From assembly GCA_016286035.1 (NCBI GenBank), contig JAEERY010000062.1, forward strand, positions 1 to 62,670: a DNA stretch of 62,670 nt, given 5' to 3'. The translations under genes and the position numbers were made by a program. Shown one piece after another: positions 1-62,670 of this stretch. Every line of letters begins with the position of its first letter. Position 1 is the first letter of the stretch. Source of the stretch: Lachnospiraceae bacterium (lineage in GTDB: Bacteria; Bacillota; Clostridia; Lachnospirales; Lachnospiraceae). A model generated the notes under the pieces. The model did not search any database. It had not been told where the DNA came from and saw nothing but the letters and a program-made list of their open reading frames with translations.

Positions 1-73
<73 letters not shown>

Positions 74-212
74 AATCTTGTTTCAGAAAACGTTAGCTTT
101 CCAAAAATTTACTTTGGTTTTGTTCTGAATTTCTAACTCATGGTCAAACCAGACCATTTTTATTAGAATTTTCAGGGTTGCATTGCTGTTTATTTGTCAA
201 AGTTCATTACAA

Positions 213-235
213 TAAAAAGCGTAGCCGAAGCTACG
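213..235 (-). terminator. Rho-independent terminator after tRNA-Ser
   Basis: On the minus strand a 6-bp stem CGTAGC/GCTACG closed by a UUCG tetraloop is followed by a T run (214-218). It lies six bases after the tRNA 3' end and separates the tRNA transcript from the rrn operon. Confidence 0.85.
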
Positions 236-240
236 TTAGC

Positions 241-325
241 GCAGAGGGTGGGATTCGAACCCACGTGCCCTCTCGGACAAACGGTTTTCAAGACCGCCTC
301 GTTATGACCACTTCGATACCTCTGC
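241..325 (-). tRNA. tRNA-Ser (anticodon UGA)
   Basis: The 85-nt reverse complement has a 7-bp acceptor stem GCAGAGG/CCTCTGC and a T arm GTGGG-TTCGAAT-CCCAC. It has an anticodon loop CTTGAAA (anticodon TGA) and a long class II variable arm, as expected for tRNA-Ser. CCA is not encoded. It has its own promoter and terminator immediately outside the rrn operon. Confidence 0.93.
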
Positions 326-355
326 ATCCGCATCTTTTAATCAGACGCAAAAGTA

Positions 356-384
356 ATTCTAACAAAGAGAATTTTATCTGTCAA
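356..384 (-). promoter_or_regulatory. Sigma-A promoter of tRNA-Ser
   Basis: The minus strand carries TTGACA (379-384), a 17-nt spacer and TAGAAT (356-361). Transcription would begin about 20-25 nt before the tRNA 5' end. Confidence 0.85.
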
Positions 385-421
385 CATGATTTTTAAAAGT
401 TTTTTCAATATTTTTCAAAAT

Positions 422-1123
422 TTACTGCGCGAGGAATTTTTCCGCCACCAGAATGTCCTCGGGCGTGGTTATCTTGATGTTTCTGTATGAACCTTCGATA
501 AGCTTTACCTTCGAATTTGTAAAGTTTTCGACCACCATCGCATCGTCCGTGATGTGTATGTCCTCGGCCGCTATGTTCTGCAGTCTCATGCGCAGTCTCT
601 CATAGGCTTCTGTAAGTGTTGTAAGTCTGAACACCTGGGGAGTCTGAATGATCCATACGGTATTTCTGCTGGGCGTACTTATTACATAGTTCTCATTGTC
701 TACTATCTTAATGGTATCCTTTGTTGCGACTGCCGCAACGGCAGTACCGAACTCCTCTACACCGTTTTGGAGTCTCTCTAACATAGGGATATCTATAAGA
801 GGTCTTGCCGCATCATGGATATATACGTAATCGGCATCCTGTATCATCTTAAGTCCGTGCATAACGGAATGATAGCGTTCTCTTCCGCCCTCGACTATAC
901 ATCTTACCTTATTGAAACCATACTTCTTTACGATCTCGTTCTTGCAAAACTCGATATCTTCCTTTGCCGTAACGAGTATGATCTCATCGATAAAGCTGTT
1001 CTGGAACACATTGAGGGAATAATATATCATCGGCATTCCGTTTAGCTCTATGAATTGTTTCTTTACATTGGACTGCATCCTGCTGCCGCTGCCGGCCGCA
1101 AGTACGATAGCTACAGTTTTCAT
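422..1123 (-). CDS. ispD: 2-C-methyl-D-erythritol 4-phosphate cytidylyltransferase
   Basis: This 233-aa protein is a full-length IspD, third enzyme of the MEP isoprenoid pathway; it couples MEP to CTP to give CDP-ME. The N-terminal nucleotide-binding signature LAAGSGSRM (about residues 8-16) with the following KKQF, the HDAARP motif near residue 105 and a C-terminal ITTPEDILVAE segment are all family features. The ATG follows the tsaD stop directly (TAG-ATG) and has the ribosome site GGTGAGAGG inside the end of tsaD, so it is the last gene of the tsa operon. Confidence 0.93.
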   Translation of the reverse strand: MKTVAIVLAAGSGSRMQSNVKKQFIELNGMPMIYYSLNVFQNSFIDEIILVTAKEDIEFCKNEIVKKYGFNKVRCIVEGGRERYHSVMHGLKMIQDADYVYIHDAARPLIDIPMLERLQNGVEEFGTAVAAVATKDTIKIVDNENYVISTPSRNTVWIIQTPQVFRLTTLTEAYERLRMRLQNIAAEDIHITDDAMVVENFTNSKVKLIEGSYRNIKITTPEDILVAEKFLAQ

Positions 1124-2143
1124 CTACCTCTCACCTAACTTAAGATTCGGGACTGCATTAAGATCCCAGCCCGAACGTACACCTTTTATATATTCATAAT
1201 ATCCGGCAACGCCTATCATTGCCGCATTATCCGTACAGAATATCGGAGACGGTCTGTAAAATGTTATGCCTCTCTTTGCACATTCATCCTCGAAGGCTTT
1301 TCTTAGATGTGTATTTGAAGCCACTCCGCCCGCGATCGCAAATCTGTCAAAGCCGTACTCGCAAAGAGCCGTCATGGAATGTCCTACAAGGACATCGACT
1401 ACAGCCTGCTGAAACGATGCTGCAACATCGGCCTGAACATAGCTTTGACCTTTCATCTCCATTGAATTTAGATAATTGAGGACAGCAGATTTTAAGCCGC
1501 TGAAGCTGAAGTCATATTCATTATCGGCAACCTTAGCTCTGGGAAACTCTATCGCACACGGATCTCCCTCATAGGAAACCTTATCTATCTTGGGTCCTCC
1601 GGGATAGCCCAGTCCTATAGCTCTTGCCACCTTGTCAAAAGCTTCTCCCGCAGCATCATCCCTTGTCCTTCCGAGTATCTCGTACTCACCGTAATCCACA
1701 ACCTTTACAAGATGTGAATGTCCGCCCGATACGACAAGGCACATAAACGGCGGTTCAAGTTCCTTGTTCTCGATATAGTTGGCACAGATATGGCCCTCTA
1801 TATGATGTACGCCCACCAGTGGCTTCTTTAAAGCCCATGCGAGCGACTTTGCATAGCTGACACCTACAAGGAGGGCTCCCACAAGTCCCGGTCCGTAGGT
1901 GACTGCGATCGCTGTTATATCATCCATGGTCACATTTGCTTCGCTTACAGCGCGATTTACGACCTGGTCTATCTTTTCTATATGTTTTCTTGAGGCTATC
2001 TCGGGTACGACTCCTCCGTAGAGGGTGTGCAGATCTATCTGGGAAGATATGACGTTTGAGAGTACCTCTCTTCCGTTCTTTATAACGGATGCCGCTGTCT
2101 CATCACATGACGACTCTATAGCCAGTATCAGTATATCACTCAT
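1124..2143 (-). CDS. tsaD: tRNA N6-threonylcarbamoyladenosine synthase, catalytic subunit TsaD
   Basis: TsaD transfers the threonylcarbamoyl group to A37 of ANN-decoding tRNAs, acting with TsaB and TsaE, which are encoded in the same operon. Visible features are the ASKHA-type start [12 protein letters not shown], the metal-binding HHIEGH pair, the VSGGHSHL segment and the glycine-rich nucleotide pocket AIAGGVASN; 339 aa is the usual length. The frame is open 17 codons further upstream, but the ATG at 2143 is preceded by GGAGG and starts the conserved [12 protein letters not shown]. The start overlaps the previous stop by 8 nt. Confidence 0.95.
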
Positions 2144-2720
2144 CACTTGCCTCCACCGGCTGCCATCCGTATATCTTCCAGTGACCGGCCGCATCCTTTC
2201 TTAAAAGGAAGACTTCCTGCAAAAGCTGCGATTCCTTTCCGGTCCTTATGCTGAATGTGCCGTAAAGCTTTGCAAATTTATAGCCGTCGACGCTGCCGTA
2301 CACAACATCCGTACTTGATGATGTGTAATAGTTGGTTATCGCATAGTCGTTATCCCTGAAGGTAGCTATCTCGCTCTTTAAGTCCTTCAGGTATTCATCA
2401 TCGGACTTGTTTGCGATAAACTCATCATCGTAGAGCTCTCTTACCTTCATGGCGATCTGGTTTATCTCCTCATCGGAAAGCTCTTCGTTATGAAGCACCT
2501 TTGATATCTGAAGAAACTCCTTAACGACTTCCTTTGGAGTCGGCGGATAATTTATCGTATAGTTCTTAAGTATTATCTCCTGAGCCGAAGATACTTTTAT
2601 CACTTCCTCGTTCTTATCGGGAGACGTCTTGTTGGAAAGGTGATAGTAATAGGAAATAACAAGAAAAACAAGCACTATGATAAGGATCGTTCCTTTTGTG
2701 CCTTTGAATCTGTTCTTCAT
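2136..2720 (-). CDS. Membrane-anchored protein of unknown function (DUF6715-like)
   Basis: This 194-aa protein has one N-terminal membrane segment (about residues 11-27, [15 protein letters not shown]) and an extracytoplasmic domain. It matches my memory of the Lachnospiraceae DUF6715 family ([10 protein letters not shown] motif near residue 60, a final [16 protein letters not shown] strand), but this was not checked. The start has a strong ribosome site (AAAGGAGG, 6 nt). The gene lies between rnz and tsaD in the t6A operon and overlaps tsaD by 8 nt, suggesting coupled translation. Its function is unknown; the fold looks like an NTF2/SH3-type domain judged only from the pattern of strands. 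Confidence 0.75.
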
Positions 2721-2752
2721 GCTTTTCCTCCTTTCCTTGAGATTTTTTTATG

Positions 2753-3661
2753 TCAGTCCTCGAATAAAAGATCGAGTGTCCTTCCGTCCTTTGCTGCTAT
2801 CGCATTGGGGAATATCTTTTTGACTTCATCCATGTATACGGCCGGCTTTAGAAGCGAAGGGCTGTAATGTGTCAGCCACATTTCCTTTACATCAGCCTGC
2901 TTAGCCATATCGGCCGCCTCATAAAATGTCATATGTTTATGTTCTTTTGCTTTTTCTATCTTGTCCTCTTCACCGTACATGCCCTCGCATATGAAGAGGT
3001 CGCTGCCCTTTGCATGCTCGACTATGTTTGTGCAGGGTCTCGTATCGGTACAGTAGGTTACCTTTAGTCCCTTTCTTGAAGGTCCCAGTATCATATCCTG
3101 GGTAAGTATCCTTCCCTCGTCTTCAATGGTCTCGCCCTTTTGCAGTCTGCTCCAGAACTTCATCTCTATGTTGTTTTCTTTTGCCTTTTCCGGATCGAAC
3201 TTTCCTGCCCTGTCGACTTCGATGCTGTATCCGTAGCAGGTCACGTTGTGATTTACCCTGAATGCAACGATCCTGTAGCCGTCAAACTCTATTGTCTGTT
3301 CCTTTGAGTTAAGCTCTATGTAGTTTATCTCAAAGGGAAGCTCCCTTGCTATCACCCTTAGAGACTCTACAACTCCTATAACACCCTTTGGTCCTATGAT
3401 CGTAAGAGGCTTTGTCCTCTCTGAATTGCCCATTGCAAGAAGCATCCCCGGAAGACCGCTTATGTGATCCGCATGAAAATGCGTAAAGCAAATCGTGTCT
3501 ATGGGGTTTGGGCTCCATCCCTTTTCCTTTAGGGCTATCTGAGTACCCTCACCGCAGTCGATCAGGATGCTCGAGCCGTTATATCTGGCAAGCATCGAGG
3601 TCAGCCATCTGTATGGCAGGGGCATCATGCCTCCCGTTCCAAGCAAACATATCTCCAACAT
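2753..3661 (-). CDS. rnz: Ribonuclease Z (tRNA 3' endonuclease)
   Basis: This 302-aa metallo-beta-lactamase fold enzyme cleaves tRNA precursors after the discriminator base. The zinc-binding HFHADH motif lies in THFHADHISGLPG near residue 60, with further ligands in the later CTDTRPC and WLTHYSPS segments; the length fits the short RNase Z form. It starts 10 nt after rimI in an operon otherwise devoted to t6A formation, so the cluster joins tRNA 3' processing with tRNA modification. Confidence 0.93.
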   Translation of the reverse strand: MLEICLLGTGGMMPLPYRWLTSMLARYNGSSILIDCGEGTQIALKEKGWSPNPIDTICFTHFHADHISGLPGMLLAMGNSERTKPLTIIGPKGVIGVVESLRVIARELPFEINYIELNSKEQTIEFDGYRIVAFRVNHNVTCYGYSIEVDRAGKFDPEKAKENNIEMKFWSRLQKGETIEDEGRILTQDMILGPSRKGLKVTYCTDTRPCTNIVEHAKGSDLFICEGMYGEEDKIEKAKEHKHMTFYEAADMAKQADVKEMWLTHYSPSLLKPAVYMDEVKKIFPNAIAAKDGRTLDLLFED

Positions 3662-3671
3662 ATCCTAAGTA

Positions 3672-4121
3672 TTACCTTTTCCAGTATATGACGGCATCTT
3701 CCTTCGGGTTTGAATAAAATCCCGGTCTTATGCCCTCTGATACAAATCCGAGTTTTTCATAGAGTGCTATCGCCGCCTTGTTGCCTGCTCTCACTTCCAG
3801 AGTGAATGCAGTTACGTTTAAGCTCTCTTCAGCTTCCTTCATGGTCTCTGACAAGAGTTTTTTTGCAACTCCCATGTTTCTGTGATCACTGTCCGTTGCG
3901 ACGTTGCAGATATCTCCCTCGCCCGCAGCGACTATGACTCCGCAGTTGGCTATAACCTTTTTATCACAGACAGCTACCATATATAACGCATTGTCACTGT
4001 CTATCATATCTGCGAATGCCTGCCTGCTCCAGGGATCGCTAAAGCACTCGTTCTCTATTTGACTGACACGGTCAAGATCTTCATGCCGCATCCTTCTTAT
4101 CTCAATATCAGGCTTATTCAT
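3672..4121 (-). CDS. rimI: Ribosomal protein S18-alanine N-acetyltransferase family (GNAT)
   Basis: This 149-aa single-domain GNAT protein has the acetyl-CoA loop HRNMGVA (about residues 80-86) followed by AKKLLSETMKEA, and the RimI-like end AIALYEKLGF. RimI acetylates the N-terminus of ribosomal protein S18 and is very often found between tsaB and tsaD in Firmicutes, as here. The ATG overlaps the tsaB stop by 8 nt. Confidence 0.9.
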   Translation of the reverse strand: MNKPDIEIRRMRHEDLDRVSQIENECFSDPWSRQAFADMIDSDNALYMVAVCDKKVIANCGVIVAAGEGDICNVATDSDHRNMGVAKKLLSETMKEAEESLNVTAFTLEVRAGNKAAIALYEKLGFVSEGIRPGFYSNPKEDAVIYWKR

Positions 4122-4833
4122 CCTGTTCCTTTTCCCTGCGCTCTCTTTCGGCCTGCGAAAGCCTTAAGTATACAGGCGCATGTTCGGCGGCACTTTCTGT
4201 CATTCCCTTTTCAAGGTATATCTCTCCTAAAGCAGCAACAGCGCTTGCTCTCTGTCTGTTTGCAAATGCCGGTGCGAATACGTAAGGGACTTTGCATTTG
4301 TTCCGTATCGTCTCCTTAAATACGGGAACGCCGTCTCCCAAAAATACGACACTTCTGTCAATCTCGTTTACTTTTTCAAGGATGTCTTCTATCGGTACCG
4401 CACATGCTTCAAGCATCGTATTCATGACACATCTGTCATCTTCTTCGAAGAATTCAAAGAGTCCCGTATAGACCTGTGATCTTCTCGCATCCATCAAAGG
4501 ACAGATAACTCTATCGCTTCCCCACATGTTGTAGGCCAGTCCCTCTACTGTTGAGACAGGAACTATGGGTTTATCAAGCGCGTTTGCAAGACCCTTTACC
4601 GTTGCGGATCCTATCCTTAATCCCGTAAAGGAACCGGGTCCTGCAGCAACTGCTATTGCATCGACATCACTCATGTCCTCACCAAGCATCTTTGATATCT
4701 CATCAAGCATGGGCAAGAGTGTCTGCGAATGAGTCTTTTTGTTATTTACGGTATATTCAGCTTTGGTTATCCCGTCTTCGATGAGTGCAATGCTTGCAAC
4801 CATCCCCGACGAGTCCACTCCGAGTATCTTCAC
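4114..4833 (-). CDS. tsaB: tRNA threonylcarbamoyladenosine biosynthesis protein TsaB
   Basis: TsaB is the non-catalytic ASKHA-fold partner of TsaD. The 239-aa protein shows the N-terminal strand MKILGVDSSG and the hallmark AAGPGSFTGLRIG near residue 65. It starts with GTG overlapping the tsaE stop by 4 nt (GTGA), so TsaE, TsaB and RimI are translated in a chain. Confidence 0.95.
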   Translation of the reverse strand: MKILGVDSSGMVASIALIEDGITKAEYTVNNKKTHSQTLLPMLDEISKMLGEDMSDVDAIAVAAGPGSFTGLRIGSATVKGLANALDKPIVPVSTVEGLAYNMWGSDRVICPLMDARRSQVYTGLFEFFEEDDRCVMNTMLEACAVPIEDILEKVNEIDRSVVFLGDGVPVFKETIRNKCKVPYVFAPAFANRQRASAVAALGEIYLEKGMTESAAEHAPVYLRLSQAERERREKEQDE

Positions 4834-5273
4834 TGTTTCTCTCCGCTTATACTTATCTTTCTGTAATCAAAGCCCTTTTTAGGGTCCTTTGATATCTCTA
4901 CCTTTATATATCTGTCCGGAAGGATGTCTTCGATCAGATTAGCCCATTCGATGAGGCTCACTCCCTCGCCGTAGACATATTCCTCATATCCGATCTCATC
5001 CATCTCGCTTATATCACCGATCCTGTACACATCAAAGTGATAAAAGGGAAGTCTCCCCTCATCATAGACCTGTACTATCGTAAATGTGGGAGAGCATACA
5101 GGCTCTCTTATTCCGAGTCCCGCAGCAAAGCCCTGGGTAAATACCGTCTTTCCGACGCCAAGATCTCCTATAAGTGTGATGACCTCTCCGGGAAGAGCTT
5201 CCTTTCCCATCTCAAATCCGAGATCATAAGTATCTTTTTCACTGTTTGAATCAACTGTTCTGTTAATGATCAC
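4830..5273 (-). CDS. tsaE: tRNA threonylcarbamoyladenosine biosynthesis ATPase TsaE
   Basis: TsaE is the small P-loop ATPase that drives turnover of the TsaB-TsaD complex. The Walker A motif is GDLGVGKT, followed by SPTFTIV and FYHFDVYRI, both typical. The frame is open another 55 codons upstream through the preceding gene. I place the start at GTG 5273 because it forms a 4-nt GTGA overlap with the preceding stop, is preceded by GTGAGG, and gives a 147-aa protein of normal length. Confidence 0.92.
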   Translation of the reverse strand: MIINRTVDSNSEKDTYDLGFEMGKEALPGEVITLIGDLGVGKTVFTQGFAAGLGIREPVCSPTFTIVQVYDEGRLPFYHFDVYRIGDISEMDEIGYEEYVYGEGVSLIEWANLIEDILPDRYIKVEISKDPKKGFDYRKISISGEKQ

Positions 5274-5755
5274 TGCTTGATCCTCACCCTGTCGGGGCTC
5301 ATATGCGTGCTTATCATCTCTATAAGCGTAAACTTGTCCTCGCCCAGATCCTTTTTCGGGAATATCCATGCATTGATCTTGCTTGTCGCAAGTATGATGC
5401 TCTGGTTTGTGGAATAGGCCCTGTACATGTCGCTCCATTCGACTTTCATCTCGTTTTCACCGTCGGATACCGTTACACCCTCATCATCCATCACATAATG
5501 GATGGGCTTTTTGAATGCAGGGTTCAACATAACCTGCTTCTTTGCTCTCGTATAGAGAGTGACCGGCATATACAGGATTATTATCACTCCTGCCACCAGC
5601 ATCGCCGGGTATGAAGTGTTGTTAAAAAATCCTATGATAAGCAGTATCCCGACGAGTGTTCCCAAAAGCCCCGATGCACTCGTATATGCATGGTGCATGT
5701 TGTAATCGTACAGAGCCGATGTAGTCATCTTTATGTCAAATTCACATCTCATCAT
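5270..5755 (-). CDS. YcxB-like membrane protein
   Basis: This 161-aa protein opens with a short beta segment (CEFDIKMTTSALYDYNMHH), then two membrane segments (about residues 28-42 and 48-66), then a cytosolic domain of the YcxB C-terminal type (YVMDDEGVTVSDG, WSDMYRAYST, IFPKKDL). The family is widespread in Clostridia and its role is unknown. It is the first gene of the t6A operon, directly behind a good promoter, and shares a 4-nt overlap with tsaE. Two adjacent ATGs (5755 and 5752) are possible starts. Confidence 0.8.
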   Translation of the reverse strand: MMRCEFDIKMTTSALYDYNMHHAYTSASGLLGTLVGILLIIGFFNNTSYPAMLVAGVIIILYMPVTLYTRAKKQVMLNPAFKKPIHYVMDDEGVTVSDGENEMKVEWSDMYRAYSTNQSIILATSKINAWIFPKKDLGEDKFTLIEMISTHMSPDRVRIKQ

Positions 5756-5810
5756 TTATACCTGTTCTTAAGCTGTCACTTATAACAACTCATAATTCAC
5801 ACGATTATAT

Positions 5811-5840
5811 ATTATACCACAAAATCGCTCTTACACTCAA
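5811..5840 (-). promoter_or_regulatory. Promoter of the t6A operon
   Basis: TTGAGT (5835-5840), an 18-nt spacer and TATAAT (5811-5816) lie on the minus strand, 56 nt before the YcxB-like start. Confidence 0.75.
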
Positions 5841-5847
5841 GATATTG

Positions 5848-5879
5848 AAAAACCACCGGTGATATGTACCACCGGTGGT
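5848..5879 (-). terminator. Terminator of the first ABC efflux operon
   Basis: A perfect 10-bp stem ACCACCGGTG/CACCGGTGGT with an 8-nt loop is followed by a T run on the minus strand, 12 nt after the permease stop at 5892. It also insulates the t6A promoter just downstream. Confidence 0.88.
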
Positions 5880-5891
5880 AATTGATTGATC

Positions 5892-7145
5892 TTATTCGTA
5901 TCTTAATGCTTCAATGGGATCCATCTTTGCCGCCTTGTTTGCGGGATAGAATCCGAAGAATATTCCTATCGCGGTAGAGAAGCTAAGTGATATCACTATC
6001 GCTCTAAGTGAAGGCATCGGAGATGTCTTCATAAGTGCCGCCGCTATGGCTCCGAGTCCGCTACCAAAGACGATGCCGATAATGCCTCCTATAAGACATA
6101 TGACAACGGCTTCTATTATGAACTGTATCCTTATGGAACTGTTCGGTGCCCCGAGTGCCTTTCTGGTTCCTATCTCTCTTGTTCTTTCGGTTATCGATAC
6201 GAGCATTATGTTCATAACACCTATGCCGCCTACTAAAAGCGCTATTCCGGCTATAACCGATATACCTATCGTAACGGTGTTGATAAGAGATTTTGCTTCA
6301 TCTATTACCGATGACATGTTGTAGGCCGATACATGAAGTCTTTCATTGTTTCCGTAATATCTCTTCTCGAAGAAATCCTCCATGTCTTTTGTTAGCTGAA
6401 CCGAATCAACACCCTGCTTTGCCATTACGGTGAAGTATACCATGTAGTCATCATGTGTTATGCTCTGTGCCGTCTGGTAAGGGATATAAAGATTGGTCCT
6501 TACATTGTCACCCGATGACATTCCCATTCCCGCGAATGCATCCTTGTATTCGTAGACACCTACTATGGTGAACTTATAGTTCTTTCCGCCGATCTCAACA
6601 TCAACGCCCTTTCCGAGAGCATCCTTGTTCTTTCCGTCATACATGATCTCAACGTACTTTGATGAGACTATCGCAACCTTTGCTGCGGTGTCCGTCTCGC
6701 CTATGGTAAAGAATCTTCCTTCTGTAAGCTTGACATCATTTATGAGGAAGGTACCGAGTGTTCCGCCCGATACGGATACCTTTGCGACCTTTGAACCGTC
6801 CTTGACATCCGCAGCACCCACATCGCATGTAACGGATATGGCTTTAAGCCTGTCATCAAAGTGTTCCGCAAAATCCTTTATCATGTCCCTGTCCATCAGA
6901 TCGGAATTGTCATACCAGTAATCACCGTCATAATCCTCTCTGAAATCAAGATACAGCTCGATGTTGTTAGCACCAAAGCCCTCCATTGTATCGGAAAGCT
7001 TTACCGATATCGAATCACCGGCCGACATGATAGCTATTACCGAAGAAACACCGATTATGATACCGAGCATCGTAAGAAGGGATCTCATCTTATTGGCTTT
7101 CAGACTGAAGAGTGCGAGTCTGAAGTTCTCATACAGCATCATCAT
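5892..7145 (-). CDS. ABC transporter permease, MacB/FtsX type (system 1)
   Basis: This 417-aa permease has a first membrane segment after residue 20 (MRSLLTMLGIIIGVSSVIAI), a large extracytoplasmic MacB-like domain and three C-terminal membrane segments around ITIGISVIAGIALLVGGIGVMNIML and later. The sequence SITERTREIGTRKALGA is the FtsX-family coupling helix. It acts with the ATPase and adaptor just upstream as a three-part exporter, probably for peptides, antimicrobials or lipids; the substrate cannot be told. It overlaps the ATPase gene by 17 nt. Confidence 0.9.
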   Translation of the reverse strand: MMMLYENFRLALFSLKANKMRSLLTMLGIIIGVSSVIAIMSAGDSISVKLSDTMEGFGANNIELYLDFREDYDGDYWYDNSDLMDRDMIKDFAEHFDDRLKAISVTCDVGAADVKDGSKVAKVSVSGGTLGTFLINDVKLTEGRFFTIGETDTAAKVAIVSSKYVEIMYDGKNKDALGKGVDVEIGGKNYKFTIVGVYEYKDAFAGMGMSSGDNVRTNLYIPYQTAQSITHDDYMVYFTVMAKQGVDSVQLTKDMEDFFEKRYYGNNERLHVSAYNMSSVIDEAKSLINTVTIGISVIAGIALLVGGIGVMNIMLVSITERTREIGTRKALGAPNSSIRIQFIIEAVVICLIGGIIGIVFGSGLGAIAAALMKTSPMPSLRAIVISLSFSTAIGIFFGFYPANKAAKMDPIEALRYE

Positions 7146-7854
7146 ATCTGTGGCCCTCCCTTTCTCCGACTATCTCTCCGTCCTTTAAAGTGATGAGGCG
7201 TTCCGTCTCATCCGCAAGTTCGGGGGAGTGGGTGATAAGGACAATTGTCTTGCCCTGTTCCTTATGCAGTTTGTGGAATATATCCATGACCATTCTACCG
7301 GTCTCGGAATCCAGCGCACCTGTAGGCTCATCTGCAAGGATTATCGCAGGATCGTTTGCCATCGCTCTTGCTATGGCAACTCTCTGCTTCTGTCCTCCGG
7401 AAAGCTCCTCGGGAAGATGCTTCATACGGTCTCCCATTCCTACGAGCTCCATCAGCTCTTCGGCTCTTTTTGTACGCTCTTTTCTTGAGACACCCGCATA
7501 GAGCATGGGCATCTCTACATTTCTTAAGGCATTGGTCTTTGCGATCAGGTTGTATGTCTGAAATACAAAACCGATCTTTCTGTTCCTTATGCCTGATAAT
7601 TCACTGTCTTTGGCACTTATAACATCCACATCATCAAGTATGTATCCTCCCGATGTAGGTCTGTCCAATGCCCCTATGATATTCATCAGCGTTGATTTGC
7701 CGGAACCGGATGCTCCGACAACCGCTAAAAATTCTCCCTCATACACCGTCAGGTTTATGCCCTTTAGAACCTTAAGCTCGTTCGGTGTACCGATAAAAAA
7801 GTTCTTTCTTATATCCGTCAGGCGTATGATGGGTTTTCTTGATTCACCTTCCAT
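7129..7854 (-). CDS. ABC transporter ATP-binding protein, MacB/LolD type (system 1)
   Basis: This 241-aa ATPase has Walker A GASGSGKST, Q-loop FQTYNL, signature LSGGQKQR, Walker B IILADEPTGALD and switch ITHSPE. The highly conserved DEPTGALD and the pairing with an FtsX permease place it in the LolD/MacB class. Its ATG overlaps the adaptor stop by one base (TGATG). Confidence 0.93.
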   Translation of the reverse strand: MEGESRKPIIRLTDIRKNFFIGTPNELKVLKGINLTVYEGEFLAVVGASGSGKSTLMNIIGALDRPTSGGYILDDVDVISAKDSELSGIRNRKIGFVFQTYNLIAKTNALRNVEMPMLYAGVSRKERTKRAEELMELVGMGDRMKHLPEELSGGQKQRVAIARAMANDPAIILADEPTGALDSETGRMVMDIFHKLHKEQGKTIVLITHSPELADETERLITLKDGEIVGEREGHRYDDAV

Positions 7855-9752
7855 CAGAAACCTCCCATAGCACCTGCTTCATCCATATATTCACCTATAT
7901 CCGAGAATGCTCCGTCGTTGGGGATAACGACTCTCATATCAGCCTCTAAACCTTCTCCCGAGATCTCACAATAGTAATCACCCTCGAGTCCCTTGGTGAT
8001 ATATACGTTATGACTCTGATATGTCTTTTCTCCGTTCTGTACCTTCTCAAGATCCTCTTTTGATACCGATTCGGGATCTGTCAGCAGTGATGATGTATCT
8101 ACCGGTTCTCCGCTGTCTAAGATCTCAACAAAGAAGTTTCCGTCATCATCTTCCTGTATTGCTTCCTTGGGAACTGAAAGAACATTTTCGCTCTTTTCAC
8201 ATATGATCTCTATCTTGGCTGTCATATCAAGTTTGAGATCTTCGTTCTTTGTAAGAACTGAGATCCTTACCTCATACTTAACACCGCTTGTTCCTGCCGC
8301 ATTCTGTGTTGCATGGGGAGCAATGGATTTAACCTTGCCCTCAAGCTCGAGTGTACCTGTGCCGTTGGTCTTTATGATAACATCCTGACCTACTTTGATC
8401 TTTGCTATGTCATATTCATCGATCTGTGCTGCGACTTCATACGATGAGGTATCCTCTATGGTTATCATGGCACCGCCTGCATATGTATCGCCTTCCTTGA
8501 CATTGACTGCTGTAACGATACCGCCGATGCTAGATGATACCACGCATCCGTCAAGCTGTTCTTCTATCTTTTCTATGTTTCTCTTATCTGCGAGTGTTGC
8601 GGTACTTGCTGAGAGCTTACTGTTCTTGACACTGTCAACTCTTGAGGCAACTGTGCTCTCATTGTTTCTTGCAGAGTCATCCGCATTTCTTACTGTCTGA
8701 TTGAATGCATCATAAAGAGATTCAACGTTCTTTACCTTGGAATCATACAAAGACTTCTTGGTCTCTTCCGTAGCCTGGGCTGCTTCATAATTGGCCTTTG
8801 CCTGCTGAACCGCAGCTTCTGCCGCACTTATGGCAGCTGCCTTTGCATTTGCTCCCGCACTCAGTGCGCTCTGGTAATTGGACCAGTTAGATCCAAGTTC
8901 GTTAAGAGATGATGTTATCTTGCTTATCGTATCCGCATCATCCCCGTTATAGATCATTGAAACGGAAATGCCCGAGATGCCGCATTCATTCTTATCTGTA
9001 TCGGCATCAAGACTCGCATTGTCCCATCCCGCTTCCACAGTGATGCCCGAAAGATAGCTTATGAATCTGTTCTTTGCTTCATTGTAAGGCTTTATGGCTT
9101 CTGCCTTTTCAGCATCCGTAAGGCCCTTGATGCCTGCATTTCTTGCAGCCTCAAGGTTTTCTTCAGCACTCTTAAGATCACTCTTTGCATCACTTGCTTT
9201 CTTTGATGCCTCATCGTAAGCATCCTTTGCTTCTTCGCATTCATCAGCTGCCGAAGAGAAATCCTGGTAGGCATTGTTTTTGTCTTCCTCTGCTCTCTTT
9301 GCTGCTATGTCTCTGTTAACGATGGCTTCATTAAGACCTCTGTTTGATGCAGATACATCGATACCCGATCTTCCTGCATCGGCATTGAGCGTTGTCTGTG
9401 CATCAGCAAGCTGTTTTTCAAAGTCCTCTTCATCAAGCATGCATATGATGTCTCCTGCATTTACCTGATCTCCGACCTCAACGTTGACTTCCTTGATCTT
9501 AACGCCCGTAACTGAAGTAGAAAACGTCCTGTTCTCAACCGCAACGATGCTGCCCGTAGCCGTAACACTGTTGACGATGTCACGCTGCTCGATCTTTTCC
9601 GTGCTTGCGGAACTCTGCATCCCGGCAAGGAGATTCTTTGCGTTGTTCACGGCTGAAACTATTTTGACCACTATTATTGCCACTACTGCGACAACAGCAA
9701 TGATAATGATCAGCTTTTTGTGCTTTTTCAGGAATTCAAAGAATTTTTTCAT
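7854..9752 (-). CDS. Membrane-fusion (HlyD/MacA-like) adaptor of ABC efflux system 1
   Basis: This 632-aa adaptor has an N-terminal membrane anchor (about residues 13-33), a first lipoyl half ending at VEVGDQVNAGDIICMLDE, and a very long Ala/Glu/Lys-rich coiled-coil hairpin (about residues 125-400). A second lipoyl half (IGGIVTAVNVKEGDTYAGG) and beta-barrel/membrane-proximal domains follow. It is much longer than E. coli MacA (about 370 aa) because of the hairpin and an inserted segment (about 240-290). It is the first gene of its operon, downstream of a structured leader. Confidence 0.88.
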   Translation of the reverse strand: MKKFFEFLKKHKKLIIIIAVVAVVAIIVVKIVSAVNNAKNLLAGMQSSASTEKIEQRDIVNSVTATGSIVAVENRTFSTSVTGVKIKEVNVEVGDQVNAGDIICMLDEEDFEKQLADAQTTLNADAGRSGIDVSASNRGLNEAIVNRDIAAKRAEEDKNNAYQDFSSAADECEEAKDAYDEASKKASDAKSDLKSAEENLEAARNAGIKGLTDAEKAEAIKPYNEAKNRFISYLSGITVEAGWDNASLDADTDKNECGISGISVSMIYNGDDADTISKITSSLNELGSNWSNYQSALSAGANAKAAAISAAEAAVQQAKANYEAAQATEETKKSLYDSKVKNVESLYDAFNQTVRNADDSARNNESTVASRVDSVKNSKLSASTATLADKRNIEKIEEQLDGCVVSSSIGGIVTAVNVKEGDTYAGGAMITIEDTSSYEVAAQIDEYDIAKIKVGQDVIIKTNGTGTLELEGKVKSIAPHATQNAAGTSGVKYEVRISVLTKNEDLKLDMTAKIEIICEKSENVLSVPKEAIQEDDDGNFFVEILDSGEPVDTSSLLTDPESVSKEDLEKVQNGEKTYQSHNVYITKGLEGDYYCEISGEGLEADMRVVIPNDGAFSDIGEYMDEAGAMGGF

Positions 9753-9791
9753 GTGATTCTCCCTCTTTTATATATGAAATGTGACAGTGGC

Positions 9792-9870
9792 ATATCACTC
9801 TCATGCAAGCATGAGCCCCCGGTGATATTTAAACACCTTAATGCACCCGGCCGTGGGTGACCGGGTGCAT
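9792..9870 (-). promoter_or_regulatory. Structured 5' leader of ABC efflux operon 1
   Basis: Two inverted repeats lie between the candidate promoter and the adaptor gene. The first is a perfect 10-bp stem ATGCACCCGG/CCGGGTGCAT (9841-9850 with 9861-9870). The second is a nested stem: 7-bp ATATCAC/GTGATAT (9792-9798 with 9822-9828) enclosing CTCATGC/GCATGAG (9800-9815). Neither has a T run on either strand, so they do not look like plain terminators. They may form an RNA switch, a protein-binding leader or DNA operators. Confidence 0.5.
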
Positions 9871-9892
9871 CAGATGTTGCACACTATTTGAA

Positions 9893-9920
9893 AGTATAGC
9901 ACATGCGCCAAAAGACGCAA
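9893..9920 (-). promoter_or_regulatory. Candidate promoter of ABC efflux operon 1
   Basis: TTGCGT (9915-9920), a 16-nt spacer and TATACT (9893-9898) lie on the minus strand, giving a leader of roughly 135 nt. Confidence 0.6.
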
Positions 9921-9960
9921 TAATATGGGAGAAAAATTCACAAAAAGTTAATTCTTTTTG

Positions 9961-11184
9961 TTACTCGTGTCTTAATGCCTCTATCGGATTTAACATAGCT
10001 GCTTTCTTTGCAGGATATATTCCGAAGAAGAGACCTATTCCGCATGAGAATACTGAAGCGAGCAGTATGCTCATCACAGAAAACTCAGGTGTTGCACCGA
10101 TAGCCATACAGATAAGTGTTCCAAGTAAGAGTCCCACTATGATACCGATGACACCTCCGATTAAAGTGATCATTCCGGCTTCCGCCATGAACTGTCTCTT
10201 TATCGCCTTTGTCTTTGCACCGAGAGACTTTCTTATACCTATCTCTCTTGTTCTTTCTGTTACCGATACGAGCATGATGTTCATAACACCGATACCGCCA
10301 ACCAAAAGGGCGATACTTGCCACTATCGCAACAAAACCTGTTATTATGTTTAGGATCTGGTCATACTGCTTTGCAGCATCTGTCCAGCTCTCTATACCGA
10401 ATGCTCCCTCTTCCCTTACATTGTATTTTGACTCAAACATCTTCTGGACTCTCTCTGATACTTCCAGGCTGTATTCGTTGTCTGCAAGAAGAAGGATATC
10501 AAAACCTTTGTACTCATCAAGGCCGTATTTTCTCTCTGCACATGAGTAAGGTATCTCTATCACATCTGTCTGTTTTCCGGTAAGGGCAGCACCCACACCG
10601 TTACTCTTTTTAGTCTCTCTTATTCCTATAATGGTCAGCTCATTGCTCATATTGTTAAAGTTGACCTCAAAGCTCTTTCCCAGAACATCTGTTGTTCCAA
10701 ACAGCTTCTTTGCAAGTGCCTCTGTTATGACACACACAGGTGCTGCCGCATTGTATTCAGAAAAGTTGAAATATCTTCCGCTTACTACCTTGTCTGTCGA
10801 CTGGTATTCCCTTGCGGGCGTGCCTGTGTTCACATATATGTCATAGGTCCCCCTGATTGTGTCGGCCTTAGCCGCAAGTGTTGATGAATCCTGTGTTGCA
10901 CCATACAGATGGTCGCCTGCATTATCACAGATGAAACGGATGTCATCTTCAGTGAACTCCTTTGTGTTTGCCTTGTCCTGATCTTCTATATAGAAGTAGA
11001 TCATGCCGCTGAACACTGAATTCAGTTCATCATTGATCATGTTCTTTGCGCCGCCGCCGGCTGCCAGTATCATGATAACGGAAGATATACCGATGATGAT
11101 ACCAAGCATGGTAAGGAAAGTTCTCTTCTTGTTTGACTTTAAGTTGGCAAATGCGACCTTTAAATACTCTAACAGTCTTTCCAT
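9961..11184 (-). CDS. ABC transporter permease, MacB/FtsX type (system 2)
   Basis: This 407-aa permease has the same layout as the system 1 permease: TFLTMLGIIIGISSVIMILAAGGGA at the N-terminus, an extracytoplasmic domain and three C-terminal membrane segments with SVTERTREIGIRKSLGA. I start it at ATG 11184, which overlaps the adaptor stop (TGATG) and has GAGG 9 nt upstream; a GTG one codon earlier is also possible. It is related to the system 1 permease but clearly diverged, so the tandem is not a recent duplication. An AT-rich hairpin (ACAAAAAG/CTTTTTGT, about 9941-9960) directly after the stop may end transcription. Confidence 0.88.
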   Translation of the reverse strand: MERLLEYLKVAFANLKSNKKRTFLTMLGIIIGISSVIMILAAGGGAKNMINDELNSVFSGMIYFYIEDQDKANTKEFTEDDIRFICDNAGDHLYGATQDSSTLAAKADTIRGTYDIYVNTGTPAREYQSTDKVVSGRYFNFSEYNAAAPVCVITEALAKKLFGTTDVLGKSFEVNFNNMSNELTIIGIRETKKSNGVGAALTGKQTDVIEIPYSCAERKYGLDEYKGFDILLLADNEYSLEVSERVQKMFESKYNVREEGAFGIESWTDAAKQYDQILNIITGFVAIVASIALLVGGIGVMNIMLVSVTERTREIGIRKSLGAKTKAIKRQFMAEAGMITLIGGVIGIIVGLLLGTLICMAIGATPEFSVMSILLASVFSCGIGLFFGIYPAKKAAMLNPIEALRHE

Positions 11185-12599
11185 CACTTATCCTCACTAT
11201 TTTTGTTAGCCTCTAGTTCCATTCCCTCGGTGATCTCTGTCTCACCTGCAACTATGACTACATCTCCCTCATTAAGTCCTGAAACGACCTCTATCATCTC
11301 TGAAGTGTAAATGCCGACAGTGACATCAACTTTCTGAGCCTTGCCGTCTCTTAAAACGTATACATACTCACCCTCTGTGTCAGAGTAAACAGCACCCTTG
11401 GGTATCTGGAGTGCATTCTCTATTGAAATGGTATCGATAACAGCTTTAGCCTCAAGACCAAGGATTATATCCTCATCGGGAGCATCAAGTCTGATCTCCA
11501 TGCCTACATTCGATGTCTGGCCTGCCTCTCTGCTTGTCATCCTGTCGATCCTGTCGACCTTTCCTGTGTATTCCTTGTTCTTTATCTTAACTGTGGCTGT
11601 CTGGCCCTCTTCTATATTTTCGATATCATATTTGCTTACATTGAATCTGATAACGATATCCTTTGTTGATTCCAGAGTTACAAGTGCTGTTCCTGATGCA
11701 ACGTTGCTTCCCTTTATTGCACTGATGCTTGTTACAACACCGTCAAATTCTGCTGTGACACCGTTCTTTGCATTCTCATATCTGTTCTGCTTGTCAGTGC
11801 TTGCCATCTCGTTTGCTGCCTTGTCTGCTTCCAGCTGTTCCTTGGCACCGCTTGTCATAAGACCGTTTATGGTAGAAGCCTTCTGGCTTGTCATCTCTGA
11901 CTTGTATTCCCTGCATGCATTAAGCTGTAAGCTTAATCTGTCGAGCTCCTGCTGCATCGCAACAAGATCGCCGTTATACTGCTGCTCGTAAGCGTTTGTC
12001 TGAACCATCTTCTGAAGGTTCTCATACTCATCACTGTCAGGCTTGTCTGCCCAGTCGATAAGAGATACCTGAAGCTTTGCACCCTCATCTGCAAGAGAAG
12101 CCTTCTTTGCTGTTATGTCTTTTTGAAGCTGTGTCATTGCAGCCTGTGTGTCAGCTATCTGCTGATCCAGAACCGTGAGATTTCTTTTTGCCTCAGAGTA
12201 GAGACCTGCTGTTCTTCCACCTGTCTGGATCTGATTGTTATAGCTTCCAAGCTGTGACTGTGCATTAAGATCAGCCATTGCTATGTTGTAGTTTAAGTTC
12301 TCCTCATCGTATGTTATAAGGACATCGCCCTTTTTAACGAAGTCACCCTTTTTAACATTGATAGAACCGATCTTTCCGTCTATCTGTGAATATACGGTGA
12401 GTACGTTGTCTGTCTCTACATTACCGTTTAATTCAACCTTCTGTTCCAGTGTTCCCCTGCTTACAACTGCGGTATCAACAGCCTGTGCCGCATGTCCGTT
12501 AAGTGTGTTTATCGTTACAGCCAGTACCACTACTGCAAGTACTGCGCTAATTATCTTTTTCTTTTTAGACATTCCTTTTAACTTACTTAAAATCTTCAT
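11184..12599 (-). CDS. Membrane-fusion (HlyD/MacA-like) adaptor of ABC efflux system 2
   Basis: This 471-aa adaptor has an N-terminal membrane anchor (about residues 15-30), a lipoyl half (INVKKGDFVKKGDVLITYDEE), a coiled-coil hairpin (about 90-275), the second lipoyl half (FDGVVTSISAIKGSNVASGTALVTLE) and a MacA-like end (GLNEGDVVIVAGETEITEGMEL). It starts 17 nt inside the ATPase gene and runs into the permease gene, so the three are translationally linked. Confidence 0.88.
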   Translation of the reverse strand: MKILSKLKGMSKKKKIISAVLAVVVLAVTINTLNGHAAQAVDTAVVSRGTLEQKVELNGNVETDNVLTVYSQIDGKIGSINVKKGDFVKKGDVLITYDEENLNYNIAMADLNAQSQLGSYNNQIQTGGRTAGLYSEAKRNLTVLDQQIADTQAAMTQLQKDITAKKASLADEGAKLQVSLIDWADKPDSDEYENLQKMVQTNAYEQQYNGDLVAMQQELDRLSLQLNACREYKSEMTSQKASTINGLMTSGAKEQLEADKAANEMASTDKQNRYENAKNGVTAEFDGVVTSISAIKGSNVASGTALVTLESTKDIVIRFNVSKYDIENIEEGQTATVKIKNKEYTGKVDRIDRMTSREAGQTSNVGMEIRLDAPDEDIILGLEAKAVIDTISIENALQIPKGAVYSDTEGEYVYVLRDGKAQKVDVTVGIYTSEMIEVVSGLNEGDVVIVAGETEITEGMELEANKNSEDK

Positions 12600-13278
12600 T
12601 TATCTTATCCTCCACTACTCTCCCGTCTTTTATCCTTATCGTTCTCTGTGCGTTTGCGGCTATCTCATTGTCATGTGTTATAAGAATGACTGTCCTTCCC
12701 GCATCGTAAAGTTCCTTAAGGATCCCCATTATCTCCTTTGTTGAACCGCTATCCAGGTTACCTGTAGGTTCGTCCGCCAGTATGATGGGCGGTGCCTGTG
12801 CTATGGCTCTTGCTATCGCCACCCTCTGCTGCTGTCCCCCCGACATCTCAGATGGCTTGTGTGTCTTACGCTTTCCCAGTCCCACTCTGTCAAGCGCCTC
12901 ACTGCTCAATCTCTCCCGTTCTTTTTTCGGAACATCCCTGTACATTAAAGGAAGTTCAACATTTTCCAGGGCTGTAAGTGAAGGTATGAGATTGAATCCC
13001 TGAAATATGAATCCGATCTCCTTATTCCTTACATCCGAAAGCTCATCGTCTGTCATTCCTGAAACGTCTGTACCGTGAAGCGTGTATGTTCCGCTTGTCG
13101 GTACATCCAGGCATCCCAACATGTTCATCAGTGTTGATTTGCCCGATCCTGACTGACCGATGATAGCCACGAACTCATGCTCATCTATGTTAAGAGTCAC
13201 ATGGTCCAGAGCCCTTACCTCGTTCTCTCCGGGATTGTAGATCTTACATAAGTCCTGTATCTCTACCAGTTTTCCCAT
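12583..13278 (-). CDS. ABC transporter ATP-binding protein, MacB/LolD type (system 2)
   Basis: This 231-aa ATPase has Walker A GQSGSGKST, signature MSGGQQQR, Walker B IILADEPTGNLD and switch ITHDNE. It is the first gene of its operon (ATPase, adaptor, permease), whereas system 1 is ordered adaptor, ATPase, permease. The start has AGAGAGGAG upstream. It sits behind a strong promoter that carries two operator-like palindromes. Confidence 0.93.
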   Translation of the reverse strand: MGKLVEIQDLCKIYNPGENEVRALDHVTLNIDEHEFVAIIGQSGSGKSTLMNMLGCLDVPTSGTYTLHGTDVSGMTDDELSDVRNKEIGFIFQGFNLIPSLTALENVELPLMYRDVPKKERERLSSEALDRVGLGKRKTHKPSEMSGGQQQRVAIARAIAQAPPIILADEPTGNLDSGSTKEIMGILKELYDAGRTVILITHDNEIAANAQRTIRIKDGRVVEDKINEDFK

Positions 13279-13313
13279 TTTTTCTCCTCTCTTTTACTTT
13301 CCTTTTTGTATGC

Positions 13314-13326
13314 TATACATCGTATA
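13314..13326 (-). promoter_or_regulatory. Operator-like palindrome, proximal copy
   Basis: The sequence is TATAC-N3-GTATA, with a perfect inverted repeat of 5-bp arms. It lies downstream of the start of transcription of ABC operon 2. The same pattern recurs at 13347-13359, 33 bp away centre to centre (about three helical turns). Confidence 0.6.
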
Positions 13327-13344
13327 ATATTGTTTACACTGCAT

Positions 13345-13373
13345 ACTATACAGCGTATATTATTGTTTGTCAA
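13345..13373 (-). promoter_or_regulatory. Promoter of ABC efflux operon 2
   Basis: TTGACA (13368-13373), a 17-nt spacer and TATAGT (13345-13350) make a near-consensus sigma-A promoter. The -10 overlaps the distal operator palindrome. Confidence 0.88.
13347..13359 (-). promoter_or_regulatory. Operator-like palindrome, distal copy (overlaps -10)
   Basis: The sequence is TATAC-N3-GTATA, identical in both arms to the copy at 13314-13326. A protein bound here would cover the -10 element, so repression is the simplest reading. The regulator is not identified; no GntR-, PadR- or TetR-type gene adjoins this operon. Confidence 0.62.
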
Positions 13374-13422
13374 CCAACAATTCCAAAGTTTATAAATTCT
13401 TTATTTTTTCCGGATTTTGGCC

Positions 13423-13489
13423 AAAAAGATCCCCTGCCGCTAAACAATGACTGTCCGGCCATCTCCGTCACATCTTTTATTGGCAGGGG
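13423..13489 (-). terminator. Possible terminator after the HTH gene (long-loop hairpin)
   Basis: The arms CCCCTGCC/GGCAGGGG (13431-13438, 13482-13489) are followed on the minus strand by ATCTTTTT. The 43-nt loop is unusually long, so folding into a working terminator is uncertain. A perfect 12-bp palindrome TTTTGGCCAAAA (13415-13426) overlaps the end. Confidence 0.5.
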
Positions 13490-13496
13490 AATATGT

Positions 13497-13757
13497 TTAC
13501 TCTGTAACCTCATCAGACTCAGCATCGGGATCATATTCGAGGATATCTCCCGGCTGGCATGCGAGTGTATCGCATATCGCCTCAAGTGTTGAAAACCTGA
13601 TCGCACTGATCTTACCTGTCTTTATCTTTGAAAGGTTCACGTTTGAAACTCCAACCTTTTCCGAAAGCTCGTTAAGAGACATCTTTCTGTCTGCCATGAC
13701 TCTGTCCAGTCTTAAAACTATCTTACCCATATCTGTTACCTCACTAACTGTCATCAT
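13497..13757 (-). CDS. HTH transcriptional regulator (Cro/CI type, YozG-like)
   Basis: This 86-aa one-domain regulator has helix-turn-helix residues in SLNELSEKVGVSNVNLSKIKTGK followed by IRFSTLEAICDTLACQPGDILEYD, the pattern of the small HTH_26-type proteins. The frame is open 40 codons upstream, but AGGAGG stands 10 nt before the ATG at 13757. It follows a DUF2975-like membrane protein gene; that pairing is common in Firmicutes (yoaS/yozG in Bacillus subtilis), and the two are thought to act together. Confidence 0.88.
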   Translation of the reverse strand: MMTVSEVTDMGKIVLRLDRVMADRKMSLNELSEKVGVSNVNLSKIKTGKISAIRFSTLEAICDTLACQPGDILEYDPDAESDEVTE

Positions 13758-13830
13758 TGTATTTCTCCTCCTGTTACAAAACCGTCTGCCGATTCCCCTG
13801 TGATGCAGACCATTTTTAATACCTACTTTC

Positions 13831-14427
13831 TTATAATGTCTCATCAACTTCTGTCTGAAGCACATATCCGTAATCAAGTACGCAGTAGATACTCCAGAAT
13901 ATGATTCCGCTCATTATTGCAGCTCCAACACCTGAGAGCAGCAAAGCTACGATCGTCATTGCCACGAATACAGCCTTAAGTCTTGCAAGTACCTTTCCGT
14001 CAAAAGGCGTGTCGCTGTTCTTTATAAATTCAAATGTCTTCTGAACGGTTATGAAGATGCCTGCCATCAGTGCACATACACCTGCAGCTGCCGCACAGTA
14101 GAGTGCGAAGAGCTCTGCGAACTTACCCTGGTTTATAAGCTTTAAACCGTCATAATTAAAACTGAATATTCCTGTTTCAACATCAAAGTCCACATCCTCA
14201 AGTGCCATGAAGTTTCCTGTTGTATCACCCATGATATTTATCTGTCTTGTTGCCTGATCAAAGATCAGATTTGAATTGATCTCATTCTTGTGTGCCATCA
14301 AAAGAATTGCTCCAGCAATGGCGAGCACCGTTGCAACAATAAGTATTATCCCGAAGACCTTGCAGGTCTTTCTTACAACATCACAACTCTTTTTTACATT
14401 TGCCAGTTTCTGTTCCTGTTCTCTCAT
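13831..14427 (-). CDS. DUF2975-like four-helix membrane protein
   Basis: This 198-aa protein has four predicted membrane segments (about residues 23-46, 108-127, 148-166 and 170-190). An extracytoplasmic loop of about 60 residues follows the first. The DTPFDGKVLARLKA segment before helix 3 and the end LQTEVDETL match the DUF2975 pattern. Its partner is the HTH gene 73 nt downstream; together they probably sense something at the membrane, but the signal is unknown. The gene has its own strong promoter and a leader of about 145 nt. Confidence 0.8.
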   Translation of the reverse strand: MREQEQKLANVKKSCDVVRKTCKVFGIILIVATVLAIAGAILLMAHKNEINSNLIFDQATRQINIMGDTTGNFMALEDVDFDVETGIFSFNYDGLKLINQGKFAELFALYCAAAAGVCALMAGIFITVQKTFEFIKNSDTPFDGKVLARLKAVFVAMTIVALLLSGVGAAIMSGIIFWSIYCVLDYGYVLQTEVDETL

Positions 14428-14582
14428 TTCTTTTTCTCCCTATATCATTTTTTTATCTTTTGTTTATAAGTTACTTTTTTCACGTGAATTGAACTTTCAG
14501 ATCCTTTCCTGTTCACCTGAACTCTTCCCTCCCGGTGGTTCCTTATAATGAACAAGGCGCTGTATCTGTGGTTCATGAGACC

Positions 14583-14611
14583 ATAATACAACGCCATTTA
14601 ACATTTGTCAA
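14583..14611 (-). promoter_or_regulatory. Promoter of the DUF2975/HTH pair
   Basis: TTGACA (14606-14611), a 17-nt spacer and TATTAT (14583-14588) are near consensus. The transcript would have an untranslated leader of about 145 nt (14428-14575), rich in GTTC/GAAC complementary words such as GTTCA-CC-TGAAC at 14511-14522. Confidence 0.85.
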
Positions 14612-14617
14612 CAACTT

Positions 14618-14636
14618 TTTAACGTTTATCGTTAAA
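14618..14636 (-). promoter_or_regulatory. Operator-like inverted repeat upstream of the -35
   Basis: TTTAACG-N5-CGTTAAA is a perfect 7-bp inverted repeat ending 7 bp upstream of the -35 hexamer. It could be an activator site or an autoregulatory site of the HTH partner. Confidence 0.5.
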
Positions 14637-14714
14637 TTATTTATTTTTATGATAAGATATTTAATGTTAAAGCAGGACTGATCCCCATGTTTTCAGGTTT
14701 TTTGGGGCTTTCTG

Positions 14715-15533
14715 TTATCCTTTATCCTGATCAAACAGATACACGTATTTACGCCTCATCTGCATGATAACTTCAATAACCCTGTTAGTGATCTCCTTTG
14801 GATAATCAGTCTTTTCTTCCAGAATTTTACATATGTCATTATAGTTAAAATTAAAATGTATGTTGCAACCATACAGCTTTTCGGAGATCATGACCTGTTG
14901 TTCAAAACTGTCGGAAAAAGTTTTGGGCTTAACCCTGTCTATCAGCTTAATATGATCGATCGAAAGAGGATATTCCATGGTCGTATCCGATAGAAGTCCC
15001 GCTCCGTTATCAAAAACAGGTGCCAGTCTGTATTCTTTCATGTTTTTGGTAAGGACGGCTATGTTGTGAGTATGCCTGTCTTCATTAAGAAACAAAGCAT
15101 CAACGGTCAGTATCTTATTCATGTACTTGCCAAACTGTGAAAGACCGGTCACGCGCTCAACCTGTTTAACGAGAGTCTCCAATCTTTCGGTATGATCCGG
15201 AATGCTGTATATGATATTGTTAAGACCCCGACCGTAAATCTGCATAAACAGTCTTTCGAGAGTTATAAGCTGCCAGCCGTCTGTAAAGTCTTTGCTCCTG
15301 CATGCATTAAAGTACTGTCCGTTATACTCTATCTTTTCAAGTTCGTAATCCACATACTCATCCGGTGACAGACTGCTGAATCCAAGCAGCTTAGACACAA
15401 CATATTCCGTAAGGCCCTCATACCCCGTATAATCTGCCTTATACCATATATCATCTCTTTTGAATTTCAGCTGATTTCCTTTTGATGACTTTCTGTTATC
15501 CGTCACGACATCAGTATCTATGAACTTTACCAT
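14715..15533 (-). CDS. HipA-like Ser/Thr kinase domain protein (one domain)
   Basis: This 272-aa protein carries the catalytic features of the HipA kinase fold. They are a lysine in WYKAD (K32) followed by GYEGLTE, the catalytic loop NEDRHTHN (150-157) and the metal-binding PVFDNG (172-177). The N-terminal DUF/HipS-like subdomain of classical HipA (about 440 aa) is missing, as in the short HipT kinases. It lies 4 nt downstream of an HTH gene, so the pair resembles a toxin-antitoxin or regulator-kinase module. Toxicity, target and true substrate are not visible from sequence. Confidence 0.8.
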   Translation of the reverse strand: MVKFIDTDVVTDNRKSSKGNQLKFKRDDIWYKADYTGYEGLTEYVVSKLLGFSSLSPDEYVDYELEKIEYNGQYFNACRSKDFTDGWQLITLERLFMQIYGRGLNNIIYSIPDHTERLETLVKQVERVTGLSQFGKYMNKILTVDALFLNEDRHTHNIAVLTKNMKEYRLAPVFDNGAGLLSDTTMEYPLSIDHIKLIDRVKPKTFSDSFEQQVMISEKLYGCNIHFNFNYNDICKILEEKTDYPKEITNRVIEVIMQMRRKYVYLFDQDKG

Positions 15534-15537
15534 AAGT

Positions 15538-16083
15538 TCACCTCTCTATCTCAATGTAAAACTCATCCTCTTCCATCCTGCCCAGTGTTTTCTCGATTAT
15601 AAGGATCGGATCATAGAAAGGGATATCCAGTCTTTTCAGCTCGAGTTTCATCTTATCCCTTGTCCTTGGAAAACATCTGGATTCAAGAAACTGCTCATAA
15701 TCATCATAATCAGGCTCGTTATTGACCCCAAAGGCTCTTAACATCGGATTTTTTACATAGTTCTTTATTTCTACCTTTCGCTGCAGTTCATCAACATCTA
15801 TGACTGTACACAGCATGTTTTTATAGAAGTACTTAAGTCTCAGTTTCAGTCTGTTATCTTTAAGTCTGAGCTTCTCTTCCATCTCAGGATTGCGAAGAAG
15901 TATATCGGCAAGTGTCACTATGGCTCCTGTTATGGGTTCCTTTGATGTCTCCCATCGTTCGACCGTTCTTTTTGAAACACGCAAAAACACAGCCAGTTGT
16001 GATTGTGTCATATCCAGGGCTGCCCTGAGTTCTTTTATATCTTCAGATGTAAGATGATCCGGTGTTACATATCTTCTTTCCAT
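15538..16083 (-). CDS. HTH protein with a C-terminal KNY/FLESRCFPRTR domain, partner of the HipA-like kinase
   Basis: In this 181-aa protein an Xre-like helix-turn-helix (IKELRAALDMTQSQLAVFLR, then VSKRTVERWE) occupies about residues 14-60. A second conserved region near the C-terminus contains FLESRCFPRTRDK and FYDPILIIEKTLGRMEEDE. From memory, the second region also occurs as a separate small protein beside HipA-like kinases in Clostridia. The ATG at 16083 has GGAG 6 nt upstream, whereas the ATG 11 codons earlier (16116) has none, so I use 16083. It probably represses its own promoter and restrains the kinase; this is inferred. Confidence 0.8.
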   Translation of the reverse strand: MERRYVTPDHLTSEDIKELRAALDMTQSQLAVFLRVSKRTVERWETSKEPITGAIVTLADILLRNPEMEEKLRLKDNRLKLRLKYFYKNMLCTVIDVDELQRKVEIKNYVKNPMLRAFGVNNEPDYDDYEQFLESRCFPRTRDKMKLELKRLDIPFYDPILIIEKTLGRMEEDEFYIEIER

Positions 16084-16149
16084 ACCATGCTCCGTTTTAC
16101 CAAATGTCTTTTTCATTCAAAAAAGTGATATATTTCTTTACTTATTTCC

Positions 16150-16178
16150 ATTAAACCACAAAAATGTCGGCGAATCAA
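16150..16178 (-). promoter_or_regulatory. Promoter of the HTH/HipA-like operon
   Basis: TTGATT (16173-16178), a 17-nt spacer and TTTAAT (16150-16155) lie on the minus strand. The -35 sits inside the loop of a long inverted repeat. Confidence 0.72.
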
Positions 16179-16198
16179 GCTGATTTCACCGACATTTT
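16161..16198 (-). promoter_or_regulatory. 10-bp-arm inverted repeat overlapping the HTH/HipA-like promoter
   Basis: AAAATGTCGG and CCGACATTTT are perfect arms separated by 18 nt, with an imperfect inner repeat (TGAAATCA/TTGATTCG). It covers the -35 and spacer, as an antitoxin operator would. The T-rich right arm means it could also end transcription from the EAL gene upstream; the two roles are not exclusive. Confidence 0.6.
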
Positions 16199-16241
16199 GT
16201 CGTTATTTCCTTTATGGATACTCTTTTTAAGGATCCTGTTT

Positions 16242-18404
16242 TCAGTTTTGGGCGTTCTGATCAGGTGCAAAGCCGAGCACTATGCGCTCCTTATAATCAT
16301 CCTTCGGCATGGGTCTTGCATAGTAATATCCCTGGATCATGTCACATCCCTGGCTGGCCAAGAATTCAACCTGTTCTTTCTGTTCAACACCTTCCGCAAC
16401 GGTGAGCATGTTTAAATTCTTTGCAAGTCTTATTGCCTCGGAAACGACGATCTGTCCTCTTCCGTCACCCTCATCGTTCCTGAAGAAGTCCGCATCGAGC
16501 TTTAATACGTCAAGCGGCATCTCCTTAAGGGAATTGAGTGATGAATAGCCTGCACCGAAGTCATCCATCGATACCTTAAAGCCGTATTCCTTAAGCTGCT
16601 TGATCGTTCTTATCATCGCATGCTTGTCATCAAAGAATGCACTCTCTGTGAGCTCTATCTCGATAAGCTCACGCGGTGAGCCCGCATTGTCCACGATATC
16701 CCTTATCTGTTCCGCAAGGTCGCTCTCTATGAAATGTGCCCTTGATACGTTTACCGAAACGGGAACGCATTCAAAGCCCTCATCTATCCATTTCTTCTGA
16801 TCGGCTGCCACATGGCTTAACATGTAGTGGTCTATCTGTGTGATGAATCCGCTCTTTTCAAAGATCGGTATGAACTTGCCCGGAGGTATCATCTCACCGG
16901 TCTCGGGTAATCTCCATCTGATAAGAGCCTCGGCTCCGCTCAGTTTACGGGTAGAGGGATTATACTTTGGCTGATAGTAGACTAAGAATTCCTCATTATC
17001 AACAGCTTTCTGCTGTCTTTCGGCAACCCAGTCGATCCACTTCTTCTCCTTTACCATCTCCTCATCAAACAAAGCGATGGCCGAATCATCGTTATCGGCA
17101 AGTGTGGATCTTGCGGTACATGCATTGTTGTATGCATTGTCTATGTTAAGATCCTTACGCTTAACAGCCTTTCCTCTCTCATCGAGGCACTCGCCTATCC
17201 TGTATATTCCGACATGGAAGGTGAACTTGTGATCAGAATCTATCTTTTCAAGGTCACTTACCATGTTTTTGACTCTCTCTTCAAGACGGTCCCTGTCCAC
17301 ATATTTTAACATTGCAACGAAGTTGGCCGATGCGTAGTGTGCGACCATCTCTTTCTTTTCCAGATGTTTCTCTATTACTTCATTGACCCTGCAGAGCATC
17401 TTCTCGCCGTCCTCGACAGAATGACATACGCAGAAGTTACGATAGTTTACAAACACGATATCGAGTACAGCATATTTATTGTAGGAGTTGGATCTCTTCT
17501 TTAATACTCTCTCAGAATTTGCTATGAACCACATCCAGTTCTTCTTGCCTGTGACCTCATCCATAAAGAAGATCTCATTCATCTTCTTTCTGTTTTTGTG
17601 GTTCTTTATCATGTTTGAGAAGATGACTATGATGACAACCAGGATCATGATGGCAAGAAAGATTCCCATTACAAGGAATGTTCCAGCATCTTTTAAGTTG
17701 ATGGTGATATAAGCCTTTCCTATCAAACGTGTTCCGTCACCAAGATCCACCGGCATCCAGAAAGGAAGCTCTATGTTCTTTCCCTCTGTGGATAACATCT
17801 TTATGAGACCGCTTCCCTGTTCATTTAAAAGAAGACTCACACCTTTATAATCAATCTCGATGTCGCCTTCACTGTCGGCATAAACGAGTCCGCTTTCCTT
17901 ATCACGATAGATCTGTGTCTCTATAGCCAGTTCCGATACGGCTTCTTCCACTCTTGCATGATACTCTTCAAAATCCTCATCGCTTCTTGCATCTTTTAAC
18001 TCTTTATCGAGCTGTTGCATCTCTGCGATAAACTCAGGATTGTTCTCAAAGTCAGTCCTGACTGTTATTTTGCCGCTGCCTTCAAGATCGCAGGTGTTCT
18101 TACCGTGCTCTTTTAGGACCTTGTCATTCTCATCAACGATGATATAGGAATTCTCCTCCTTATTAAGAAGCTTAAGGATATCCTCATTCTCACCGTAGCC
18201 TGAGAACTCATAGAGTTCAGCCATGTATTCGAGCTTGCTGTATTCATTGCCTACTTTTGAATCCAGCACATAGAAGAAAAATGTGCTCGTCATGCCTGCA
18301 AGACCCACAATGATCAGTGTGGTAACGATGATGAACGCAAACACCGATCCTGTTGTCCTGAACTTCTTTAGTTTTCTGAATTTCTGTTCTCTGATATTAG
18401 CCAT
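16242..18404 (-). CDS. Membrane c-di-GMP phosphodiesterase with degenerate GGDEF and intact EAL domain
   Basis: This 720-aa protein has an N-terminal membrane segment (about residues 20-48), an extracytoplasmic sensor region to about 225, a second membrane segment (about 238-262), a GGDEF-type domain and a C-terminal EAL domain. The GGDEF signature is replaced by SANFV, so cyclase activity is unlikely. The EAL domain keeps EALIRW, the Asn of VNVSR, the Glu of ELTES, the paired Asp of MDDFGAGYSS, the Lys of LKLDADFF, and Glu in AEGVE, so it should cleave c-di-GMP. It stands alone between the HTH/HipA-like operon and ribU. Confidence 0.9.
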   Translation of the reverse strand: MANIREQKFRKLKKFRTTGSVFAFIIVTTLIIVGLAGMTSTFFFYVLDSKVGNEYSKLEYMAELYEFSGYGENEDILKLLNKEENSYIIVDENDKVLKEHGKNTCDLEGSGKITVRTDFENNPEFIAEMQQLDKELKDARSDEDFEEYHARVEEAVSELAIETQIYRDKESGLVYADSEGDIEIDYKGVSLLLNEQGSGLIKMLSTEGKNIELPFWMPVDLGDGTRLIGKAYITINLKDAGTFLVMGIFLAIMILVVIIVIFSNMIKNHKNRKKMNEIFFMDEVTGKKNWMWFIANSERVLKKRSNSYNKYAVLDIVFVNYRNFCVCHSVEDGEKMLCRVNEVIEKHLEKKEMVAHYASANFVAMLKYVDRDRLEERVKNMVSDLEKIDSDHKFTFHVGIYRIGECLDERGKAVKRKDLNIDNAYNNACTARSTLADNDDSAIALFDEEMVKEKKWIDWVAERQQKAVDNEEFLVYYQPKYNPSTRKLSGAEALIRWRLPETGEMIPPGKFIPIFEKSGFITQIDHYMLSHVAADQKKWIDEGFECVPVSVNVSRAHFIESDLAEQIRDIVDNAGSPRELIEIELTESAFFDDKHAMIRTIKQLKEYGFKVSMDDFGAGYSSLNSLKEMPLDVLKLDADFFRNDEGDGRGQIVVSEAIRLAKNLNMLTVAEGVEQKEQVEFLASQGCDMIQGYYYARPMPKDDYKERIVLGFAPDQNAQN

Positions 18405-18439
18405 TTAAATTTCTCCCTCATAAAAAAACTTTATATCAG

Positions 18440-18462
18440 ACCTGTTTACATACAGGTTTTTT
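18440..18462 (+). terminator. Terminator-like hairpin upstream of the EAL gene
   Basis: ACCTGT-TTACAT-ACAGGT followed by six T on the plus strand has terminator form. No plus-strand gene precedes it. It may stop antisense transcripts, or on the minus strand act as a leader hairpin of the EAL gene. Otherwise 18405-18560 shows only AT-rich sequence. Confidence 0.4.
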
Positions 18463-18560
18463 ATCCTCACTTTATAATAATAACAGTAAAAACGACTTTG
18501 TTGATGATTTTTATGATTTTTTTACAGTTTTTATCTTTACTTTCTTTTTTAAGGTTCCTC

Positions 18561-18589
18561 TTGACACTTTAAAAGCATGGCTGTAAGAT
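18561..18589 (+). promoter_or_regulatory. Promoter of ribU
   Basis: TTGACA (18561-18566), a 17-nt spacer and TAAGAT (18584-18589) place the start of transcription about 10 nt before the FMN aptamer. Confidence 0.85.
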
Positions 18590-18606
18590 AACATCGTTGT
18601 AATTAA

Positions 18607-18712
18607 CTTTCAAGGCAGGGTGTGAGTCCCTACCGGCGGTAAAAGTCCGCAAGCCCAAAAGGTTGAACCGGTGTGATTCCGGTACCGACGGTATAGTCCG
18701 GATGAGAGAAAG
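18607..18712 (+). ncRNA. FMN riboswitch (RFN element)
   Basis: The conserved RFN blocks are all present and in order: GGCAGGGT-GAGTCCCTACCGGCGGTAAA, AGTCCGCAAGCCC, CCGGTGTGATTCCGGTACCGACGGT and AGTCCGGATGAGAGAA. The closing P1 pairing CTTTC (18607-18611) with GAAAG (18708-18712) runs into the ribosome site AAGGAG, so FMN binding should block translation initiation directly. No separate terminator lies between the aptamer and the gene, which agrees with translational control. Confidence 0.96.
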
Positions 18713-18720
18713 GAGCAAAA

Positions 18721-19452
18721 ATGAATAATCTCTTATCACAGATAGCAGAAAATGCTGTCTTCGTGCTGGTATTCGCCGGCGTAATTATCCTGATGTTTTT
18801 AATCGCATATGGAGTTGAGAAGCTTGTCAAGAAGAAGAACAATGACAATGAACGAGTTCTTTCCACAAGAAAGATCGTTGTCATAGGAATGTTCTCTGCA
18901 ATCTCAACGGTACTCATGCTGCTTGAGTTTCCCGTTCCTTTTGCACCTCCCGGGATATACAAACTGGATTTTTCCGAGCTTCCCGCATTGATAGGCGGTT
19001 TTGCCTTCGGTCCTGTTGCAGGTGTAATGATAGAGTTCATAAAGATCCTCTTAAAGACACTTATTAAGGGTTCTTCAACGGCATTTGTCGGTGAGCTTGC
19101 AAACTTCTTTGTAGGATGCAGCTTCATACTTCCCGCAAGTATCATCTATCTCATAAAGAAGAACAAGGTCAATGCGATCATCTCATGTGTTATAGGTACT
19201 ATCATCATCACTATAGTTGGAAGCTCATTTAACGCTTTCTACCTTCTTCCCACATTTGCAAAAATGTTCGGTATGGAAATCGATACGATAATCGCAATGG
19301 GTACTGCCGTAAACAGCCACGTTACAAGTCTTTCGGACTTTATTTTCCTGATCGTGGCACCGGTCAATATCCTTAAGGGTACGATGATATCCATAGTAAC
19401 GCTTTTTATCTACAAGCCTTTAAGCCCGATACTCAAGGGAACAAGAAAATAG
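18721..19452 (+). CDS. ribU: Riboflavin ECF transporter substrate-binding (S) component
   Basis: This 243-aa protein has six predicted membrane segments: one near the N-terminus (VFVLVFAGVIILMFLIAYGV), then RKIVVIGMFSAISTVLMLLE, and later hydrophobic blocks. The ECF S-component motif lies in the KLDFSELPALIGGFAFGPVAG segment, and VMIEFIKILLKTLIKGS is typical of RibU. It takes up riboflavin with a shared EcfA/A'/T module encoded elsewhere. Regulation by the FMN riboswitch immediately upstream confirms the substrate. The N-terminus is about 40 residues longer than in Bacillus RibU, with a charged linker (KKKNNDNER). Confidence 0.94.
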   Translation: MNNLLSQIAENAVFVLVFAGVIILMFLIAYGVEKLVKKKNNDNERVLSTRKIVVIGMFSAISTVLMLLEFPVPFAPPGIYKLDFSELPALIGGFAFGPVAGVMIEFIKILLKTLIKGSSTAFVGELANFFVGCSFILPASIIYLIKKNKVNAIISCVIGTIIITIVGSSFNAFYLLPTFAKMFGMEIDTIIAMGTAVNSHVTSLSDFIFLIVAPVNILKGTMISIVTLFIYKPLSPILKGTRK

Positions 19453-19462
19453 TTAAAAGATC

Positions 19463-19507
19463 AATATCCCTGCCCCGATTGTTTTAAGGGCAGGGATATT
19501 CGTTTTT
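19463..19507 (+). terminator. Terminator of ribU
   Basis: A perfect 13-bp stem AATATCCCTGCCC/GGGCAGGGATATT with a 12-nt loop is followed by TTTTT. Confidence 0.93.
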
Positions 19508-19651
19508 CTTTCAACGGTCAAATTTACGCAATGAGTGATTTGCTAAAGATTTTTTCTTTTTAAAATTGCCTAATCTCTGATTATGCACAATTTAACCAAA
19601 TCCAGAATTTTGATTATTTGCGCTTATCAACTTTTCGTTCACATACCTATC

Positions 19652-19677
19652 AAAAAAGCTGCACATCACTGCGCAGC
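19652..19677 (-). terminator. Terminator of the membrane-anchored protein gene
   Basis: On the minus strand GCTGC-N10-GCAGC is followed by six T, 23 nt after the stop at 19701. The short stem makes it moderate. The interval 19508-19650 shows no gene. Confidence 0.7.
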
Positions 19678-19700
19678 CTTTGATTCTTCCATATCCAATA

Positions 19701-20267
19701 TCAGTCATCTTCTTTTGAAAGCAAAAGACAGAAGTCTTCAAATTCAAGAAGCTTTTGTTCCGATTGGAATGTATATTCCTGATATTCTCCCTTATCACCT
19801 TTCCAGTACAGATAAAGCCACGGACCGGTGTCTCCCGATTCTGCAGACGTGTGTCTTTTTCGTACGGTACCGTCTTTGACAAGATCAAAGAATTCATTCC
19901 ACTGATCATCCGAAAGCTCAAATTCAGCTTTTGCTATCGTATCTTTATCTGTTGTAGGACCGTAGTCATTTGGTCTCTCTCTTTTCTCAAAGAAGAACAT
20001 ATGCTTACCGTCCTGTGAATAGAAACGGTATCTTAAATAACTTGCATTGTAGTTGATGTTTTCAACGGTATAATAAAATTCCGTTATATCATCGGCCTCT
20101 ATATCACTGCCGACAGTATATCTGCTCTTAAGTATGTTAACAGCCACCATTTCATCCTCCGCGCCTACATCTTCACTTCTGTTTGTGAACGACAATACAA
20201 GGATCGTCACTATGATAATCATAATTATTGCCAGTAATATAAATACTGCTTTCTTTATATCTTTCAT
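19701..20267 (-). CDS. Membrane-anchored protein of unknown function
   Basis: This 188-aa protein has one strong N-terminal membrane segment (about residues 7-26, AVFILLAIIMIIIVTILVLSF) and an extracytoplasmic domain rich in aromatic and charged residues (ITEFYYTVENI, LRYRFYSQDGKHMFFFEKRER, PWLYLYWKGDKGEYQEYTF). It has no lipobox and no recognised family. The gene is monocistronic and divergent from the sigma factor gene at 20393; whether they share control is open. Confidence 0.7.
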   Translation of the reverse strand: MKDIKKAVFILLAIIMIIIVTILVLSFTNRSEDVGAEDEMVAVNILKSRYTVGSDIEADDITEFYYTVENINYNASYLRYRFYSQDGKHMFFFEKRERPNDYGPTTDKDTIAKAEFELSDDQWNEFFDLVKDGTVRKRHTSAESGDTGPWLYLYWKGDKGEYQEYTFQSEQKLLEFEDFCLLLSKEDD

Positions 20268-20392
20268 TTAGCCTCTGAACTGATAATAGGGTTTATTGTC
20301 TCTTTTAATGATAACATACTTTAAGCCCCAAATGCGCCAAATCAAAGTTAACATTTATCCGCATCTGTTATACAATTATTTTAGGAATAAGT

Positions 20393-20953
20393 ATGCTTAT
20401 GAATGAGACCGATGAACAACTCTATGAGTCCTTCCTGCATAAAGGAAATGAAGAAGCTCTCCTTATGCTTATAAAGCGTCACAGGGGATCTCTTGTGCTG
20501 TTCATAAACGGCTTTGTTAACAACATGACCGTTGCTGAAGAACTTTCCCTTGATGCTTTTGCCGAGGTTGCAGCGGGGCCTACCTTCTTTTCCGATAAGA
20601 GTTCATTCAAGACCTGGCTCTTTTCCATAGGGAAGAATCTGGCGCTCATGCAACTTAGAAAGACGATCCATACGGAAGATATCGAAAATGTCTCTGTTGC
20701 AGGTGATCAGTCTCCCGAGCTTGATATCCTTAAAAGTGAAAAAAACAGGTTGCTTAATGAGGGTCTTTCAAAGCTGAACGAAGATTACAGACGTATCCTG
20801 ATACTGCTCTATTTTGAAGACATGACTCACGAACAGGTTTCAAAAGTCATGAAAAAAAGCAAAAAGCAGGTCTACAACCTGGTAGAGCGTGCAAAGAAGG
20901 CTCTTAAGGAAGAACTTATAAAGATGGGATTTGAAAATGATTTCATTGTTTGA
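20393..20953 (+). CDS. RNA polymerase sigma factor, ECF-like
   Basis: This 186-aa protein has the sigma-70 region 2 layout (residues about 8-75: LYESFLHKGNEEALLMLIKRH to SFKTWLFSIGKNLALMQLRK) and region 4 (about 115-175: LNEDYRRILILLYFEDMTHEQVSKVMKKSKKQVYNLVERAKKAL). Start ATG 20393 has AGGA 6 nt upstream. It overlaps the next gene, a 7-TM protein, and that overlaps a PrsW-like protease, so the three form one translational unit. By analogy with SigW of B. subtilis, released by PrsW cleavage of an anti-sigma factor, this sigma factor is probably held and released at the membrane. Confidence 0.9.
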   Translation: MLMNETDEQLYESFLHKGNEEALLMLIKRHRGSLVLFINGFVNNMTVAEELSLDAFAEVAAGPTFFSDKSSFKTWLFSIGKNLALMQLRKTIHTEDIENVSVAGDQSPELDILKSEKNRLLNEGLSKLNEDYRRILILLYFEDMTHEQVSKVMKKSKKQVYNLVERAKKALKEELIKMGFENDFIV

Positions 20954-21722
20954 ATACACACCCACAATTACATGTATCATAATCCTGATATTCATAATGA
21001 TCTGCCTGTATCATACAGGATTAAAGGCAGGACGCAGCGTAGAGCTTGTCTCATTTACATTTGCGACGGCAGCAATGCTGCTTTCTCTTCTTTACTGGCT
21101 GGCATTTGATATTCTCTATCCCGGACAGCGCATGCCCTTTGCAGCCAATGAGATCGCTGAATGGGCGATGTTTCTCTCCTTTGCTTCCACACTAAAACCG
21201 ATGCTCGGCGAGTTTTATGATAATGCCAGGTTTCAGGTCGCAGGCGCGGTCATCTTCATGATCTCAAATGTCATCCTGTGGATCGCATGGTCGGGTGAAT
21301 GGCTGCAGGATATCATAACAGGTCTTACCTTCGGATATTTTGTCATAACGCTTGTAAGGCTTATGAAAAACACGGATGTGCTCAAAAAAAGACTGTGGAT
21401 CATCCTGGGTATCATCTGTGTGCTGATAATCGCATCATGTGTTGCGACCTTTATCGTACCCGAGTCTCTTAAAAGTCTTCATGACAAGATCGCATATTTT
21501 CTTTTGTTTATCGCAGAGCTGTACTTTGTTTTAAGAACTCTTATATGCCTTTACAGGAAATCTGACCCTAAAGTCTGCATGAGTCTCTCGGCTGCCACTG
21601 CTGCATGGAGCATCATCTTCATGTATATGAGTTCGGGAGTTTACTATACCGTTGCATATATATTCCTTCAGGTTTCATTCCTCTTTATATTCTTATCATT
21701 AAGAAGGGTGGTAGAAAGATGA
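20937..21722 (+). CDS. Seven-helix membrane protein of the sigma/PrsW module (possible anti-sigma or sensor)
   Basis: This protein of about 261 aa has seven predicted membrane segments spread over its full length and short loops. I recognise no family and see no zinc-finger anti-sigma domain. The ATG at 20937 lies inside the end of the sigma gene (17-nt overlap); a TTG two codons earlier is also possible. The end (ATGA) is shared with the PrsW-like gene. Its position between a sigma factor and a PrsW-like protease is where an anti-sigma would be expected, but its topology is unlike RsiW. Confidence 0.75.
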   Translation: MISLFEYTPTITCIIILIFIMICLYHTGLKAGRSVELVSFTFATAAMLLSLLYWLAFDILYPGQRMPFAANEIAEWAMFLSFASTLKPMLGEFYDNARFQVAGAVIFMISNVILWIAWSGEWLQDIITGLTFGYFVITLVRLMKNTDVLKKRLWIILGIICVLIIASCVATFIVPESLKSLHDKIAYFLLFIAELYFVLRTLICLYRKSDPKVCMSLSAATAAWSIIFMYMSSGVYYTVAYIFLQVSFLFIFLSLRRVVER

Positions 21723-22357
21723 TCTATGCCGAAAACATACTCATATGCATAGCAATACCTCTGATAGTCTCCCTGCTTTTTGTTAAGGGTGAAGTAAGAA
21801 GATACCTTGCATCCTTCCTTCTTGGAATGGGTGTCTGTCTTCTTTCAGCATACATAAGCAGTTTTATCGGTGATTCCATAGGAATGACGTATGATGAGAC
21901 ATCTGTATTTTTATCTCCCGTCATAGAAGAGCTGATGAAGCTTCTTCCGCTTTCTTTCTTTGCGATACTCATAGTTCCAAAGGAGCGCAGCTTTACAATG
22001 CTCTCTGTCGCTGTCGGCGCAGGCTTTGCAACCTTTGAAAACTGCTGCTATATCCTAACCAGCGGTGCAGAAAACCTGGGATATATCCTTATCAGGGGTC
22101 TTGCCGTAGGTGTTATGCATATCGTGAGCATACTTGCTCTTTCCATGTGGTTTCTTATGGCAAAGAGACTTAAGGTGTTTAACTTTTCTTCAATATGCGT
22201 TGGCGTATCCATTGCAATGATCTTCCATGCTCTTTATAACCTTTTGGTATCAAGACCGGGTATCTCATCCATACTCGGATTTATCATGCCGCCCTTTACG
22301 GCATCATTACTCTTTATCATCTTTAAGAGAGTTTCCCCGAATTCTATAGAAGAATAA
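21719..22357 (+). CDS. PrsW-like intramembrane protease
   Basis: This 212-aa multi-helix membrane protein carries the PrsW signature residues: EELMK (E70, E71, K74), FATFENCCY (E107), His134 and the final HALYN (H170, N174). PrsW performs site-1 cleavage of the anti-sigma RsiW in B. subtilis and is placed in the glutamic or metal-type CPBP-related clan. The frame is open 38 codons upstream, but the ATG at 21719 forms a 4-nt overlap (ATGA) with the preceding gene. Genetic linkage to a sigma factor strengthens the reading. Confidence 0.86.
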   Translation: MIYAENILICIAIPLIVSLLFVKGEVRRYLASFLLGMGVCLLSAYISSFIGDSIGMTYDETSVFLSPVIEELMKLLPLSFFAILIVPKERSFTMLSVAVGAGFATFENCCYILTSGAENLGYILIRGLAVGVMHIVSILALSMWFLMAKRLKVFNFSSICVGVSIAMIFHALYNLLVSRPGISSILGFIMPPFTASLLFIIFKRVSPNSIEE

Positions 22358-22394
22358 AAATGCACAAAACCAGTTTCTTTAATTTGTGAAAAAT

Positions 22395-22420
22395 CCCGGT
22401 GAGTAAAACCGGGTTTTTTT
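22395..22420 (+). terminator. Terminator after the sigma/PrsW operon
   Basis: CCCGGT-N7-ACCGGG is followed by seven T. It separates the regulatory trio from the small membrane protein and surface protein genes downstream. Confidence 0.9.
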
Positions 22421-22474
22421 GCAACTAATAAGTGTAAGAGTTGATCTTTGCTCTATAAATTTAGGAGGAGTCAC

Positions 22475-22783
22475 ATGAATTATTCAGATGAAGACGCTCT
22501 AAAAGAGGTCTTAGAGCGTAAAAAAACAGTCACACGCAAACGTAATGCAAAAGCGAGTGCTTATCTTGCAGGTGTGAGTGCAATACTCTTTGCAGCACTT
22601 GTAAGCGTTATATCCCTCTTCCCTCAGGGTTCATCCGTATCGGGCAGCACTGCTTCGGTTTACGGATCATTCCTTCTTGGAAGGCAGGCAGGCGGATATG
22701 TGCTCGTATCTGTTATAGCATTCATACTCGGAGTCACCGTGACTCTTGTTTGTATCAGATACAAGAATACCAATGACAAATGA
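22475..22783 (+). CDS. Small two-helix membrane protein
   Basis: This 102-aa protein has a charged N-terminus (DEDALKEVLERKKTVTRKRNAK) and two membrane segments (about residues 31-52 and 73-95). The start at ATG 22475 has AGGAGG 6 nt upstream; the frame is open nine codons further. No family is recognised. It lies between the sigma/PrsW operon terminator and the surface protein gene (51 nt before it), and is probably transcribed with the latter. Confidence 0.72.
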   Translation: MNYSDEDALKEVLERKKTVTRKRNAKASAYLAGVSAILFAALVSVISLFPQGSSVSGSTASVYGSFLLGRQAGGYVLVSVIAFILGVTVTLVCIRYKNTNDK

Positions 22784-22834
22784 CTGATCATTAATAAACA
22801 GAACCGTGATCACTTATTATAAGGAGATGAAAAC

Positions 22835-25075
22835 ATGAGTAATACGAAAAGATTCTTAAAAAGATCTTCAAAGGGTGCGGCAGTCTTTATGAGTGCGACC
22901 ATGATCTTACTGGCTGTTGCCGGTGATCTTGCGCTTCCCGTAGGAGTCTATGCAAACGAAAATGATCCCGGAGAGATCTCTCTTAATGAAGGTGAACATC
23001 AGATAGAGATCATAGTAGACAATCCCGAGGATGGAGAACTGGAAGAGGTTGCACCGTACCAGATAATGGATACGAACAACGGATATATCGGTGATGTTAA
23101 TGGTACGGTAAATAATAACAACGGCAGCATCTATGATGTTAAAGGTACAGTCACCACCAACAATGACAGCATCGAAACTGTTGAAGGTAAGGTCACCACT
23201 AACAAAGGCAGCATCGACTATGTTGATAGTCAAGGTCAGGTAACTGATAACAACGGTGATATCGGTAATGTAGCCAGGAACGGCGGCGTCTACAATAATA
23301 ACGACAAAGCAACAATAAGAGACAATTACGGATATGTTTACACAAACCAGGAAGGTGCTACCATTGGAATAGAAACAAAAGAGGATGGGACAAGAGGTAA
23401 TTACGGATCAGTAGAGAATAACTACGGAACGGTTATCTTCAACGGTTATCTTGAAGGTGTCAATGAAAGTCCGGTCATAGAACACAATTACGGTACAGTT
23501 AAATACAACGACCTCGGCGGAAAGATCACAATTAACGAAAAGAGTGGTTTTGTTAAAAGGAACGGGGGGAACGTCAGAAATTATAATGGTGAAGACCCGG
23601 CTGTAATAGATAAGAATTACGGTACTGTTAATGAAAACACATATTCAGGCAAAGTAAACTTCAATTACGGAACGATCATAAATAATAACAATGGTTCTCT
23701 CGATACCAATGCTGAAGATGGTATCGTTAAATCCAGCTCCGGGATTATCGATAAAAACTATGGAGAGATTGAAGAAAACTCTATCCAGGGTGAAGTATAC
23801 GATAACTTTGGCAATATCAAAAACAATAAACATTTTATTAATAATAATAAGTGTGAAAAAGACAAATCAGGTGTTATCGAATCCAATAGCAAAACAGTGC
23901 GTTTAAACGAAAGTGGTGCTCTGATAAAAGAAAACACAAAATCAGGTGTGATTGAACAAAACCAAGGTACTGTAAATGACAACAAGGGAACAATAGATTA
24001 TAATTGGACAACCGTAGAAAACAATACAGGTACTGTAGTTACCAATATCGGAGTTGTTTTAAACTATGAAAGCGGAATAGTTGAGACCAATAACGGTGAA
24101 GTATATAACTACGGAGGTACTATAGGAACAAATAACGGAACAGAGTATTTTTCAGTAGATCTGGTACATAATGATTTTGTTACGATCAGTTCAACTAACA
24201 ATAATAGCGGACTGTCAGACGCTTACAACAAGAAGTGGATACGCCAAAATAACGGTAAGACCAATACTGTTACTTTACTGATCACCCCCGCAAAAAACTA
24301 CAAGATAGATAAGATCGAGGGACTTGATGAGAACTATGTAACAGCAGATAAGCAAAAAGACGGAAGCTGGCTTCTTACTATCAGCAGCGGAGCCAATCTA
24401 AAGATCACTATCCCTGATCCTGTCAAGTCAGATACAAATGTGGCTCCCATTAACAATAATACAGGTGATTCTGAGCCTGTTCCTTTAAAGCCGGTCATAA
24501 TAACGGATCCCGATCCCAATCCTGATCCCGGTCCTGATCCCGAGACTAAAGCTGCCCCTACACCGACGCCGAACCAAATACAGTTATCCGACTCTGATCC
24601 GATCGAGGCGATGTTAACAAATGCCACATGGAACGGCAGTATCATAGTACTTTCAGATTCAACTTCTGTTTCACTTGATAACTTAGCCGTTGCGGATTGC
24701 TCAGTTATACAAACCGATCTTTTAGAAAACACAGAGATGGCACAGGTATACGAGTCTGTATTTCTTATTGCAATAGAAAGTGGTGCTTCGGTAAAAGATG
24801 CCCGCTCAATGGCCTTTGATACAGCCAGAGTTATGGCTGATTATTTTGAAAAGGATCTTCCTAGAAACTATACACCCGAGCAGGCTGCGATGTATAAAAA
24901 AGCATATATAAAGGCATTTGTCAGAACTGTAAGTGAAGGAAAGACTTTAAAGAAAGCACGTAATGCAGCAAGAAGTGCAGGAAATAACGTGATAAATCAG
25001 GAGCTGTTAAGACAGGTGCAGGAAGATATAGCAAATACTGAAAGTCAGCATACTATTATCGAAATGAAGAAATAA
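22835..25075 (+). CDS. Secreted Asn/Gly-rich repeat protein (probable beta-solenoid) with helical C-terminus
   Basis: In this 746-aa protein, residues 1-40 form a signal peptide (basic start, AVFMSATMILLAVAGDLALPV, cleavage after VYA). From about 75 to 440 the sequence is made of short repeats of the form GTV-x-x-NNG-x-I-x-x-V, Asn-rich and often 14 residues long, as expected for a solenoid. Then come a FIVAR-like strand region (TNTVTLLITPAKNYKIDKIEG), a Pro/Asp linker (DPDPNPDPGPDPE) and a C-terminal helical domain. No LPXTG motif or membrane anchor is seen at the end, so attachment is unclear. Ribosome site AAGGAG stands 8 nt before the ATG. Confidence 0.85.
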   Translation: MSNTKRFLKRSSKGAAVFMSATMILLAVAGDLALPVGVYANENDPGEISLNEGEHQIEIIVDNPEDGELEEVAPYQIMDTNNGYIGDVNGTVNNNNGSIYDVKGTVTTNNDSIETVEGKVTTNKGSIDYVDSQGQVTDNNGDIGNVARNGGVYNNNDKATIRDNYGYVYTNQEGATIGIETKEDGTRGNYGSVENNYGTVIFNGYLEGVNESPVIEHNYGTVKYNDLGGKITINEKSGFVKRNGGNVRNYNGEDPAVIDKNYGTVNENTYSGKVNFNYGTIINNNNGSLDTNAEDGIVKSSSGIIDKNYGEIEENSIQGEVYDNFGNIKNNKHFINNNKCEKDKSGVIESNSKTVRLNESGALIKENTKSGVIEQNQGTVNDNKGTIDYNWTTVENNTGTVVTNIGVVLNYESGIVETNNGEVYNYGGTIGTNNGTEYFSVDLVHNDFVTISSTNNNSGLSDAYNKKWIRQNNGKTNTVTLLITPAKNYKIDKIEGLDENYVTADKQKDGSWLLTISSGANLKITIPDPVKSDTNVAPINNNTGDSEPVPLKPVIITDPDPNPDPGPDPETKAAPTPTPNQIQLSDSDPIEAMLTNATWNGSIIVLSDSTSVSLDNLAVADCSVIQTDLLENTEMAQVYESVFLIAIESGASVKDARSMAFDTARVMADYFEKDLPRNYTPEQAAMYKKAYIKAFVRTVSEGKTLKKARNAARSAGNNVINQELLRQVQEDIANTESQHTIIEMKK
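23096..23221 (+). repeat. Three in-frame 42-bp tandem units in the surface protein gene
   Basis: Units begin with GTT at 23096, 23138 and 23180, each 42 bp and each coding for 14 residues of the form V-x-G-x-V-x-x-N-x-x-S-I-x-x. They are similar but not identical in DNA, and degenerate copies continue to about 24150. This suggests old repeat expansion kept by selection on the protein. Confidence 0.8.
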
Positions 25076-25079
25076 AATA

Positions 25080-25104
25080 AGCCGGAGACAGATTTCCGGC
25101 TTTT
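25080..25104 (+). terminator. Terminator of the surface protein gene
   Basis: AGCCGGA-N8-TCCGGCT is followed by TTTT, four nt after the stop codon. Confidence 0.85.
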
Positions 25105-25115
25105 GATCAAAGATG

Positions 25116-25139
25116 AAGGCAGCGGTTTTCCGCTGCCTT
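25116..25139. terminator. Second hairpin between convergent genes
   Basis: A perfect 10-bp stem AAGGCAGCGG/CCGCTGCCTT has a TTTT loop. The plus-strand side is followed by TCTTTTT. The minus-strand side, after purL, has only a weak T stretch. It probably serves both convergent transcripts. Confidence 0.75.
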
Positions 25140-25153
25140 GTCTTTTTATCTGC

Positions 25154-28100
25154 TTATTTAAAGTATTTAACACCGCTCTCGAAGATCTTCATATCCTGTT
25201 CTCCGTAGATGTTTATCGCAACACTTGAATCTCTTCTTTCGGAGTGACCCATCTTTCCGAGTACTCTTCCGTCGGGAGATGTGATACCTTCGATCGACAT
25301 ATATGAACCGTTGATGTTGTATTCCTCATCCATGCTCACATTTCCGTCATTGTCACAGTATACGGTTGCTACCTGTCCGTTAGCTATCAGTTTGTCAAGC
25401 CACTGTTTCGGTGCTACGAAACGTCCCTCGCCGTGGCTGGCAGGTATAACATATGTACCTCCAAGCTCGGCATCTGCAAGCCAGGGTGACTTGTTTGAAA
25501 CAACCTTTGTATATACCATCTTTGATATATGTCTGTTGATGGTGTTGTATGTAAGAGTCGGTGAATCCTCATTCTGGCCCGTGATCTCTCCGTTAGGAAC
25601 AAGTCCGAGCTTTATGAGAGCCTGGAAGCCGTTGCATATTCCGAGGGCAAGACCGTCTCTCTCGTTAAGAAGCTTCATTACAGCTTCCTTTAACATCTCG
25701 TTCTGGAAAGCGGTTGCGAAGAACTTTGCTGATCCGTCGGGTTCATCACCTGCTGAGAAGCCGCCGGGGAACATGATGATCTGTGCATTGTCTATCGCAT
25801 CCTTGTATGCCTTGAAGCTCTCTTCTATCATTGAGCCTGTCATGTTCTTGAATACTACTGTCTTAACACTCGCACCAGCTCTTTCGAATGCCTTTGTCGA
25901 ATCGTATTCACAGTTTGTTCCCGGCATGACGGGGATGAATACATTGGGCTTTGCAACCTTGTTCTTGCATACATATATCGAATCAGCCTTAAAGATCGGC
26001 ATATCCACCTTGTCGGTGTTCTTTACTGCCTTGGTGGGGAATACCTTTTCAAGTGTGCCCTTCCATGCCTTTAATGCCTCTTCCTGTGTAAGCGATGCAT
26101 CCTTGTACGTAAAGTTTCCGTCAGCCGTTACTTCACCGATAAGGACATAATCGGTATCTATATTTGCGATCATGTCTGAATTTATCTCTGCAATGATATC
26201 ACCCATTGCAGGCTCGAACAGATCAGAAAGCTCAAGGTCTGAATCAAAGTCAACACCAAGTCCGTTACCGAATGCCATCTTTGCAGCACCTGCCATGACA
26301 CCGTATCTGTCAAGAGCATATGCTGAAACTATAACGTTTTCCTGCTCAAGTCTTCTTATCTCATCAAAGAGCTTCTTAACATCTTCATATACCGGAACGT
26401 CATAGTCGTCTTTTTCTATCTTGAATCTTACTATCCTGTTTCCGGCTTTCTTAAGCTCGGGTGTTATTATATCCGAAGTCTTAGCTATATCTACAGCAAA
26501 TGAAACGAGAGTCGGAGGAACATCTATATCGTTAAAGGTTCCGCTCATGGAATCCTTTCCGCCGATAGAAGGAAGTCCGTATCCGATCTGTGCATCGAAT
26601 GCACCAAGGAGTGCTGCAAAAGGCTGGCTCCAGCGGTCGGGCTTTTCTGTCATCCTGCGGAAGTACTCCTGGAAGGTGAATCTGATCTTGCTGTAATCTC
26701 CGCCTGCGGCAACGATCTTTGCCATTGACTGTGTTATTGCATAGATGGCACCGTGATAAGGGCTCCAGCTTGAGATAAAGGGATCGAATCCGTAGCTCAT
26801 CATGGTAACGGTATCTGTCTTTCCCTTTAGAGTGGGAAGCTTTGCTACCATGGTCTGAGTCTCTGTAAGCTGTGTCTTTCCGCCGTAAGGCATATATACG
26901 CTTGCTGCACCGATGGATGAGTCGAACATCTCAACAAGACCCTTCTGCGAGCATACATTCAGGTCTGAGAGCGTATCTATCATCGCCTGCTTTGCATCAT
27001 TTGCTTCTATATCTTCCTTAACCTTCTTAATGCCGATCTCATCGATCGCCTTGTTTTCCTGTGAAGGTATGTGTACAACAACATCGGTCTCCTGATGAGC
27101 ACCGTTTGTATCAAGGAAGGCTCTCGCGATATTTACTATCTCCTTGCCTCTCCACTTAAGAACGAGTCTGGGCTCTTTTGTTACCTTTGCAACACAGACT
27201 GCCTCCAGGTTTTCTTCCTGTGCATAGTTAAGGAATGCATCCACATCCTTGGGGTCTACAACAACTGCCATTCTCTCCTGAGACTCGGAGATCGCAAGTT
27301 CCGTTCCGTCAAGACCCGCATACTTCTTGGGTACAAGATCAAGATCAACAGTAAGGCCTGCTGCCAGCTCACCGATCGCTACACTGACACCGCCCGCACC
27401 AAAGTCGTTACATTTCTTTATAAGAGAAGCTACTTCTTCTCTTCTAAACAGTCTCTGTATTTTTCTTTCTGTGGGAGCATTACCTTTCTGGACCTCAGCA
27501 CCGCAGGTCTCGATAGAGCTCTCCGTATGAACCTTTGAAGAACCTGTTGCACCGCCACAGCCGTCACGACCTGTTCTTCCGCCAAGTAAGATTATGATAT
27601 CTCCGGGATCAGAGTTTTCTCTCTTAACGCATCTTCTGGGAGCGGCACCCATTACAGCACCTATCTCCATACGCTTTGCAACGTAATCGGGATGATATAT
27701 CTCCTTAACGTATCCGGTAGCAAGACCTATCTGGTTACCGTATGACGAATATCCGCTTGCTGCTCCTCTTACAAGCTTCTTCTGTGGGAGCTTGCCCTTT
27801 AATGTAGCCGATACCGGAACAGTGGGATCTGCAGCACCCGTAACACGCATAGCCTGGTAAACATATCCTCTTCCTGAAAGGGGATCTCTTATAGCACCGC
27901 CAAGACATGTGGCAGCACCACCGAAAGGCTCGATCTCTGTCGGATGGTTATGTGTCTCGTTCTTAAAGAATACGAGCCATTCCTCTGTTACGGTCTCACC
28001 GTCATACTCCATCTCTACGGGTACAACAACCGAGCATGCATTGATCTCATCGGATACTTCCATGTCATCAAGCTTGCCGTCTGCTCTAAGCTTCTTCATA

Positions 28101-28939
28101 CCCATAAGGGCAACATCCATAAGGCAGACAAACTTGTCTGTTCTGTCCTTGTATATCTCATCCTTTGTATCAAGATAGCTCTGATAGGTAGTCTCGATGG
28201 GCTCACGGTAGTAGCCCTCGTCAAAGGTGATGTTCTTTAATTCGGTTGAGAAAGTCGTGTGTCTGCAGTGATCTGACCAGTAGGTATCAAGCACTCTGAT
28301 CTCTGTCATGCTCGGATCACGGTTCTCTTCATTCTTGAAATAGTTCTGAATATGAAGGAAATCCTTGAATGTCATTGCAAGACCGAGGCTGTCGTAAAGC
28401 TCTTTAAGAGAGGCCTCATCCATATCCTTGAATCCGTCAAAGATGATGACATCTGCAGGTTCGTCATATTCCGTAACGAGAGTCTCGGGCTTGGGTGCGT
28501 CATTTATCCTTGAATCAACGGGATTGACACAGTATGCCTTTATCTTTTCCATATCCTCATCAGAGATATCACCCTTTATGACATAGGTGATAGCACTCTT
28601 TACGATGGGCTTTGCATCCGCATCTATAAAGCCTATGCACTGCTCAGCGGAATCCGCTCTCTGATCGAACTGTCCGGGGAGTGCCTCGACAGAGAATGCA
28701 TGCTCATCATCTGCTATCGGGAAGGTCTCCTCATAGTGATCGTCAACGGGGGGCTCGGAAAATATCATCTTTGTAGCTGTCTTGTAAACATCATCATCGA
28801 TGCCTTCAACATCGTAACGGATGAGTTCTCTGACATCATCGACCTTGATACCTAAATATCCTTCGATGTCCTCCTTAAGCTCCTTTGCCTTGACGGCATA
28901 GTCCTTTTTCTTTTCAACATAGATACGTCTTGTTTTCAT
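25154..28939 (-). CDS. purL: Phosphoribosylformylglycinamidine synthase (single-chain)
   Basis: FGAM synthase makes formylglycinamidine ribotide from FGAR, glutamine and ATP, the fourth step of purine synthesis. The 1261-aa chain is the large fused form, with a PurS-like N-terminus, tandem AIRS-type synthase halves (NETHNHPTEIEPFGGAATCLGG) and a C-terminal class I glutaminase. That glutaminase has a nucleophile Cys in LALGICNGFQ and the His/Glu pair in SHGEGRF. Large fused PurL is known from Proteobacteria and from some Clostridia, so this is not by itself odd. It follows a TetR gene by 16 nt. Confidence 0.95.
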   Translation of the reverse strand: MKTRRIYVEKKKDYAVKAKELKEDIEGYLGIKVDDVRELIRYDVEGIDDDVYKTATKMIFSEPPVDDHYEETFPIADDEHAFSVEALPGQFDQRADSAEQCIGFIDADAKPIVKSAITYVIKGDISDEDMEKIKAYCVNPVDSRINDAPKPETLVTEYDEPADVIIFDGFKDMDEASLKELYDSLGLAMTFKDFLHIQNYFKNEENRDPSMTEIRVLDTYWSDHCRHTTFSTELKNITFDEGYYREPIETTYQSYLDTKDEIYKDRTDKFVCLMDVALMGMKKLRADGKLDDMEVSDEINACSVVVPVEMEYDGETVTEEWLVFFKNETHNHPTEIEPFGGAATCLGGAIRDPLSGRGYVYQAMRVTGAADPTVPVSATLKGKLPQKKLVRGAASGYSSYGNQIGLATGYVKEIYHPDYVAKRMEIGAVMGAAPRRCVKRENSDPGDIIILLGGRTGRDGCGGATGSSKVHTESSIETCGAEVQKGNAPTERKIQRLFRREEVASLIKKCNDFGAGGVSVAIGELAAGLTVDLDLVPKKYAGLDGTELAISESQERMAVVVDPKDVDAFLNYAQEENLEAVCVAKVTKEPRLVLKWRGKEIVNIARAFLDTNGAHQETDVVVHIPSQENKAIDEIGIKKVKEDIEANDAKQAMIDTLSDLNVCSQKGLVEMFDSSIGAASVYMPYGGKTQLTETQTMVAKLPTLKGKTDTVTMMSYGFDPFISSWSPYHGAIYAITQSMAKIVAAGGDYSKIRFTFQEYFRRMTEKPDRWSQPFAALLGAFDAQIGYGLPSIGGKDSMSGTFNDIDVPPTLVSFAVDIAKTSDIITPELKKAGNRIVRFKIEKDDYDVPVYEDVKKLFDEIRRLEQENVIVSAYALDRYGVMAGAAKMAFGNGLGVDFDSDLELSDLFEPAMGDIIAEINSDMIANIDTDYVLIGEVTADGNFTYKDASLTQEEALKAWKGTLEKVFPTKAVKNTDKVDMPIFKADSIYVCKNKVAKPNVFIPVMPGTNCEYDSTKAFERAGASVKTVVFKNMTGSMIEESFKAYKDAIDNAQIIMFPGGFSAGDEPDGSAKFFATAFQNEMLKEAVMKLLNERDGLALGICNGFQALIKLGLVPNGEITGQNEDSPTLTYNTINRHISKMVYTKVVSNKSPWLADAELGGTYVIPASHGEGRFVAPKQWLDKLIANGQVATVYCDNDGNVSMDEEYNINGSYMSIEGITSPDGRVLGKMGHSERRDSSVAINIYGEQDMKIFESGVKYFK

Positions 28940-28955
28940 TAAAAAACCTCTTCCT

Positions 28956-29543
28956 TTATTCTACTTCTATAAATCTCTGCACCATGAAAAGAAGCTCGCT
29001 GTCAACCTTCTTTTCTGTCATACCAAATGTTGCAGAGCATACTTTCATACCCTCTATCGCAAACATCATGCCTGCTGCCGCATGCGAAGGATCCTCGCAG
29101 GCAAACTCACCGCTTTCCATTCCTCTTATGATGATGCTCTTTAATACCTTTACAGCCGTATCAAAGTTCTGCTTTGCCAGGGTAACATCATCGTTTTGCT
29201 TTTTAAAGAATGCATACTCATATCTTGCGGCAATGAGCGGATCGGTCTTTGAAAGGATCGCTTTTTTCTGTTCCTTTATAAACCAGAGCAGAAGGTCGCT
29301 TGCCTTGGCGCTCTCGACCATCTTGCTTAACTCATTTGCGCTCTCTTCGGAATTGTCCGCCTTCTCACAGACATCCTTAAATATCTCTTCTGTTGAAGAG
29401 TAATAAAGATATAGCCCTCCCCTGCTTATCTCACAGGCTTCGACTATATCTTTCATGGTAACACTTTTAAAGCCCTTTGCTGCAAATACAGCCGTGGCTT
29501 TTTCTATGATATATTGTTTTTTACTGTCGCTTTTCTCGCTCAC
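28956..29543 (-). CDS. TetR/AcrR family transcriptional regulator
   Basis: This 195-aa protein has the TetR N-terminal DNA-binding domain (IIEKATAVFAAKGFKSVTMKDIVEACEISRGGLYLYYSSTEEIF, about residues 12-55) and a helical ligand domain. It lies between an unknown gene and purL in one tight run, with a TetR-size palindrome at the promoter upstream. It probably represses its own operon, which includes purL; the ligand is unknown. Confidence 0.9.
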   Translation of the reverse strand: MSEKSDSKKQYIIEKATAVFAAKGFKSVTMKDIVEACEISRGGLYLYYSSTEEIFKDVCEKADNSEESANELSKMVESAKASDLLLWFIKEQKKAILSKTDPLIAARYEYAFFKKQNDDVTLAKQNFDTAVKVLKSIIIRGMESGEFACEDPSHAAAGMMFAIEGMKVCSATFGMTEKKVDSELLFMVQRFIEVE

Positions 29544-29557
29544 TTTATACTCTCCGA

Positions 29558-30037
29558 TCAGTTCCCCGATGATTCAGTTAAACCGTTTAAGCCGATATCG
29601 TATAGTTCCTTTAATCTTCTTACCACTGCAAGCAGTACTCCCTGATCGACCGCCTGTGACCAGAGCCTTGACTTTGTCCTTCCGCCCATCACATATTTGG
29701 AAAGGACGCCTCCGATGTTATCCATTTGGAGCATCGTCTGCTTTGATACAAATGCTATCTCGTCTGAAGGAGTCTTTAACCTGTTCCTGTTTATCACATA
29801 CAGATAGTTCCTGTCCATGAACTGTGTGTTCTCGGCATCCTTTACGAATCTCAAAAGGGTCCCGTCAAAAACAGGAAAGCTCATTGAATGCTCTGAGAGG
29901 CCGTCACCGTCATATGTACTCGATACGCTGATCTTGCCGCTCTTTTCCTCCAGCCAGGGCAGGTATGCGATAAGCTTTTCCATGTCATTTCTGTACTTGT
30001 CAAACACTTCCGTAGCCGTCATCTGTTGTGTCAGCAT
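29558..30037 (-). CDS. Conserved cytoplasmic protein of unknown function
   Basis: This 159-aa protein has no signal or membrane segment. Recognisable stretches are LIAYLPWLEEKSGK, SSTYDGDGLSEHSMSFPVFDGTLLRFVKDA and GGVLSKYVMGGRTKSRLW. I recall similar proteins in Lachnospiraceae without a known role (possibly near DUF6508; not checked). Ribosome site AAGGAGGG precedes the ATG. It is the first gene of the run to TetR and purL, and may be what the TetR protein mainly controls. Confidence 0.75.
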   Translation of the reverse strand: MLTQQMTATEVFDKYRNDMEKLIAYLPWLEEKSGKISVSSTYDGDGLSEHSMSFPVFDGTLLRFVKDAENTQFMDRNYLYVINRNRLKTPSDEIAFVSKQTMLQMDNIGGVLSKYVMGGRTKSRLWSQAVDQGVLLAVVRRLKELYDIGLNGLTESSGN

Positions 30038-30072
30038 AGATAACCCTCCTTATCGCATCAATACGAGACTGC

Positions 30073-30084
30073 CTGTTTAAACAG
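30073..30084 (-). promoter_or_regulatory. TetR-type operator candidate
   Basis: CTGTTTAAACAG is a perfect 12-bp palindrome, extended imperfectly to TTGACTGTTTAAACAGGCAGTC's outer GACTG/CAGTC arms. It lies just downstream of the predicted -10, where a bound TetR protein would block transcription. Confidence 0.65.
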
Positions 30085-30093
30085 TCAAGTTAA

Positions 30094-30099
30094 ATTCTA
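30094..30099 (-). promoter_or_regulatory. Extended -10 element of the unknown gene/TetR/purL run
   Basis: TGA-TAGAAT on the minus strand fits an extended -10 (TGN-TANAAT). No good -35 is seen 16-18 nt upstream, which is tolerated for extended -10 promoters. Confidence 0.5.
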
Positions 30100-30121
30100 T
30101 CATATTTGGATGAAAAAAACA

Positions 30122-30664
30122 TCATTTATCAAGCACTAACCATGAAAAAATCGTCTTTCTTCCTATGGCACATATGATCCTGACAACAATGACTCCGATG
30201 AGTATGCCTATACTGTCTATCATTACGTCGTGAATATCGGCCACCCTGCCTGATACAAATGACTGATGATACTCATCAAGTCCCGCAAATGCGACACAGA
30301 AAAGTATCGTTAAAAGTGTCATCCCGAAGCTTCTGAAGCGATATACGTACATCGGCGGCGATACGCTCATCGCAAGAAGGAAGTATTCCGTCACATGGGC
30401 TGCCTTCCTTACATACGGATGTATATATATGATCAGCTCGTTTAATCTGACATTGTCATACTCTTTCATGAACAGCTTGTTGTATATCAGGACCACATAT
30501 TTGCTCACAAGCAGTGATAAATGTCCAGACTGTGTGCTGTCCTGGGCTGAAAAGTGAAATATCACATACATCATGACTATGGCAGGGATAAAGCTTAAGG
30601 GTTTAAGAAGATATCTCAGGGTCTTCTTTACGAAAAGTTCAAAATAATTCTTCTTTTTAGCCAT
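30122..30664 (-). CDS. VanZ family membrane protein
   Basis: This 180-aa protein has four predicted membrane segments and the VanZ pattern: KAAHVTEYFLLA, then the acidic and His-rich loop GLDEYHQSFVSGRVADIHDVMIDSIG. VanZ-family proteins are linked to teicoplanin resistance and to cell-surface modification, but for most members no activity is known. It lies downstream of the SEC-C gene with a short hairpin between. Confidence 0.88.
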   Translation of the reverse strand: MAKKKNYFELFVKKTLRYLLKPLSFIPAIVMMYVIFHFSAQDSTQSGHLSLLVSKYVVLIYNKLFMKEYDNVRLNELIIYIHPYVRKAAHVTEYFLLAMSVSPPMYVYRFRSFGMTLLTILFCVAFAGLDEYHQSFVSGRVADIHDVMIDSIGILIGVIVVRIICAIGRKTIFSWLVLDK

Positions 30665-30683
30665 AATCTCATATAAGCAATAA

Positions 30684-30701
30684 ATCCCGAATAAACGGGA
30701 T
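30684..30701 (-). terminator. Weak terminator-like hairpin after the SEC-C gene
   Basis: ATCCCG-N6-CGGGAT is followed on the minus strand by TTATTG, a poor T run. It may only partly separate the SEC-C and VanZ genes. Confidence 0.5.
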
Positions 30702-30727
30702 CTATGCTTTCATATCATTAAATTTTA

Positions 30728-31243
30728 CTATGCGTTCTTTCCGCAGCATTTCTTGTATTTCTTGCCGCTTCCGCAGGGACAGGGATCGTTGGGATATATC
30801 TTGGGAGTCTCATTGACTACCGTGGTCGATCTCTTCTGTTCCTTGTAAAGCTCTTCTTTACGCTCTTTTGTAAAGATGCTGTCCCACTGCTCCAGGTTAT
30901 AGAGCCAGTCTGCACTTGCAGCTACCATGTTCTTGTAGAGCAGCTCCTTGTCAAACTCCAAGGATACTACCGTATCCTCATCCATCTCCTCGATGGGGTT
31001 TGGCTCCTTTAAGGAATCATTGATACCGTCAAGGAATCCTACCATATGCATAAGAGAGATGTTATACTTTTCTGCCAGTTCCTTTACGGAACCCTTGACT
31101 ACCTCGTCGGGATTTGAAAGAAGCTTCTCATATACTCCTTTCTCAACCGTGAAGTATTCGGTCCACAGTTTCTGAAGTGTTCCTTTATCTGTCTGTGCAG
31201 AGTACGCAACGTCTCTCCACTTCTCCATAAGTGTCTTAGCCAT
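30728..31243 (-). CDS. SEC-C metal-binding domain protein
   Basis: This 171-aa protein has a helical N-terminal region without clear family and a C-terminal SEC-C zinc motif, [15 protein letters not shown], the same as the tail of SecA. Stand-alone SEC-C proteins are common in Clostridia and their role is unclear. Ribosome site GCGAGGAG precedes the start. Confidence 0.88.
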
Positions 31244-31275
31244 CTTAAAACTCCTCGCTTATAAAAATTTATATC

Positions 31276-31304
31276 AGTATAGAACATTTCCGCTAAAAAG
31301 TCCA
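31276..31304 (-). promoter_or_regulatory. Promoter of the SEC-C gene
   Basis: TGGACT (31299-31304), a 17-nt spacer and TATACT (31276-31281) lie on the minus strand. Confidence 0.65.
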
Positions 31305-31324
31305 CTTTTAGACCCCTCAATATC

Positions 31325-31341
31325 TTTAAGATAATCTTAAA
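31325..31341. promoter_or_regulatory. 17-bp perfect palindrome between divergent genes
   Basis: TTTAAGAT-A-ATCTTAAA has perfect 8-bp arms. It lies about 20 bp upstream of the SEC-C promoter and about 100 bp from the sigma gene start, so it could be an operator acting on either gene. Confidence 0.5.
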
Positions 31342-31443
31342 AATACCGGTCTTTTAAATTTTTTTGATGATTTTAAAAAAATCTGAAGACATTTTTACTT
31401 CTGTTTCGTTATATTAGTTGTAGGACGACAAAGGGAAAGATAA

Positions 31444-31962
31444 ATGGGGAAGATGGATTCAAAAGAAAAGTTAACACATTTGATGGATACATACAGTGAT
31501 CTTGTCTTTTCCGTATGCCTTAAAATGACGGGGGATTATTTTACCGCGGAAGATATAACCCAGGAAACCTTTATCACAGCCTATCAGCATTTAAACAGGT
31601 TTGACGGGCAAAACCCGAAAGCGTGGTTATGCAAAATAGCCGCCAACAGGTGCATCGATCATCTTAAAGCGGCCGGCAGAAGAGAGGTCGCCACATTGCA
31701 GGAAGAAATGCCTGCTGTCTCAGATAAACAGGGACCTCTTGATGAATGCGTAAACCAAAGCATCTTAGAGAAGCTTAAAATCAGCTGCAGATCTCTTCCA
31801 CCGCCGTATGATGAAGTGGCCACAGATTATTTTGTAAACGAGCTTACGGCTAAAGAGATAGCTGACAAGAGAAAATGCCCTCTAAAGACCACGCAGACAC
31901 ACATCTACAGAGCCCGTGAGATGCTAAAAAGATCAATAAGAAAGGAGGACCTGCTCACATGA
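31444..31962 (+). CDS. ECF RNA polymerase sigma factor (second)
   Basis: This 172-aa protein has region 2 (LMDTYSDLVFSVCLKMTGDYFTAEDITQETFITAYQHL, then NPKAWLCKIAANRCIDHLKAAGR) and region 4 (LPPPYDEVATDYFVNELTAKEIADKRKCPLKTTQTHIYRAREML), both typical of ECF factors of the SigW/SigM group. It overlaps the next gene by 4 nt (ATGA), a likely anti-sigma factor. Confidence 0.93.
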   Translation: MGKMDSKEKLTHLMDTYSDLVFSVCLKMTGDYFTAEDITQETFITAYQHLNRFDGQNPKAWLCKIAANRCIDHLKAAGRREVATLQEEMPAVSDKQGPLDECVNQSILEKLKISCRSLPPPYDEVATDYFVNELTAKEIADKRKCPLKTTQTHIYRAREMLKRSIRKEDLLT

Positions 31963-32381
31963 GTGATGCTTTTAAATATCTTGACGATACGGATATAGAA
32001 AAACTTATAGCCGACGTTGAAAAAAATGAGCTTGTCAAAGCTCCCGACAGGATAAAGAAAAACGTTTTACTTACTGTCGGCATGAGGGAGAGAAAGATAC
32101 GCGAATATAAACGAAGCTGTCTGCAGGTTGCTCTTTCTGTTGCGGCGGCGGCCGTTATATTAGTACTGACACCGCTTCTTTCATACGCTAAACGGGGGGC
32201 AGACATGACGCCTGAAGTACCTTCAAGGGAAATCGTTCTTAATTCATACGTTATCCCTTCAAAAGAAGAAGTCATGGCTGAGTATGAAACGGATCTTACG
32301 GGCGATCTTAAAAAGAAGATCGAGGTTATTTTGGAATTATCGGAGGATTATCATGATACATACACAAAAGAAAAAGAATAA
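31959..32381 (+). CDS. Probable anti-sigma factor, single membrane helix
   Basis: This 140-aa protein has a cytoplasmic N-terminus of about 55 residues, one membrane segment (about 56-75, CLQVALSVAAAAVILVLTPLLS) and an extracytoplasmic C-terminus. There is no HxxxCxxC zinc motif, so it is not a ZAS-type anti-sigma. The call rests on topology and on the 4-nt overlap with the sigma gene. Confidence 0.72.
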   Translation: MSDAFKYLDDTDIEKLIADVEKNELVKAPDRIKKNVLLTVGMRERKIREYKRSCLQVALSVAAAAVILVLTPLLSYAKRGADMTPEVPSREIVLNSYVIPSKEEVMAEYETDLTGDLKKKIEVILELSEDYHDTYTKEKE

Positions 32382-33024
32382 GTTTTTTACATTTATATTT
32401 TCCATGGTGCCGGGTGCGGCAGAGATGTATATGGGATTTTTAAAAAACGGATTGAGCCTGCTGCTTGTCTGCATGGTATGTGTCTTCTTATGCGGAGGAT
32501 TCGGTGAGTTGTTTTTGGTCCCTCTTGCCATCACATGGATATACGGATTCTTCCATGCCTGGAACATAGCAGGGCTTAACGATGAGGATTTTTATGCTTC
32601 CAGGGATGAATATATATGGGAGGAGTTTATAGACCCCAGAGATTTCTCGATTCCCGAAGACAAGGTAAAGAAAGTATTACCCATCGCGCTGCTGTTTGTA
32701 GGATTCGGGATTGTCTGGAACTATGTATTCTCCATTGTCATCAAGTTTATCCCGGGAGACTACTGGAACATTGTCTATCCCATCGTAAAAGGTATACCGG
32801 GTCTTGTTTTCGCTATTCTTTTTATCATCCTTGGCTTTAAGCTCTTAAAGGAAAAGAAAAAGCAGATCGATCTTGAAGATGAGATGCCGATTCTTATTGA
32901 GAGAAACGATGATGCATACGCCGCTATAGAAACCGATACCGAAAGTGAAAATGCATCGGATATCGAGAGTGAAGATTCAAAAGATGAAGCTAAAGATGTA
33001 ATTGAAAAATCTTCTGATAAATAA
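32353..33024 (+). CDS. TM2-like membrane protein of the second sigma module
   Basis: This 223-aa protein has paired helices near the N-terminus around VPGAAEMYMGFLKNGLSLLLVCMVCVFLCGG, a short helix (LVPLAITWIYGFFHAWNIA), two more helices (about 115-135 and 150-175) and an acidic tail. The PG-x-G/A-x-x-Y-x-G pattern and following helices resemble the TM2 family. ATG 32353 has CGGAGG 7 nt upstream and lies inside the end of the anti-sigma-like gene (29-nt overlap). It may be a third, membrane part of the sigma circuit. Confidence 0.75.
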   Translation: MIHTQKKKNKFFTFIFSMVPGAAEMYMGFLKNGLSLLLVCMVCVFLCGGFGELFLVPLAITWIYGFFHAWNIAGLNDEDFYASRDEYIWEEFIDPRDFSIPEDKVKKVLPIALLFVGFGIVWNYVFSIVIKFIPGDYWNIVYPIVKGIPGLVFAILFIILGFKLLKEKKKQIDLEDEMPILIERNDDAYAAIETDTESENASDIESEDSKDEAKDVIEKSSDK

Positions 33025-33038
33025 ATATTTTCCCAAGC

Positions 33039-33087
33039 AAAAAGAGAGACGTTTGAGGGTCACCTCAGTTCGTCTCTCTTTTTCTTT
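33039..33087 (+). terminator. Terminator of the second sigma operon
   Basis: A perfect outer stem AAAAAGAGAGACG/CGTCTCTCTTTTT encloses an inner TGAGG/CCTCA stem, with a following T run. Confidence 0.9.
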
Positions 33088-33135
33088 TGATCCGTATTTA
33101 ATCACTATCTGCTTTAACAGATCTGCATCCGATGA

Positions 33136-33666
33136 TCAATCTTCTATTGTCCTTAACAGGTTCTGTTTGCATTTAACGCTGTATTGCAGAGTATAGGATG
33201 CGATCCCTGCGTTTAATGCGTTCTGTATTTCATCGATTTCTTTTGTTACATCATCAAGATTCCTGTACCAGGCGAGAAATGTGTTCTGCGAATGCGTAAA
33301 CGACATATCATTTACATCTGACGCATATAGTGCGTATTTGGGACTGTTTTTGCCACCCATAAACTGCTGCGATCTGGCCACCTTTGACGCATTGATTATC
33401 ACCCCTTCATTAGGTGAAACTATCCTTATACGATCCGAAGCTTTAGTTCTTTCTTGATCGATCGGCGTATTATCTCTCCCAAGCAGACTGTCCGTTGAAA
33501 TATTCAGTTTTTCCGACAGAAGCAAAAGCTTGTCAACTTCCGGGTAGCCTTCTCCCAACTCCCATTTTGACACGGCCTGTCTGCTAACCCCCAGCATTTC
33601 TGCCAGGCCTTCCTGTGATAGCCGCTTATCCTTGCGAACCTTTTGCAGATTTTCTCCAAAACTCAT
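33136..33666 (-). CDS. Xre-family transcriptional regulator
   Basis: This 176-aa protein has an N-terminal helix-turn-helix (LQKVRKDKRLSQEGLAEMLG, VSRQAVSKWELGEGYPEVDKLLLLSEKLNISTDSLLG). Its C-terminal region of about 100 residues (IRIVSPNEGVIINASKVARSQQF, FLAWYRNLDDVTKEIDEIQNAL) is probably a ligand or dimer domain. The ribosome site AAAGGAGG precedes the ATG. The intergenic region upstream carries a palindrome made of the same GCAACTTG word found before the LytTR operon. Confidence 0.9.
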   Translation of the reverse strand: MSFGENLQKVRKDKRLSQEGLAEMLGVSRQAVSKWELGEGYPEVDKLLLLSEKLNISTDSLLGRDNTPIDQERTKASDRIRIVSPNEGVIINASKVARSQQFMGGKNSPKYALYASDVNDMSFTHSQNTFLAWYRNLDDVTKEIDEIQNALNAGIASYTLQYSVKCKQNLLRTIED

Positions 33667-33740
33667 ATTTTAATCCTCCTTTTTTCAGGAGCATACAGCA
33701 TGAACCTCATCTTAACCACCAACCTCAATTTGCTTTTGCG

Positions 33741-33755
33741 CAACTTGAAGTTGCT
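33741..33755. promoter_or_regulatory. 15-bp palindrome upstream of the Xre gene
   Basis: GCAACTT-G-AAGTTGC has perfect 7-bp arms. Each arm contains the AAGTTGC half found in the repeats before the LytTR operon at 35484-35520. It could be an Xre operator or a second target of the LytTR protein. Confidence 0.55.
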
Positions 33756-33810
33756 TTCCCTGTTTTTGGGATAAATTCAACAAACACCATCTGAAAATCG
33801 GAATAAAACA

Positions 33811-34227
33811 CTACTTCTTCCCATTCTGTATGTCTTTGATTATTCTGTCCTGCTTCTTAGCCTCATCATACAAACAGTAATAATATATCCCTGCAATAAC
33901 AATATACGGAACGGTTATGGATCTGAAATATTCGATCCATCCCTTGGGGCTGATCGGATCGATCAGACTCAGCAAAAAGAGAAAACCGGCACATAATGCC
34001 ATCACAACTGCATACTGTAAAACGATCATTAAGAGCGGACTGAACTCGTCAAAAATCTTATTTAATGACAGAACAAAGGATGCGATAACACACAGTCCAA
34101 ACATGATCAGAGTATTTGAATTGCTGGTCTTCGTCCCTGTTATGATATTCACAACGGCTCCCGATACGGAAACCATCGTGTATGATATACAGACGTACAT
34201 AAGGAGTGTTTTTAGGTATTTCTTCAT
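33811..34227 (-). CDS. DUF3021 family membrane protein
   Basis: This 138-aa protein has four predicted membrane segments (about residues 10-30, 42-57, 67-88 and 97-117). The order LytTR regulator, then DUF3021 protein with a 4-nt overlap is a standard Firmicute pair, in which the membrane protein modulates the LytTR regulator. The family call rests on this context and the four-helix pattern. Confidence 0.85.
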   Translation of the reverse strand: MKKYLKTLLMYVCISYTMVSVSGAVVNIITGTKTSNSNTLIMFGLCVIASFVLSLNKIFDEFSPLLMIVLQYAVVMALCAGFLFLLSLIDPISPKGWIEYFRSITVPYIVIAGIYYYCLYDEAKKQDRIIKDIQNGKK

Positions 34228-34697
34228 ACGGTTTGCCTCATCATGACTTTCAGATATTCATTAAACGTTTTTTTGTAGCTTCTGTTGATGCAGATCCTTT
34301 CACCGTTGTCAAAGGAAGCATATACTTTCATGTTCAGATCGGGTCTTAGCTGTTTGATCTTATAAATGTTGATAAGATTTGATTTTGAGACCCTTACAAA
34401 TCCGTAATTCCAAAGCATCTCCTCACACGAAGCAAGTGTATTCATCAAACGGAACACTCCGGTCTTTGTATAAGCAAACAGTTTCCGGTCAACAAAATCC
34501 AGATAGTAGATATCATCAGGATCAAGAATGGTCTCTTCAAAATCATCCAGATCCTCATCTGCCGGCCGTCCCGAAAATGACGGCCTCTCTGAATTCACCG
34601 AATCCATGATCTGACGTATAACGGGACGCATATTTGTAAAATACACGTCCACATGTTCCTCTTTGCAGTTTTTGTCTTCAAACAGATTTAATTTCAT
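34224..34697 (-). CDS. LytTR-family DNA-binding regulator
   Basis: This 157-aa protein has a C-terminal LytTR domain (DIYYLDFVDRKLFAYTKTGVFRLMNTLASCEEML, then FVRVSKSNLINIYKIKQLRP, NGERICINRSYKKTFNEYL), with no receiver domain at the N-terminus. The frame is open further upstream into the preceding gene; ATG 34697 gives a start 8 nt after that gene, though its ribosome site is weak. It probably regulates its own operon through the 21-bp-period repeats upstream. Confidence 0.88.
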   Translation of the reverse strand: MKLNLFEDKNCKEEHVDVYFTNMRPVIRQIMDSVNSERPSFSGRPADEDLDDFEETILDPDDIYYLDFVDRKLFAYTKTGVFRLMNTLASCEEMLWNYGFVRVSKSNLINIYKIKQLRPDLNMKVYASFDNGERICINRSYKKTFNEYLKVMMRQTV

Positions 34698-34705
34698 ACG
34701 TTGTT

Positions 34706-35416
34706 TCAGATTGCATTCCAGATAAACAGGAAGGCAAACACGCACCCCCATGAATTTTTAGTATATTTTCGTATCATCAGCATACCGTACAATGCCACAA
34801 AAGTGGTTGCAAGATCCACCATTCCCGGAAAGTCAAAATGAATGGGATGAAACAGGATCCCCATCAGAGTACAGACTAAAGCTCCCCAGTCAAACAGTTT
34901 ACCGTTTGAAGGATATCTCTCAGAAACAAACTGTGCGATCACCGCATAATTGAATCCTTCAAAAAAGCCCCATACAACGGCAACAATAAACGTTCCGGCG
35001 ATCGCAGTAAGGATCCCTGCCTTATGCAGGTCAGGCGTCACCATAATGCTTAGCGGTTCATATCCCTCAAACTGCCCCGATAATACAATGTATGCGATAT
35101 GCGGCAGGAAGCATAAAACAGTTCCTGACACTGCTAATGCACTGTTTTTTTTCTTAAGTCCGAAGTCTGTAAATGATGTCTTTCGAAAAATACATACAAG
35201 TGTGATCCCCAGTCCTGCGATTCCGTATTCCATACCGGCAGCCGCAAACAGTCTTGGCCAGACACAAATGCTGCCGTCCCTGCAATAAGACATCAGGCTG
35301 TTTCCGATCATTCCATATATGCAGTATATCGTCATGGTGACCAGTGCGATCATCCATAGGTTCACATTAAGTATTTTCTGCTGCTTTGTTAATACGCGTT
35401 TCTTTAAATTTTCCAT
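34706..35416 (-). CDS. Multi-helix membrane protein, first gene of the LytTR operon
   Basis: This 236-aa protein has six or more predicted membrane segments. The region WGFFEGFNYAVIAQFV with LMGILFHPIHFDFPG recalls the E- and H-containing helices of CPBP (CAAX-like) membrane proteins, but the diagnostic EExxxR is absent, so catalytic activity is doubtful. ATG 35416 has AAGGAG 9 nt upstream; the frame is open 34 codons earlier through the promoter region. Being first in the LytTR/DUF3021 operon, it is probably the effector whose level the pair controls. Confidence 0.75.
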   Translation of the reverse strand: MENLKKRVLTKQQKILNVNLWMIALVTMTIYCIYGMIGNSLMSYCRDGSICVWPRLFAAAGMEYGIAGLGITLVCIFRKTSFTDFGLKKKNSALAVSGTVLCFLPHIAYIVLSGQFEGYEPLSIMVTPDLHKAGILTAIAGTFIVAVVWGFFEGFNYAVIAQFVSERYPSNGKLFDWGALVCTLMGILFHPIHFDFPGMVDLATTFVALYGMLMIRKYTKNSWGCVFAFLFIWNAI

Positions 35417-35483
35417 TTGGCAATGCTCCTTTTTCTTTGATAGCACTACCATAACAGATTTGGAACGCACCCATGGCAAAATA

Positions 35484-35520
35484 TGCACAAGTTGCATTTC
35501 AGGATGTACAAGTTGCATTT
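35484..35520 (-). promoter_or_regulatory. LytTR-type direct repeat pair
   Basis: Two 16-bp copies of TGNACAAGTTGCATTT (35484-35499 and 35505-35520, plus-strand reading) repeat with a period of exactly 21 bp, differing at one base. LytTR regulators bind pairs of imperfect direct repeats about 21 bp apart upstream of promoters. Downstream on the minus strand an extended -10 (TGT-TATGGT) is visible near 35450-35458. Confidence 0.75.
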
Positions 35521-35560
35521 ATTAAAATTATGCTGCTCTTTAAATGTGATCTCATCAGTG

Positions 35561-35588
35561 AAAAACGAGCTGAACAATGCCAGCCCGT
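35561..35588 (-). terminator. Terminator of the GGDEF/EAL gene
   Basis: On the minus strand ACGGGCTG-N8-CAGCTCGT (one G-U pair) is followed by TTTTT, 22 nt after the stop at 35610. It closes the six-gene run that starts near 43.8 kb. Confidence 0.85.
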
Positions 35589-35609
35589 TGATCATCTTTA
35601 AAATCTTAT

Positions 35610-38600
35610 CTACATGTCAAAGCCTTTTTCGACAAGTTCATCAAAATCGCTCTGAGGTATGGGCTTTGAATAGTAATAGCCCTGTGCATACTCACATCCT
35701 ATGCTCCTTAGGAATTTGACATGTTCTATGGTCTCAACACCCTCGCATACCACTTCAAGTTTTAACTTGTTTGCCATGTCTATAACACTGGGGATAACGA
35801 TCTTTTCTTCGGAATCGCTGTCAAGATCCCTTAAGAACTCTCTGTCGATCTTAAGTATATCCAGAGGAAGCTTTGTAAGTACATTTAATGATGAATATCC
35901 GCTTCCGAAGTCATCAAGGGATACCTTTACTCCAAGCTTTCTTAAGCGTGACATGAGGTTTATGCTGTCATCCACCTTATCGGTAAACGATGTCTCTGTT
36001 AGCTCAAACTCAAGATAATCGGGCGGTATGTTGTACTTCATCAAAAGTCCCTTTATCTTTGTTATGAACTCATCTATCGAATACAGATGGACTCTTGATA
36101 CATTGACTGATATCGCAACGGTCTTAAGTCCTTTGTCGATTCTGTCCTTAAGGTATCTGCATACCTCCTCGTAAACATAGAAGTCAAGCAGCGTAACGGA
36201 TTTGTTCCTCTCGAATACGGGGATGAAGTCATCGGGATAGATGATGCTTCCGTCGGGCTTTTTCCATCTTACGAGTGCCTCCGCACCTCTTATAATGTTG
36301 TCCTTTAAGCTGACACGGGGCTGGAAGTATACGACAAACTCTCTGTTCTCGAAGGCCTTTTCCATGTCGTTTGAATAAGCGACCTCGTTCTGGGCCTCGC
36401 TTCCCATCTGCTCATCATAGAATACGACACCGGGCATTCCGGTCTGCTTTGACTTCTTCCTTGCCATGTTTGCATTGGAGATGATGTTCTTTAGCATAAC
36501 GGGCGCACCGCTTATCGTGAACGTGCAGACACCCATTCCAATGGTCAGCTTGCTGTTGGTAAATCGTTTTGCAAAGATCTCGGTCTGGCTTTCTATGGCT
36601 TTATCAAGACCTCGTTTTACCTCTTCCTCGCTCATGTTTCCAAGCTTGGCTATTGCCACTATGTTATCGGAGAAGACTCTTGAAGCGAGTACTATGTGAT
36701 CGGAGTATGAAAGCACGGCCTGTGCGAGCTCATGAAGCACCATGTCACCGGTCTCATAACCGAACGTATCATTGATGAACTTGAAGTTAAATACATCAAG
36801 ATAGAGCACCGCATAGTTTCCATGCTCCGCATTTGCGATGTATTCTCCCGCAAGACGCAAGAACCTCTCATACTTGTAAAGACCTGTGACCGAATCAAAG
36901 CCTGCCAGTCTCTCGACCATTGCAACAGCCTTCTCGTATGCCTTCATCTTAAGCATGTATGATGAAACGACCTTTGTAAGACTCCTTACATCCTTAAGCT
37001 CATTCTCCGTCCAGTGTCTCTCTCTTGAGAAATCTATAAAGTCCATGATGCCGGCGAAGTTGCCCTTGTCATAGATCGCACATCCCGCATAGCTCTCTAT
37101 GCCGTAGGTTAACATGAACATCTTGTTGACCTCGACATCTGCCGCATCGATGTTCTCATTGACCAGGATGCCGTCGTTTTTTTCGATGGATCTTATAAAT
37201 TCGTTCCACTGCTCATCATCATATTTGATGATGTTTCCGTCGGCGATCATATCCTCGTCAAAGCCGCAGTGATGGGTTATCCTTAATGCGGTCTCATCGT
37301 TTACTCTCTCCCAGATGACAATGGCATCTATGCCAAGCTGTCTTATCATCTGTCTGATAAGCAGGTTGATCGCACTGTCTGTATCCTTGCTCTCATCCAT
37401 GATCTTGAATGCTCTCTCGATAAGAGACTCGGATGCATATATCTTATTCTGTTCAGCTTCGATCCTTCTTGCGTTTCTTGCGATGATCTCATCCGCAAGT
37501 ACCGAATAAACGCTCTCCTTGACCTCGCTGTAAATGTCATAATGGTTGGGACCTTTTGATTTGGCAAGATCGAGAGCCTTGCCGGAATTCTCAAACAGCT
37601 GTGAGTAATCCTCACCGTCTTTCGGATATAGGCAGGCACCGATACTCACGGTACACTTCTTTCTCATACCCTCACCCACATAGGTATCCGATATGATCCT
37701 CTGTATATCCTTGACCTTCTTTTCTATCTCCTTTATCTCACCGGTCTCTTTCATAAGGATGACAAACTCATCGCCGCCTATCCTTCCGATAAGATCATCC
37801 TCTCCAAACAGTCCCTTTATATCCTCGGATATGTTCTTTAATACTCCCTCCGCGAAGGCCTCACCCATATCCTCAACTATCTTGCTGTGATCATCAAGAT
37901 CGACAAGGATGAATCCTGCGGAGTCATTTTCCTTATCGATCTTTTGAATATACTCATCTATGAACTGATTTATGTAAGGTCTCTTGTAAAGGCCGGTTAA
38001 GGAATCTCTCATCTTCTCATCGGCAAGACGAAGCTCGAGCTTCTTTTCCTGATCGATATCCTTCATGGTACCGATGACCTTTTCCGGAGCACCGTTCTCA
38101 TCAAAGATGACTCTTCCCAAAATGTTGTACCAGTAGTATTCCTTATCCGATGCATTTTCTTCTCTTAATCTTACTTCCTTGTCAATTGACAAGGCTCCGG
38201 ATCTGCACTCGACCATGAGCTCGTCAAAGCGGTACCAGTCCGCAAACGGGATGTACTTCTGGCTCTTTGCGACAGAGCTTACGTTGCAGATGTAATGCTC
38301 CTGTCCGTATACACCGCCGCTGCTGTTTGCGATCATGATCATGTCGTTTTTAAGATCATACTCAAAGATCTTTTCGACACCGACAGAAACGATCGCCTGG
38401 AAACGGTCTCTCTCCCTGTTTATCTGCATCGTCTTTCTTGTCTGGAAGTATATGATCATGCAGGTGCACTGTATGAGGAATACAACCGATACTATCATGA
38501 TCGCAAGAATGAAAAGCCTTACGATAAGCTTGGATGTATTATCTTCTATCAGATAGCGGGTAAAAGTAGATGCGCCCCATACAAGGACCACACCTATATT

Positions 38601-38984
38601 GAAATGCATGGTAAAACCGACGCTTCCGTACGCGAGAGTCGTAAGCATCATAGGAAATATGGCAAGTCCCATGATATCGGGCTGGTCCGTAAATATGAGA
38701 AATGCATAAAGCGCAAGGAAAAGTATGTACAGAAACCTTCCCATGTTTCTGGATGAGGGGTTGTTAAGTACGAGGCGGGCACCTATTATCCACGGGATAA
38801 AGAGCACCAAAAAGAATACTATCGGTTTCGTGATAGTAGTATCCATCGGGTCCACCCAGTAATACTGGATACCGATGGCAGAGATGATGAGACAGCTGAC
38901 AAAGTAACATATGACTGCTAAAATATTTGCCTTAGCTGTCTCCGATATATCGCTTTTTCTTATAAATCTGGGAAGTATCTCCAT
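35610..38984 (-). CDS. Membrane c-di-GMP enzyme with PAS, GGDEF, GAF, degenerate GGDEF and EAL domains
   Basis: This 1124-aa protein has five or six membrane segments (about 20-180), a PAS domain (about 195-315, with EKVIGTMKDIDQEKK), a GGDEF domain with intact GGDEF at 403-407, and a GAF-like region (about 505-660). A second GGDEF fold has its signature lost (FSDNI), and the EAL domain is intact (EALVRW, VNVSR, ELTET, DDFGSGYSS, KIDREF, CEGVE). It may both make and break c-di-GMP. The start has GGGGAG upstream and lies 22 nt after purB, so it appears to be the last gene of a purine operon. Confidence 0.92.
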   Translation of the reverse strand: MEILPRFIRKSDISETAKANILAVICYFVSCLIISAIGIQYYWVDPMDTTITKPIVFFLVLFIPWIIGARLVLNNPSSRNMGRFLYILFLALYAFLIFTDQPDIMGLAIFPMMLTTLAYGSVGFTMHFNIGVVLVWGASTFTRYLIEDNTSKLIVRLFILAIMIVSVVFLIQCTCMIIYFQTRKTMQINRERDRFQAIVSVGVEKIFEYDLKNDMIMIANSSGGVYGQEHYICNVSSVAKSQKYIPFADWYRFDELMVECRSGALSIDKEVRLREENASDKEYYWYNILGRVIFDENGAPEKVIGTMKDIDQEKKLELRLADEKMRDSLTGLYKRPYINQFIDEYIQKIDKENDSAGFILVDLDDHSKIVEDMGEAFAEGVLKNISEDIKGLFGEDDLIGRIGGDEFVILMKETGEIKEIEKKVKDIQRIISDTYVGEGMRKKCTVSIGACLYPKDGEDYSQLFENSGKALDLAKSKGPNHYDIYSEVKESVYSVLADEIIARNARRIEAEQNKIYASESLIERAFKIMDESKDTDSAINLLIRQMIRQLGIDAIVIWERVNDETALRITHHCGFDEDMIADGNIIKYDDEQWNEFIRSIEKNDGILVNENIDAADVEVNKMFMLTYGIESYAGCAIYDKGNFAGIMDFIDFSRERHWTENELKDVRSLTKVVSSYMLKMKAYEKAVAMVERLAGFDSVTGLYKYERFLRLAGEYIANAEHGNYAVLYLDVFNFKFINDTFGYETGDMVLHELAQAVLSYSDHIVLASRVFSDNIVAIAKLGNMSEEEVKRGLDKAIESQTEIFAKRFTNSKLTIGMGVCTFTISGAPVMLKNIISNANMARKKSKQTGMPGVVFYDEQMGSEAQNEVAYSNDMEKAFENREFVVYFQPRVSLKDNIIRGAEALVRWKKPDGSIIYPDDFIPVFERNKSVTLLDFYVYEEVCRYLKDRIDKGLKTVAISVNVSRVHLYSIDEFITKIKGLLMKYNIPPDYLEFELTETSFTDKVDDSINLMSRLRKLGVKVSLDDFGSGYSSLNVLTKLPLDILKIDREFLRDLDSDSEEKIVIPSVIDMANKLKLEVVCEGVETIEHVKFLRSIGCEYAQGYYYSKPIPQSDFDELVEKGFDM

Positions 38985-39006
38985 ATATGTCTCCCCTGTT
39001 TATTTT

Positions 39007-40458
39007 TTATACGTTGATCTGAGCCGTCATTCCAAGGATCTCTTTGTTCTCATCAAGTATTGGTGAAACGACATCCTTAATAAACCTGTCTACCTGGTAA
39101 GCACTTCTTCCGGTATACTTTGCAGGATCCATAGATTCCTTTAATTCATCAAGGCTTAATCCGAAGCTCTCATCGGCTGCGATGAGTTCAAGAAGGTTGT
39201 TGTCGCCGCCCTCTTCCTTGACGTTCTTTCCGGCTTCCATTGAAAGCTGTCTTATCTTCTCATGAAGCTCCTGTCTGTTTCCGCCTGCCTTGACTGCATC
39301 CATCATGATGTTCTCTGTTGCCATGAAAGGAAGCTCTGCCATCATGTGCTTTCTTATTACCTTGGGGTATACCTTTAAACCGTCTGTTACATTGATGCAA
39401 AGATCAAGGATACCGTCTATAGCAAGGAAGCCCTCGGGAATTGAGAGTCTCTTGTTTGCGGAATCGTCCAGAGTTCTTTCAAACCACTGTACGGCACTTG
39501 TTATGGCGGGATTGAGAGCATCCACTATAACGTATCTTGAAAGAGATGCGATCCTTTCGCTTCTCATCGGATTTCTCTTGTATGCCATAGCGCTTGAACC
39601 TATCTGGGTCTTCTCGAAAGGCTCTTCAACTTCCTTAAGATGCTGCAAGAGTCTTATATCGTTACTCATCTTTGTAGCACTTGCTGCGATGCCTGCAAGT
39701 ACGTTTAATACACGCGTATCCATCTTTCTTGAGTAGGTCTGGCCGGATACTGCCACACACTCATCAAAGCCCATCTTGTTTGCGATCATCTTGTCGATCT
39801 TATCGATCTTTTCATGATCACCGTCAAAGAGCTCATAGAATGATGCCTGAGTTCCTGTTGTTCCCTTGCATCCTAAAAGCTTTAACGAATCCATGACAAA
39901 GCAAAGATCTTCATAATCGAGCAAAAATTCCTGAAGCCACAGAGTAGCTCTCTTGCCTACAGTTGTGGGCTGTGCGGGCTGGAAATGTGTAAATGCTAAT
40001 GTGGGCTGTGCCTTGTAAGTATCAGCGAACTTTGCAAGCTGAGCTATAACGTTTACAAGTTTCTTCTTTACAAGGGCGAGCGCCTCATGCATAACGATGA
40101 TGTCTGTATTGTCACCGACATAGCAGCTCGTTGCTCCCAGATGGATGATGCCTGCTGCCTTGGGGCATAACTGTCCGTAAGCATAAACGTGGCTCATTAC
40201 ATCATGACGTACGATCTTTTCACGCTCTTTTGCGACATCATAGTTGATGTCATCAACATGAGCCTTTAATTCATCGATCATCTCCTGTGTTATTACAGGC
40301 TTTCCGTCCATGGAAAGACCGAGTTCCATCTCTGTCTCGGCAAGTGCTATCCACAGCTTTCTCCATGTGGTGAATTTCTTATCCGGTGAAAAAATGTACT
40401 GCATCTCTTTTGATGCATATCTTTCCGACAACGGGCTTACATATCTGTCTGTACTCAT
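39007..40458 (-). CDS. purB: Adenylosuccinate lyase
   Basis: PurB cleaves SAICAR to AICAR and adenylosuccinate to AMP. The 483-aa protein has the superfamily signature GSSAMAYKRNPMRSE, the active-site region in HDVMSHVYAYG and TSCYVGDNTD, and GCKGTTGTQASF. I start it at ATG 40458, 7 nt after GGAG, rather than at the TTG 4 codons earlier that lies within the ribosome site. It follows purC by 44 nt. Confidence 0.95.
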   Translation of the reverse strand: MSTDRYVSPLSERYASKEMQYIFSPDKKFTTWRKLWIALAETEMELGLSMDGKPVITQEMIDELKAHVDDINYDVAKEREKIVRHDVMSHVYAYGQLCPKAAGIIHLGATSCYVGDNTDIIVMHEALALVKKKLVNVIAQLAKFADTYKAQPTLAFTHFQPAQPTTVGKRATLWLQEFLLDYEDLCFVMDSLKLLGCKGTTGTQASFYELFDGDHEKIDKIDKMIANKMGFDECVAVSGQTYSRKMDTRVLNVLAGIAASATKMSNDIRLLQHLKEVEEPFEKTQIGSSAMAYKRNPMRSERIASLSRYVIVDALNPAITSAVQWFERTLDDSANKRLSIPEGFLAIDGILDLCINVTDGLKVYPKVIRKHMMAELPFMATENIMMDAVKAGGNRQELHEKIRQLSMEAGKNVKEEGGDNNLLELIAADESFGLSLDELKESMDPAKYTGRSAYQVDRFIKDVVSPILDENKEILGMTAQINV

Positions 40459-40502
40459 CTTAATCTCCAAATCTTTTTATCTGAATAGTTTTGATATCTT
40501 TC

Positions 40503-41375
40503 TTACTTTAAAGGCTCGCCTGTCAAAAGCTCATATGCCTGAAGGTACTTGTCTATCGTCTTGTCAACGATATCCTGAGGAAGTGTCCAGTCATCATGAT
40601 CGTTTGCCTTTAACCAGTCACGCGCAAACTGCTTGTCAAACGAAGGCTGTCCGTGTCCTGCCTCGTATACGTCAGCGGGCCAGAATCTTGATGAATCGGG
40701 AGTGAGCATCTCATCACCTATAACGATGTCTCCGTTTTCATCCAGACCGAACTCAAACTTGGTATCAGCGATTATGATACCCTTTGTGAGTGCGTAGTCG
40801 GCACATTTCTTGTAAAGAGCTATCGTGTAGTCGCGAAGCTTTGAAGCATACTCCTCGCCCTTTCCGGGATATCTCTTCTCGAGATATTCAACACTCTGCT
40901 CATATGATATGTTCTCGTCGTGATCACCGATCTCTGCCTTTGTGGAAGGTGTATAGATGGGTTCGGGAAGCTTGTCTGATTCCTTTAATCCTTCGGGAAG
41001 AGTGATACCGCATACGGTACCGTTCTCCTTGTATGATGCCCAGCCCGATCCTGTGATATAACCTCTTACGATACACTCAACGGGAAGCATCTCAAGCTTT
41101 TTAACAAGCATAGAGTTGCCGTTGAATCTGTCCTGTCTGAAAAACTCGGGCATCTTTTCAACGTCTGTTGTTATCATGTGGTTGGGAAGGATGTCCTTTG
41201 TAAGGTTAAACCAGAACTTTGACATCTGTGTAAGAACGGTTCCCTTCTTTGTGACGGTGTTGTTTAAGATAACATCAAAGCAGCTTATCCTGTCCGTTGC
41301 CACAAGAACAAGGTTCTCTCCTACATCATATATCTCTCTTACTTTTCCTTCTTTAATGGGTTTGAATTCTGTCAC
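40503..41375 (-). CDS. purC: Phosphoribosylaminoimidazole-succinocarboxamide synthase
   Basis: PurC (SAICAR synthetase) joins CAIR and aspartate. The 290-aa protein has GKVREIYDVGENLVLVATDRISCFDV at the N-terminus, ECIVRGYITGSGWASYKENGTVCG and DTKFEFGLDENGDIVIGDEMLTPDSSRFW, the classic signatures. The start is GTG at 41375 with AAAGGAG 6 nt upstream; an upstream ATG in frame lies inside the transporter gene. It follows the transporter ATPase gene by 22 nt. Confidence 0.95.
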   Translation of the reverse strand: MTEFKPIKEGKVREIYDVGENLVLVATDRISCFDVILNNTVTKKGTVLTQMSKFWFNLTKDILPNHMITTDVEKMPEFFRQDRFNGNSMLVKKLEMLPVECIVRGYITGSGWASYKENGTVCGITLPEGLKESDKLPEPIYTPSTKAEIGDHDENISYEQSVEYLEKRYPGKGEEYASKLRDYTIALYKKCADYALTKGIIIADTKFEFGLDENGDIVIGDEMLTPDSSRFWPADVYEAGHGQPSFDKQFARDWLKANDHDDWTLPQDIVDKTIDKYLQAYELLTGEPLK

Positions 41376-41397
41376 GACTGACTCCTTTCTGTCTCTA

Positions 41398-42162
41398 TCA
41401 ACAAGTGAGTTTCCCCACAAATTCTTTTAATCTTGCATTGTCCGAATTAAACAGCTCATCCGGACTTCCCTCAGCCTGCACGACACCGTGCTCCATGAAG
41501 ATGATGCGGTCGGATACCTCACGTGCAAACTGCATCTCGTGGGTGACTATTATCATCGTCATATGTTCGCTTGCAAGCTGCTTTATTACCTTTAACACCT
41601 CTGCCGTAAGCTCGGGATCGAGAGCCGAGGTGGGTTCGTCAAAAAACAGTACTTTCGGCTGCAGAGCAAGAGCTCTTGCGATCGATACTCTCTGCTGCTG
41701 CCCGCCCGATAACCTGAAGGGATAAAAGTCTGCCTTGTCCTTTAAGCCCAGTCTGTCAAGAAGTTCAAGCGCTCTTTTCTTTGCTTCTTCCTTGGGGACC
41801 TTATCCACATGTATCGGTGCATCGATTATATTCTGCATAACGGTATAGTGAGGAAAGAGGTTAAAGTTCTGGAACACGAGTCCGAAGCTTTTCTTTATCT
41901 CTTTCATCTGAGCCTTTGGTGCATAGCAGATCTTTCCGTTCTCTTCCCATACGGCTTTCTTTCCGATGTAGGTAACGCTTCCTCCGCTTATGGGGGTGAG
42001 CATTGTCGCACATCTTAGAGCCGTGGTCTTTCCCGAACCGGAAGGGCCTATGATGGATACGACCTCGCCCTTATGAACGCTTAGGTTAAAGTCCTTTAAG
42101 ACCTCCGCGTTATCTTCAAAGACCTTTCTAAGGTTTTTTATCTCCAACAATACCTCTGCCAT
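41398..42162 (-). CDS. Polar amino acid ABC transporter ATP-binding protein
   Basis: This 254-aa ATPase has Walker A GPSGSGKT, signature LSGGQQQR, Walker B VLFFDEPTSALDPE and switch VTHEMQFAREVSDR, as in GlnQ/ArtP/TcyC proteins. The frame is open 50 codons upstream into the permease gene; ATG 42162 has AGAGG 6 nt before it. The system (binding protein, permease, ATPase) imports a polar amino acid; glutamine, cystine or arginine cannot be told apart. Glutamine would fit the purine genes behind it. Confidence 0.92.
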   Translation of the reverse strand: MAEVLLEIKNLRKVFEDNAEVLKDFNLSVHKGEVVSIIGPSGSGKTTALRCATMLTPISGGSVTYIGKKAVWEENGKICYAPKAQMKEIKKSFGLVFQNFNLFPHYTVMQNIIDAPIHVDKVPKEEAKKRALELLDRLGLKDKADFYPFRLSGGQQQRVSIARALALQPKVLFFDEPTSALDPELTAEVLKVIKQLASEHMTMIIVTHEMQFAREVSDRIIFMEHGVVQAEGSPDELFNSDNARLKEFVGKLTC

Positions 42163-42178
42163 GAAAAACCTCTTTTGT

Positions 42179-42829
42179 CTATCTGAAATAAGACATCTTC
42201 TTTTCGAAGAAATCCATACCGAACGCAACAATGTAGTTAAAAACAAAATAGAACAGACCCGCTGCCATGAGGGGCATGATGGATGCCTCTCTTGCACCGA
42301 TCTGTTTTGCAATGGTGAACATCTCTGCTACGCTAAGTACAAATGAGAGCGATGTATCCTTTACAAGAGTGATCGTCTCGTTTGTAACGGGAGGGATGAT
42401 CCTTTGTATGACCTGAACAAGTATTATCTTAAAGAATGTCTGTGTCTTTGTATATCCGAGTATCTGGGCTGCTTCCCACTGGCCTGCGCCTATCGACTGA
42501 ATGCCTGCCCTGAATATCTCAGCGAAGTAGGCCGCATAGTTTATCGAAAAGGCTATGATAACGGCCGTGAACCTGAAGCTTGCGCTTATTGCTATCCCGA
42601 ATACATAGTAGGGAGCAAAATAGACGACGATCAACTGTAGCATGAGGGGTGTACCGCGCATGATCGCTATATACACCTTTATCGCACCGCTTAAGACCTT
42701 TATCTTTGACATGCGTCCGAGTGCCACCAAAAGACCCAGCGGCAGCGAGAACACAAGTGTCAGTATAAAGATCTCTATTGATACGATCATGCCTCCCGCA
42801 AGCTGGGAGAACATAGTTGATGTCGCCAT
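42179..42829 (-). CDS. Polar amino acid ABC transporter permease
   Basis: This 216-aa HisM/GlnP-type permease has about five membrane segments and the coupling motif FRAGIQSIGAGQWEAAQILGYTKTQTFFKIILVQ. The family usually works as a homodimer when only one permease gene is present, as here. Confidence 0.92.
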   Translation of the reverse strand: MATSTMFSQLAGGMIVSIEIFILTLVFSLPLGLLVALGRMSKIKVLSGAIKVYIAIMRGTPLMLQLIVVYFAPYYVFGIAISASFRFTAVIIAFSINYAAYFAEIFRAGIQSIGAGQWEAAQILGYTKTQTFFKIILVQVIQRIIPPVTNETITLVKDTSLSFVLSVAEMFTIAKQIGAREASIMPLMAAGLFYFVFNYIVAFGMDFFEKKMSYFR

Positions 42830-42857
42830 ATATTACCTCCGAAAATCCGGTAAATTA

Positions 42858-43748
42858 TTATTCTGCCTTAGGAGCCTCAAGGCATACACTCTCAACAAGA
42901 CCGAAGTCTGCATACTTCTCTGCGATCTTTGTGAATGTGCCGTCTGCTACCATCTCAAGAAGAGTACTTTCAACCTGATCCTTAAGCTCTGTGTTACCCT
43001 TAAGGAAACCGATACCGTACTGCTCTGATGCGAGCTGGTCGTTTAATATCTCATAACCGCCGTCTCTTGCAGCTATCTCGTAGTTTGCAACACCTATATC
43101 CATTGCAAGAACATCGATAGCGCCCGACTCAAGGTTCATGAAGCCTGTGTTGTAATCGGCAAACTGAACAAGATCGGCAAATGTAGCTGCCACATCAGCC
43201 TTGCCCTCTGTATCCTCAAGTGCTGCGAGTGCGCTCGAGTCAGCCTGTACACCTACAACCTTGCCTGCAAGGTCTGCTTCCGTCTTTATATCTGAACCGC
43301 TCTTTACAACGTAAACCTGGCTGTTATCAACATAAGGAACCGAGAATGTGTATGAATCCTCTCTTCCGTTGATGGTGAATCCGTTCCAGATACAGTCGAT
43401 CGAACCTGAAGAAAGCTCCATATCCTTTGCATCCCAGTCGATGGGCTGCTTAACAAGCTCCCAGCCTCTTCTGTTACATACTTCCTGTGCAAGATCAAGG
43501 TCGAATCCTACATATTCGCCGTTCTCATCCATATATCCGTAGGGCGGGAACTCAGCATCAAATCCGACGATGAGTTTTGTTCTCTCTGTGCTTGATGTCT
43601 CAGTCTGAGCATCCTGTTTTGTCTCTGTAGTGCTGACTTCTTCAGTGGGTGCCTCGTCTACATCCACATTGACCTGTTGTGTGCCACCGCAGGCGCAAAG
43701 TGAAAGTGCCATCACACCCGCAAGTAAAACTGCTGCTAATCTTTTCAT
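42858..43748 (-). CDS. Polar amino acid ABC transporter substrate-binding lipoprotein
   Basis: This 296-aa protein has a lipoprotein signal (SLCAC, modified Cys20), then an acidic/Thr linker and a type 2 periplasmic-binding fold starting at LIVGFDAEFPPYGYMDENGEYVGFDLDLAQEVC. The GFDAEFPPYGY start matches the glutamine/cystine-binding group. It is the first gene of the run transporter-purC-purB-GGDEF/EAL and has a near-consensus promoter. Confidence 0.93.
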   Translation of the reverse strand: MKRLAAVLLAGVMALSLCACGGTQQVNVDVDEAPTEEVSTTETKQDAQTETSSTERTKLIVGFDAEFPPYGYMDENGEYVGFDLDLAQEVCNRRGWELVKQPIDWDAKDMELSSGSIDCIWNGFTINGREDSYTFSVPYVDNSQVYVVKSGSDIKTEADLAGKVVGVQADSSALAALEDTEGKADVAATFADLVQFADYNTGFMNLESGAIDVLAMDIGVANYEIAARDGGYEILNDQLASEQYGIGFLKGNTELKDQVESTLLEMVADGTFTKIAEKYADFGLVESVCLEAPKAE

Positions 43749-43819
43749 AATTCTCTCCTTTTTTAATACCGCCGCTACCTGTTATAACGGCTTATAAAAC
43801 ATGTATTAAGAACCCGTAT

Positions 43820-43848
43820 ATAGTAACATTACGGTATTTTTGTGTCAA
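43820..43848 (-). promoter_or_regulatory. Promoter of the transporter/purCB run
   Basis: TTGACA (43843-43848), a 17-nt spacer and TACTAT (43820-43825) lie on the minus strand. The -35 overlaps the stop of the upstream gene at 43845. I see no purine riboswitch or PurR box in the short leader. Confidence 0.83.
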
Positions 43849-45062
43849 GAATATCTCTCGAGCATATCCATCACTTCTTTAGCATATCTGGGATACTCTT
43901 TTATCAGCTGTTTTAACTCCGACTGGGCTTCCTTTGCAAGCTTCTTGTTATAGTCAAGCTGTGCACGGAGCTTCTGTCTTCTTAGGATGTATGAATGCCT
44001 CACTTCGACCATCTCCTTGTGGTCCGTTACGGCAAGCGGGTTATGAAGCCACATATAGACATCGCTTATGCGGTATCTCTTTAATCTGTTCATGTATTCC
44101 TGCTGATATACACCAAGCTGCTTTTCGTTCTCGGCATGCTTGTCTCTCTTTTCTCTCTCCTCCTCATAGAGGTTCCAGACCTTTAAGAGCTCCTTTGCCG
44201 ATTCGGTGTTGTATTTCGCATAAAGATAATCAAGCAGGTTTTTGTTGTTCACATATCTTATCTTTACTGTATTCTGCAAAAGGATGATGCGGTTTATGCT
44301 CTTTGCCGTCTTAATCCTTTCCTTGTCTTCATCAAGGTATCTTACATAGATTATCGTTGCGGCAACAGCGACTGCAAGGGCCGTTATTATAAATCCTATG
44401 CGTGTGTCCATGTCAAAGCCAAACTTAAGTATCATCAGCATGATGCAGCATATGATCGCCGCAAAAAAGCAGATCATGAGCATTCCCTTTAGGTTGCTGA
44501 CACTGTTTTTAAGTTCCGAGTTCCTGTACATGAAACCGAGCTTTTCGTCATCGAGTTTTTTCAGGTCATCCCTTATAAACTTTCTCTGTTCCTCAGCTTT
44601 TTTTAGATCATCATATGCCCCCGGCATCGATGATGAGAACTGCTCCATGGCACGAAACTGAGCATCCGTCATAAGACTCTTTGACTTGAAGTACTCGTTC
44701 CTTTCCTTTTCTATATCTATGATCTTCTCTGCACTGTCACGCAGCGCTTTAAGCTCGGCTTCCGGAAGAGACTCGATCTCATCCATGTCCTTTAAAGTCT
44801 CCGTGACGGTATTGTATTCGGCAGCAAAGCTGTCCATCTGCTCGGAAGCGTTCTTTACCTGCTCGACAAGACTTCTTATATATTTTTCACGCTGTACGTC
44901 ATCGCTTAATTTGAGAAGATGCCTGTCCTTTATAAGACTGTCCCAGTTCCAGGCAAGGCTCTCGCTCTCCTCGTCCATCTCAATGGCATACTCGGTAAAA
45001 AAATCATCATCTTCTTCAGTTCTTCTAAATAGCCTTGAAAAAAAGCCTCTACCAGGTGCCAT
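43845..45062 (-). CDS. Coiled-coil membrane protein of the DUF5716/DUF5717 cluster
   Basis: This 405-aa protein has an acidic N-terminus (TEEDDDFFTEYAIEMDEE), long charged coiled-coil stretches (about 55-190), a pair of membrane segments (about 196-213 and 222-240), then more coiled coil to the end. No family is recognised. It overlaps the preceding gene by 14 nt and is the last of four genes. It could anchor the cluster's proteins at the membrane. Confidence 0.72.
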   Translation of the reverse strand: MAPGRGFFSRLFRRTEEDDDFFTEYAIEMDEESESLAWNWDSLIKDRHLLKLSDDVQREKYIRSLVEQVKNASEQMDSFAAEYNTVTETLKDMDEIESLPEAELKALRDSAEKIIDIEKERNEYFKSKSLMTDAQFRAMEQFSSSMPGAYDDLKKAEEQRKFIRDDLKKLDDEKLGFMYRNSELKNSVSNLKGMLMICFFAAIICCIMLMILKFGFDMDTRIGFIITALAVAVAATIIYVRYLDEDKERIKTAKSINRIILLQNTVKIRYVNNKNLLDYLYAKYNTESAKELLKVWNLYEEEREKRDKHAENEKQLGVYQQEYMNRLKRYRISDVYMWLHNPLAVTDHKEMVEVRHSYILRRQKLRAQLDYNKKLAKEAQSELKQLIKEYPRYAKEVMDMLERYS

Positions 45063-45882
45063 TCACATATCCTCTGTAATTACTCTTAACATCATCGGTA
45101 AGCCTGTCCAAACTGTCATAGTAGGAGCCGCCTTCCGCTTTAAGCTGTTCAAGCTCCCTGAAATACTTATGCGCAGGCTGTTCTCCCCATGAGAGGCGAA
45201 GGACTTCCATCTGTCTTTCAACCTCGAGAGAATCCTCATAGCTCTCCTTGTGCTCCGATAAGAACTCAAGGTATTCGGTGGGTTCGAGGGCAAGCTTTAA
45301 TGCCCACAGCATCTCTCTATAGCTTTCCGTATTGGCATAGTTCTCATATGCCTTTTCAAAATAGCAGGCAGCTCTGTCAAAAAGAAACATCTTTGCGGCA
45401 CATACGCCCAGGTTATGATAGATCCCCGCAACAAGCTTTACATCGGGATCTGTCATATCACATAAGATGTTCTCGTATTCTTCAAGCGCCTTTCCGTATC
45501 TGCCGGCTTTGAGAAGTCCGTCTGCCCTTACCTTCTTTCTGACATCAAGGCTCATCCTTGAGTTGCTCTCGATATCCTCTATAAGGCCGCTCCACTCCTC
45601 TTCGGAATAGTAGCCTATATCATTGTTTAAGGCTCTTGCCAGGTTCGCAAGCGGCGCATCGGAATCCATGACGCTTCTTACGACAGCACCGAGTCTTTCA
45701 AGCTCAAGCTCTTCTGTTATCCATTTGACGAGTTTTTCGTTCACAAACGAATCATCGAGAAGGAAGGCATTGTTAAAGACATAGTAACAAAGCTCCTCTA
45801 TGCTGTAGAGGTGCATGCATGCTTCTTTAACAAAGTATGGATTTGTCGCCAGCTTTCCGCTGCAGAGCAGTACGTTACTCAT
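45049..45882 (-). CDS. TPR-like helical protein of the DUF5716/DUF5717 cluster
   Basis: This 277-aa protein has no signal peptide and is mostly alpha-helical. TPR-type units appear in ADGLLKAGRYGKALEEYENIL and AGIYHNLGVCAAKMFLFDRAACYFEKAYE (about residues 135-200). The start has AAGGAAAG upstream and lies 9 nt after the Hsp70-like gene. TPR proteins often bind Hsp70/Hsp90 C-termini or assemble complexes, which would fit a neighbourhood with an Hsp70-like protein and HtpG; this is inference. Confidence 0.75.
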   Translation of the reverse strand: MSNVLLCSGKLATNPYFVKEACMHLYSIEELCYYVFNNAFLLDDSFVNEKLVKWITEELELERLGAVVRSVMDSDAPLANLARALNNDIGYYSEEEWSGLIEDIESNSRMSLDVRKKVRADGLLKAGRYGKALEEYENILCDMTDPDVKLVAGIYHNLGVCAAKMFLFDRAACYFEKAYENYANTESYREMLWALKLALEPTEYLEFLSEHKESYEDSLEVERQMEVLRLSWGEQPAHKYFRELEQLKAEGGSYYDSLDRLTDDVKSNYRGYVNGTW

Positions 45883-45891
45883 TATCTTTCC

Positions 45892-47136
45892 TTACAGTTC
45901 TATCTGTTTTGTGAACAGCTGATAGGTGGTCGGATAAAACTCTCCGAATCCCATGTCGGTGGCACAGACTCTTAATCTGTCCTCCGATTCACAAAATACC
46001 TTCATGTGAAGTCTAGTGGTCTTTGGCTCTCTGCCGGTAAGACCGTCCAAGACTATATCTATGCTTCTTATGTTCTTTCCGTCAAGGGGAGTTATCAACA
46101 GCTCAAACTCATTTCCCTTATCAAGGATCACATCAAATTCCTTTGAGGCATCATACCAGCTCTCGCCTCCGTCAAGGATCGCGAAGTAACTTTCCTTGCC
46201 TCCCTTCATGACCTTCATGCCCACATTTGATCTTAGCTTGTCCTTGCCAAGAAAGATAAGGCTCTGGTTCATGTCGGAATCTATGAGGCGCTCCCTTACC
46301 GCATAGCAGGCACCCTTTGAATAGAGGTTGTTTCCTCTGAACACTCTTCTGTTCCTGCAAAGTTCCTTTAGGGAGTCATGACACCAGTCATCATCAAATC
46401 CCGAACCGATAAGGAAGGCTCCCGATACCACATCGTTTGAGGTATCTTCGTGAATGACTTCGCTAAACTCTCCGTCCTTGTTGACATCACTCCTTACTAT
46501 GGGGTGAGTCTTATCATCCACGACCGCAACTCTCGGCGTTGAGTTTTTATTGATACTGAAATGATAACCCACAAGATTTCTTGCGGAGAAGTCATAAACA
46601 AGTACATCCTGTTTCCAGAGTTCCTTCTGCTGATGGATCACGTAGTAAAAGATCGACTCGTCTCTTCCCACATAGAACACCTTTGTCTCATCAAGTCCCA
46701 GTACTCCGCTCACACTGTCAAGCACCTCTATGGCTCTCTTTGTAAGATTGGGGACCGTGAACATGATCGCCGCTATCTTATCCTTTCCGATGTTTCTTAA
46801 CAGGTTTAAGCTCCTCTTGATGAAAAGGGCAAGGAGTGCTATATGATCAAACTCATCATCGTCGATCTTTAACCTGTCCCCCACAAGGGCATGCTCCCAG
46901 AGGTTGTCGACCATATGTCCCGGTTCGACTGCAGAGTAGTTTTGCGCTTCCCTGCCAAAGAACCACTGGTTGACCTCGCTCCTTTTGAAAAGACATGTAG
47001 GTATGTTGTAGTCCTCCCTTCCCTCCGTCAAGGTAACGGTAGAGGGCATGGAATCAGACATTTCCATGTAGCTTATCTGGGCATATTCAGTTGAAATATC
47101 GTATCCGATTACGATACGCTCACCAAGTCCAAACAT
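45892..47136 (-). CDS. Hsp70-like actin-fold protein (DUF5716-like)
   Basis: This 414-aa protein reads like a reduced Hsp70. It has a phosphate-1-like start (RIVIGYDISTEYAQIS), a segment like the DnaK ITVPAYF helix region (IMFTVPNLTKRAIEVLDSV), a phosphate-2 strand (VLVYDFSARNLVGYHF) and an adenosine-motif region (GAFLIGSGFDDDW). A GxxLYSKGACYA helix follows. The C-terminal region (FELLITPLDG, SIDIVLDGL, TRLHMKVFCESEDRLRVCATDMGFGEFYPTT) resembles the beta-sandwich peptide-binding domain. I recall the family as DUF5716 of Lachnospiraceae (not checked). Key Hsp70 residues are altered, so ATPase activity is uncertain. Confidence 0.78.
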   Translation of the reverse strand: MFGLGERIVIGYDISTEYAQISYMEMSDSMPSTVTLTEGREDYNIPTCLFKRSEVNQWFFGREAQNYSAVEPGHMVDNLWEHALVGDRLKIDDDEFDHIALLALFIKRSLNLLRNIGKDKIAAIMFTVPNLTKRAIEVLDSVSGVLGLDETKVFYVGRDESIFYYVIHQQKELWKQDVLVYDFSARNLVGYHFSINKNSTPRVAVVDDKTHPIVRSDVNKDGEFSEVIHEDTSNDVVSGAFLIGSGFDDDWCHDSLKELCRNRRVFRGNNLYSKGACYAVRERLIDSDMNQSLIFLGKDKLRSNVGMKVMKGGKESYFAILDGGESWYDASKEFDVILDKGNEFELLITPLDGKNIRSIDIVLDGLTGREPKTTRLHMKVFCESEDRLRVCATDMGFGEFYPTTYQLFTKQIEL

Positions 47137-47139
47137 TTT

Positions 47140-50100
47140 CTACTGAGGCGAAAAGATGCTGTTCACCAGATACTCCTTGTATTTGTATTCTTCCAAAAGT
47201 CTTAGCGTCGTGTCATAGTCCTTTAAGGTATCGGCTATGGCTATGTCGTTGACCATTGAGTAACGGTCGTTTCCGGACTGAGATACCACGTCGTTCTTTC
47301 CGATCGTGCCGCTCTCCGTAAGCTGCGGACCGTTGTTGTATTCCTCTGTTATGTAGTACTGGAGCGACTCGCCGAAGAACAGGATGAACTGCTTGATATA
47401 TATGCCGCCGTACATGTCGGTCATATCCTCTCTGCTGTATCCTCCGATCTCATCGCTTTCCTTGTTTATCACATAGTTTATTACCGTCTTTACACCGCTC
47501 GTTCCCCTGTATTCAACAAGCACCTGGTTGGCCACCTGGGCAGCTCCCGTGGAGATGCTCTTAAACTTTCCGAAGAACGGGAAGACAATGCCTTTCTTTA
47601 CCATGAGCAGACGAATGAATTCCGATATGATGTCCGCCTTGTCCGTCGATGTATACTCATTCACATCCGCACTTATGTGCTGAAGCCATGCGAGCATGCA
47701 TATGTCGGTGATCGATCCATCCATGCGGTAGAGTCTTTCCATCTCATCAAAGATGTAATCGTCAACGAGACGGCCTCTTACGAAGTTCTCATGTGCGAAG
47801 TATGAAAGATATCTTAGCTCGACATCGTTCTTTGCACCGCCCTCTACATACTCCTTTAGAACGGTCGCTTCCTCGCCTATGTAGGCTCCGGTCACAAGAG
47901 TCTGTCTTATCATCTTCTCGCATACGGCATATGTGTCTATGTCAAATCCCGATGCGGCTTTCCAGATGTTTCTGAGCTTCTTTATCGGGCCGTTTGCAAA
48001 GCGTGCAAGATAGGTAAGACCCTGCTCGTCATACTTGCCTCTCTCAAAGGCGCTTATAAGGATATATGTGAGCTTTTCCTGCTCAAACATACCGTCTCGC
48101 TCCAAAATGCGTCCGGCGAGTCTGACCAAAAGTCTCGGCTCAAAGTTCTCGGTGCCAAAGTGCATGGTCACATCCACCGCATCATCGAGCCTGCCTCTGA
48201 TCAGCATTATCCTTACGACTTCGTTGTAATCCCTGTAGGATATATCCTCAAACTTAAGATCATCGAGTATCCTGTCGGATTCTTCGGTGTCATCCTTTTC
48301 CATGTAGTAGCGAAGGAGCGGCAGCCTTATCATGCCGCGGTATGAATCCCTTACCTCCTCGCTTGATTCGAGGTATTTGTATCTTTCAACGTTCTGATCT
48401 GTAACCAGTAGGAATTCCGGAGAGTCATCGCACAAAAAGAGATTGAAGAGCAGGCTGTCTGTTGCCCTGTTCTCCATCCTGTATATGACTTTTCCTGGAA
48501 CAAAGTACTTCTCGGTACTGTATTCCCTTGTCCTGTAGAACCTGTTGCCCTCTCTGTCTTCGAGTAAAACCGAGTAATCGTTTCCAAGAAGAGCAACGTA
48601 AGCCGTTCCGTTTGTAACGGGATAGCTCATCTGGCTCTTTAGTCTCTCATCCACAACGATGACGTTTGCTATGTCCTTGTCATTTATCGTTATGCAGTGC
48701 TTAAAGAGTATGCGGGAGAACTGGCGAAGATTATCCTCAGTCATCATATCCTCTAAAATTATCGTGCTGTAAAGATATGCGAGGTTTCTGTCTATCTTTC
48801 CGTCATAGAGCTGCTTTAATACAAACCTGTCTATGCTCTCCCTGTAGGTAAGATACATGTCATCGAGCTCTTCTCTGTTCTTTACGACATATGCGTAAAG
48901 GTATGCATTCTGTGCAGGGGGAAGCTGTGACTGATATGAGAAGTACATGAGCACCGGCTTCGGTATCGGATCGTCTTTTCTTAAGTCCATCGAGAGCATG
49001 TACGACTCGTAGAGTCTGGTAAGCGGGAAGTTTCTCTCAACGGCTTGACTGTACCACTTAAAGTACTCGGGACCCGTCTTTGAACCCTTCATAAGCTGAA
49101 CGCATACAGACTGGAGAGCTTCGTCGCTGTCGGTCTTCTCATAGATATATCTCATGATTCTTACAAGTCTGGGATCGTAATTCTTTTCCTTCATGACAAG
49201 GTATGCGATCTGTGACATCACATCCTCTGAAAGGATGGCCTCCCTTGCACCAAAGAGTAAGATCTGCTTTTCTTTTCTTCCGAGGTATCTTAAAAGAGAG
49301 GGACTCTCGCTTAAGGCTTTGATGGCTTCCAAATATATGACAGGACTTGTGCAGCCCATCTCTATCTGCTCAAGGACAAAGTTATATCTCTTGCTGGCAG
49401 ACTTTCTGAGATCATCGTCCAAACGTATCAGTATCCATGCGATACGCCAGTTTGTCCTGTCGTTCTCATAGATGCTCCTTATCTGATCGCTGACATCCCT
49501 TGAGTAGTAATCGTCCATGCTGTAGAGGGCATTTAAGTACAGATAGTAGCAGTACTCCTCATTGTTGGCATCCTCTATGCGGTTAACGACCTTTTTGTCA
49601 AGGATCCATTTGGCCTCATTGTATCTTTCCTGAATGATCAGGGAATGAGCCTGCATGAGGCTTAAGAAAAGTTCGTCATCTTCAGTCTTGACCACCGAAG
49701 TCAATAGTTCGTCGGTGAGCATCAGCCACTTGGACATGTTTATCCTTTTAACCGTGTAGTCCAGATAATGCCTGGTAAGCAGGTAAGTGGTCCTTTTTCT
49801 CTTCTTTCCGCTGACGCTCTTTCCCGTCAGATTGCTCTTTATGACATTGATGTCAACATACATCTCGTCATAGATGGATCTGATGATGATCCTTGAAGGA
49901 TTGATACCTCTGTGAACTCTCTCATGACGGATGCAGTAATCTATTATGCAGATATTGTTCTCGAAATCTTTATCCCTGATATGGGTCTTTGCGACATCTA
50001 TGCAGTCTCCTAAAACCTCTATCTCAAGGTAGGTATATCCCCAGCCGTTCTTCTCGATCTTTAAGCTCTTCCATACATCCTCTGTCGGATCATGAACGGT

Positions 50101-50685
50101 AACGGGATCCATATCGACTATGTAATCGATCTTCTGTTTTTTGTTGATGCCTATCAGGAATTCTTCAAGATTGAAATTCTTGTTGCCCTTGACCGTAAGC
50201 CCGCGGTAAAGATTCAGATACTCCGTATCGTTTCCGCTTATTATCTGGGCAAACTCGGGATGGTAGAATACCTCCACCGCCTCTTCCCATTTGCTCTTTG
50301 CAAGGTTTGTGAAATGAAATAGATTCTTTATGTTTCCAAGAGATGAATCAAGTATGTTTCTCTGCCTTATGGCAACAAAGGGCAGGACATACTCTCCCCT
50401 GTTTGTGACCACGAAGAGATTTCCCTTTAAGGCATCACCGGGATTCATGCCCGAAGGATCAAATACATAATCGATCCTAATCGTCGAACCGCTTATGTTT
50501 GGCTCACTTATACGCATACGAAAACTGGAAGAATAGATATATCCTTCCACGTTAAGCCCGTTTGGCTCTTCAAGCTCAAAAGACCCCTCTATGGGTTCAT
50601 CGGTCACCGTCTCAAGTTCCACCTTGGAAACGGAAAAAACAAGAGATCCTCTCTCCTGATCAAATTGGTAGGTTTCCTGCTCCAT
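47140..50685 (-). CDS. Giant scaffold-like protein (DUF5717-like)
   Basis: This protein of about 1181 aa has no signal peptide. An N-terminal region of beta-sandwich modules (about 1-310: GSLVFSVSKVELETVTDEPIEGSFELEE, DYVFDPSGMNPGDALKGNLFVVTNRGEYVLPFVAIRQ) is followed by a long helical-repeat region (about 330-900) and a final mixed domain. I recall it as DUF5717, found next to DUF5716 in Lachnospiraceae (not checked). ATG 50685 is preceded by AAAAGGAATCAGGG; an ATG ten codons upstream lacks a ribosome site. It is first of the four-gene cluster and 3 nt before the Hsp70-like gene. Confidence 0.78.
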   Translation of the reverse strand: MEQETYQFDQERGSLVFSVSKVELETVTDEPIEGSFELEEPNGLNVEGYIYSSSFRMRISEPNISGSTIRIDYVFDPSGMNPGDALKGNLFVVTNRGEYVLPFVAIRQRNILDSSLGNIKNLFHFTNLAKSKWEEAVEVFYHPEFAQIISGNDTEYLNLYRGLTVKGNKNFNLEEFLIGINKKQKIDYIVDMDPVTVHDPTEDVWKSLKIEKNGWGYTYLEIEVLGDCIDVAKTHIRDKDFENNICIIDYCIRHERVHRGINPSRIIIRSIYDEMYVDINVIKSNLTGKSVSGKKRKRTTYLLTRHYLDYTVKRINMSKWLMLTDELLTSVVKTEDDELFLSLMQAHSLIIQERYNEAKWILDKKVVNRIEDANNEEYCYYLYLNALYSMDDYYSRDVSDQIRSIYENDRTNWRIAWILIRLDDDLRKSASKRYNFVLEQIEMGCTSPVIYLEAIKALSESPSLLRYLGRKEKQILLFGAREAILSEDVMSQIAYLVMKEKNYDPRLVRIMRYIYEKTDSDEALQSVCVQLMKGSKTGPEYFKWYSQAVERNFPLTRLYESYMLSMDLRKDDPIPKPVLMYFSYQSQLPPAQNAYLYAYVVKNREELDDMYLTYRESIDRFVLKQLYDGKIDRNLAYLYSTIILEDMMTEDNLRQFSRILFKHCITINDKDIANVIVVDERLKSQMSYPVTNGTAYVALLGNDYSVLLEDREGNRFYRTREYSTEKYFVPGKVIYRMENRATDSLLFNLFLCDDSPEFLLVTDQNVERYKYLESSEEVRDSYRGMIRLPLLRYYMEKDDTEESDRILDDLKFEDISYRDYNEVVRIMLIRGRLDDAVDVTMHFGTENFEPRLLVRLAGRILERDGMFEQEKLTYILISAFERGKYDEQGLTYLARFANGPIKKLRNIWKAASGFDIDTYAVCEKMIRQTLVTGAYIGEEATVLKEYVEGGAKNDVELRYLSYFAHENFVRGRLVDDYIFDEMERLYRMDGSITDICMLAWLQHISADVNEYTSTDKADIISEFIRLLMVKKGIVFPFFGKFKSISTGAAQVANQVLVEYRGTSGVKTVINYVINKESDEIGGYSREDMTDMYGGIYIKQFILFFGESLQYYITEEYNNGPQLTESGTIGKNDVVSQSGNDRYSMVNDIAIADTLKDYDTTLRLLEEYKYKEYLVNSIFSPQ

Positions 50686-50719
50686 ACCCTGATTCCTTTT
50701 TGTAAAAACATACATAAAC

Positions 50720-50748
50720 AGTATAGCCTAAATCAGCGCAAAATTAAA
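50720..50748 (-). promoter_or_regulatory. Promoter of the DUF5717/DUF5716 cluster
   Basis: TTTAAT (50743-50748), a 17-nt spacer and TATACT (50720-50725) lie on the minus strand. The -35 lies in the 3' arm of the htpG terminator, so the cluster may also receive read-through from htpG. Confidence 0.6.
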
Positions 50749-50786
50749 GCCCTCAAAGGAGTTTTAGATCACCTTTGGGGGCCTTT
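50741..50786 (-). terminator. Terminator of htpG
   Basis: AAAGGCCCCCAAAGG pairs with CCTTTGAGGGCTTT around a 12-nt loop (50746-50786) and is followed by AATTTT on the minus strand. It lies 11 nt after the htpG stop. Confidence 0.75.
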
Positions 50787-50797
50787 ATTTTTATATC

Positions 50798-52846
50798 TTA
50801 TTTTTCGGAAACAAGACACATGATATCATTGCTTCGCTGAATGAATCTTGTCATCGCTTCGGGTGAAAGCGGTGCATGCTGAAGCTTTGCAAGATCGTAG
50901 AGCTGTTCGCATATAAGCTTCGTGTTTTCGCCTTCCTTGTTATCGAGTATGTACTTAACAAGAGGATGTCCAGCATTAAGAACCAAGGTCTCACCTTCTC
51001 CGTCCATGCCGGGCATGTTCATGCCTCCCATTCCGTACATCTTCATCATATCCTGCATACGGCGGGTCTCTTCGGAAAGTGTGATCATCGAAGATATCTT
51101 CTTGTTCTTAAGCTTCTCAACCTTGACTGTTATCTTTTCGTTCTTTAATGCCTTCTTGAAGATCTTGTCAAGATCAGTAGCCTGAGCATCCATCTCCTCA
51201 CGGGCCTTCTTGCTTGTCTTTCCAAGGAATTCATCGGTAAGATCGGCATCTATCCTCATGAACTTGATGCCTTCGTTCTTGCTCTCAAGCTGTGATACGA
51301 AAGGCTGATCGATGTTGTGTGTCAAGATGACCGCATTCTTCTTTGCCTGCTTGAACATGTTTATGTACTGGCTCTGCTGCTGCTCGTCAGTCACGTAGTA
51401 GATGATCTTGTCTTTCTTTTCTTCTGCTTCTGCTTCCTCTTCGGACTGAGCTTCTGCTTCCTCAACTGAATCGGAAACATCTGCTGCATCATCCTTTTCC
51501 TCATCTTCTGTATCGATGGGCTTTGTTTCAAGACACTCGGGAAGAGTCATGTACTTTCCGTCAAGATCCTTAAAGAGGATGTAATCGTTCATCTTCTCGC
51601 AGAACTTGTCATCCTTCAAGCAGCCGAACTTGATGAACGGAGATATATCCTCCCAGTATTTCTCGTATTCCTCTTTTTCGGTCTTGCACATGCCGGCAAG
51701 CTTGTCTGCGACCTTCTTTGTGATGTATTCGCTTATCTTCTTTACAAAGCCGTCGTTCTGAAGTGCTGAACGCGATACGTTAAGCGGAAGATCGGGACAG
51801 TCTATAACACCCTTTAAGAGCATCAAAAACTCAGGGATGACTTCCTTGATGTTATCGGCGATAAATACCTGGTTGTTGTAAAGCTTTATCGTTCCCTCGA
51901 TGGATTCATATTCCATGTTGATCTTGGGGAAGTAGAGGATACCCTTTAAGTTAAAGGGATAATCCATATTTAAGTGGATCCAGAAAAGCGGCTCCTTGTA
52001 ATCCATGAAGACCTTTCTGTAGAAATCCAGATAATCATCCTTTGTGCACTCATTGGGATGACGTGTCCATAAAGGATTTGTATCGTTTAAAAGCTCGGGA
52101 CGCTTCTTTATCTTAAGCTTGATGGGATCTCCGTCCTTTTCGGGAACGATGGTCTCTACTATCTCGTCGCTCTCAAGCTTCTCATCCTGCTTGATGGTCT
52201 GTGTGCTGTCATCGTTTGCCTTGCTAAGATAAATCTCGGTAGGCATGAATGAGCAGTACTTCTTTATGACTTCTCTTGCTTCATACTCGTTACAGAACTT
52301 AAGCACATCCTCGTTGAGGAAGAGCGTGATCTGTGTTCCTACCTTATCCCAGCTGCCCTCTGTCATGGAGAACTCGGTTCCGCCGTCGCACTCCCAGTGA
52401 ACAGCCTTTGCGCCGTCCTTGTATGAAAGTGTATCGATATGCACTTCATCGGCAACCATGAATGCCGAATAGAAGCCAAGACCGAAGTGACCGATGATCT
52501 GATCGTCACCGCCCTTGTCCTTGTATTTCTCTATGAAATCGGTAGCACCTGAAAATGCGATCTGGTTGATGTATTCCTCAACCTCGTCCGCTGTCATACC
52601 GATACCGTTATCGATGAACTTTAAGGTTTTTTCTGCGGGATCCACGATGACATCGATCCTTGCCTTGTAACCGTCCGGAAGAGCATACTCTCCCATCATG
52701 TCGAGTTTCTTTAATTTTGTTATGGCATCACATCCGTTTGATATGAGCTCTCTGTAAAAGATATCGTGGTCGCTGTAGAGCCACTTCTTTATTATTGGAA
52801 AAATGTTTTCGCTGTTGATAGACAAACTGCCGTGTTTCTCTGCCAT
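50798..52846 (-). CDS. htpG: Molecular chaperone HtpG (Hsp90)
   Basis: This 682-aa Hsp90 has the GHKL ATP site (FYRELISNGCDAITKL, DNGIGMTADE, GHFGLGFYSAFMV), the middle-domain LPLNVSRS and a C-terminal dimerisation domain. An acidic insert (about residues 452-484, DTEDEEKDDAADV and following) resembles the charged linkers of some Hsp90s. A CIRCE element lies about 90 bp upstream. It precedes the DUF5717/DUF5716 cluster on the same strand. Confidence 0.96.
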   Translation of the reverse strand: MAEKHGSLSINSENIFPIIKKWLYSDHDIFYRELISNGCDAITKLKKLDMMGEYALPDGYKARIDVIVDPAEKTLKFIDNGIGMTADEVEEYINQIAFSGATDFIEKYKDKGGDDQIIGHFGLGFYSAFMVADEVHIDTLSYKDGAKAVHWECDGGTEFSMTEGSWDKVGTQITLFLNEDVLKFCNEYEAREVIKKYCSFMPTEIYLSKANDDSTQTIKQDEKLESDEIVETIVPEKDGDPIKLKIKKRPELLNDTNPLWTRHPNECTKDDYLDFYRKVFMDYKEPLFWIHLNMDYPFNLKGILYFPKINMEYESIEGTIKLYNNQVFIADNIKEVIPEFLMLLKGVIDCPDLPLNVSRSALQNDGFVKKISEYITKKVADKLAGMCKTEKEEYEKYWEDISPFIKFGCLKDDKFCEKMNDYILFKDLDGKYMTLPECLETKPIDTEDEEKDDAADVSDSVEEAEAQSEEEAEAEEKKDKIIYYVTDEQQQSQYINMFKQAKKNAVILTHNIDQPFVSQLESKNEGIKFMRIDADLTDEFLGKTSKKAREEMDAQATDLDKIFKKALKNEKITVKVEKLKNKKISSMITLSEETRRMQDMMKMYGMGGMNMPGMDGEGETLVLNAGHPLVKYILDNKEGENTKLICEQLYDLAKLQHAPLSPEAMTRFIQRSNDIMCLVSEK

Positions 52847-52894
52847 TTATATCACTGTCCTTTCAAAATAAACTGATTGATCCTTTTCGAACAA

Positions 52895-52909
52895 ATACTA
52901 GTTTAGTAT
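52895..52909 (-). promoter_or_regulatory. Operator-like inverted repeat before htpG
   Basis: ATACTA-GTT-TAGTAT has perfect 6-bp arms and overlaps a possible -10 (TACTAA, or TAAACT with TTGATT 17 nt upstream). It may be a second regulatory site besides CIRCE. Confidence 0.45.
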
Positions 52910-52935
52910 CAGTGAATGGCAAAATCAAGCAAAAA

Positions 52936-52962
52936 TTAGCACTCAGAATACCTGAGTGCTAA
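52936..52962 (-). promoter_or_regulatory. CIRCE element (HrcA operator)
   Basis: TTAGCACTC-N9-GAGTGCTAA matches the CIRCE consensus at all 18 arm positions. It is the binding site of the HrcA heat-shock repressor, which normally controls groESL and dnaK operons. Here the gene downstream is htpG. Possible promoters exist on both sides (TTGAGA with TATTCT across CIRCE, or TTGATT/TAAACT below it). Confidence 0.96.
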
Positions 52963-53013
52963 CAATGTGTCTCAAACCCTTGATTTTACTGGATTTTTGC
53001 GATTATAAAATTT

Positions 53014-54072
53014 TTATAAACTGTCAAAATGTTCGTCGAATATCTCGAAAAATCCCTTGCCCTGTGACAGTCCCGTCCTGTTTATCGAAACGCTCTCCCA
53101 CAGCTCATTGTTTAATTTTTTAGTGACTGAGGATACGAAATCCTCATATTCTCCGTTAAAGGCTTCCTGCTTTCTTCTGTCGACTATCTTAAGCTTGTTC
53201 TCCTCGGTTTCCTCCCTGTCAAAGGTGGAGATGCACTTTACGATGTAAAAGCCGTATTCCGTCTCTATGACATCGCTCAGTTCATCCTTTGAAAGATCAA
53301 ATGCGGCTACCTCGAGTGATATGTCGACATCGCCTTTTCCGAAAGATATGTTTATCTCATCAGAGTCGCTGTTTTCAAAAGCCAGGGTATCGAAATCCTC
53401 GCCGCTTTGGATCCTCTTTCTTAAATCCTCGGCTTTTTGTCTTGCCGCATCCTTATGGCTGTCGTCATAAGGTGTCAGACCTCCGTCATCGTCGTAGTTA
53501 AAGGTCTTTATATATATCTGCTTAACGGTAATGCTCCTGGCCTCGTCATCGCTTATCTCGGGATTGACATCTTTTATGATGCTGTCATAGACCTTCTTTG
53601 AAAGTGCATACTCCGTATAGAGCTCCTCTATGGTATCCTTCTTTATGCCAAGGCTCTTTATCTCATCCGACGTAAACGTATGATAATATTCCTCGGCTGC
53701 TTCCCTGACCTTTTTTGTCTCTTCATCGGAAAGATCAACTCCCCTGTCTTTAGCCATAAGGCAGACTGCCTTTACCTGGGAGATCCTGGCAAGAGCGACC
53801 TCTTTTACATTGTTCTCAAGGCTTACTCCGTCAATATTGGTATCCCAGATCTGCGAACCGTAGGCTTTCTCATACTGCCTTTGAAGATCCGCGATATAGA
53901 CCATGACCTCGTCAAGGCTACAGACACTGTCTCCCATCTTGAAGACTTCATCTTCGTTAAAGCCCGTGGTTATTATGACCTCTTTATCCTTTTGCATTCC
54001 GCAGCCGCATAGAACGGCCGGTATAAGGATCAACGCTATTAACTTGTATATCCGTTTAAGGATAAAGCGCAT
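53014..54072 (-). CDS. PrsA-like peptidylprolyl isomerase lipoprotein (foldase)
   Basis: This 352-aa lipoprotein has a signal sequence with lipobox LCGC (Cys24), a SurA/PrsA-type helical N-domain, and a parvulin-like domain from about 185 to 285 (ITVKQIYIKTF, KAEDLRKRIQSGEDFDTLAFENSDSD, VAAFDLSKDELSDVIETEYGFYIVKC). It should act outside the membrane to fold exported proteins. It starts 5 nt after the Cys-Ala-tail protein gene, suggesting it helps that protein or a product of the radical SAM enzyme to mature. Confidence 0.87.
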   Translation of the reverse strand: MRFILKRIYKLIALILIPAVLCGCGMQKDKEVIITTGFNEDEVFKMGDSVCSLDEVMVYIADLQRQYEKAYGSQIWDTNIDGVSLENNVKEVALARISQVKAVCLMAKDRGVDLSDEETKKVREAAEEYYHTFTSDEIKSLGIKKDTIEELYTEYALSKKVYDSIIKDVNPEISDDEARSITVKQIYIKTFNYDDDGGLTPYDDSHKDAARQKAEDLRKRIQSGEDFDTLAFENSDSDEINISFGKGDVDISLEVAAFDLSKDELSDVIETEYGFYIVKCISTFDREETEENKLKIVDRRKQEAFNGEYEDFVSSVTKKLNNELWESVSINRTGLSQGKGFFEIFDEHFDSL

Positions 54073-54077
54073 ACTTT

Positions 54078-55334
54078 TTACCTGTGTTTTTTAAGAGAAA
54101 GCTGTCTTAACTTAAGGTTGGTGTTATAGAAATCCTTTACCGTACATCCCGCTCTTCCGCCGCCGGCGCATGCACATGCACAGGCGCAGGCACATGCACA
54201 TGAGGAATGTGCACAGCTGTGCGAAGAACTTCTTGATGAGCCTGAGCTTCTTGATGATGAGCTCGTGCTTCTTGTAATCGGAACCTTGGGTCTTGTCGAA
54301 TGAACGCTTATGTATACGTTCGGGCTTGAGCCGTAATGATATACACCGGTGTTCTTATGCTTTCTTATCTCCTTATCCTTCTGAGCGTCTTTCTCGGTAA
54401 TGACTTCCTTGCTCTTTATCATGCTTGCTCCGCAGAACTCACATGTATCCCTTCTTTCCTTTAAGGGAGCACCGCAGTGAGGACATGACTCATAGTATGT
54501 TATCTTTTCTCTTGTTACGACCCTCTTGCCGTAAGAGAAGCCTCTTGCGCTGTCGTAGGCCTTCTTTATCAGAAGGGCGATAATGATAAACGGCCAGCAG
54601 CTGGTCAGTATGAATACGAACATTGCGATGGTTATCTCTGCACCCATGGAAAGACCATCGTCATCGCCTCCTAAGCTTTTTTCCTGTCCCACCTGATTGA
54701 ACTTCGTCTCGTCAAATTGAAATGCATCATTTGGATAGGTCACGGTAACGCTGAACCGTCCTCTGGGATTCAGCGAGGTATTCCATGTGATGTAACCGTC
54801 CTCTATAGCTCCTTCGGGAGTAAAGCTTTCAACGTTTTCGCCGTTCCACTTTATAACAAGTTCATCTACCGCTATCTCGTCAAACCAGCCGGGGGTAAAT
54901 CCGTACTGGGTAAAGCCTTCCTCAAACTTATTCATCTCATACATGTAATCCTGGGTGAAGGAAAAATCAAAGCTTATCACTTCCCCCTCATAATATGATC
55001 TGTCAAAGTCTACTCTTATTAAAACGTCTCCGCCCTTTTTGCTTAAGCCTATCCTCTTAATGGTATCGGACTTGGCTTCGATATCCGTACAGTGTGAATT
55101 GGGTATACCTATCTCGACCCATGAGACGGGGCCTAAACTTCCGCCCGACTGAAGGACCTTCCAGTCGATATGATAGTTCATATCAAGGGTGGCATCCTCA
55201 TTGACGTCAACCGTTATCGTATAGTTTAATATCTCGTCTGTCGCTCCTCCCGCATATGAAACGCTCTTTGCAGACAGGATGACAGAAACAATAAAGACGA
55301 GTGACATTAAAAGTAATAAAGCTCTCTTACGCAT
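54078..55334 (-). CDS. Membrane zinc-ribbon protein with C-terminal Cys-Ala alternating tail
   Basis: This 418-aa protein has a signal peptide (RKRALLLLMSLVFIVSVIL), a DUF2207-like extracytoplasmic beta domain (about 35-225), a membrane segment (about 240-263) and a cytoplasmic zinc ribbon (CPHC-x10-CEFC). A Ser-rich stretch and a tail with six alternating Cys-Ala pairs (residues 379-390) then lead to GGGRAGC. Codons in the tail alternate TGT/TGC and GCA/GCC, so the pattern is kept at protein level. ATG 55334 has AAGGAGG upstream and overlaps the radical SAM stop by 8 nt. The tail is a likely substrate of that enzyme. Confidence 0.82.
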   Translation of the reverse strand: MRKRALLLLMSLVFIVSVILSAKSVSYAGGATDEILNYTITVDVNEDATLDMNYHIDWKVLQSGGSLGPVSWVEIGIPNSHCTDIEAKSDTIKRIGLSKKGGDVLIRVDFDRSYYEGEVISFDFSFTQDYMYEMNKFEEGFTQYGFTPGWFDEIAVDELVIKWNGENVESFTPEGAIEDGYITWNTSLNPRGRFSVTVTYPNDAFQFDETKFNQVGQEKSLGGDDDGLSMGAEITIAMFVFILTSCWPFIIIALLIKKAYDSARGFSYGKRVVTREKITYYESCPHCGAPLKERRDTCEFCGASMIKSKEVITEKDAQKDKEIRKHKNTGVYHYGSSPNVYISVHSTRPKVPITRSTSSSSRSSGSSRSSSHSCAHSSCACACACACACAGGGRAGCTVKDFYNTNLKLRQLSLKKHR

Positions 55335-56715
55335 TTTTCTCCTCCTTATCGTTTGTCTTTCTAAGCGGGCACACACCCAGTGTCTTTGCAGAGAAATCTC
55401 TTCTTTCTTTGCATGCCTCACTGTTCCACATCTTATCCCAGTCATCGTTTAGCATGCTTCCGTAGGTTTCGCCTGAAAGCCAGCTCTGGCAGGGAACAAG
55501 ATCTCCGCTAGGGGTAACTGCCATGTTGCTTAAACATGCTCCGCAGCTTGGGGTCTGTATTCCGAGTTCCTTGCAGAACTCATCCTCAACCCAGCCGGGT
55601 GAAGTAAAGCTTATCTCCATGCCGTTTGAATAGCAGTATTCAACAGCTTCCTTTAATACCTTCTTTATCTCATCCTTTGAAAGCTGAAGATCTTCCGAAT
55701 CTTTTAGAGTTGCATTGCCCGTTGTTATAAGGCCTGAGCATGTGACATACAATACTCCGAGTCCGTGCAAAAATTCAAGTGTCTTAAGATAGTCTTTGTT
55801 AAGAGTGCAAAGCGGTGTGTTAATGCTTATGTTAAGACCTGTTTCAATTGCATTCTTTATGCCGTTAACCGTATCGTTATATCCCTTTGTGCCGACCAGT
55901 TTGTCATGTATATCTTCATCACATGAATAGAAGGTTATCTGCATGCTGTCAAGAGATGCCTCTTTAAGCTTTTCGCAAAACTCTTTTGTTAGTTTTCTTC
56001 CGTTTGTGTTGAGTCTTGTTATGAACCATCTTGAATAGTCTATAAGATCTATAAGATCATCTCTCATGGTAGGTTCTCCTCCCGTGAAGGTCACCTGGGG
56101 GATACCTGCCTTTCTGCAGTTGTCTATGATCTTTTTCCAGTCATCGCCTGAAAGCTCGCTCTGTCCGGCAAGCTCCTGACCTGCGGCATAGCAGTGAACA
56201 CACTGCTGGTTGCAGTGCCATTTGTTATCCTTTGTCATTGAGCTTACTAAAAGATCCATCCTGTGAGGTGCTCTCATGTAAAGAGCATAATCACCAAGAG
56301 AGATGTAATCTATCTCGACATCGCTCTTTTCGCCGTAGGCTACCTGCTTGAAGCTGTTCATCATCTCGTAAAGATCGCTCTTTATGAGTTTTTTGCTGAG
56401 AAGAGGATAGACCTTTCTTACACCCTTTACGGTGTTATTGACCATCGTATCTACTTCCTTATCGGTAACTTCTCTTCCTGCGTATTTATTTACTTCCTTA
56501 ATAAACTCGCATAACAGTATTGACCATGATACGTTTACGGGTATCACGTCCTGACCGTTTATTATGACTACGCTTGCTTCCACATCGTCACCGTCGCATT
56601 TGGGCGGGATCATATGTATCCTTACGACACCGGGTCCCTCGGGATTAAGTGTGGTATGCAGAGTCTCTGTGAAGTTTTCGCTCGCGTATTTCTTTATCCT
56701 TTTTGAAACACTCAT
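55327..56715 (-). CDS. Radical SAM/SPASM peptide-modifying enzyme
   Basis: In this 462-aa protein, residues about 46-128 resemble a PqqD-like peptide-recognition element (VVIINGQDVIPVNVSWSILLCEFI). The radical SAM core follows with CxxxCxxC in HCNQQCVHC (Cys168, 172, 175) and GGEPTMRDD. The C-terminus is a SPASM-type domain (CGACLSNMAVTPSGDLVPCQSW, then C and CPL). Such enzymes make thioether or C-C links in peptide substrates. ATG 56715 is used because AAAGG lies 7 nt upstream, and only 1 nt before the alternative 56721. Direct translational coupling to the Cys-Ala-tail protein points to it as the substrate. Confidence 0.88.
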   Translation of the reverse strand: MSVSKRIKKYASENFTETLHTTLNPEGPGVVRIHMIPPKCDGDDVEASVVIINGQDVIPVNVSWSILLCEFIKEVNKYAGREVTDKEVDTMVNNTVKGVRKVYPLLSKKLIKSDLYEMMNSFKQVAYGEKSDVEIDYISLGDYALYMRAPHRMDLLVSSMTKDNKWHCNQQCVHCYAAGQELAGQSELSGDDWKKIIDNCRKAGIPQVTFTGGEPTMRDDLIDLIDYSRWFITRLNTNGRKLTKEFCEKLKEASLDSMQITFYSCDEDIHDKLVGTKGYNDTVNGIKNAIETGLNISINTPLCTLNKDYLKTLEFLHGLGVLYVTCSGLITTGNATLKDSEDLQLSKDEIKKVLKEAVEYCYSNGMEISFTSPGWVEDEFCKELGIQTPSCGACLSNMAVTPSGDLVPCQSWLSGETYGSMLNDDWDKMWNSEACKERRDFSAKTLGVCPLRKTNDKEEKNA

Positions 56716-56741
56716 GACCATGCCTTTCCTATCATAGAAAT

Positions 56742-56765
56742 ACTGCCCCGTAAATGCGGGGCAGT
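56742..56765 (-). terminator. Hairpin between iorB and the radical SAM operon
   Basis: ACTGCCCCG-N6-CGGGGCAGT is a perfect 9-bp stem, but is followed only by ATTTC. It may be a leaky terminator or an RNA-stabilising hairpin; no promoter fits between it and the radical SAM start. Confidence 0.6.
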
Positions 56766-56782
56766 CATTTATATCCTACTAA

Positions 56783-57355
56783 TTACCCGATAGCATATCC
56801 TACTTCGAATGCCTCGATATTCTTTGCTACTGTCTTTGGAGGAACAGTGCTCTCTATGACTTTTATCCAGTCCTCTTTTGCAAAGGACATATGCTTTGCT
56901 GCAGCTCCCAAAACTATAACGTTAAAGGATCTGGGTGAGCCTATCTCCTTGCTCTTGTTTGTAGCATCTACAACAAGAGTCTTTCTTGCTGCGCTTAAAG
57001 TCTCGATGATGCCTTCGGGATAGGTTGCCTGTCCCGTAACGACAGTGATGGGATCCATCCTTAAGTCGTTTACTATGATGACACCGTCCTTTTTAACAAA
57101 GTGAAGATAACGCATTGCTTCAAGCTTCTCAAAAGCTATAAGGACATCTACCTGACCCTCTTCCACTATGGGCTCTGCGACCTTTTCACCGTATCTTACA
57201 TATGTTACAACGCTTCCGCCTCTCTGAGCCATACCGTGGACTTCCGAGAGCTTAACGTCATATCCTGCATTTGTTGCCATCTTTCCGAGTATGCGGCTGG
57301 TAAGGAGGGTTCCCTGACCACCGACACCCACTATCATGATATTTGTCGTTGCCAT
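56783..57355 (-). CDS. iorB: Indolepyruvate oxidoreductase subunit beta
   Basis: This 190-aa gamma-type 2-oxoacid oxidoreductase subunit has IMIVGVGGQGTLLTSRILGKMA at its N-terminus. With IorA it converts aryl pyruvates (indolepyruvate, phenylpyruvate) to aryl-acetyl-CoA with ferredoxin. ATG 57355 overlaps the iorA stop by one base (TAATG) and has AAAGGAGG upstream. Confidence 0.93.
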   Translation of the reverse strand: MATTNIMIVGVGGQGTLLTSRILGKMATNAGYDVKLSEVHGMAQRGGSVVTYVRYGEKVAEPIVEEGQVDVLIAFEKLEAMRYLHFVKKDGVIIVNDLRMDPITVVTGQATYPEGIIETLSAARKTLVVDATNKSKEIGSPRSFNVIVLGAAAKHMSFAKEDWIKVIESTVPPKTVAKNIEAFEVGYAIG

Positions 57356-59094
57356 TATTTTGCCTCCTTTGTTATCGCACCGAACTTGCAAAGCTGCATG
57401 CACAGTCCGCAGGCGTTACACATTGTCTCGTCTATGCTGATCGTACCGTCCTCGTTTCTTGTAAGTGCGGGACATCCGGGCTTAAGGCAGGCGCCGCACT
57501 TCTTGCACTTATCCGATACGGGTACGCATTTATCCGGGAATACATTGCTCTTTAAGAGTACGCAGGGTGATTTTGTGATGATAACCGATACCTCATCCCT
57601 TGCGACCTCTCTCTTTATGGTCTCTTCCAAAAGAGGAAGATCAAAGGCATTTACCTCATATACATGCTCAACGCCAAGGCTCTTGCAAAGCTCTGTCAAG
57701 TTTACCGCATGTGTGGGCTCGCCCTGAAGGGTCTTGCCGGTAGCGGCATGATCCTGGTGACCGGTCATACCGGTTATCGAGTTATCAAGTATGATGACCG
57801 TTCCGGTTGCCTTGTTGTATACCATGTTCATAAGGGAATTTACACCCGTATGAAGGAAGGTCGAATCACCGATGACTGCAACCCAGTTCTTTATATAATC
57901 CTTGCCCTTTGCCTTTTCCATACCGTGAAGGCTTGAGATGCTCGCACCCATACAGATCGATACGTCAACAACGCTTAAGGGAGCGAGTGCACCCAAAGTG
58001 TAGCATCCTATATCGCCTGCACCGTGGATCTTTAATCTGTTAAGGACTGTATATACGCTTCTGTGAGGACATCCGGGACACAGTATCGGAGGACGTGCGG
58101 GCACATCCTTCTTCTCATCAAGATCAAGGTCCATGTTAAGGAGTTTTTCTCTTAACATATTTGCGGAATACTCACCCTGTCTGGTAAAGAGTTCCTTTCC
58201 TTCGCACTTGATGCCCCAGCTCTTTGCCTGCTCTTCTATAACCGGCTCGAGTTCCTCAAAGATTATGAGTCTGTCTACCTTTTTAGCAAAGTCTTCTATC
58301 ATCTTTTTAGGAAGAGGATTTACAAGGCCAAGCTTAAGTACGCTTGCCTCGGGAAATACTTCCTTTACATACTGATAAGCGATACCGGCTGTGATAAAGC
58401 CTATCTTTGTATCACCCATCTCAACTCTGTTGATCGGCATGTTCTCGCCGTCTGCTATCATGTCGTTTAAGCGCTTCTCAACATAGACATGACGCTTTAT
58501 TGCCATTGCAGGCATCATTACATTCTTCTGTATGTTCTTTGTATATTCGACATCCTCGGGCTCGAATCTTTCCTCGAGTGAAACAATACCCTGGCTGTGT
58601 GCCAGTCTTGTCGTTGTTCTTAAGATAACGGGGGTGTCATACTTCTCCGAAAGATCAAAGGCATACTTCATGAAGTCCTTTGCTTCCTGTGAATCGGAGG
58701 GTTCTACAACGGGTACCATGCTGGCACGGCCTATCATACGTGTATCCTGCTCGTTCTGTGAGCTGTACATGCCCGGATCGTCCGCAACAACTACTACCAT
58801 TCCTCCCTGAACACCTATATAGCTCATGGTGTAGAGGGGATCACTTGCCACGTTAAGTCCCACATGCTTCATGCATGCCATGCTCCTTACACCTGCTATG
58901 GCTGCTCCGCTGGCAACCTCAACTGCCACCTTCTCATTGGGTGACCACTCACAATAGATCTCTTTATACTGTACGAGATTTTCGCTGATCTCGGTACTGG
59001 GTGTTCCGGGATATGCAGCCGATACCTTGACGCCGGCCTCATATGCTCCGCGGGCTATAGCCTCATTTCCCAGCATAATCATGTGCTCTGCCAT
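57355..59094 (-). CDS. iorA: Indolepyruvate ferredoxin oxidoreductase subunit alpha
   Basis: This 579-aa protein has an N-terminal pyruvate oxidoreductase domain (LGNEAIARGAYEAGVKVSAAYPGTPSTEI). Its thiamine diphosphate domain contains CPGCPHRSVY, GDIGCYTLG, GDSTFLHTG and DNSITGMTGHQDH. The C-terminal ferredoxin-like part has CKKCGACLKPGCPAL and CNACGLCMQLC for iron-sulfur clusters. It supports growth on aromatic amino acids or reductive uptake of aryl acids. A 5-5-5 hairpin lies just before its ribosome site. Confidence 0.95.
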   Translation of the reverse strand: MAEHMIMLGNEAIARGAYEAGVKVSAAYPGTPSTEISENLVQYKEIYCEWSPNEKVAVEVASGAAIAGVRSMACMKHVGLNVASDPLYTMSYIGVQGGMVVVVADDPGMYSSQNEQDTRMIGRASMVPVVEPSDSQEAKDFMKYAFDLSEKYDTPVILRTTTRLAHSQGIVSLEERFEPEDVEYTKNIQKNVMMPAMAIKRHVYVEKRLNDMIADGENMPINRVEMGDTKIGFITAGIAYQYVKEVFPEASVLKLGLVNPLPKKMIEDFAKKVDRLIIFEELEPVIEEQAKSWGIKCEGKELFTRQGEYSANMLREKLLNMDLDLDEKKDVPARPPILCPGCPHRSVYTVLNRLKIHGAGDIGCYTLGALAPLSVVDVSICMGASISSLHGMEKAKGKDYIKNWVAVIGDSTFLHTGVNSLMNMVYNKATGTVIILDNSITGMTGHQDHAATGKTLQGEPTHAVNLTELCKSLGVEHVYEVNAFDLPLLEETIKREVARDEVSVIITKSPCVLLKSNVFPDKCVPVSDKCKKCGACLKPGCPALTRNEDGTISIDETMCNACGLCMQLCKFGAITKEAK

Positions 59095-59119
59095 CTTGTT
59101 CTCCTTTTTATATGTTATT

Positions 59120-59134
59120 ACCGGGTATACCGGT
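59120..59134 (-). promoter_or_regulatory. Short inverted repeat before iorA
   Basis: ACCGG-GTATA-CCGGT lies 11 nt upstream of the ribosome site AAAGGAG. It may be an operator or leader hairpin. An extended -10 (TGG-TAAAAT, about 59170) further upstream could be the promoter. Confidence 0.4.
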
Positions 59135-59195
59135 CATTATCCGATACATTACGCATCAAAGAATGATTTTACCACAATTTGGCTTACTTTTCCAC

Positions 59196-60908
59196 TCACA
59201 TCCTGAACTTGCGAACATTCTCGTAGAGAGCATCGGAAACATCCTTTCCCTTTGTGGCATCATTTGTTATCTGTTTAAGATTAACGTTTATATCCTCTGT
59301 CATGCGTACGGAGTGGCTCACACCGTTTAAGGCGGCATCTACAGCTTTATCCAGGGATCTGACCGCTTCGTTTATGCCGTTGATGTTTTCTTTTATCTTT
59401 AGGCTGATATCGGCAAAGGCGCTCATCATTTCATTGAAGGTCTCTACACTGTTCTTGTATTCATTGCTGGTATCCACAAGACCGCTGAAGCCTCCCATCG
59501 CGGTATCGGTCATAAAGTCTGTCATGAGATTTGCCTGGCTTGCCAGATCCTCAACGGCAGCGATGACCTCAGCAGACACCTCTCTTATGCCGGTGGCTGC
59601 CTCCTCGGAAGACTGGGCCAGATTTCCTATCTCTGTGGCAACTATCGCAAAACCTCTTCCTGCCTCTCCGGCTCTTGCTGCCTCAATGCTCGCATTTAAA
59701 GCAAGAAGGGAGGTCTGATCGGTTATGTTGATGATGTTGTCCGTAAGAACGCTTATCTTTTCTACTTCTCTTGATCTTTCTATACGCGCTCTCATGTTTT
59801 TAGCCATAAGAGCCATCTGTTCTTCGGCATCTTTTTGCTTTTGCATGGCATCGTTGCCGACGCTTATCGCATCGCTTCTTACACCCTTTGAATACTCGCT
59901 TCCCTTTGATGCCTGATCAGCGATCTCATAGAAGGTTTTTGTCATATCATTTATGAGAGAATCCATTCTTTCTATCGCTTCCGATATCTCTTTCATGGAG
60001 TCATTCATGATGTTCATGTTCTGACTGACTCTTGAGGCATCGGACTGAGCGCTGTCAAGCCCCCTTGCCATGCTCTCGGAGGTTGATTTTAATATATCGG
60101 AGTTATCGGATATATCTCTCATCACATCTCTTATATATCCCAACAGTTCATTAATGCTTAATCCTATAGTCTCAAACTCATCACCGGTATTAAGAGTGAT
60201 GGTCTGATTAAGATTTCCTTCTCCCTTCGAGATCTCCCTTATCTTGTCGTTTAAGAGCTTGAAGTTCCTTGTAAGTATCCTTCCGACCACATAGAATACA
60301 GCCGTTCCTATGACAAGGACTATAAGACAGATAATGATGACGAGTTTCCTTAAGCCCGCAAGCTGTTCTTCAACCCAGTCCGCATTGACATCTATCCCAA
60401 CAAGGGCTGTCACCTTTGAGCCGTCATATATGGGGCTGTACGCAGTAAGGTGCGTACCCCATTCATCGGTGGATGTCTCCTCGCATGCCATTGTACCCAT
60501 GGTGATCGCCATCTCGGTCTCGGGGTCCGCATCAAACTCTTCCCCGAGCAGCGCAGGCTCTTCGGGATCAGAATCGACAACATATATGAAATCACCGTTA
60601 TCCGTTTTCTTTACGGTATAGACATACTCAACTCCTCCGTTTTCAAGAAAGAGTGTCAGTGTCTCATGGATGCTTACATAGGCATCGCTCCCCATATCCT
60701 CTTCGGTGTTCAGTCCCTCAAACAGAGAGCCGTCTACGGAAGCAGCCACACAGCGGGCTATGTTTTTTGCATTCTCCTTTATCTGTGATGTCAGATCATC
60801 GGCTGCCTTCGTATACAGGGATATGCCCATGGTGATATCCGATATAAAAAGCAAGAGCAGTACTGCGATGAACATCTTTATGCTGAAGCTTATCTTTCTG
60901 ACCTTCAT
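59196..60908 (-). CDS. Methyl-accepting chemotaxis protein
   Basis: This 570-aa receptor has a first membrane segment (about 11-31), a Cache-like periplasmic sensor (about 35-185), a second membrane segment (about 190-212), a HAMP domain (about 213-265) and a cytoplasmic signalling hairpin with tip [37 protein letters not shown]. No C-terminal CheR-binding pentapeptide is seen. It is divergent from glnA. Confidence 0.95.
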
Positions 60909-60946
60909 ACTTTTCTCCTTCGTTCATACAAAAAATTTTCAGAAAG

Positions 60947-60975
60947 TTTTTATTTTTCCAACAAATTTTTGTCAA
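60947..60975 (-). promoter_or_regulatory. Possible promoter of the chemoreceptor gene
   Basis: TTGACA (60970-60975), a 17-nt spacer and TAAAAA (60947-60952) lie on the minus strand. The -10 is weak. I see no sigma-28 motif. No clear promoter for glnA could be picked on the plus strand in 60976-61050. Confidence 0.45.
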
Positions 60976-61074
60976 ATTGTAGTATCATATAAGAAGTATA
61001 ACAATTTTCATCTTTCATGTCTTTTATTTTTTTACAATAATACAATTTTATAATCCAAAGGAGGATAAAGAATT

Positions 61075-62505
61075 ATGGCGAGAACCTTACAGGACATCCA
61101 GACTCTGATCCAGGAGGAGGGTATTCGCATAGTTGATTTTAAACTGACGGACATTGATGGTCGTTGGCGTCATTTAAGCATCCCTTCTGAGCGTCTTACC
61201 GAAAAGACCATGGAAGCAGGGATAGGTTTTGACGGATCAAACTATGGCTATGCACCGGTCGAGAACAGTGACATGGTATTCATCCCCGTGCTCGACTCTG
61301 CAGTTGTGGACAGGTATTCATCTGTACCTACACTTTCAATGATAGGTGATGTACGTGTTATCGACCTTCCCAACAACAGGCCTTTTGATCAGTATCCGAG
61401 AAATGTTGCGATACGTTCTCTTGAGTACATGAAGGAACTGGGTATCGCTGATAAGATGATAATAGGACCCGAGTATGAGTTCTATATCTTTGATGATGTA
61501 AGATACAGCACCGATTATCATGACATGTATGCCAAGATCTTTACCTCTCAGGCAGCATTCGCATCGGGCAGCGAAGCAAACAACAACGGCTATCAGGTTC
61601 TTCCCGGCGGCGGATATCACAACTCCCTTCCTACCGATATAAGAAATGACTTAAGAAGCCAGATGTGTCTTGTAATGAAGGAATGGGGCATTGATGTTAA
61701 ATATCACCATCCTGAAGTAGGCGGAAGCGGCCAGATGGAGATAGAGGTTGAGCTCGGTGATATGCTCAAGCTTGCCGATGATACGATGAGCGCTAAATAC
61801 GTTATAAAGAATGAGGCTGCTGCAGAAGGATGCACAGCAACATTCATGCCGAAGCCTCTTTCGGGGGAGGCAGGAAACGGAATGCATGTGCATATGCTTC
61901 TTATGAAGAACAAGAAACCCGTTTTCTATGACGCAAAGGGATATGCACAGTTAAGCAAGGAAGCTCACTGGTTCATGGGTGGTCTTTTATCTCATGCGAG
62001 CAGCTTATGTGCGATAACCAATCCTTCAACAAACTCTTACAAGAGACTTGTTCCCGGATTCGAAGCTCCCGTTACGATAGGCTATGCAATGTCCAACAGA
62101 AGTGCTGTAATACGTATACCCGCTTATGCAAAGACACCCGAGACAAAGCGTTTTGAGCTAAGAAATCCCGATGCCACATGCAATCCCTATTATGCATATG
62201 CGGCTATCCTCATGGCAGGTCTTGACGGCATAAAGAACAAGATAGATCCTCACAAGAAGGGCTGGGGTCCTTACGACTTTAACCTCTACAATCTCTCAGA
62301 TGAAGAGAAGGCTAAGCTTACCGGACTTCCCACATCCCTTGATCAGGCACTCGATGCGCTTGAAAAGGATCACGATTATCTGACAGCAGGCGGTGTATTC
62401 CCCGAAAGACTCCTAAACCAGCTGATAGCACGTTACAGAAAGTCAAGCTCGATGATATCTAAGCTTCCTCATCCGATGGAATTTGCAATGTATTACGATC
62501 TTTAA
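61075..62505 (+). CDS. glnA: Glutamine synthetase, type I
   Basis: GlnA makes glutamine from glutamate, ammonia and ATP. The 476-aa protein has the beta-grasp start with DGRWRHL and the GFDGSNYGYAPVENSD segment. The ATP site region EAGNGMHVHM, the NRSAVIRIP loop and the FERLLNQLIARYR-like end follow. The C-terminal region aligns by eye with E. coli GlnA, including NLYNLSDEE (Tyr405) at the adenylylation site and HPMEFAMYY at the end, so it looks like the beta type. The ribosome site is AAAGGAGG, 10 nt upstream. Confidence 0.95.
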   Translation: MARTLQDIQTLIQEEGIRIVDFKLTDIDGRWRHLSIPSERLTEKTMEAGIGFDGSNYGYAPVENSDMVFIPVLDSAVVDRYSSVPTLSMIGDVRVIDLPNNRPFDQYPRNVAIRSLEYMKELGIADKMIIGPEYEFYIFDDVRYSTDYHDMYAKIFTSQAAFASGSEANNNGYQVLPGGGYHNSLPTDIRNDLRSQMCLVMKEWGIDVKYHHPEVGGSGQMEIEVELGDMLKLADDTMSAKYVIKNEAAAEGCTATFMPKPLSGEAGNGMHVHMLLMKNKKPVFYDAKGYAQLSKEAHWFMGGLLSHASSLCAITNPSTNSYKRLVPGFEAPVTIGYAMSNRSAVIRIPAYAKTPETKRFELRNPDATCNPYYAYAAILMAGLDGIKNKIDPHKKGWGPYDFNLYNLSDEEKAKLTGLPTSLDQALDALEKDHDYLTAGGVFPERLLNQLIARYRKSSSMISKLPHPMEFAMYYDL

Positions 62506-62534
62506 AGAAAAGAAAGACCCGGTCATCTGTGATA

Positions 62535-62554
62535 TGTACCCAGAATCCTGGACA
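62535..62554 (-). repeat. Terminal inverted repeat of the IS3-type element
   Basis: This 20-bp end starts with TGTACCC. The matching end should occur beyond the window. The target duplication is probably 3-4 bp ending at 62534. Confidence 0.7.
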
Positions 62555-62566
62555 CATATTTATGAA

Positions 62567-62670
62567 CTAGGCTGAACACATGGATGCTATCCTGTATTGT
62601 ACAGGTGGCATCCATTTTGTTTTTGCCTGAATTCTTTTGTTATTGTAGTAATCTATATATTCTGCAACAG
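62567..62670 (-). CDS. IS3-family transposase (OrfB), C-terminal fragment
   Basis: Reading the minus strand from the window edge gives VAEYIDYYNNKRIQAKTKWM followed by PPVQYRIASMCSA and a TAG stop at 62567-62569. The YNNKRIQ...KWMPPVQYR pattern is the typical end of the DDE transposase of IS3/IS150-type elements. Only the final 34 codons lie in the window. Confidence 0.88.
   Translation of the reverse strand, partial: VAEYIDYYNNKRIQAKTKWMPPVQYRIASMCSA

Follow-up and report, generated by a model that had tools for sequence, protein, structure and literature searches.

Most known radical SAM enzymes of the architecture considered here have short peptides with a leader as substrates (PMC8326336). 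SkfB, which makes the Cys-to-C-alpha thioether of the sporulation killing factor SkfA, a sactipeptide, combines a radical SAM barrel with an RRE and a short domain for an auxiliary cluster, and it tolerates Ala as thioether acceptor in place of Met12 (PMC8326336). Ruminococcin C (RumMC1/RumMC2) belongs to a host from the gut Clostridia, Ruminococcus gnavus, and ruminococcin C1 carries a Cys5-Ala12 thioether (PMC8172795). In the TvgB/TvgA system, a radical SAM enzyme works on a repeated motif, TVGG (PMC9062424). The combination of RRE and SPASM radical SAM architecture is also found in CteB and the ranthipeptide maturases.

In contrast to the short, leader-bearing precursors of RRE-dependent maturases, the partner of the enzyme described here is a membrane protein of 300–460 amino acids; among neighbouring ORFs of at least 90 aa no other one recurs, though a very short peptide gene might lie below that size. 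In SkfA, a single thioether is made in a short peptide, whereas here the repeat lies near the C terminus of a large protein and no third gene of at least 90 codons recurs. Ruminococcin C differs in being a short antimicrobial peptide, a double hairpin whose four links go to four different residues (PMC8172795, PMC8326336). PapB, a ranthipeptide enzyme, joins Cys to Asp or Glu (PMC9413430), whereas the repeat here has Ala, and TvgB generates cyclopropylglycine in a peptide motif without Cys (PMC9062424). An enzyme of this type is tied, nearly without exception, to one membrane-protein site. A search of open-access papers by title and start of abstract found none on this pair.

We analysed a window of 62,670 nucleotides (positions 1–62,670 of contig JAEERY010000062.1, assembly GCA_016286035.1), in which the locus studied spans 53014..56715. 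We propose, with a probability of roughly 0.55, a dedicated two-gene system in which the radical SAM enzyme would link Cys to Ala by thioethers in the cytosolic tail of a membrane protein that is retained. The preliminary description of the locus had reported three genes as one tight unit. All three are on the minus strand, and their coordinates held when checked on the sequence, as did an overlap of 8 nt (55327–55334) between enzyme and tail gene and a gap of 5 nt (54073–54077) between tail gene and parvulin gene. As a unit, however, only part of it stands: the pair of enzyme and tail protein is real and conserved, whereas the triplet with the PrsA-like parvulin gene is not, as congeners and 92 other loci showed.

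The enzyme and the membrane protein

Table 1. Features of the locus, with positions in the window.
Feature	Position	Strand	Basis
Radical SAM/SPASM-like enzyme P0002, 462 aa	55327..56715	-	Pfam Radical_SAM 77.9 bits, SPASM 23.5 bits; best Foldseek matches SkfB, SuiB, CteB
RRE-like N-terminal domain of P0002, residues 19-126, proposed substrate docking	56338..56661	-	AlphaFold2 model, block pLDDT 73-97
CX3CX2C radical SAM cluster motif (C168, C172, C175)	56191..56214	-	kept in 56/56 aligned sequences, window included
Short C-terminal cluster domain, SPASM/twitch-like (C391, C394, C409, C435, C449)	55369..55545	-	Cys conservation
Cys-Ala-tail membrane protein P0001, 418 aa, candidate substrate	54078..55334	-	tailed homologues adjoin enzyme
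N-terminal hydrophobic helix of P0001, residues 2-23, signal peptide or signal anchor	55266..55331	-	structure model and relatives
Predicted extracytoplasmic beta domain, residues 33-201	54732..55238	-	model; Foldseek; weak DUF2207
Transmembrane helix, residues 230-263	54546..54647	-	model; hydrophobic stretch in 71/71 relatives
Zinc-ribbon Cys pairs (C284, C287, C298, C301)	54432..54485	-	kept in 45/72 sequences, hence optional
Cys-Ala tail CAHSSCACACACACACAGGGRAGC, residues 374-397	54144..54215	-	sequence; conservation; synonymous codons
Start of conserved stretch, residues 398-404, S/T-x-K-D-F-Y, proposed follower/docking motif	54123..54143	-	96 tails
Parvulin-type PPIase gene P0003	53014..54072	-	Pfam Rotamase families; local neighbour, outside conserved unit

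The radical SAM/SPASM identity first assigned to the enzyme is borne out: both profiles exceed their Pfam cut-offs in the window enzyme, and Radical_SAM (PF04055) as well as SPASM were found in all 54 aligned enzymes, the window enzyme among them (alignment A1, 54 sequences chosen from the window enzyme and 55 others, the latter being 57 before removal of identical sequences). The SPASM domain is short in this family and has only five Cys positions (conserved, among 56 sequences including the window, in 56 for C391, 48 for C394, 56 for C409, 51 for C435 and 54 for C449), whereas a full SPASM domain has seven or eight (PMC10352776). C303, which lies outside the cluster motifs, is invariant in 56/56 enzymes; this residue would also be compatible with other chemistry such as epimerisation. 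The N terminus had further been described as PqqD-like, but Pfam gave no match to a PqqD family, neither in the window enzyme nor in the 54 aligned enzymes. AlphaFold2 models residues 19–126, the place expected for an RRE, as four strands followed by three helices; an RRE is a winged helix of three strands and three helices, and the model hence has one strand extra.

In overall structure, the model of the enzyme is similar to peptide maturases that carry an RRE. SkfB tops both the fold and the sequence-profile matches in the PDB, CteB holds Foldseek ranks 7, 9 and 11, and the alignments with SkfB and SuiB span 437–481 columns, with fits that are loose overall (query TM-score 0.46–0.57, rmsd 8–16 for the seven best). 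The window enzyme stays below the curated NCBIfam cut-offs for the sactipeptide maturases SkfB (48.2 of 300 bits) and StsB (48.1 of 625 bits). TIGR04340, the radical SAM model dedicated to the ACGX system, matches 39/54 enzymes with E values of 1e-10 or lower (best 8.4e-17), beside many general radical SAM models, and is missing from the best 25 model matches of the window enzyme.

The membrane protein is modelled with a hydrophobic N terminus, a beta domain, one transmembrane helix, a zinc ribbon and a disordered tail. For comparison we used full-length relatives that clearly matched the window protein (73, or 71 after dropping identical sequences; alignment A2 comprises 58 tail-protein sequences including the window), and 68/71 have a hydrophobic N-terminal stretch by a simple hydropathy cut-off. 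Foldseek matched the model to OST/ribophorin I chains and M1-type zinc peptidases at a whole-query TM-score of about 0.3. The N-terminal domain is weakly similar to DUF2207 membrane proteins (PF09972), with 14 bits for the window protein against a gathering score of 24.4 and weak matches in 8/58 tail proteins (best E 1.1e-4). The zinc ribbon noted at the outset is visible in the window protein but stays under its Pfam gathering score (21.8 vs 25 bits). K and R are more frequent after than before the transmembrane stretch in 51/71 relatives, a positive-inside pattern, and the tail is predicted to lie in the cytosol.

Pairing of enzyme and tail

The preliminary proposal that the enzyme acts on the tail of a large membrane protein depended on the two genes occurring together, and it survived: 65/66 evaluable tail ORFs among the loci listed adjoin an enzyme gene, and the tail pattern was present in 18/18 sampled genomes, other than that of the window, with a close enzyme homologue (46–66% identity). 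The pairing is thus strongly supported.

The tail scan yielded at least 119 pattern stretches, from which 80 loci with 81 tail ORFs were obtained. These are not 80 independent genomes: L069 and L073 lie on one contig, and some loci duplicate genomes searched otherwise (L110/G053, L111/G075, L128/G149, L067/G894). The adjacency count is limited to the 66 tail ORFs for which 300 or more bases upstream were covered, whereas 15 edge-cut ORFs were followed separately. For 62 of the 66, the enzyme lies upstream on the same strand, 59 times within 200 nt; in two loci (L052, L084) it appears 0.7–1.0 kb off, the intervening sequence matches the protein body in a different frame, and the tail gene reads as broken there. 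The enzyme is found directly downstream in L059, and the second tail copy of L058 and the tail of L073 are divergent from an enzyme gene. L108, one of the 62, seemed to be an exception and was rejected as such, as a start-extended ORF had masked the adjacent enzyme. Among 50 same-strand pairs, enzyme and tail genes overlap in 32, with gaps from −17 to +176 nt. For the edge-cut tail ORFs, the enzyme was present in 14 genomes, 11 of which have a tail ORF in its flank. In the cultured carrier Gemmiger formicilis ATCC 27749, the two genes lie side by side. No enzyme was found in genome G150, whose tailed locus L080 holds a tail gene lacking the N-terminal part, nor in genome G913 (L086).

Starting from the enzyme, the tail was adjacent in 15 of the 18 genomes, behind inserted ORFs in one and on another contig in two. 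Two weak enzyme homologues (31% and 35%) had no tail pattern in their flanks. A tail-less homologue of the body in G082 is accompanied neither by an enzyme nor by a tail pattern. It is the one such case left after L051/G061 was dropped, a TPM-domain protein that had been matched via its zinc ribbon. Gene orders vary, with the enzyme upstream, downstream or divergent and tails duplicated, and the flanking genes change between loci while the pair persists. The next conserved neighbour cluster occurs in at most 9/92 loci at mixed positions (ORFs of at least 90 aa), and recurrent families of proteases or exporters were not seen in the unit.

The Cys-Ala repeat and its context

The membrane protein was at first taken to end in six Cys-Ala pairs and GGGRAGC. 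The pairs (C379–A390) and the GGGRAGC are there, but they do not form the protein end, as 21 residues follow, the conserved S/T-x-K-D-F-Y stretch among them; in the relatives, the repeat likewise lies close to the C terminus. Directly behind GC, all 96 tails have S or T, and K two residues on, at positions that the DNA search pattern did not select; exceptions, outside those 96 tails, read SERGYQ (G459 and G468). Mean identity is 83% in the tail core vs 34% in the bodies, where most tail loci were picked by a pattern fixing CACACAxxG(R/S)AGC, so that conservation at these positions is by construction. Tails reached via the enzyme have only Ala between the Cys residues of the alternating run, and the repeat extends to up to seven identical Cys-Ala units. 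Among the loci listed, no tail was found on an unrelated body in 72 testable tail ORFs; nine others were too short or cut.

The mix of synonymous codons in the repeat (TGT/TGC, GCA/GCC) was confirmed and, together with the conservation of the tail core, supports selection on the tail. Codons vary within and between genes, and we hence rejected the idea that the repeat arose by DNA slippage. Four consecutive Cys-Ala codon pairs occur at one site in the 3.0-Mb genome, and a reversed-pattern control gave zero. The Cys-Ala tail in the window genome is not a product of chance.

Candidate chemistry on the tail

From gene pairing, tail conservation and the domain make-up of the models, we infer that the tail is the substrate of the enzyme. 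Insertion of the membrane protein would leave its beta domain outside and its Cys-Ala tail inside the cell. In the cytosol, the enzyme would dock on the tail, perhaps with its RRE-like domain gripping the conserved stretch behind the repeat as a follower. A 5'-deoxyadenosyl radical could then take hydrogen from Ala within the repeat, on which Cys thiols might close to form Cys-Ala thioethers, most likely from S to C-alpha, with 2 H lost per link. Similarity to SkfB in fold and profile and the published Cys-Ala precedents suggest this bond, whereas AlbA did not accept Ala at its acceptor sites (PMC8172795), which counts against it. As no recurrent protease or exporter family was seen in the unit, we propose that the tail stays on the protein after modification. 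A thioether ladder on the cytosolic tail, directed by a follower instead of a leader motif and kept as a permanent working part, is our tentative extension of this proposal; it would make the locus a protein modification system and not a peptide natural product pathway. The modified tail might serve as a rigid, oxidation-proof cytosolic module. If confirmed, the modification would bring the maturation of a full-size membrane protein within the range of radical SAM crosslinking, offer a small repetitive substrate on which to study how a single enzyme treats up to seven identical units, and give a role to an enzyme family for which no curated model cut-off was reached and which has members in cultured gut bacteria.

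The pairing would be explained equally well if the enzyme modified the tail by other radical chemistry, for example epimerisation of Ala to D-Ala with an enzyme Cys as hydrogen donor, a lanthionine-like C-beta thioether or another change of Cys or Ala. Epimerases rely on a critical Cys (PMC8326336), a part that the invariant C303 could play. However, the nearest fold and profile are those of SkfB and not of an epimerase (EpeE, 8ai3, only ranks 50 in the Foldseek list), and epimerisation alone would not need a Cys at each second position. We hence consider such chemistry unlikely. It is rather improbable that the tail is an unmodified metal or Fe-S module, such as an electron wire, cluster donor or redox sensor, that cooperates with an enzyme acting elsewhere: although Cys residues are dense and 45/72 members have the zinc ribbon, the Ala residues between them and the GGGRAGC context are kept more strictly than one would expect for metal binding, and no third gene family stands beside the pair in more than 9/92 loci.

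Operon inheritance of two genes with unrelated roles would alone account for the correlation of enzyme and body distances (Spearman 0.85), as shared descent would yield it, but the pair survives differing gene orders and changing flanks, and the one tail-less homologue has no enzyme; we regard this explanation as very improbable. That a PrsA-like foldase folds the tail protein in a three-gene system is scarcely credible, as the parvulin gene, although adjacent with conserved synteny in the window and in 4/9 congeners, is absent beside the pair in four (one more being cut by a contig end) and has no match in 92 other loci, where the sequence covered extends 1,100 bases or more downstream for 77/93 tail ORFs. 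With 4/8 judgeable congeners and 0/92 other loci, we rejected the PPIase as a unit member; the foldase role suggested earlier is also hard to reconcile with location, as an exported parvulin would be outside while the tail is predicted to be cytosolic.

If the proposed thioether modification of the tail is true, the system would span gut and rumen Clostridia, Mollicutes and possibly Actinomycetota. Two Eggerthellaceae MAG contigs fall inside the Lachnospiraceae part of the tree, by either transfer or binning error.

The enzyme and its neighbouring membrane protein

The window carries three minus-strand genes at the positions claimed in the preliminary description, with an 8-nt overlap between the enzyme and membrane protein genes and a 5-nt gap before the PPIase gene. 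The Cys-Ala tail of the membrane protein reads CAHSSCACACACACACAGGGRAGC and indeed mixes synonymous codons, TGT and TGC for Cys, GCA and GCC for Ala. It was also taken as the protein end, which does not hold, as 21 further residues follow. Four consecutive Cys-Ala codon pairs occur at a single site in the 3.0-Mb source genome, and a reversed-pattern control yielded 0 sites there.

Genes (window coordinates) and modelled regions of the membrane protein
Feature	Located in	Position	Strand	Basis
Enzyme gene	window	55327-56715	minus	read from window sequence
Membrane protein gene	window	54078-55334	minus	read from window sequence
PPIase gene	window	53014-54072	minus	read from window sequence
N-terminal hydrophobic helix	membrane protein			model
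Beta domain	membrane protein	residues 33-201		model
TM helix	membrane protein	residues 230-263		model
Zinc-ribbon region	membrane protein	after TM helix		model
Low-confidence stretch (pLDDT < 50), tail included	membrane protein	residues 357-402		model

In the enzyme model (mean pLDDT 90.4), residues 19–126 form four strands and three helices; a radical SAM barrel comes next, and then a short cluster domain at the C-terminus. Best Foldseek matches were SkfB, SuiB and CteB, near full length but with loose fits (query TM-score 0.46–0.57, rmsd 8–16). SkfB was also the best solved-structure match of the family profile (E 3.6e-21); this match spans positions 166–433, and the N-terminal domain hence lies outside it. 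C168, C172, C175, C303, C391 and C409 are invariant in 56/56 enzyme sequences; C394, C435 and C449 are kept in 48, 51 and 54.

For the membrane protein (mean pLDDT 82.8, pTM 0.53), the beta domain resembles M1-type zinc peptidases and oligosaccharyltransferase complex chains (ribophorin I/OST1), with TM-scores of about 0.3 relative to the whole query. From the helix-out-TM layout, the model puts the tail in the cytosol, on the same side as the enzyme, and K/R counts around the TM helix agree with this prediction in 51 of 71 relatives. The membrane protein had no NCBIfam match above cut-off, and none of the best 25 NCBIfam models listed for the enzyme reaches its cut-off; scans of relatives were listed without cut-offs. 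Pfam returned general domains only, for window proteins and relatives alike.

Co-occurrence of enzyme and tail

Starting from the membrane protein (E up to 1e-5), we found matches in 15 of 150 sampled family genomes, source genome included. Twelve of the other 14 carry the Cys-Ala tail, each with a directly adjoining enzyme homologue (51–68% identity); the remaining two have neither tail nor enzyme within the stretch examined around the match. One of these two matches only in the zinc ribbon and is no true homologue. A single true tail-less homologue (23% identity, 261 columns) was seen in genome G082, where neither enzyme nor tail pattern was found.

A neighbouring radical SAM gene, proposed earlier as a check, was sought in a GTDB contig scan with the pattern CACACAxxG(R/S)AGC, which gave at least 119 stretches in at least 80 loci, with at least 81 tail ORFs. 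Among the matches listed, 66 tail ORFs had at least 300 bases of upstream sequence, and in 62 of these the enzyme gene precedes the tail ORF in the same orientation (locus L108 being the 62nd). For the first 61, the enzyme lies within 200 nt in 59; in L052 and L084 it is 693 and 978 nt away, the gap being filled by a body match in another frame. Other orientations occur in L059, with the enzyme directly downstream, and in L073 and the second tail copy of L058, both divergent from an enzyme, of which L073 shows no more than 54 residues, where the locus ends. Of these 66, only L080 has a tail without enzyme, also in a search of its whole genome, and its tail gene is devoid of the usual N-terminal part. 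The 15 edge-cut tail ORFs were treated separately: 14 of their genomes contain the enzyme, all except that of L086, and in 11 of these 14 a tail ORF lies in the enzyme flank examined. The association thus stands.

The reverse also holds. Enzyme-only searches matched 11 genomes out of 391 in the class (E up to 1e-40) and 12 out of 392 in the order (E up to 1e-25), source genome included in both. With this genome and two weak matches set aside (identities of 31% and 35%; neither has a tail in its flanks), 18 distinct enzyme-bearing genomes remain. The tail gene adjoins the enzyme in 15 (7 from the class, 8 from the order search). In G468 it lies about 2.3 kb away (L183:4660-8950), behind inserted ORFs that we take to be a transposase; in G347 the tail protein is on a different contig. 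In G385 the tail pattern, without an ORF read out, is likewise on a different contig, and the partner-like ORF after the enzyme reaches the contig end ahead of any tail. Hence the tail pattern is present in 18/18. These tails are independent of our choice of tail sequence, since any ORF with C.C.C.C was listed. With the tail of L183 added, these make 17 tails in 16 loci, and all contain a CACACA run, followed by G-G-R-(A/V)-G-C in 16; the L174 ORF exits its locus before that point. The pair of enzyme and membrane protein is real.

A few loci (L059:6577-7999, L230:1-147) place the tail gene ahead of the enzyme gene, opposite to the usual order. At L058:2001-6120 two tail genes flank one enzyme, one on either side and one of them divergent, and L069 and L073, on the same contig, are arranged similarly.

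Tail conservation and possible chemistry

Across 50 loci, mean pairwise identity in the tail core (residues 383–404) was 83%, against 55% in the enzymes and 34% in the bodies, although most of these loci came from the pattern search that fixes part of this core. In four congeners, found by the whole protein rather than by the pattern, body identity was 51–78% versus 95–97% in the tail stretch. Outside the search pattern, all 96 distinct tails have S or T right after GC and K two positions further, mostly continued by D (83), F (83) and Y or F (90). In the last four repeat units, every unit draws on all four Ala and both Cys codons. Together these figures speak for selection on the tail. The body type is common to all 72 listed tail ORFs long enough for comparison (9 were too short). 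The tails of G468 and G459 run on as GGRVGCSERGYQ, not the usual S-x-K-DFY. At L185:3782-5709 a single enzyme gene is preceded by two tail genes in tandem; in the second copy (L176/L185), a natural repeat variant, Tyr replaces one Cys (CACACAYACACA).

The simplest reading is that of a writer and its substrate. The enzyme would form Cys-Ala thioethers on the tail with Ala as acceptor, and the conserved stretch after the tail might be a follower gripped by an RRE-like domain of the enzyme. Passages of published work describe SkfB as taking Ala as thioether acceptor and abstracting its C-alpha H (PMC8326336), and a Cys5-Ala12 link in ruminococcin C1 (PMC8172795). Chemistry other than this SkfB type may apply, because AlbA refuses Ala acceptors, according to a passage of the latter source (PMC8172795), and the invariant C303 could serve as H donor. 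Metal binding by the tail fits less well: judged from sequence, the strictly kept Ala at alternate positions suits an acceptor role better. The pair is allied to radical SAM peptide maturases, but with an unusual candidate substrate. No name for it was found in the open-access literature searched or in family collections.

Distribution and flanking genes

Spread is patchy, with 12 of 149 other family genomes sampled and 9 of 19 other congeners. By label, carriers among the matches listed are Lachnospiraceae, Oscillospiraceae, Gemmiger, Fournierella, Saccharofermentans, Acholeplasmatales, Anaeroplasma, Bacilli and Eggerthellaceae, including two cultured ones, Gemmiger formicilis ATCC 27749 and Hungatella hathewayi WAL-18680. 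In the enzyme tree, Mollicutes-labelled enzymes cluster with L083 and L085, and both Eggerthellaceae-labelled enzymes (L084, L116; G+C 0.585 and 0.609 of the contig stretch examined) fall inside the Lachnospiraceae part, a placement that transfer or a binning error would give.

The PPIase had been proposed as third member of the unit, which our results contradict. Of 9 congeners, 4 have it next to the pair, with the surrounding gene order kept, and 4 lack it there; the ninth (L209) is cut off by its contig end. A search of 92 other loci gave no match; among their 93 tail ORFs, 77 are followed by 1,100 or more bases of available sequence. The PPIase is a neighbour of the pair, not a component.

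Further along the window, 47140-50715 encodes a DUF5717 protein of 1191 aa. The two genes immediately upstream of the enzyme (56783-59094) carry POR, TPP-enzyme and ferredoxin domains and probably encode indolepyruvate ferredoxin oxidoreductase subunits; such genes stand beside the pair in four congeners, too.
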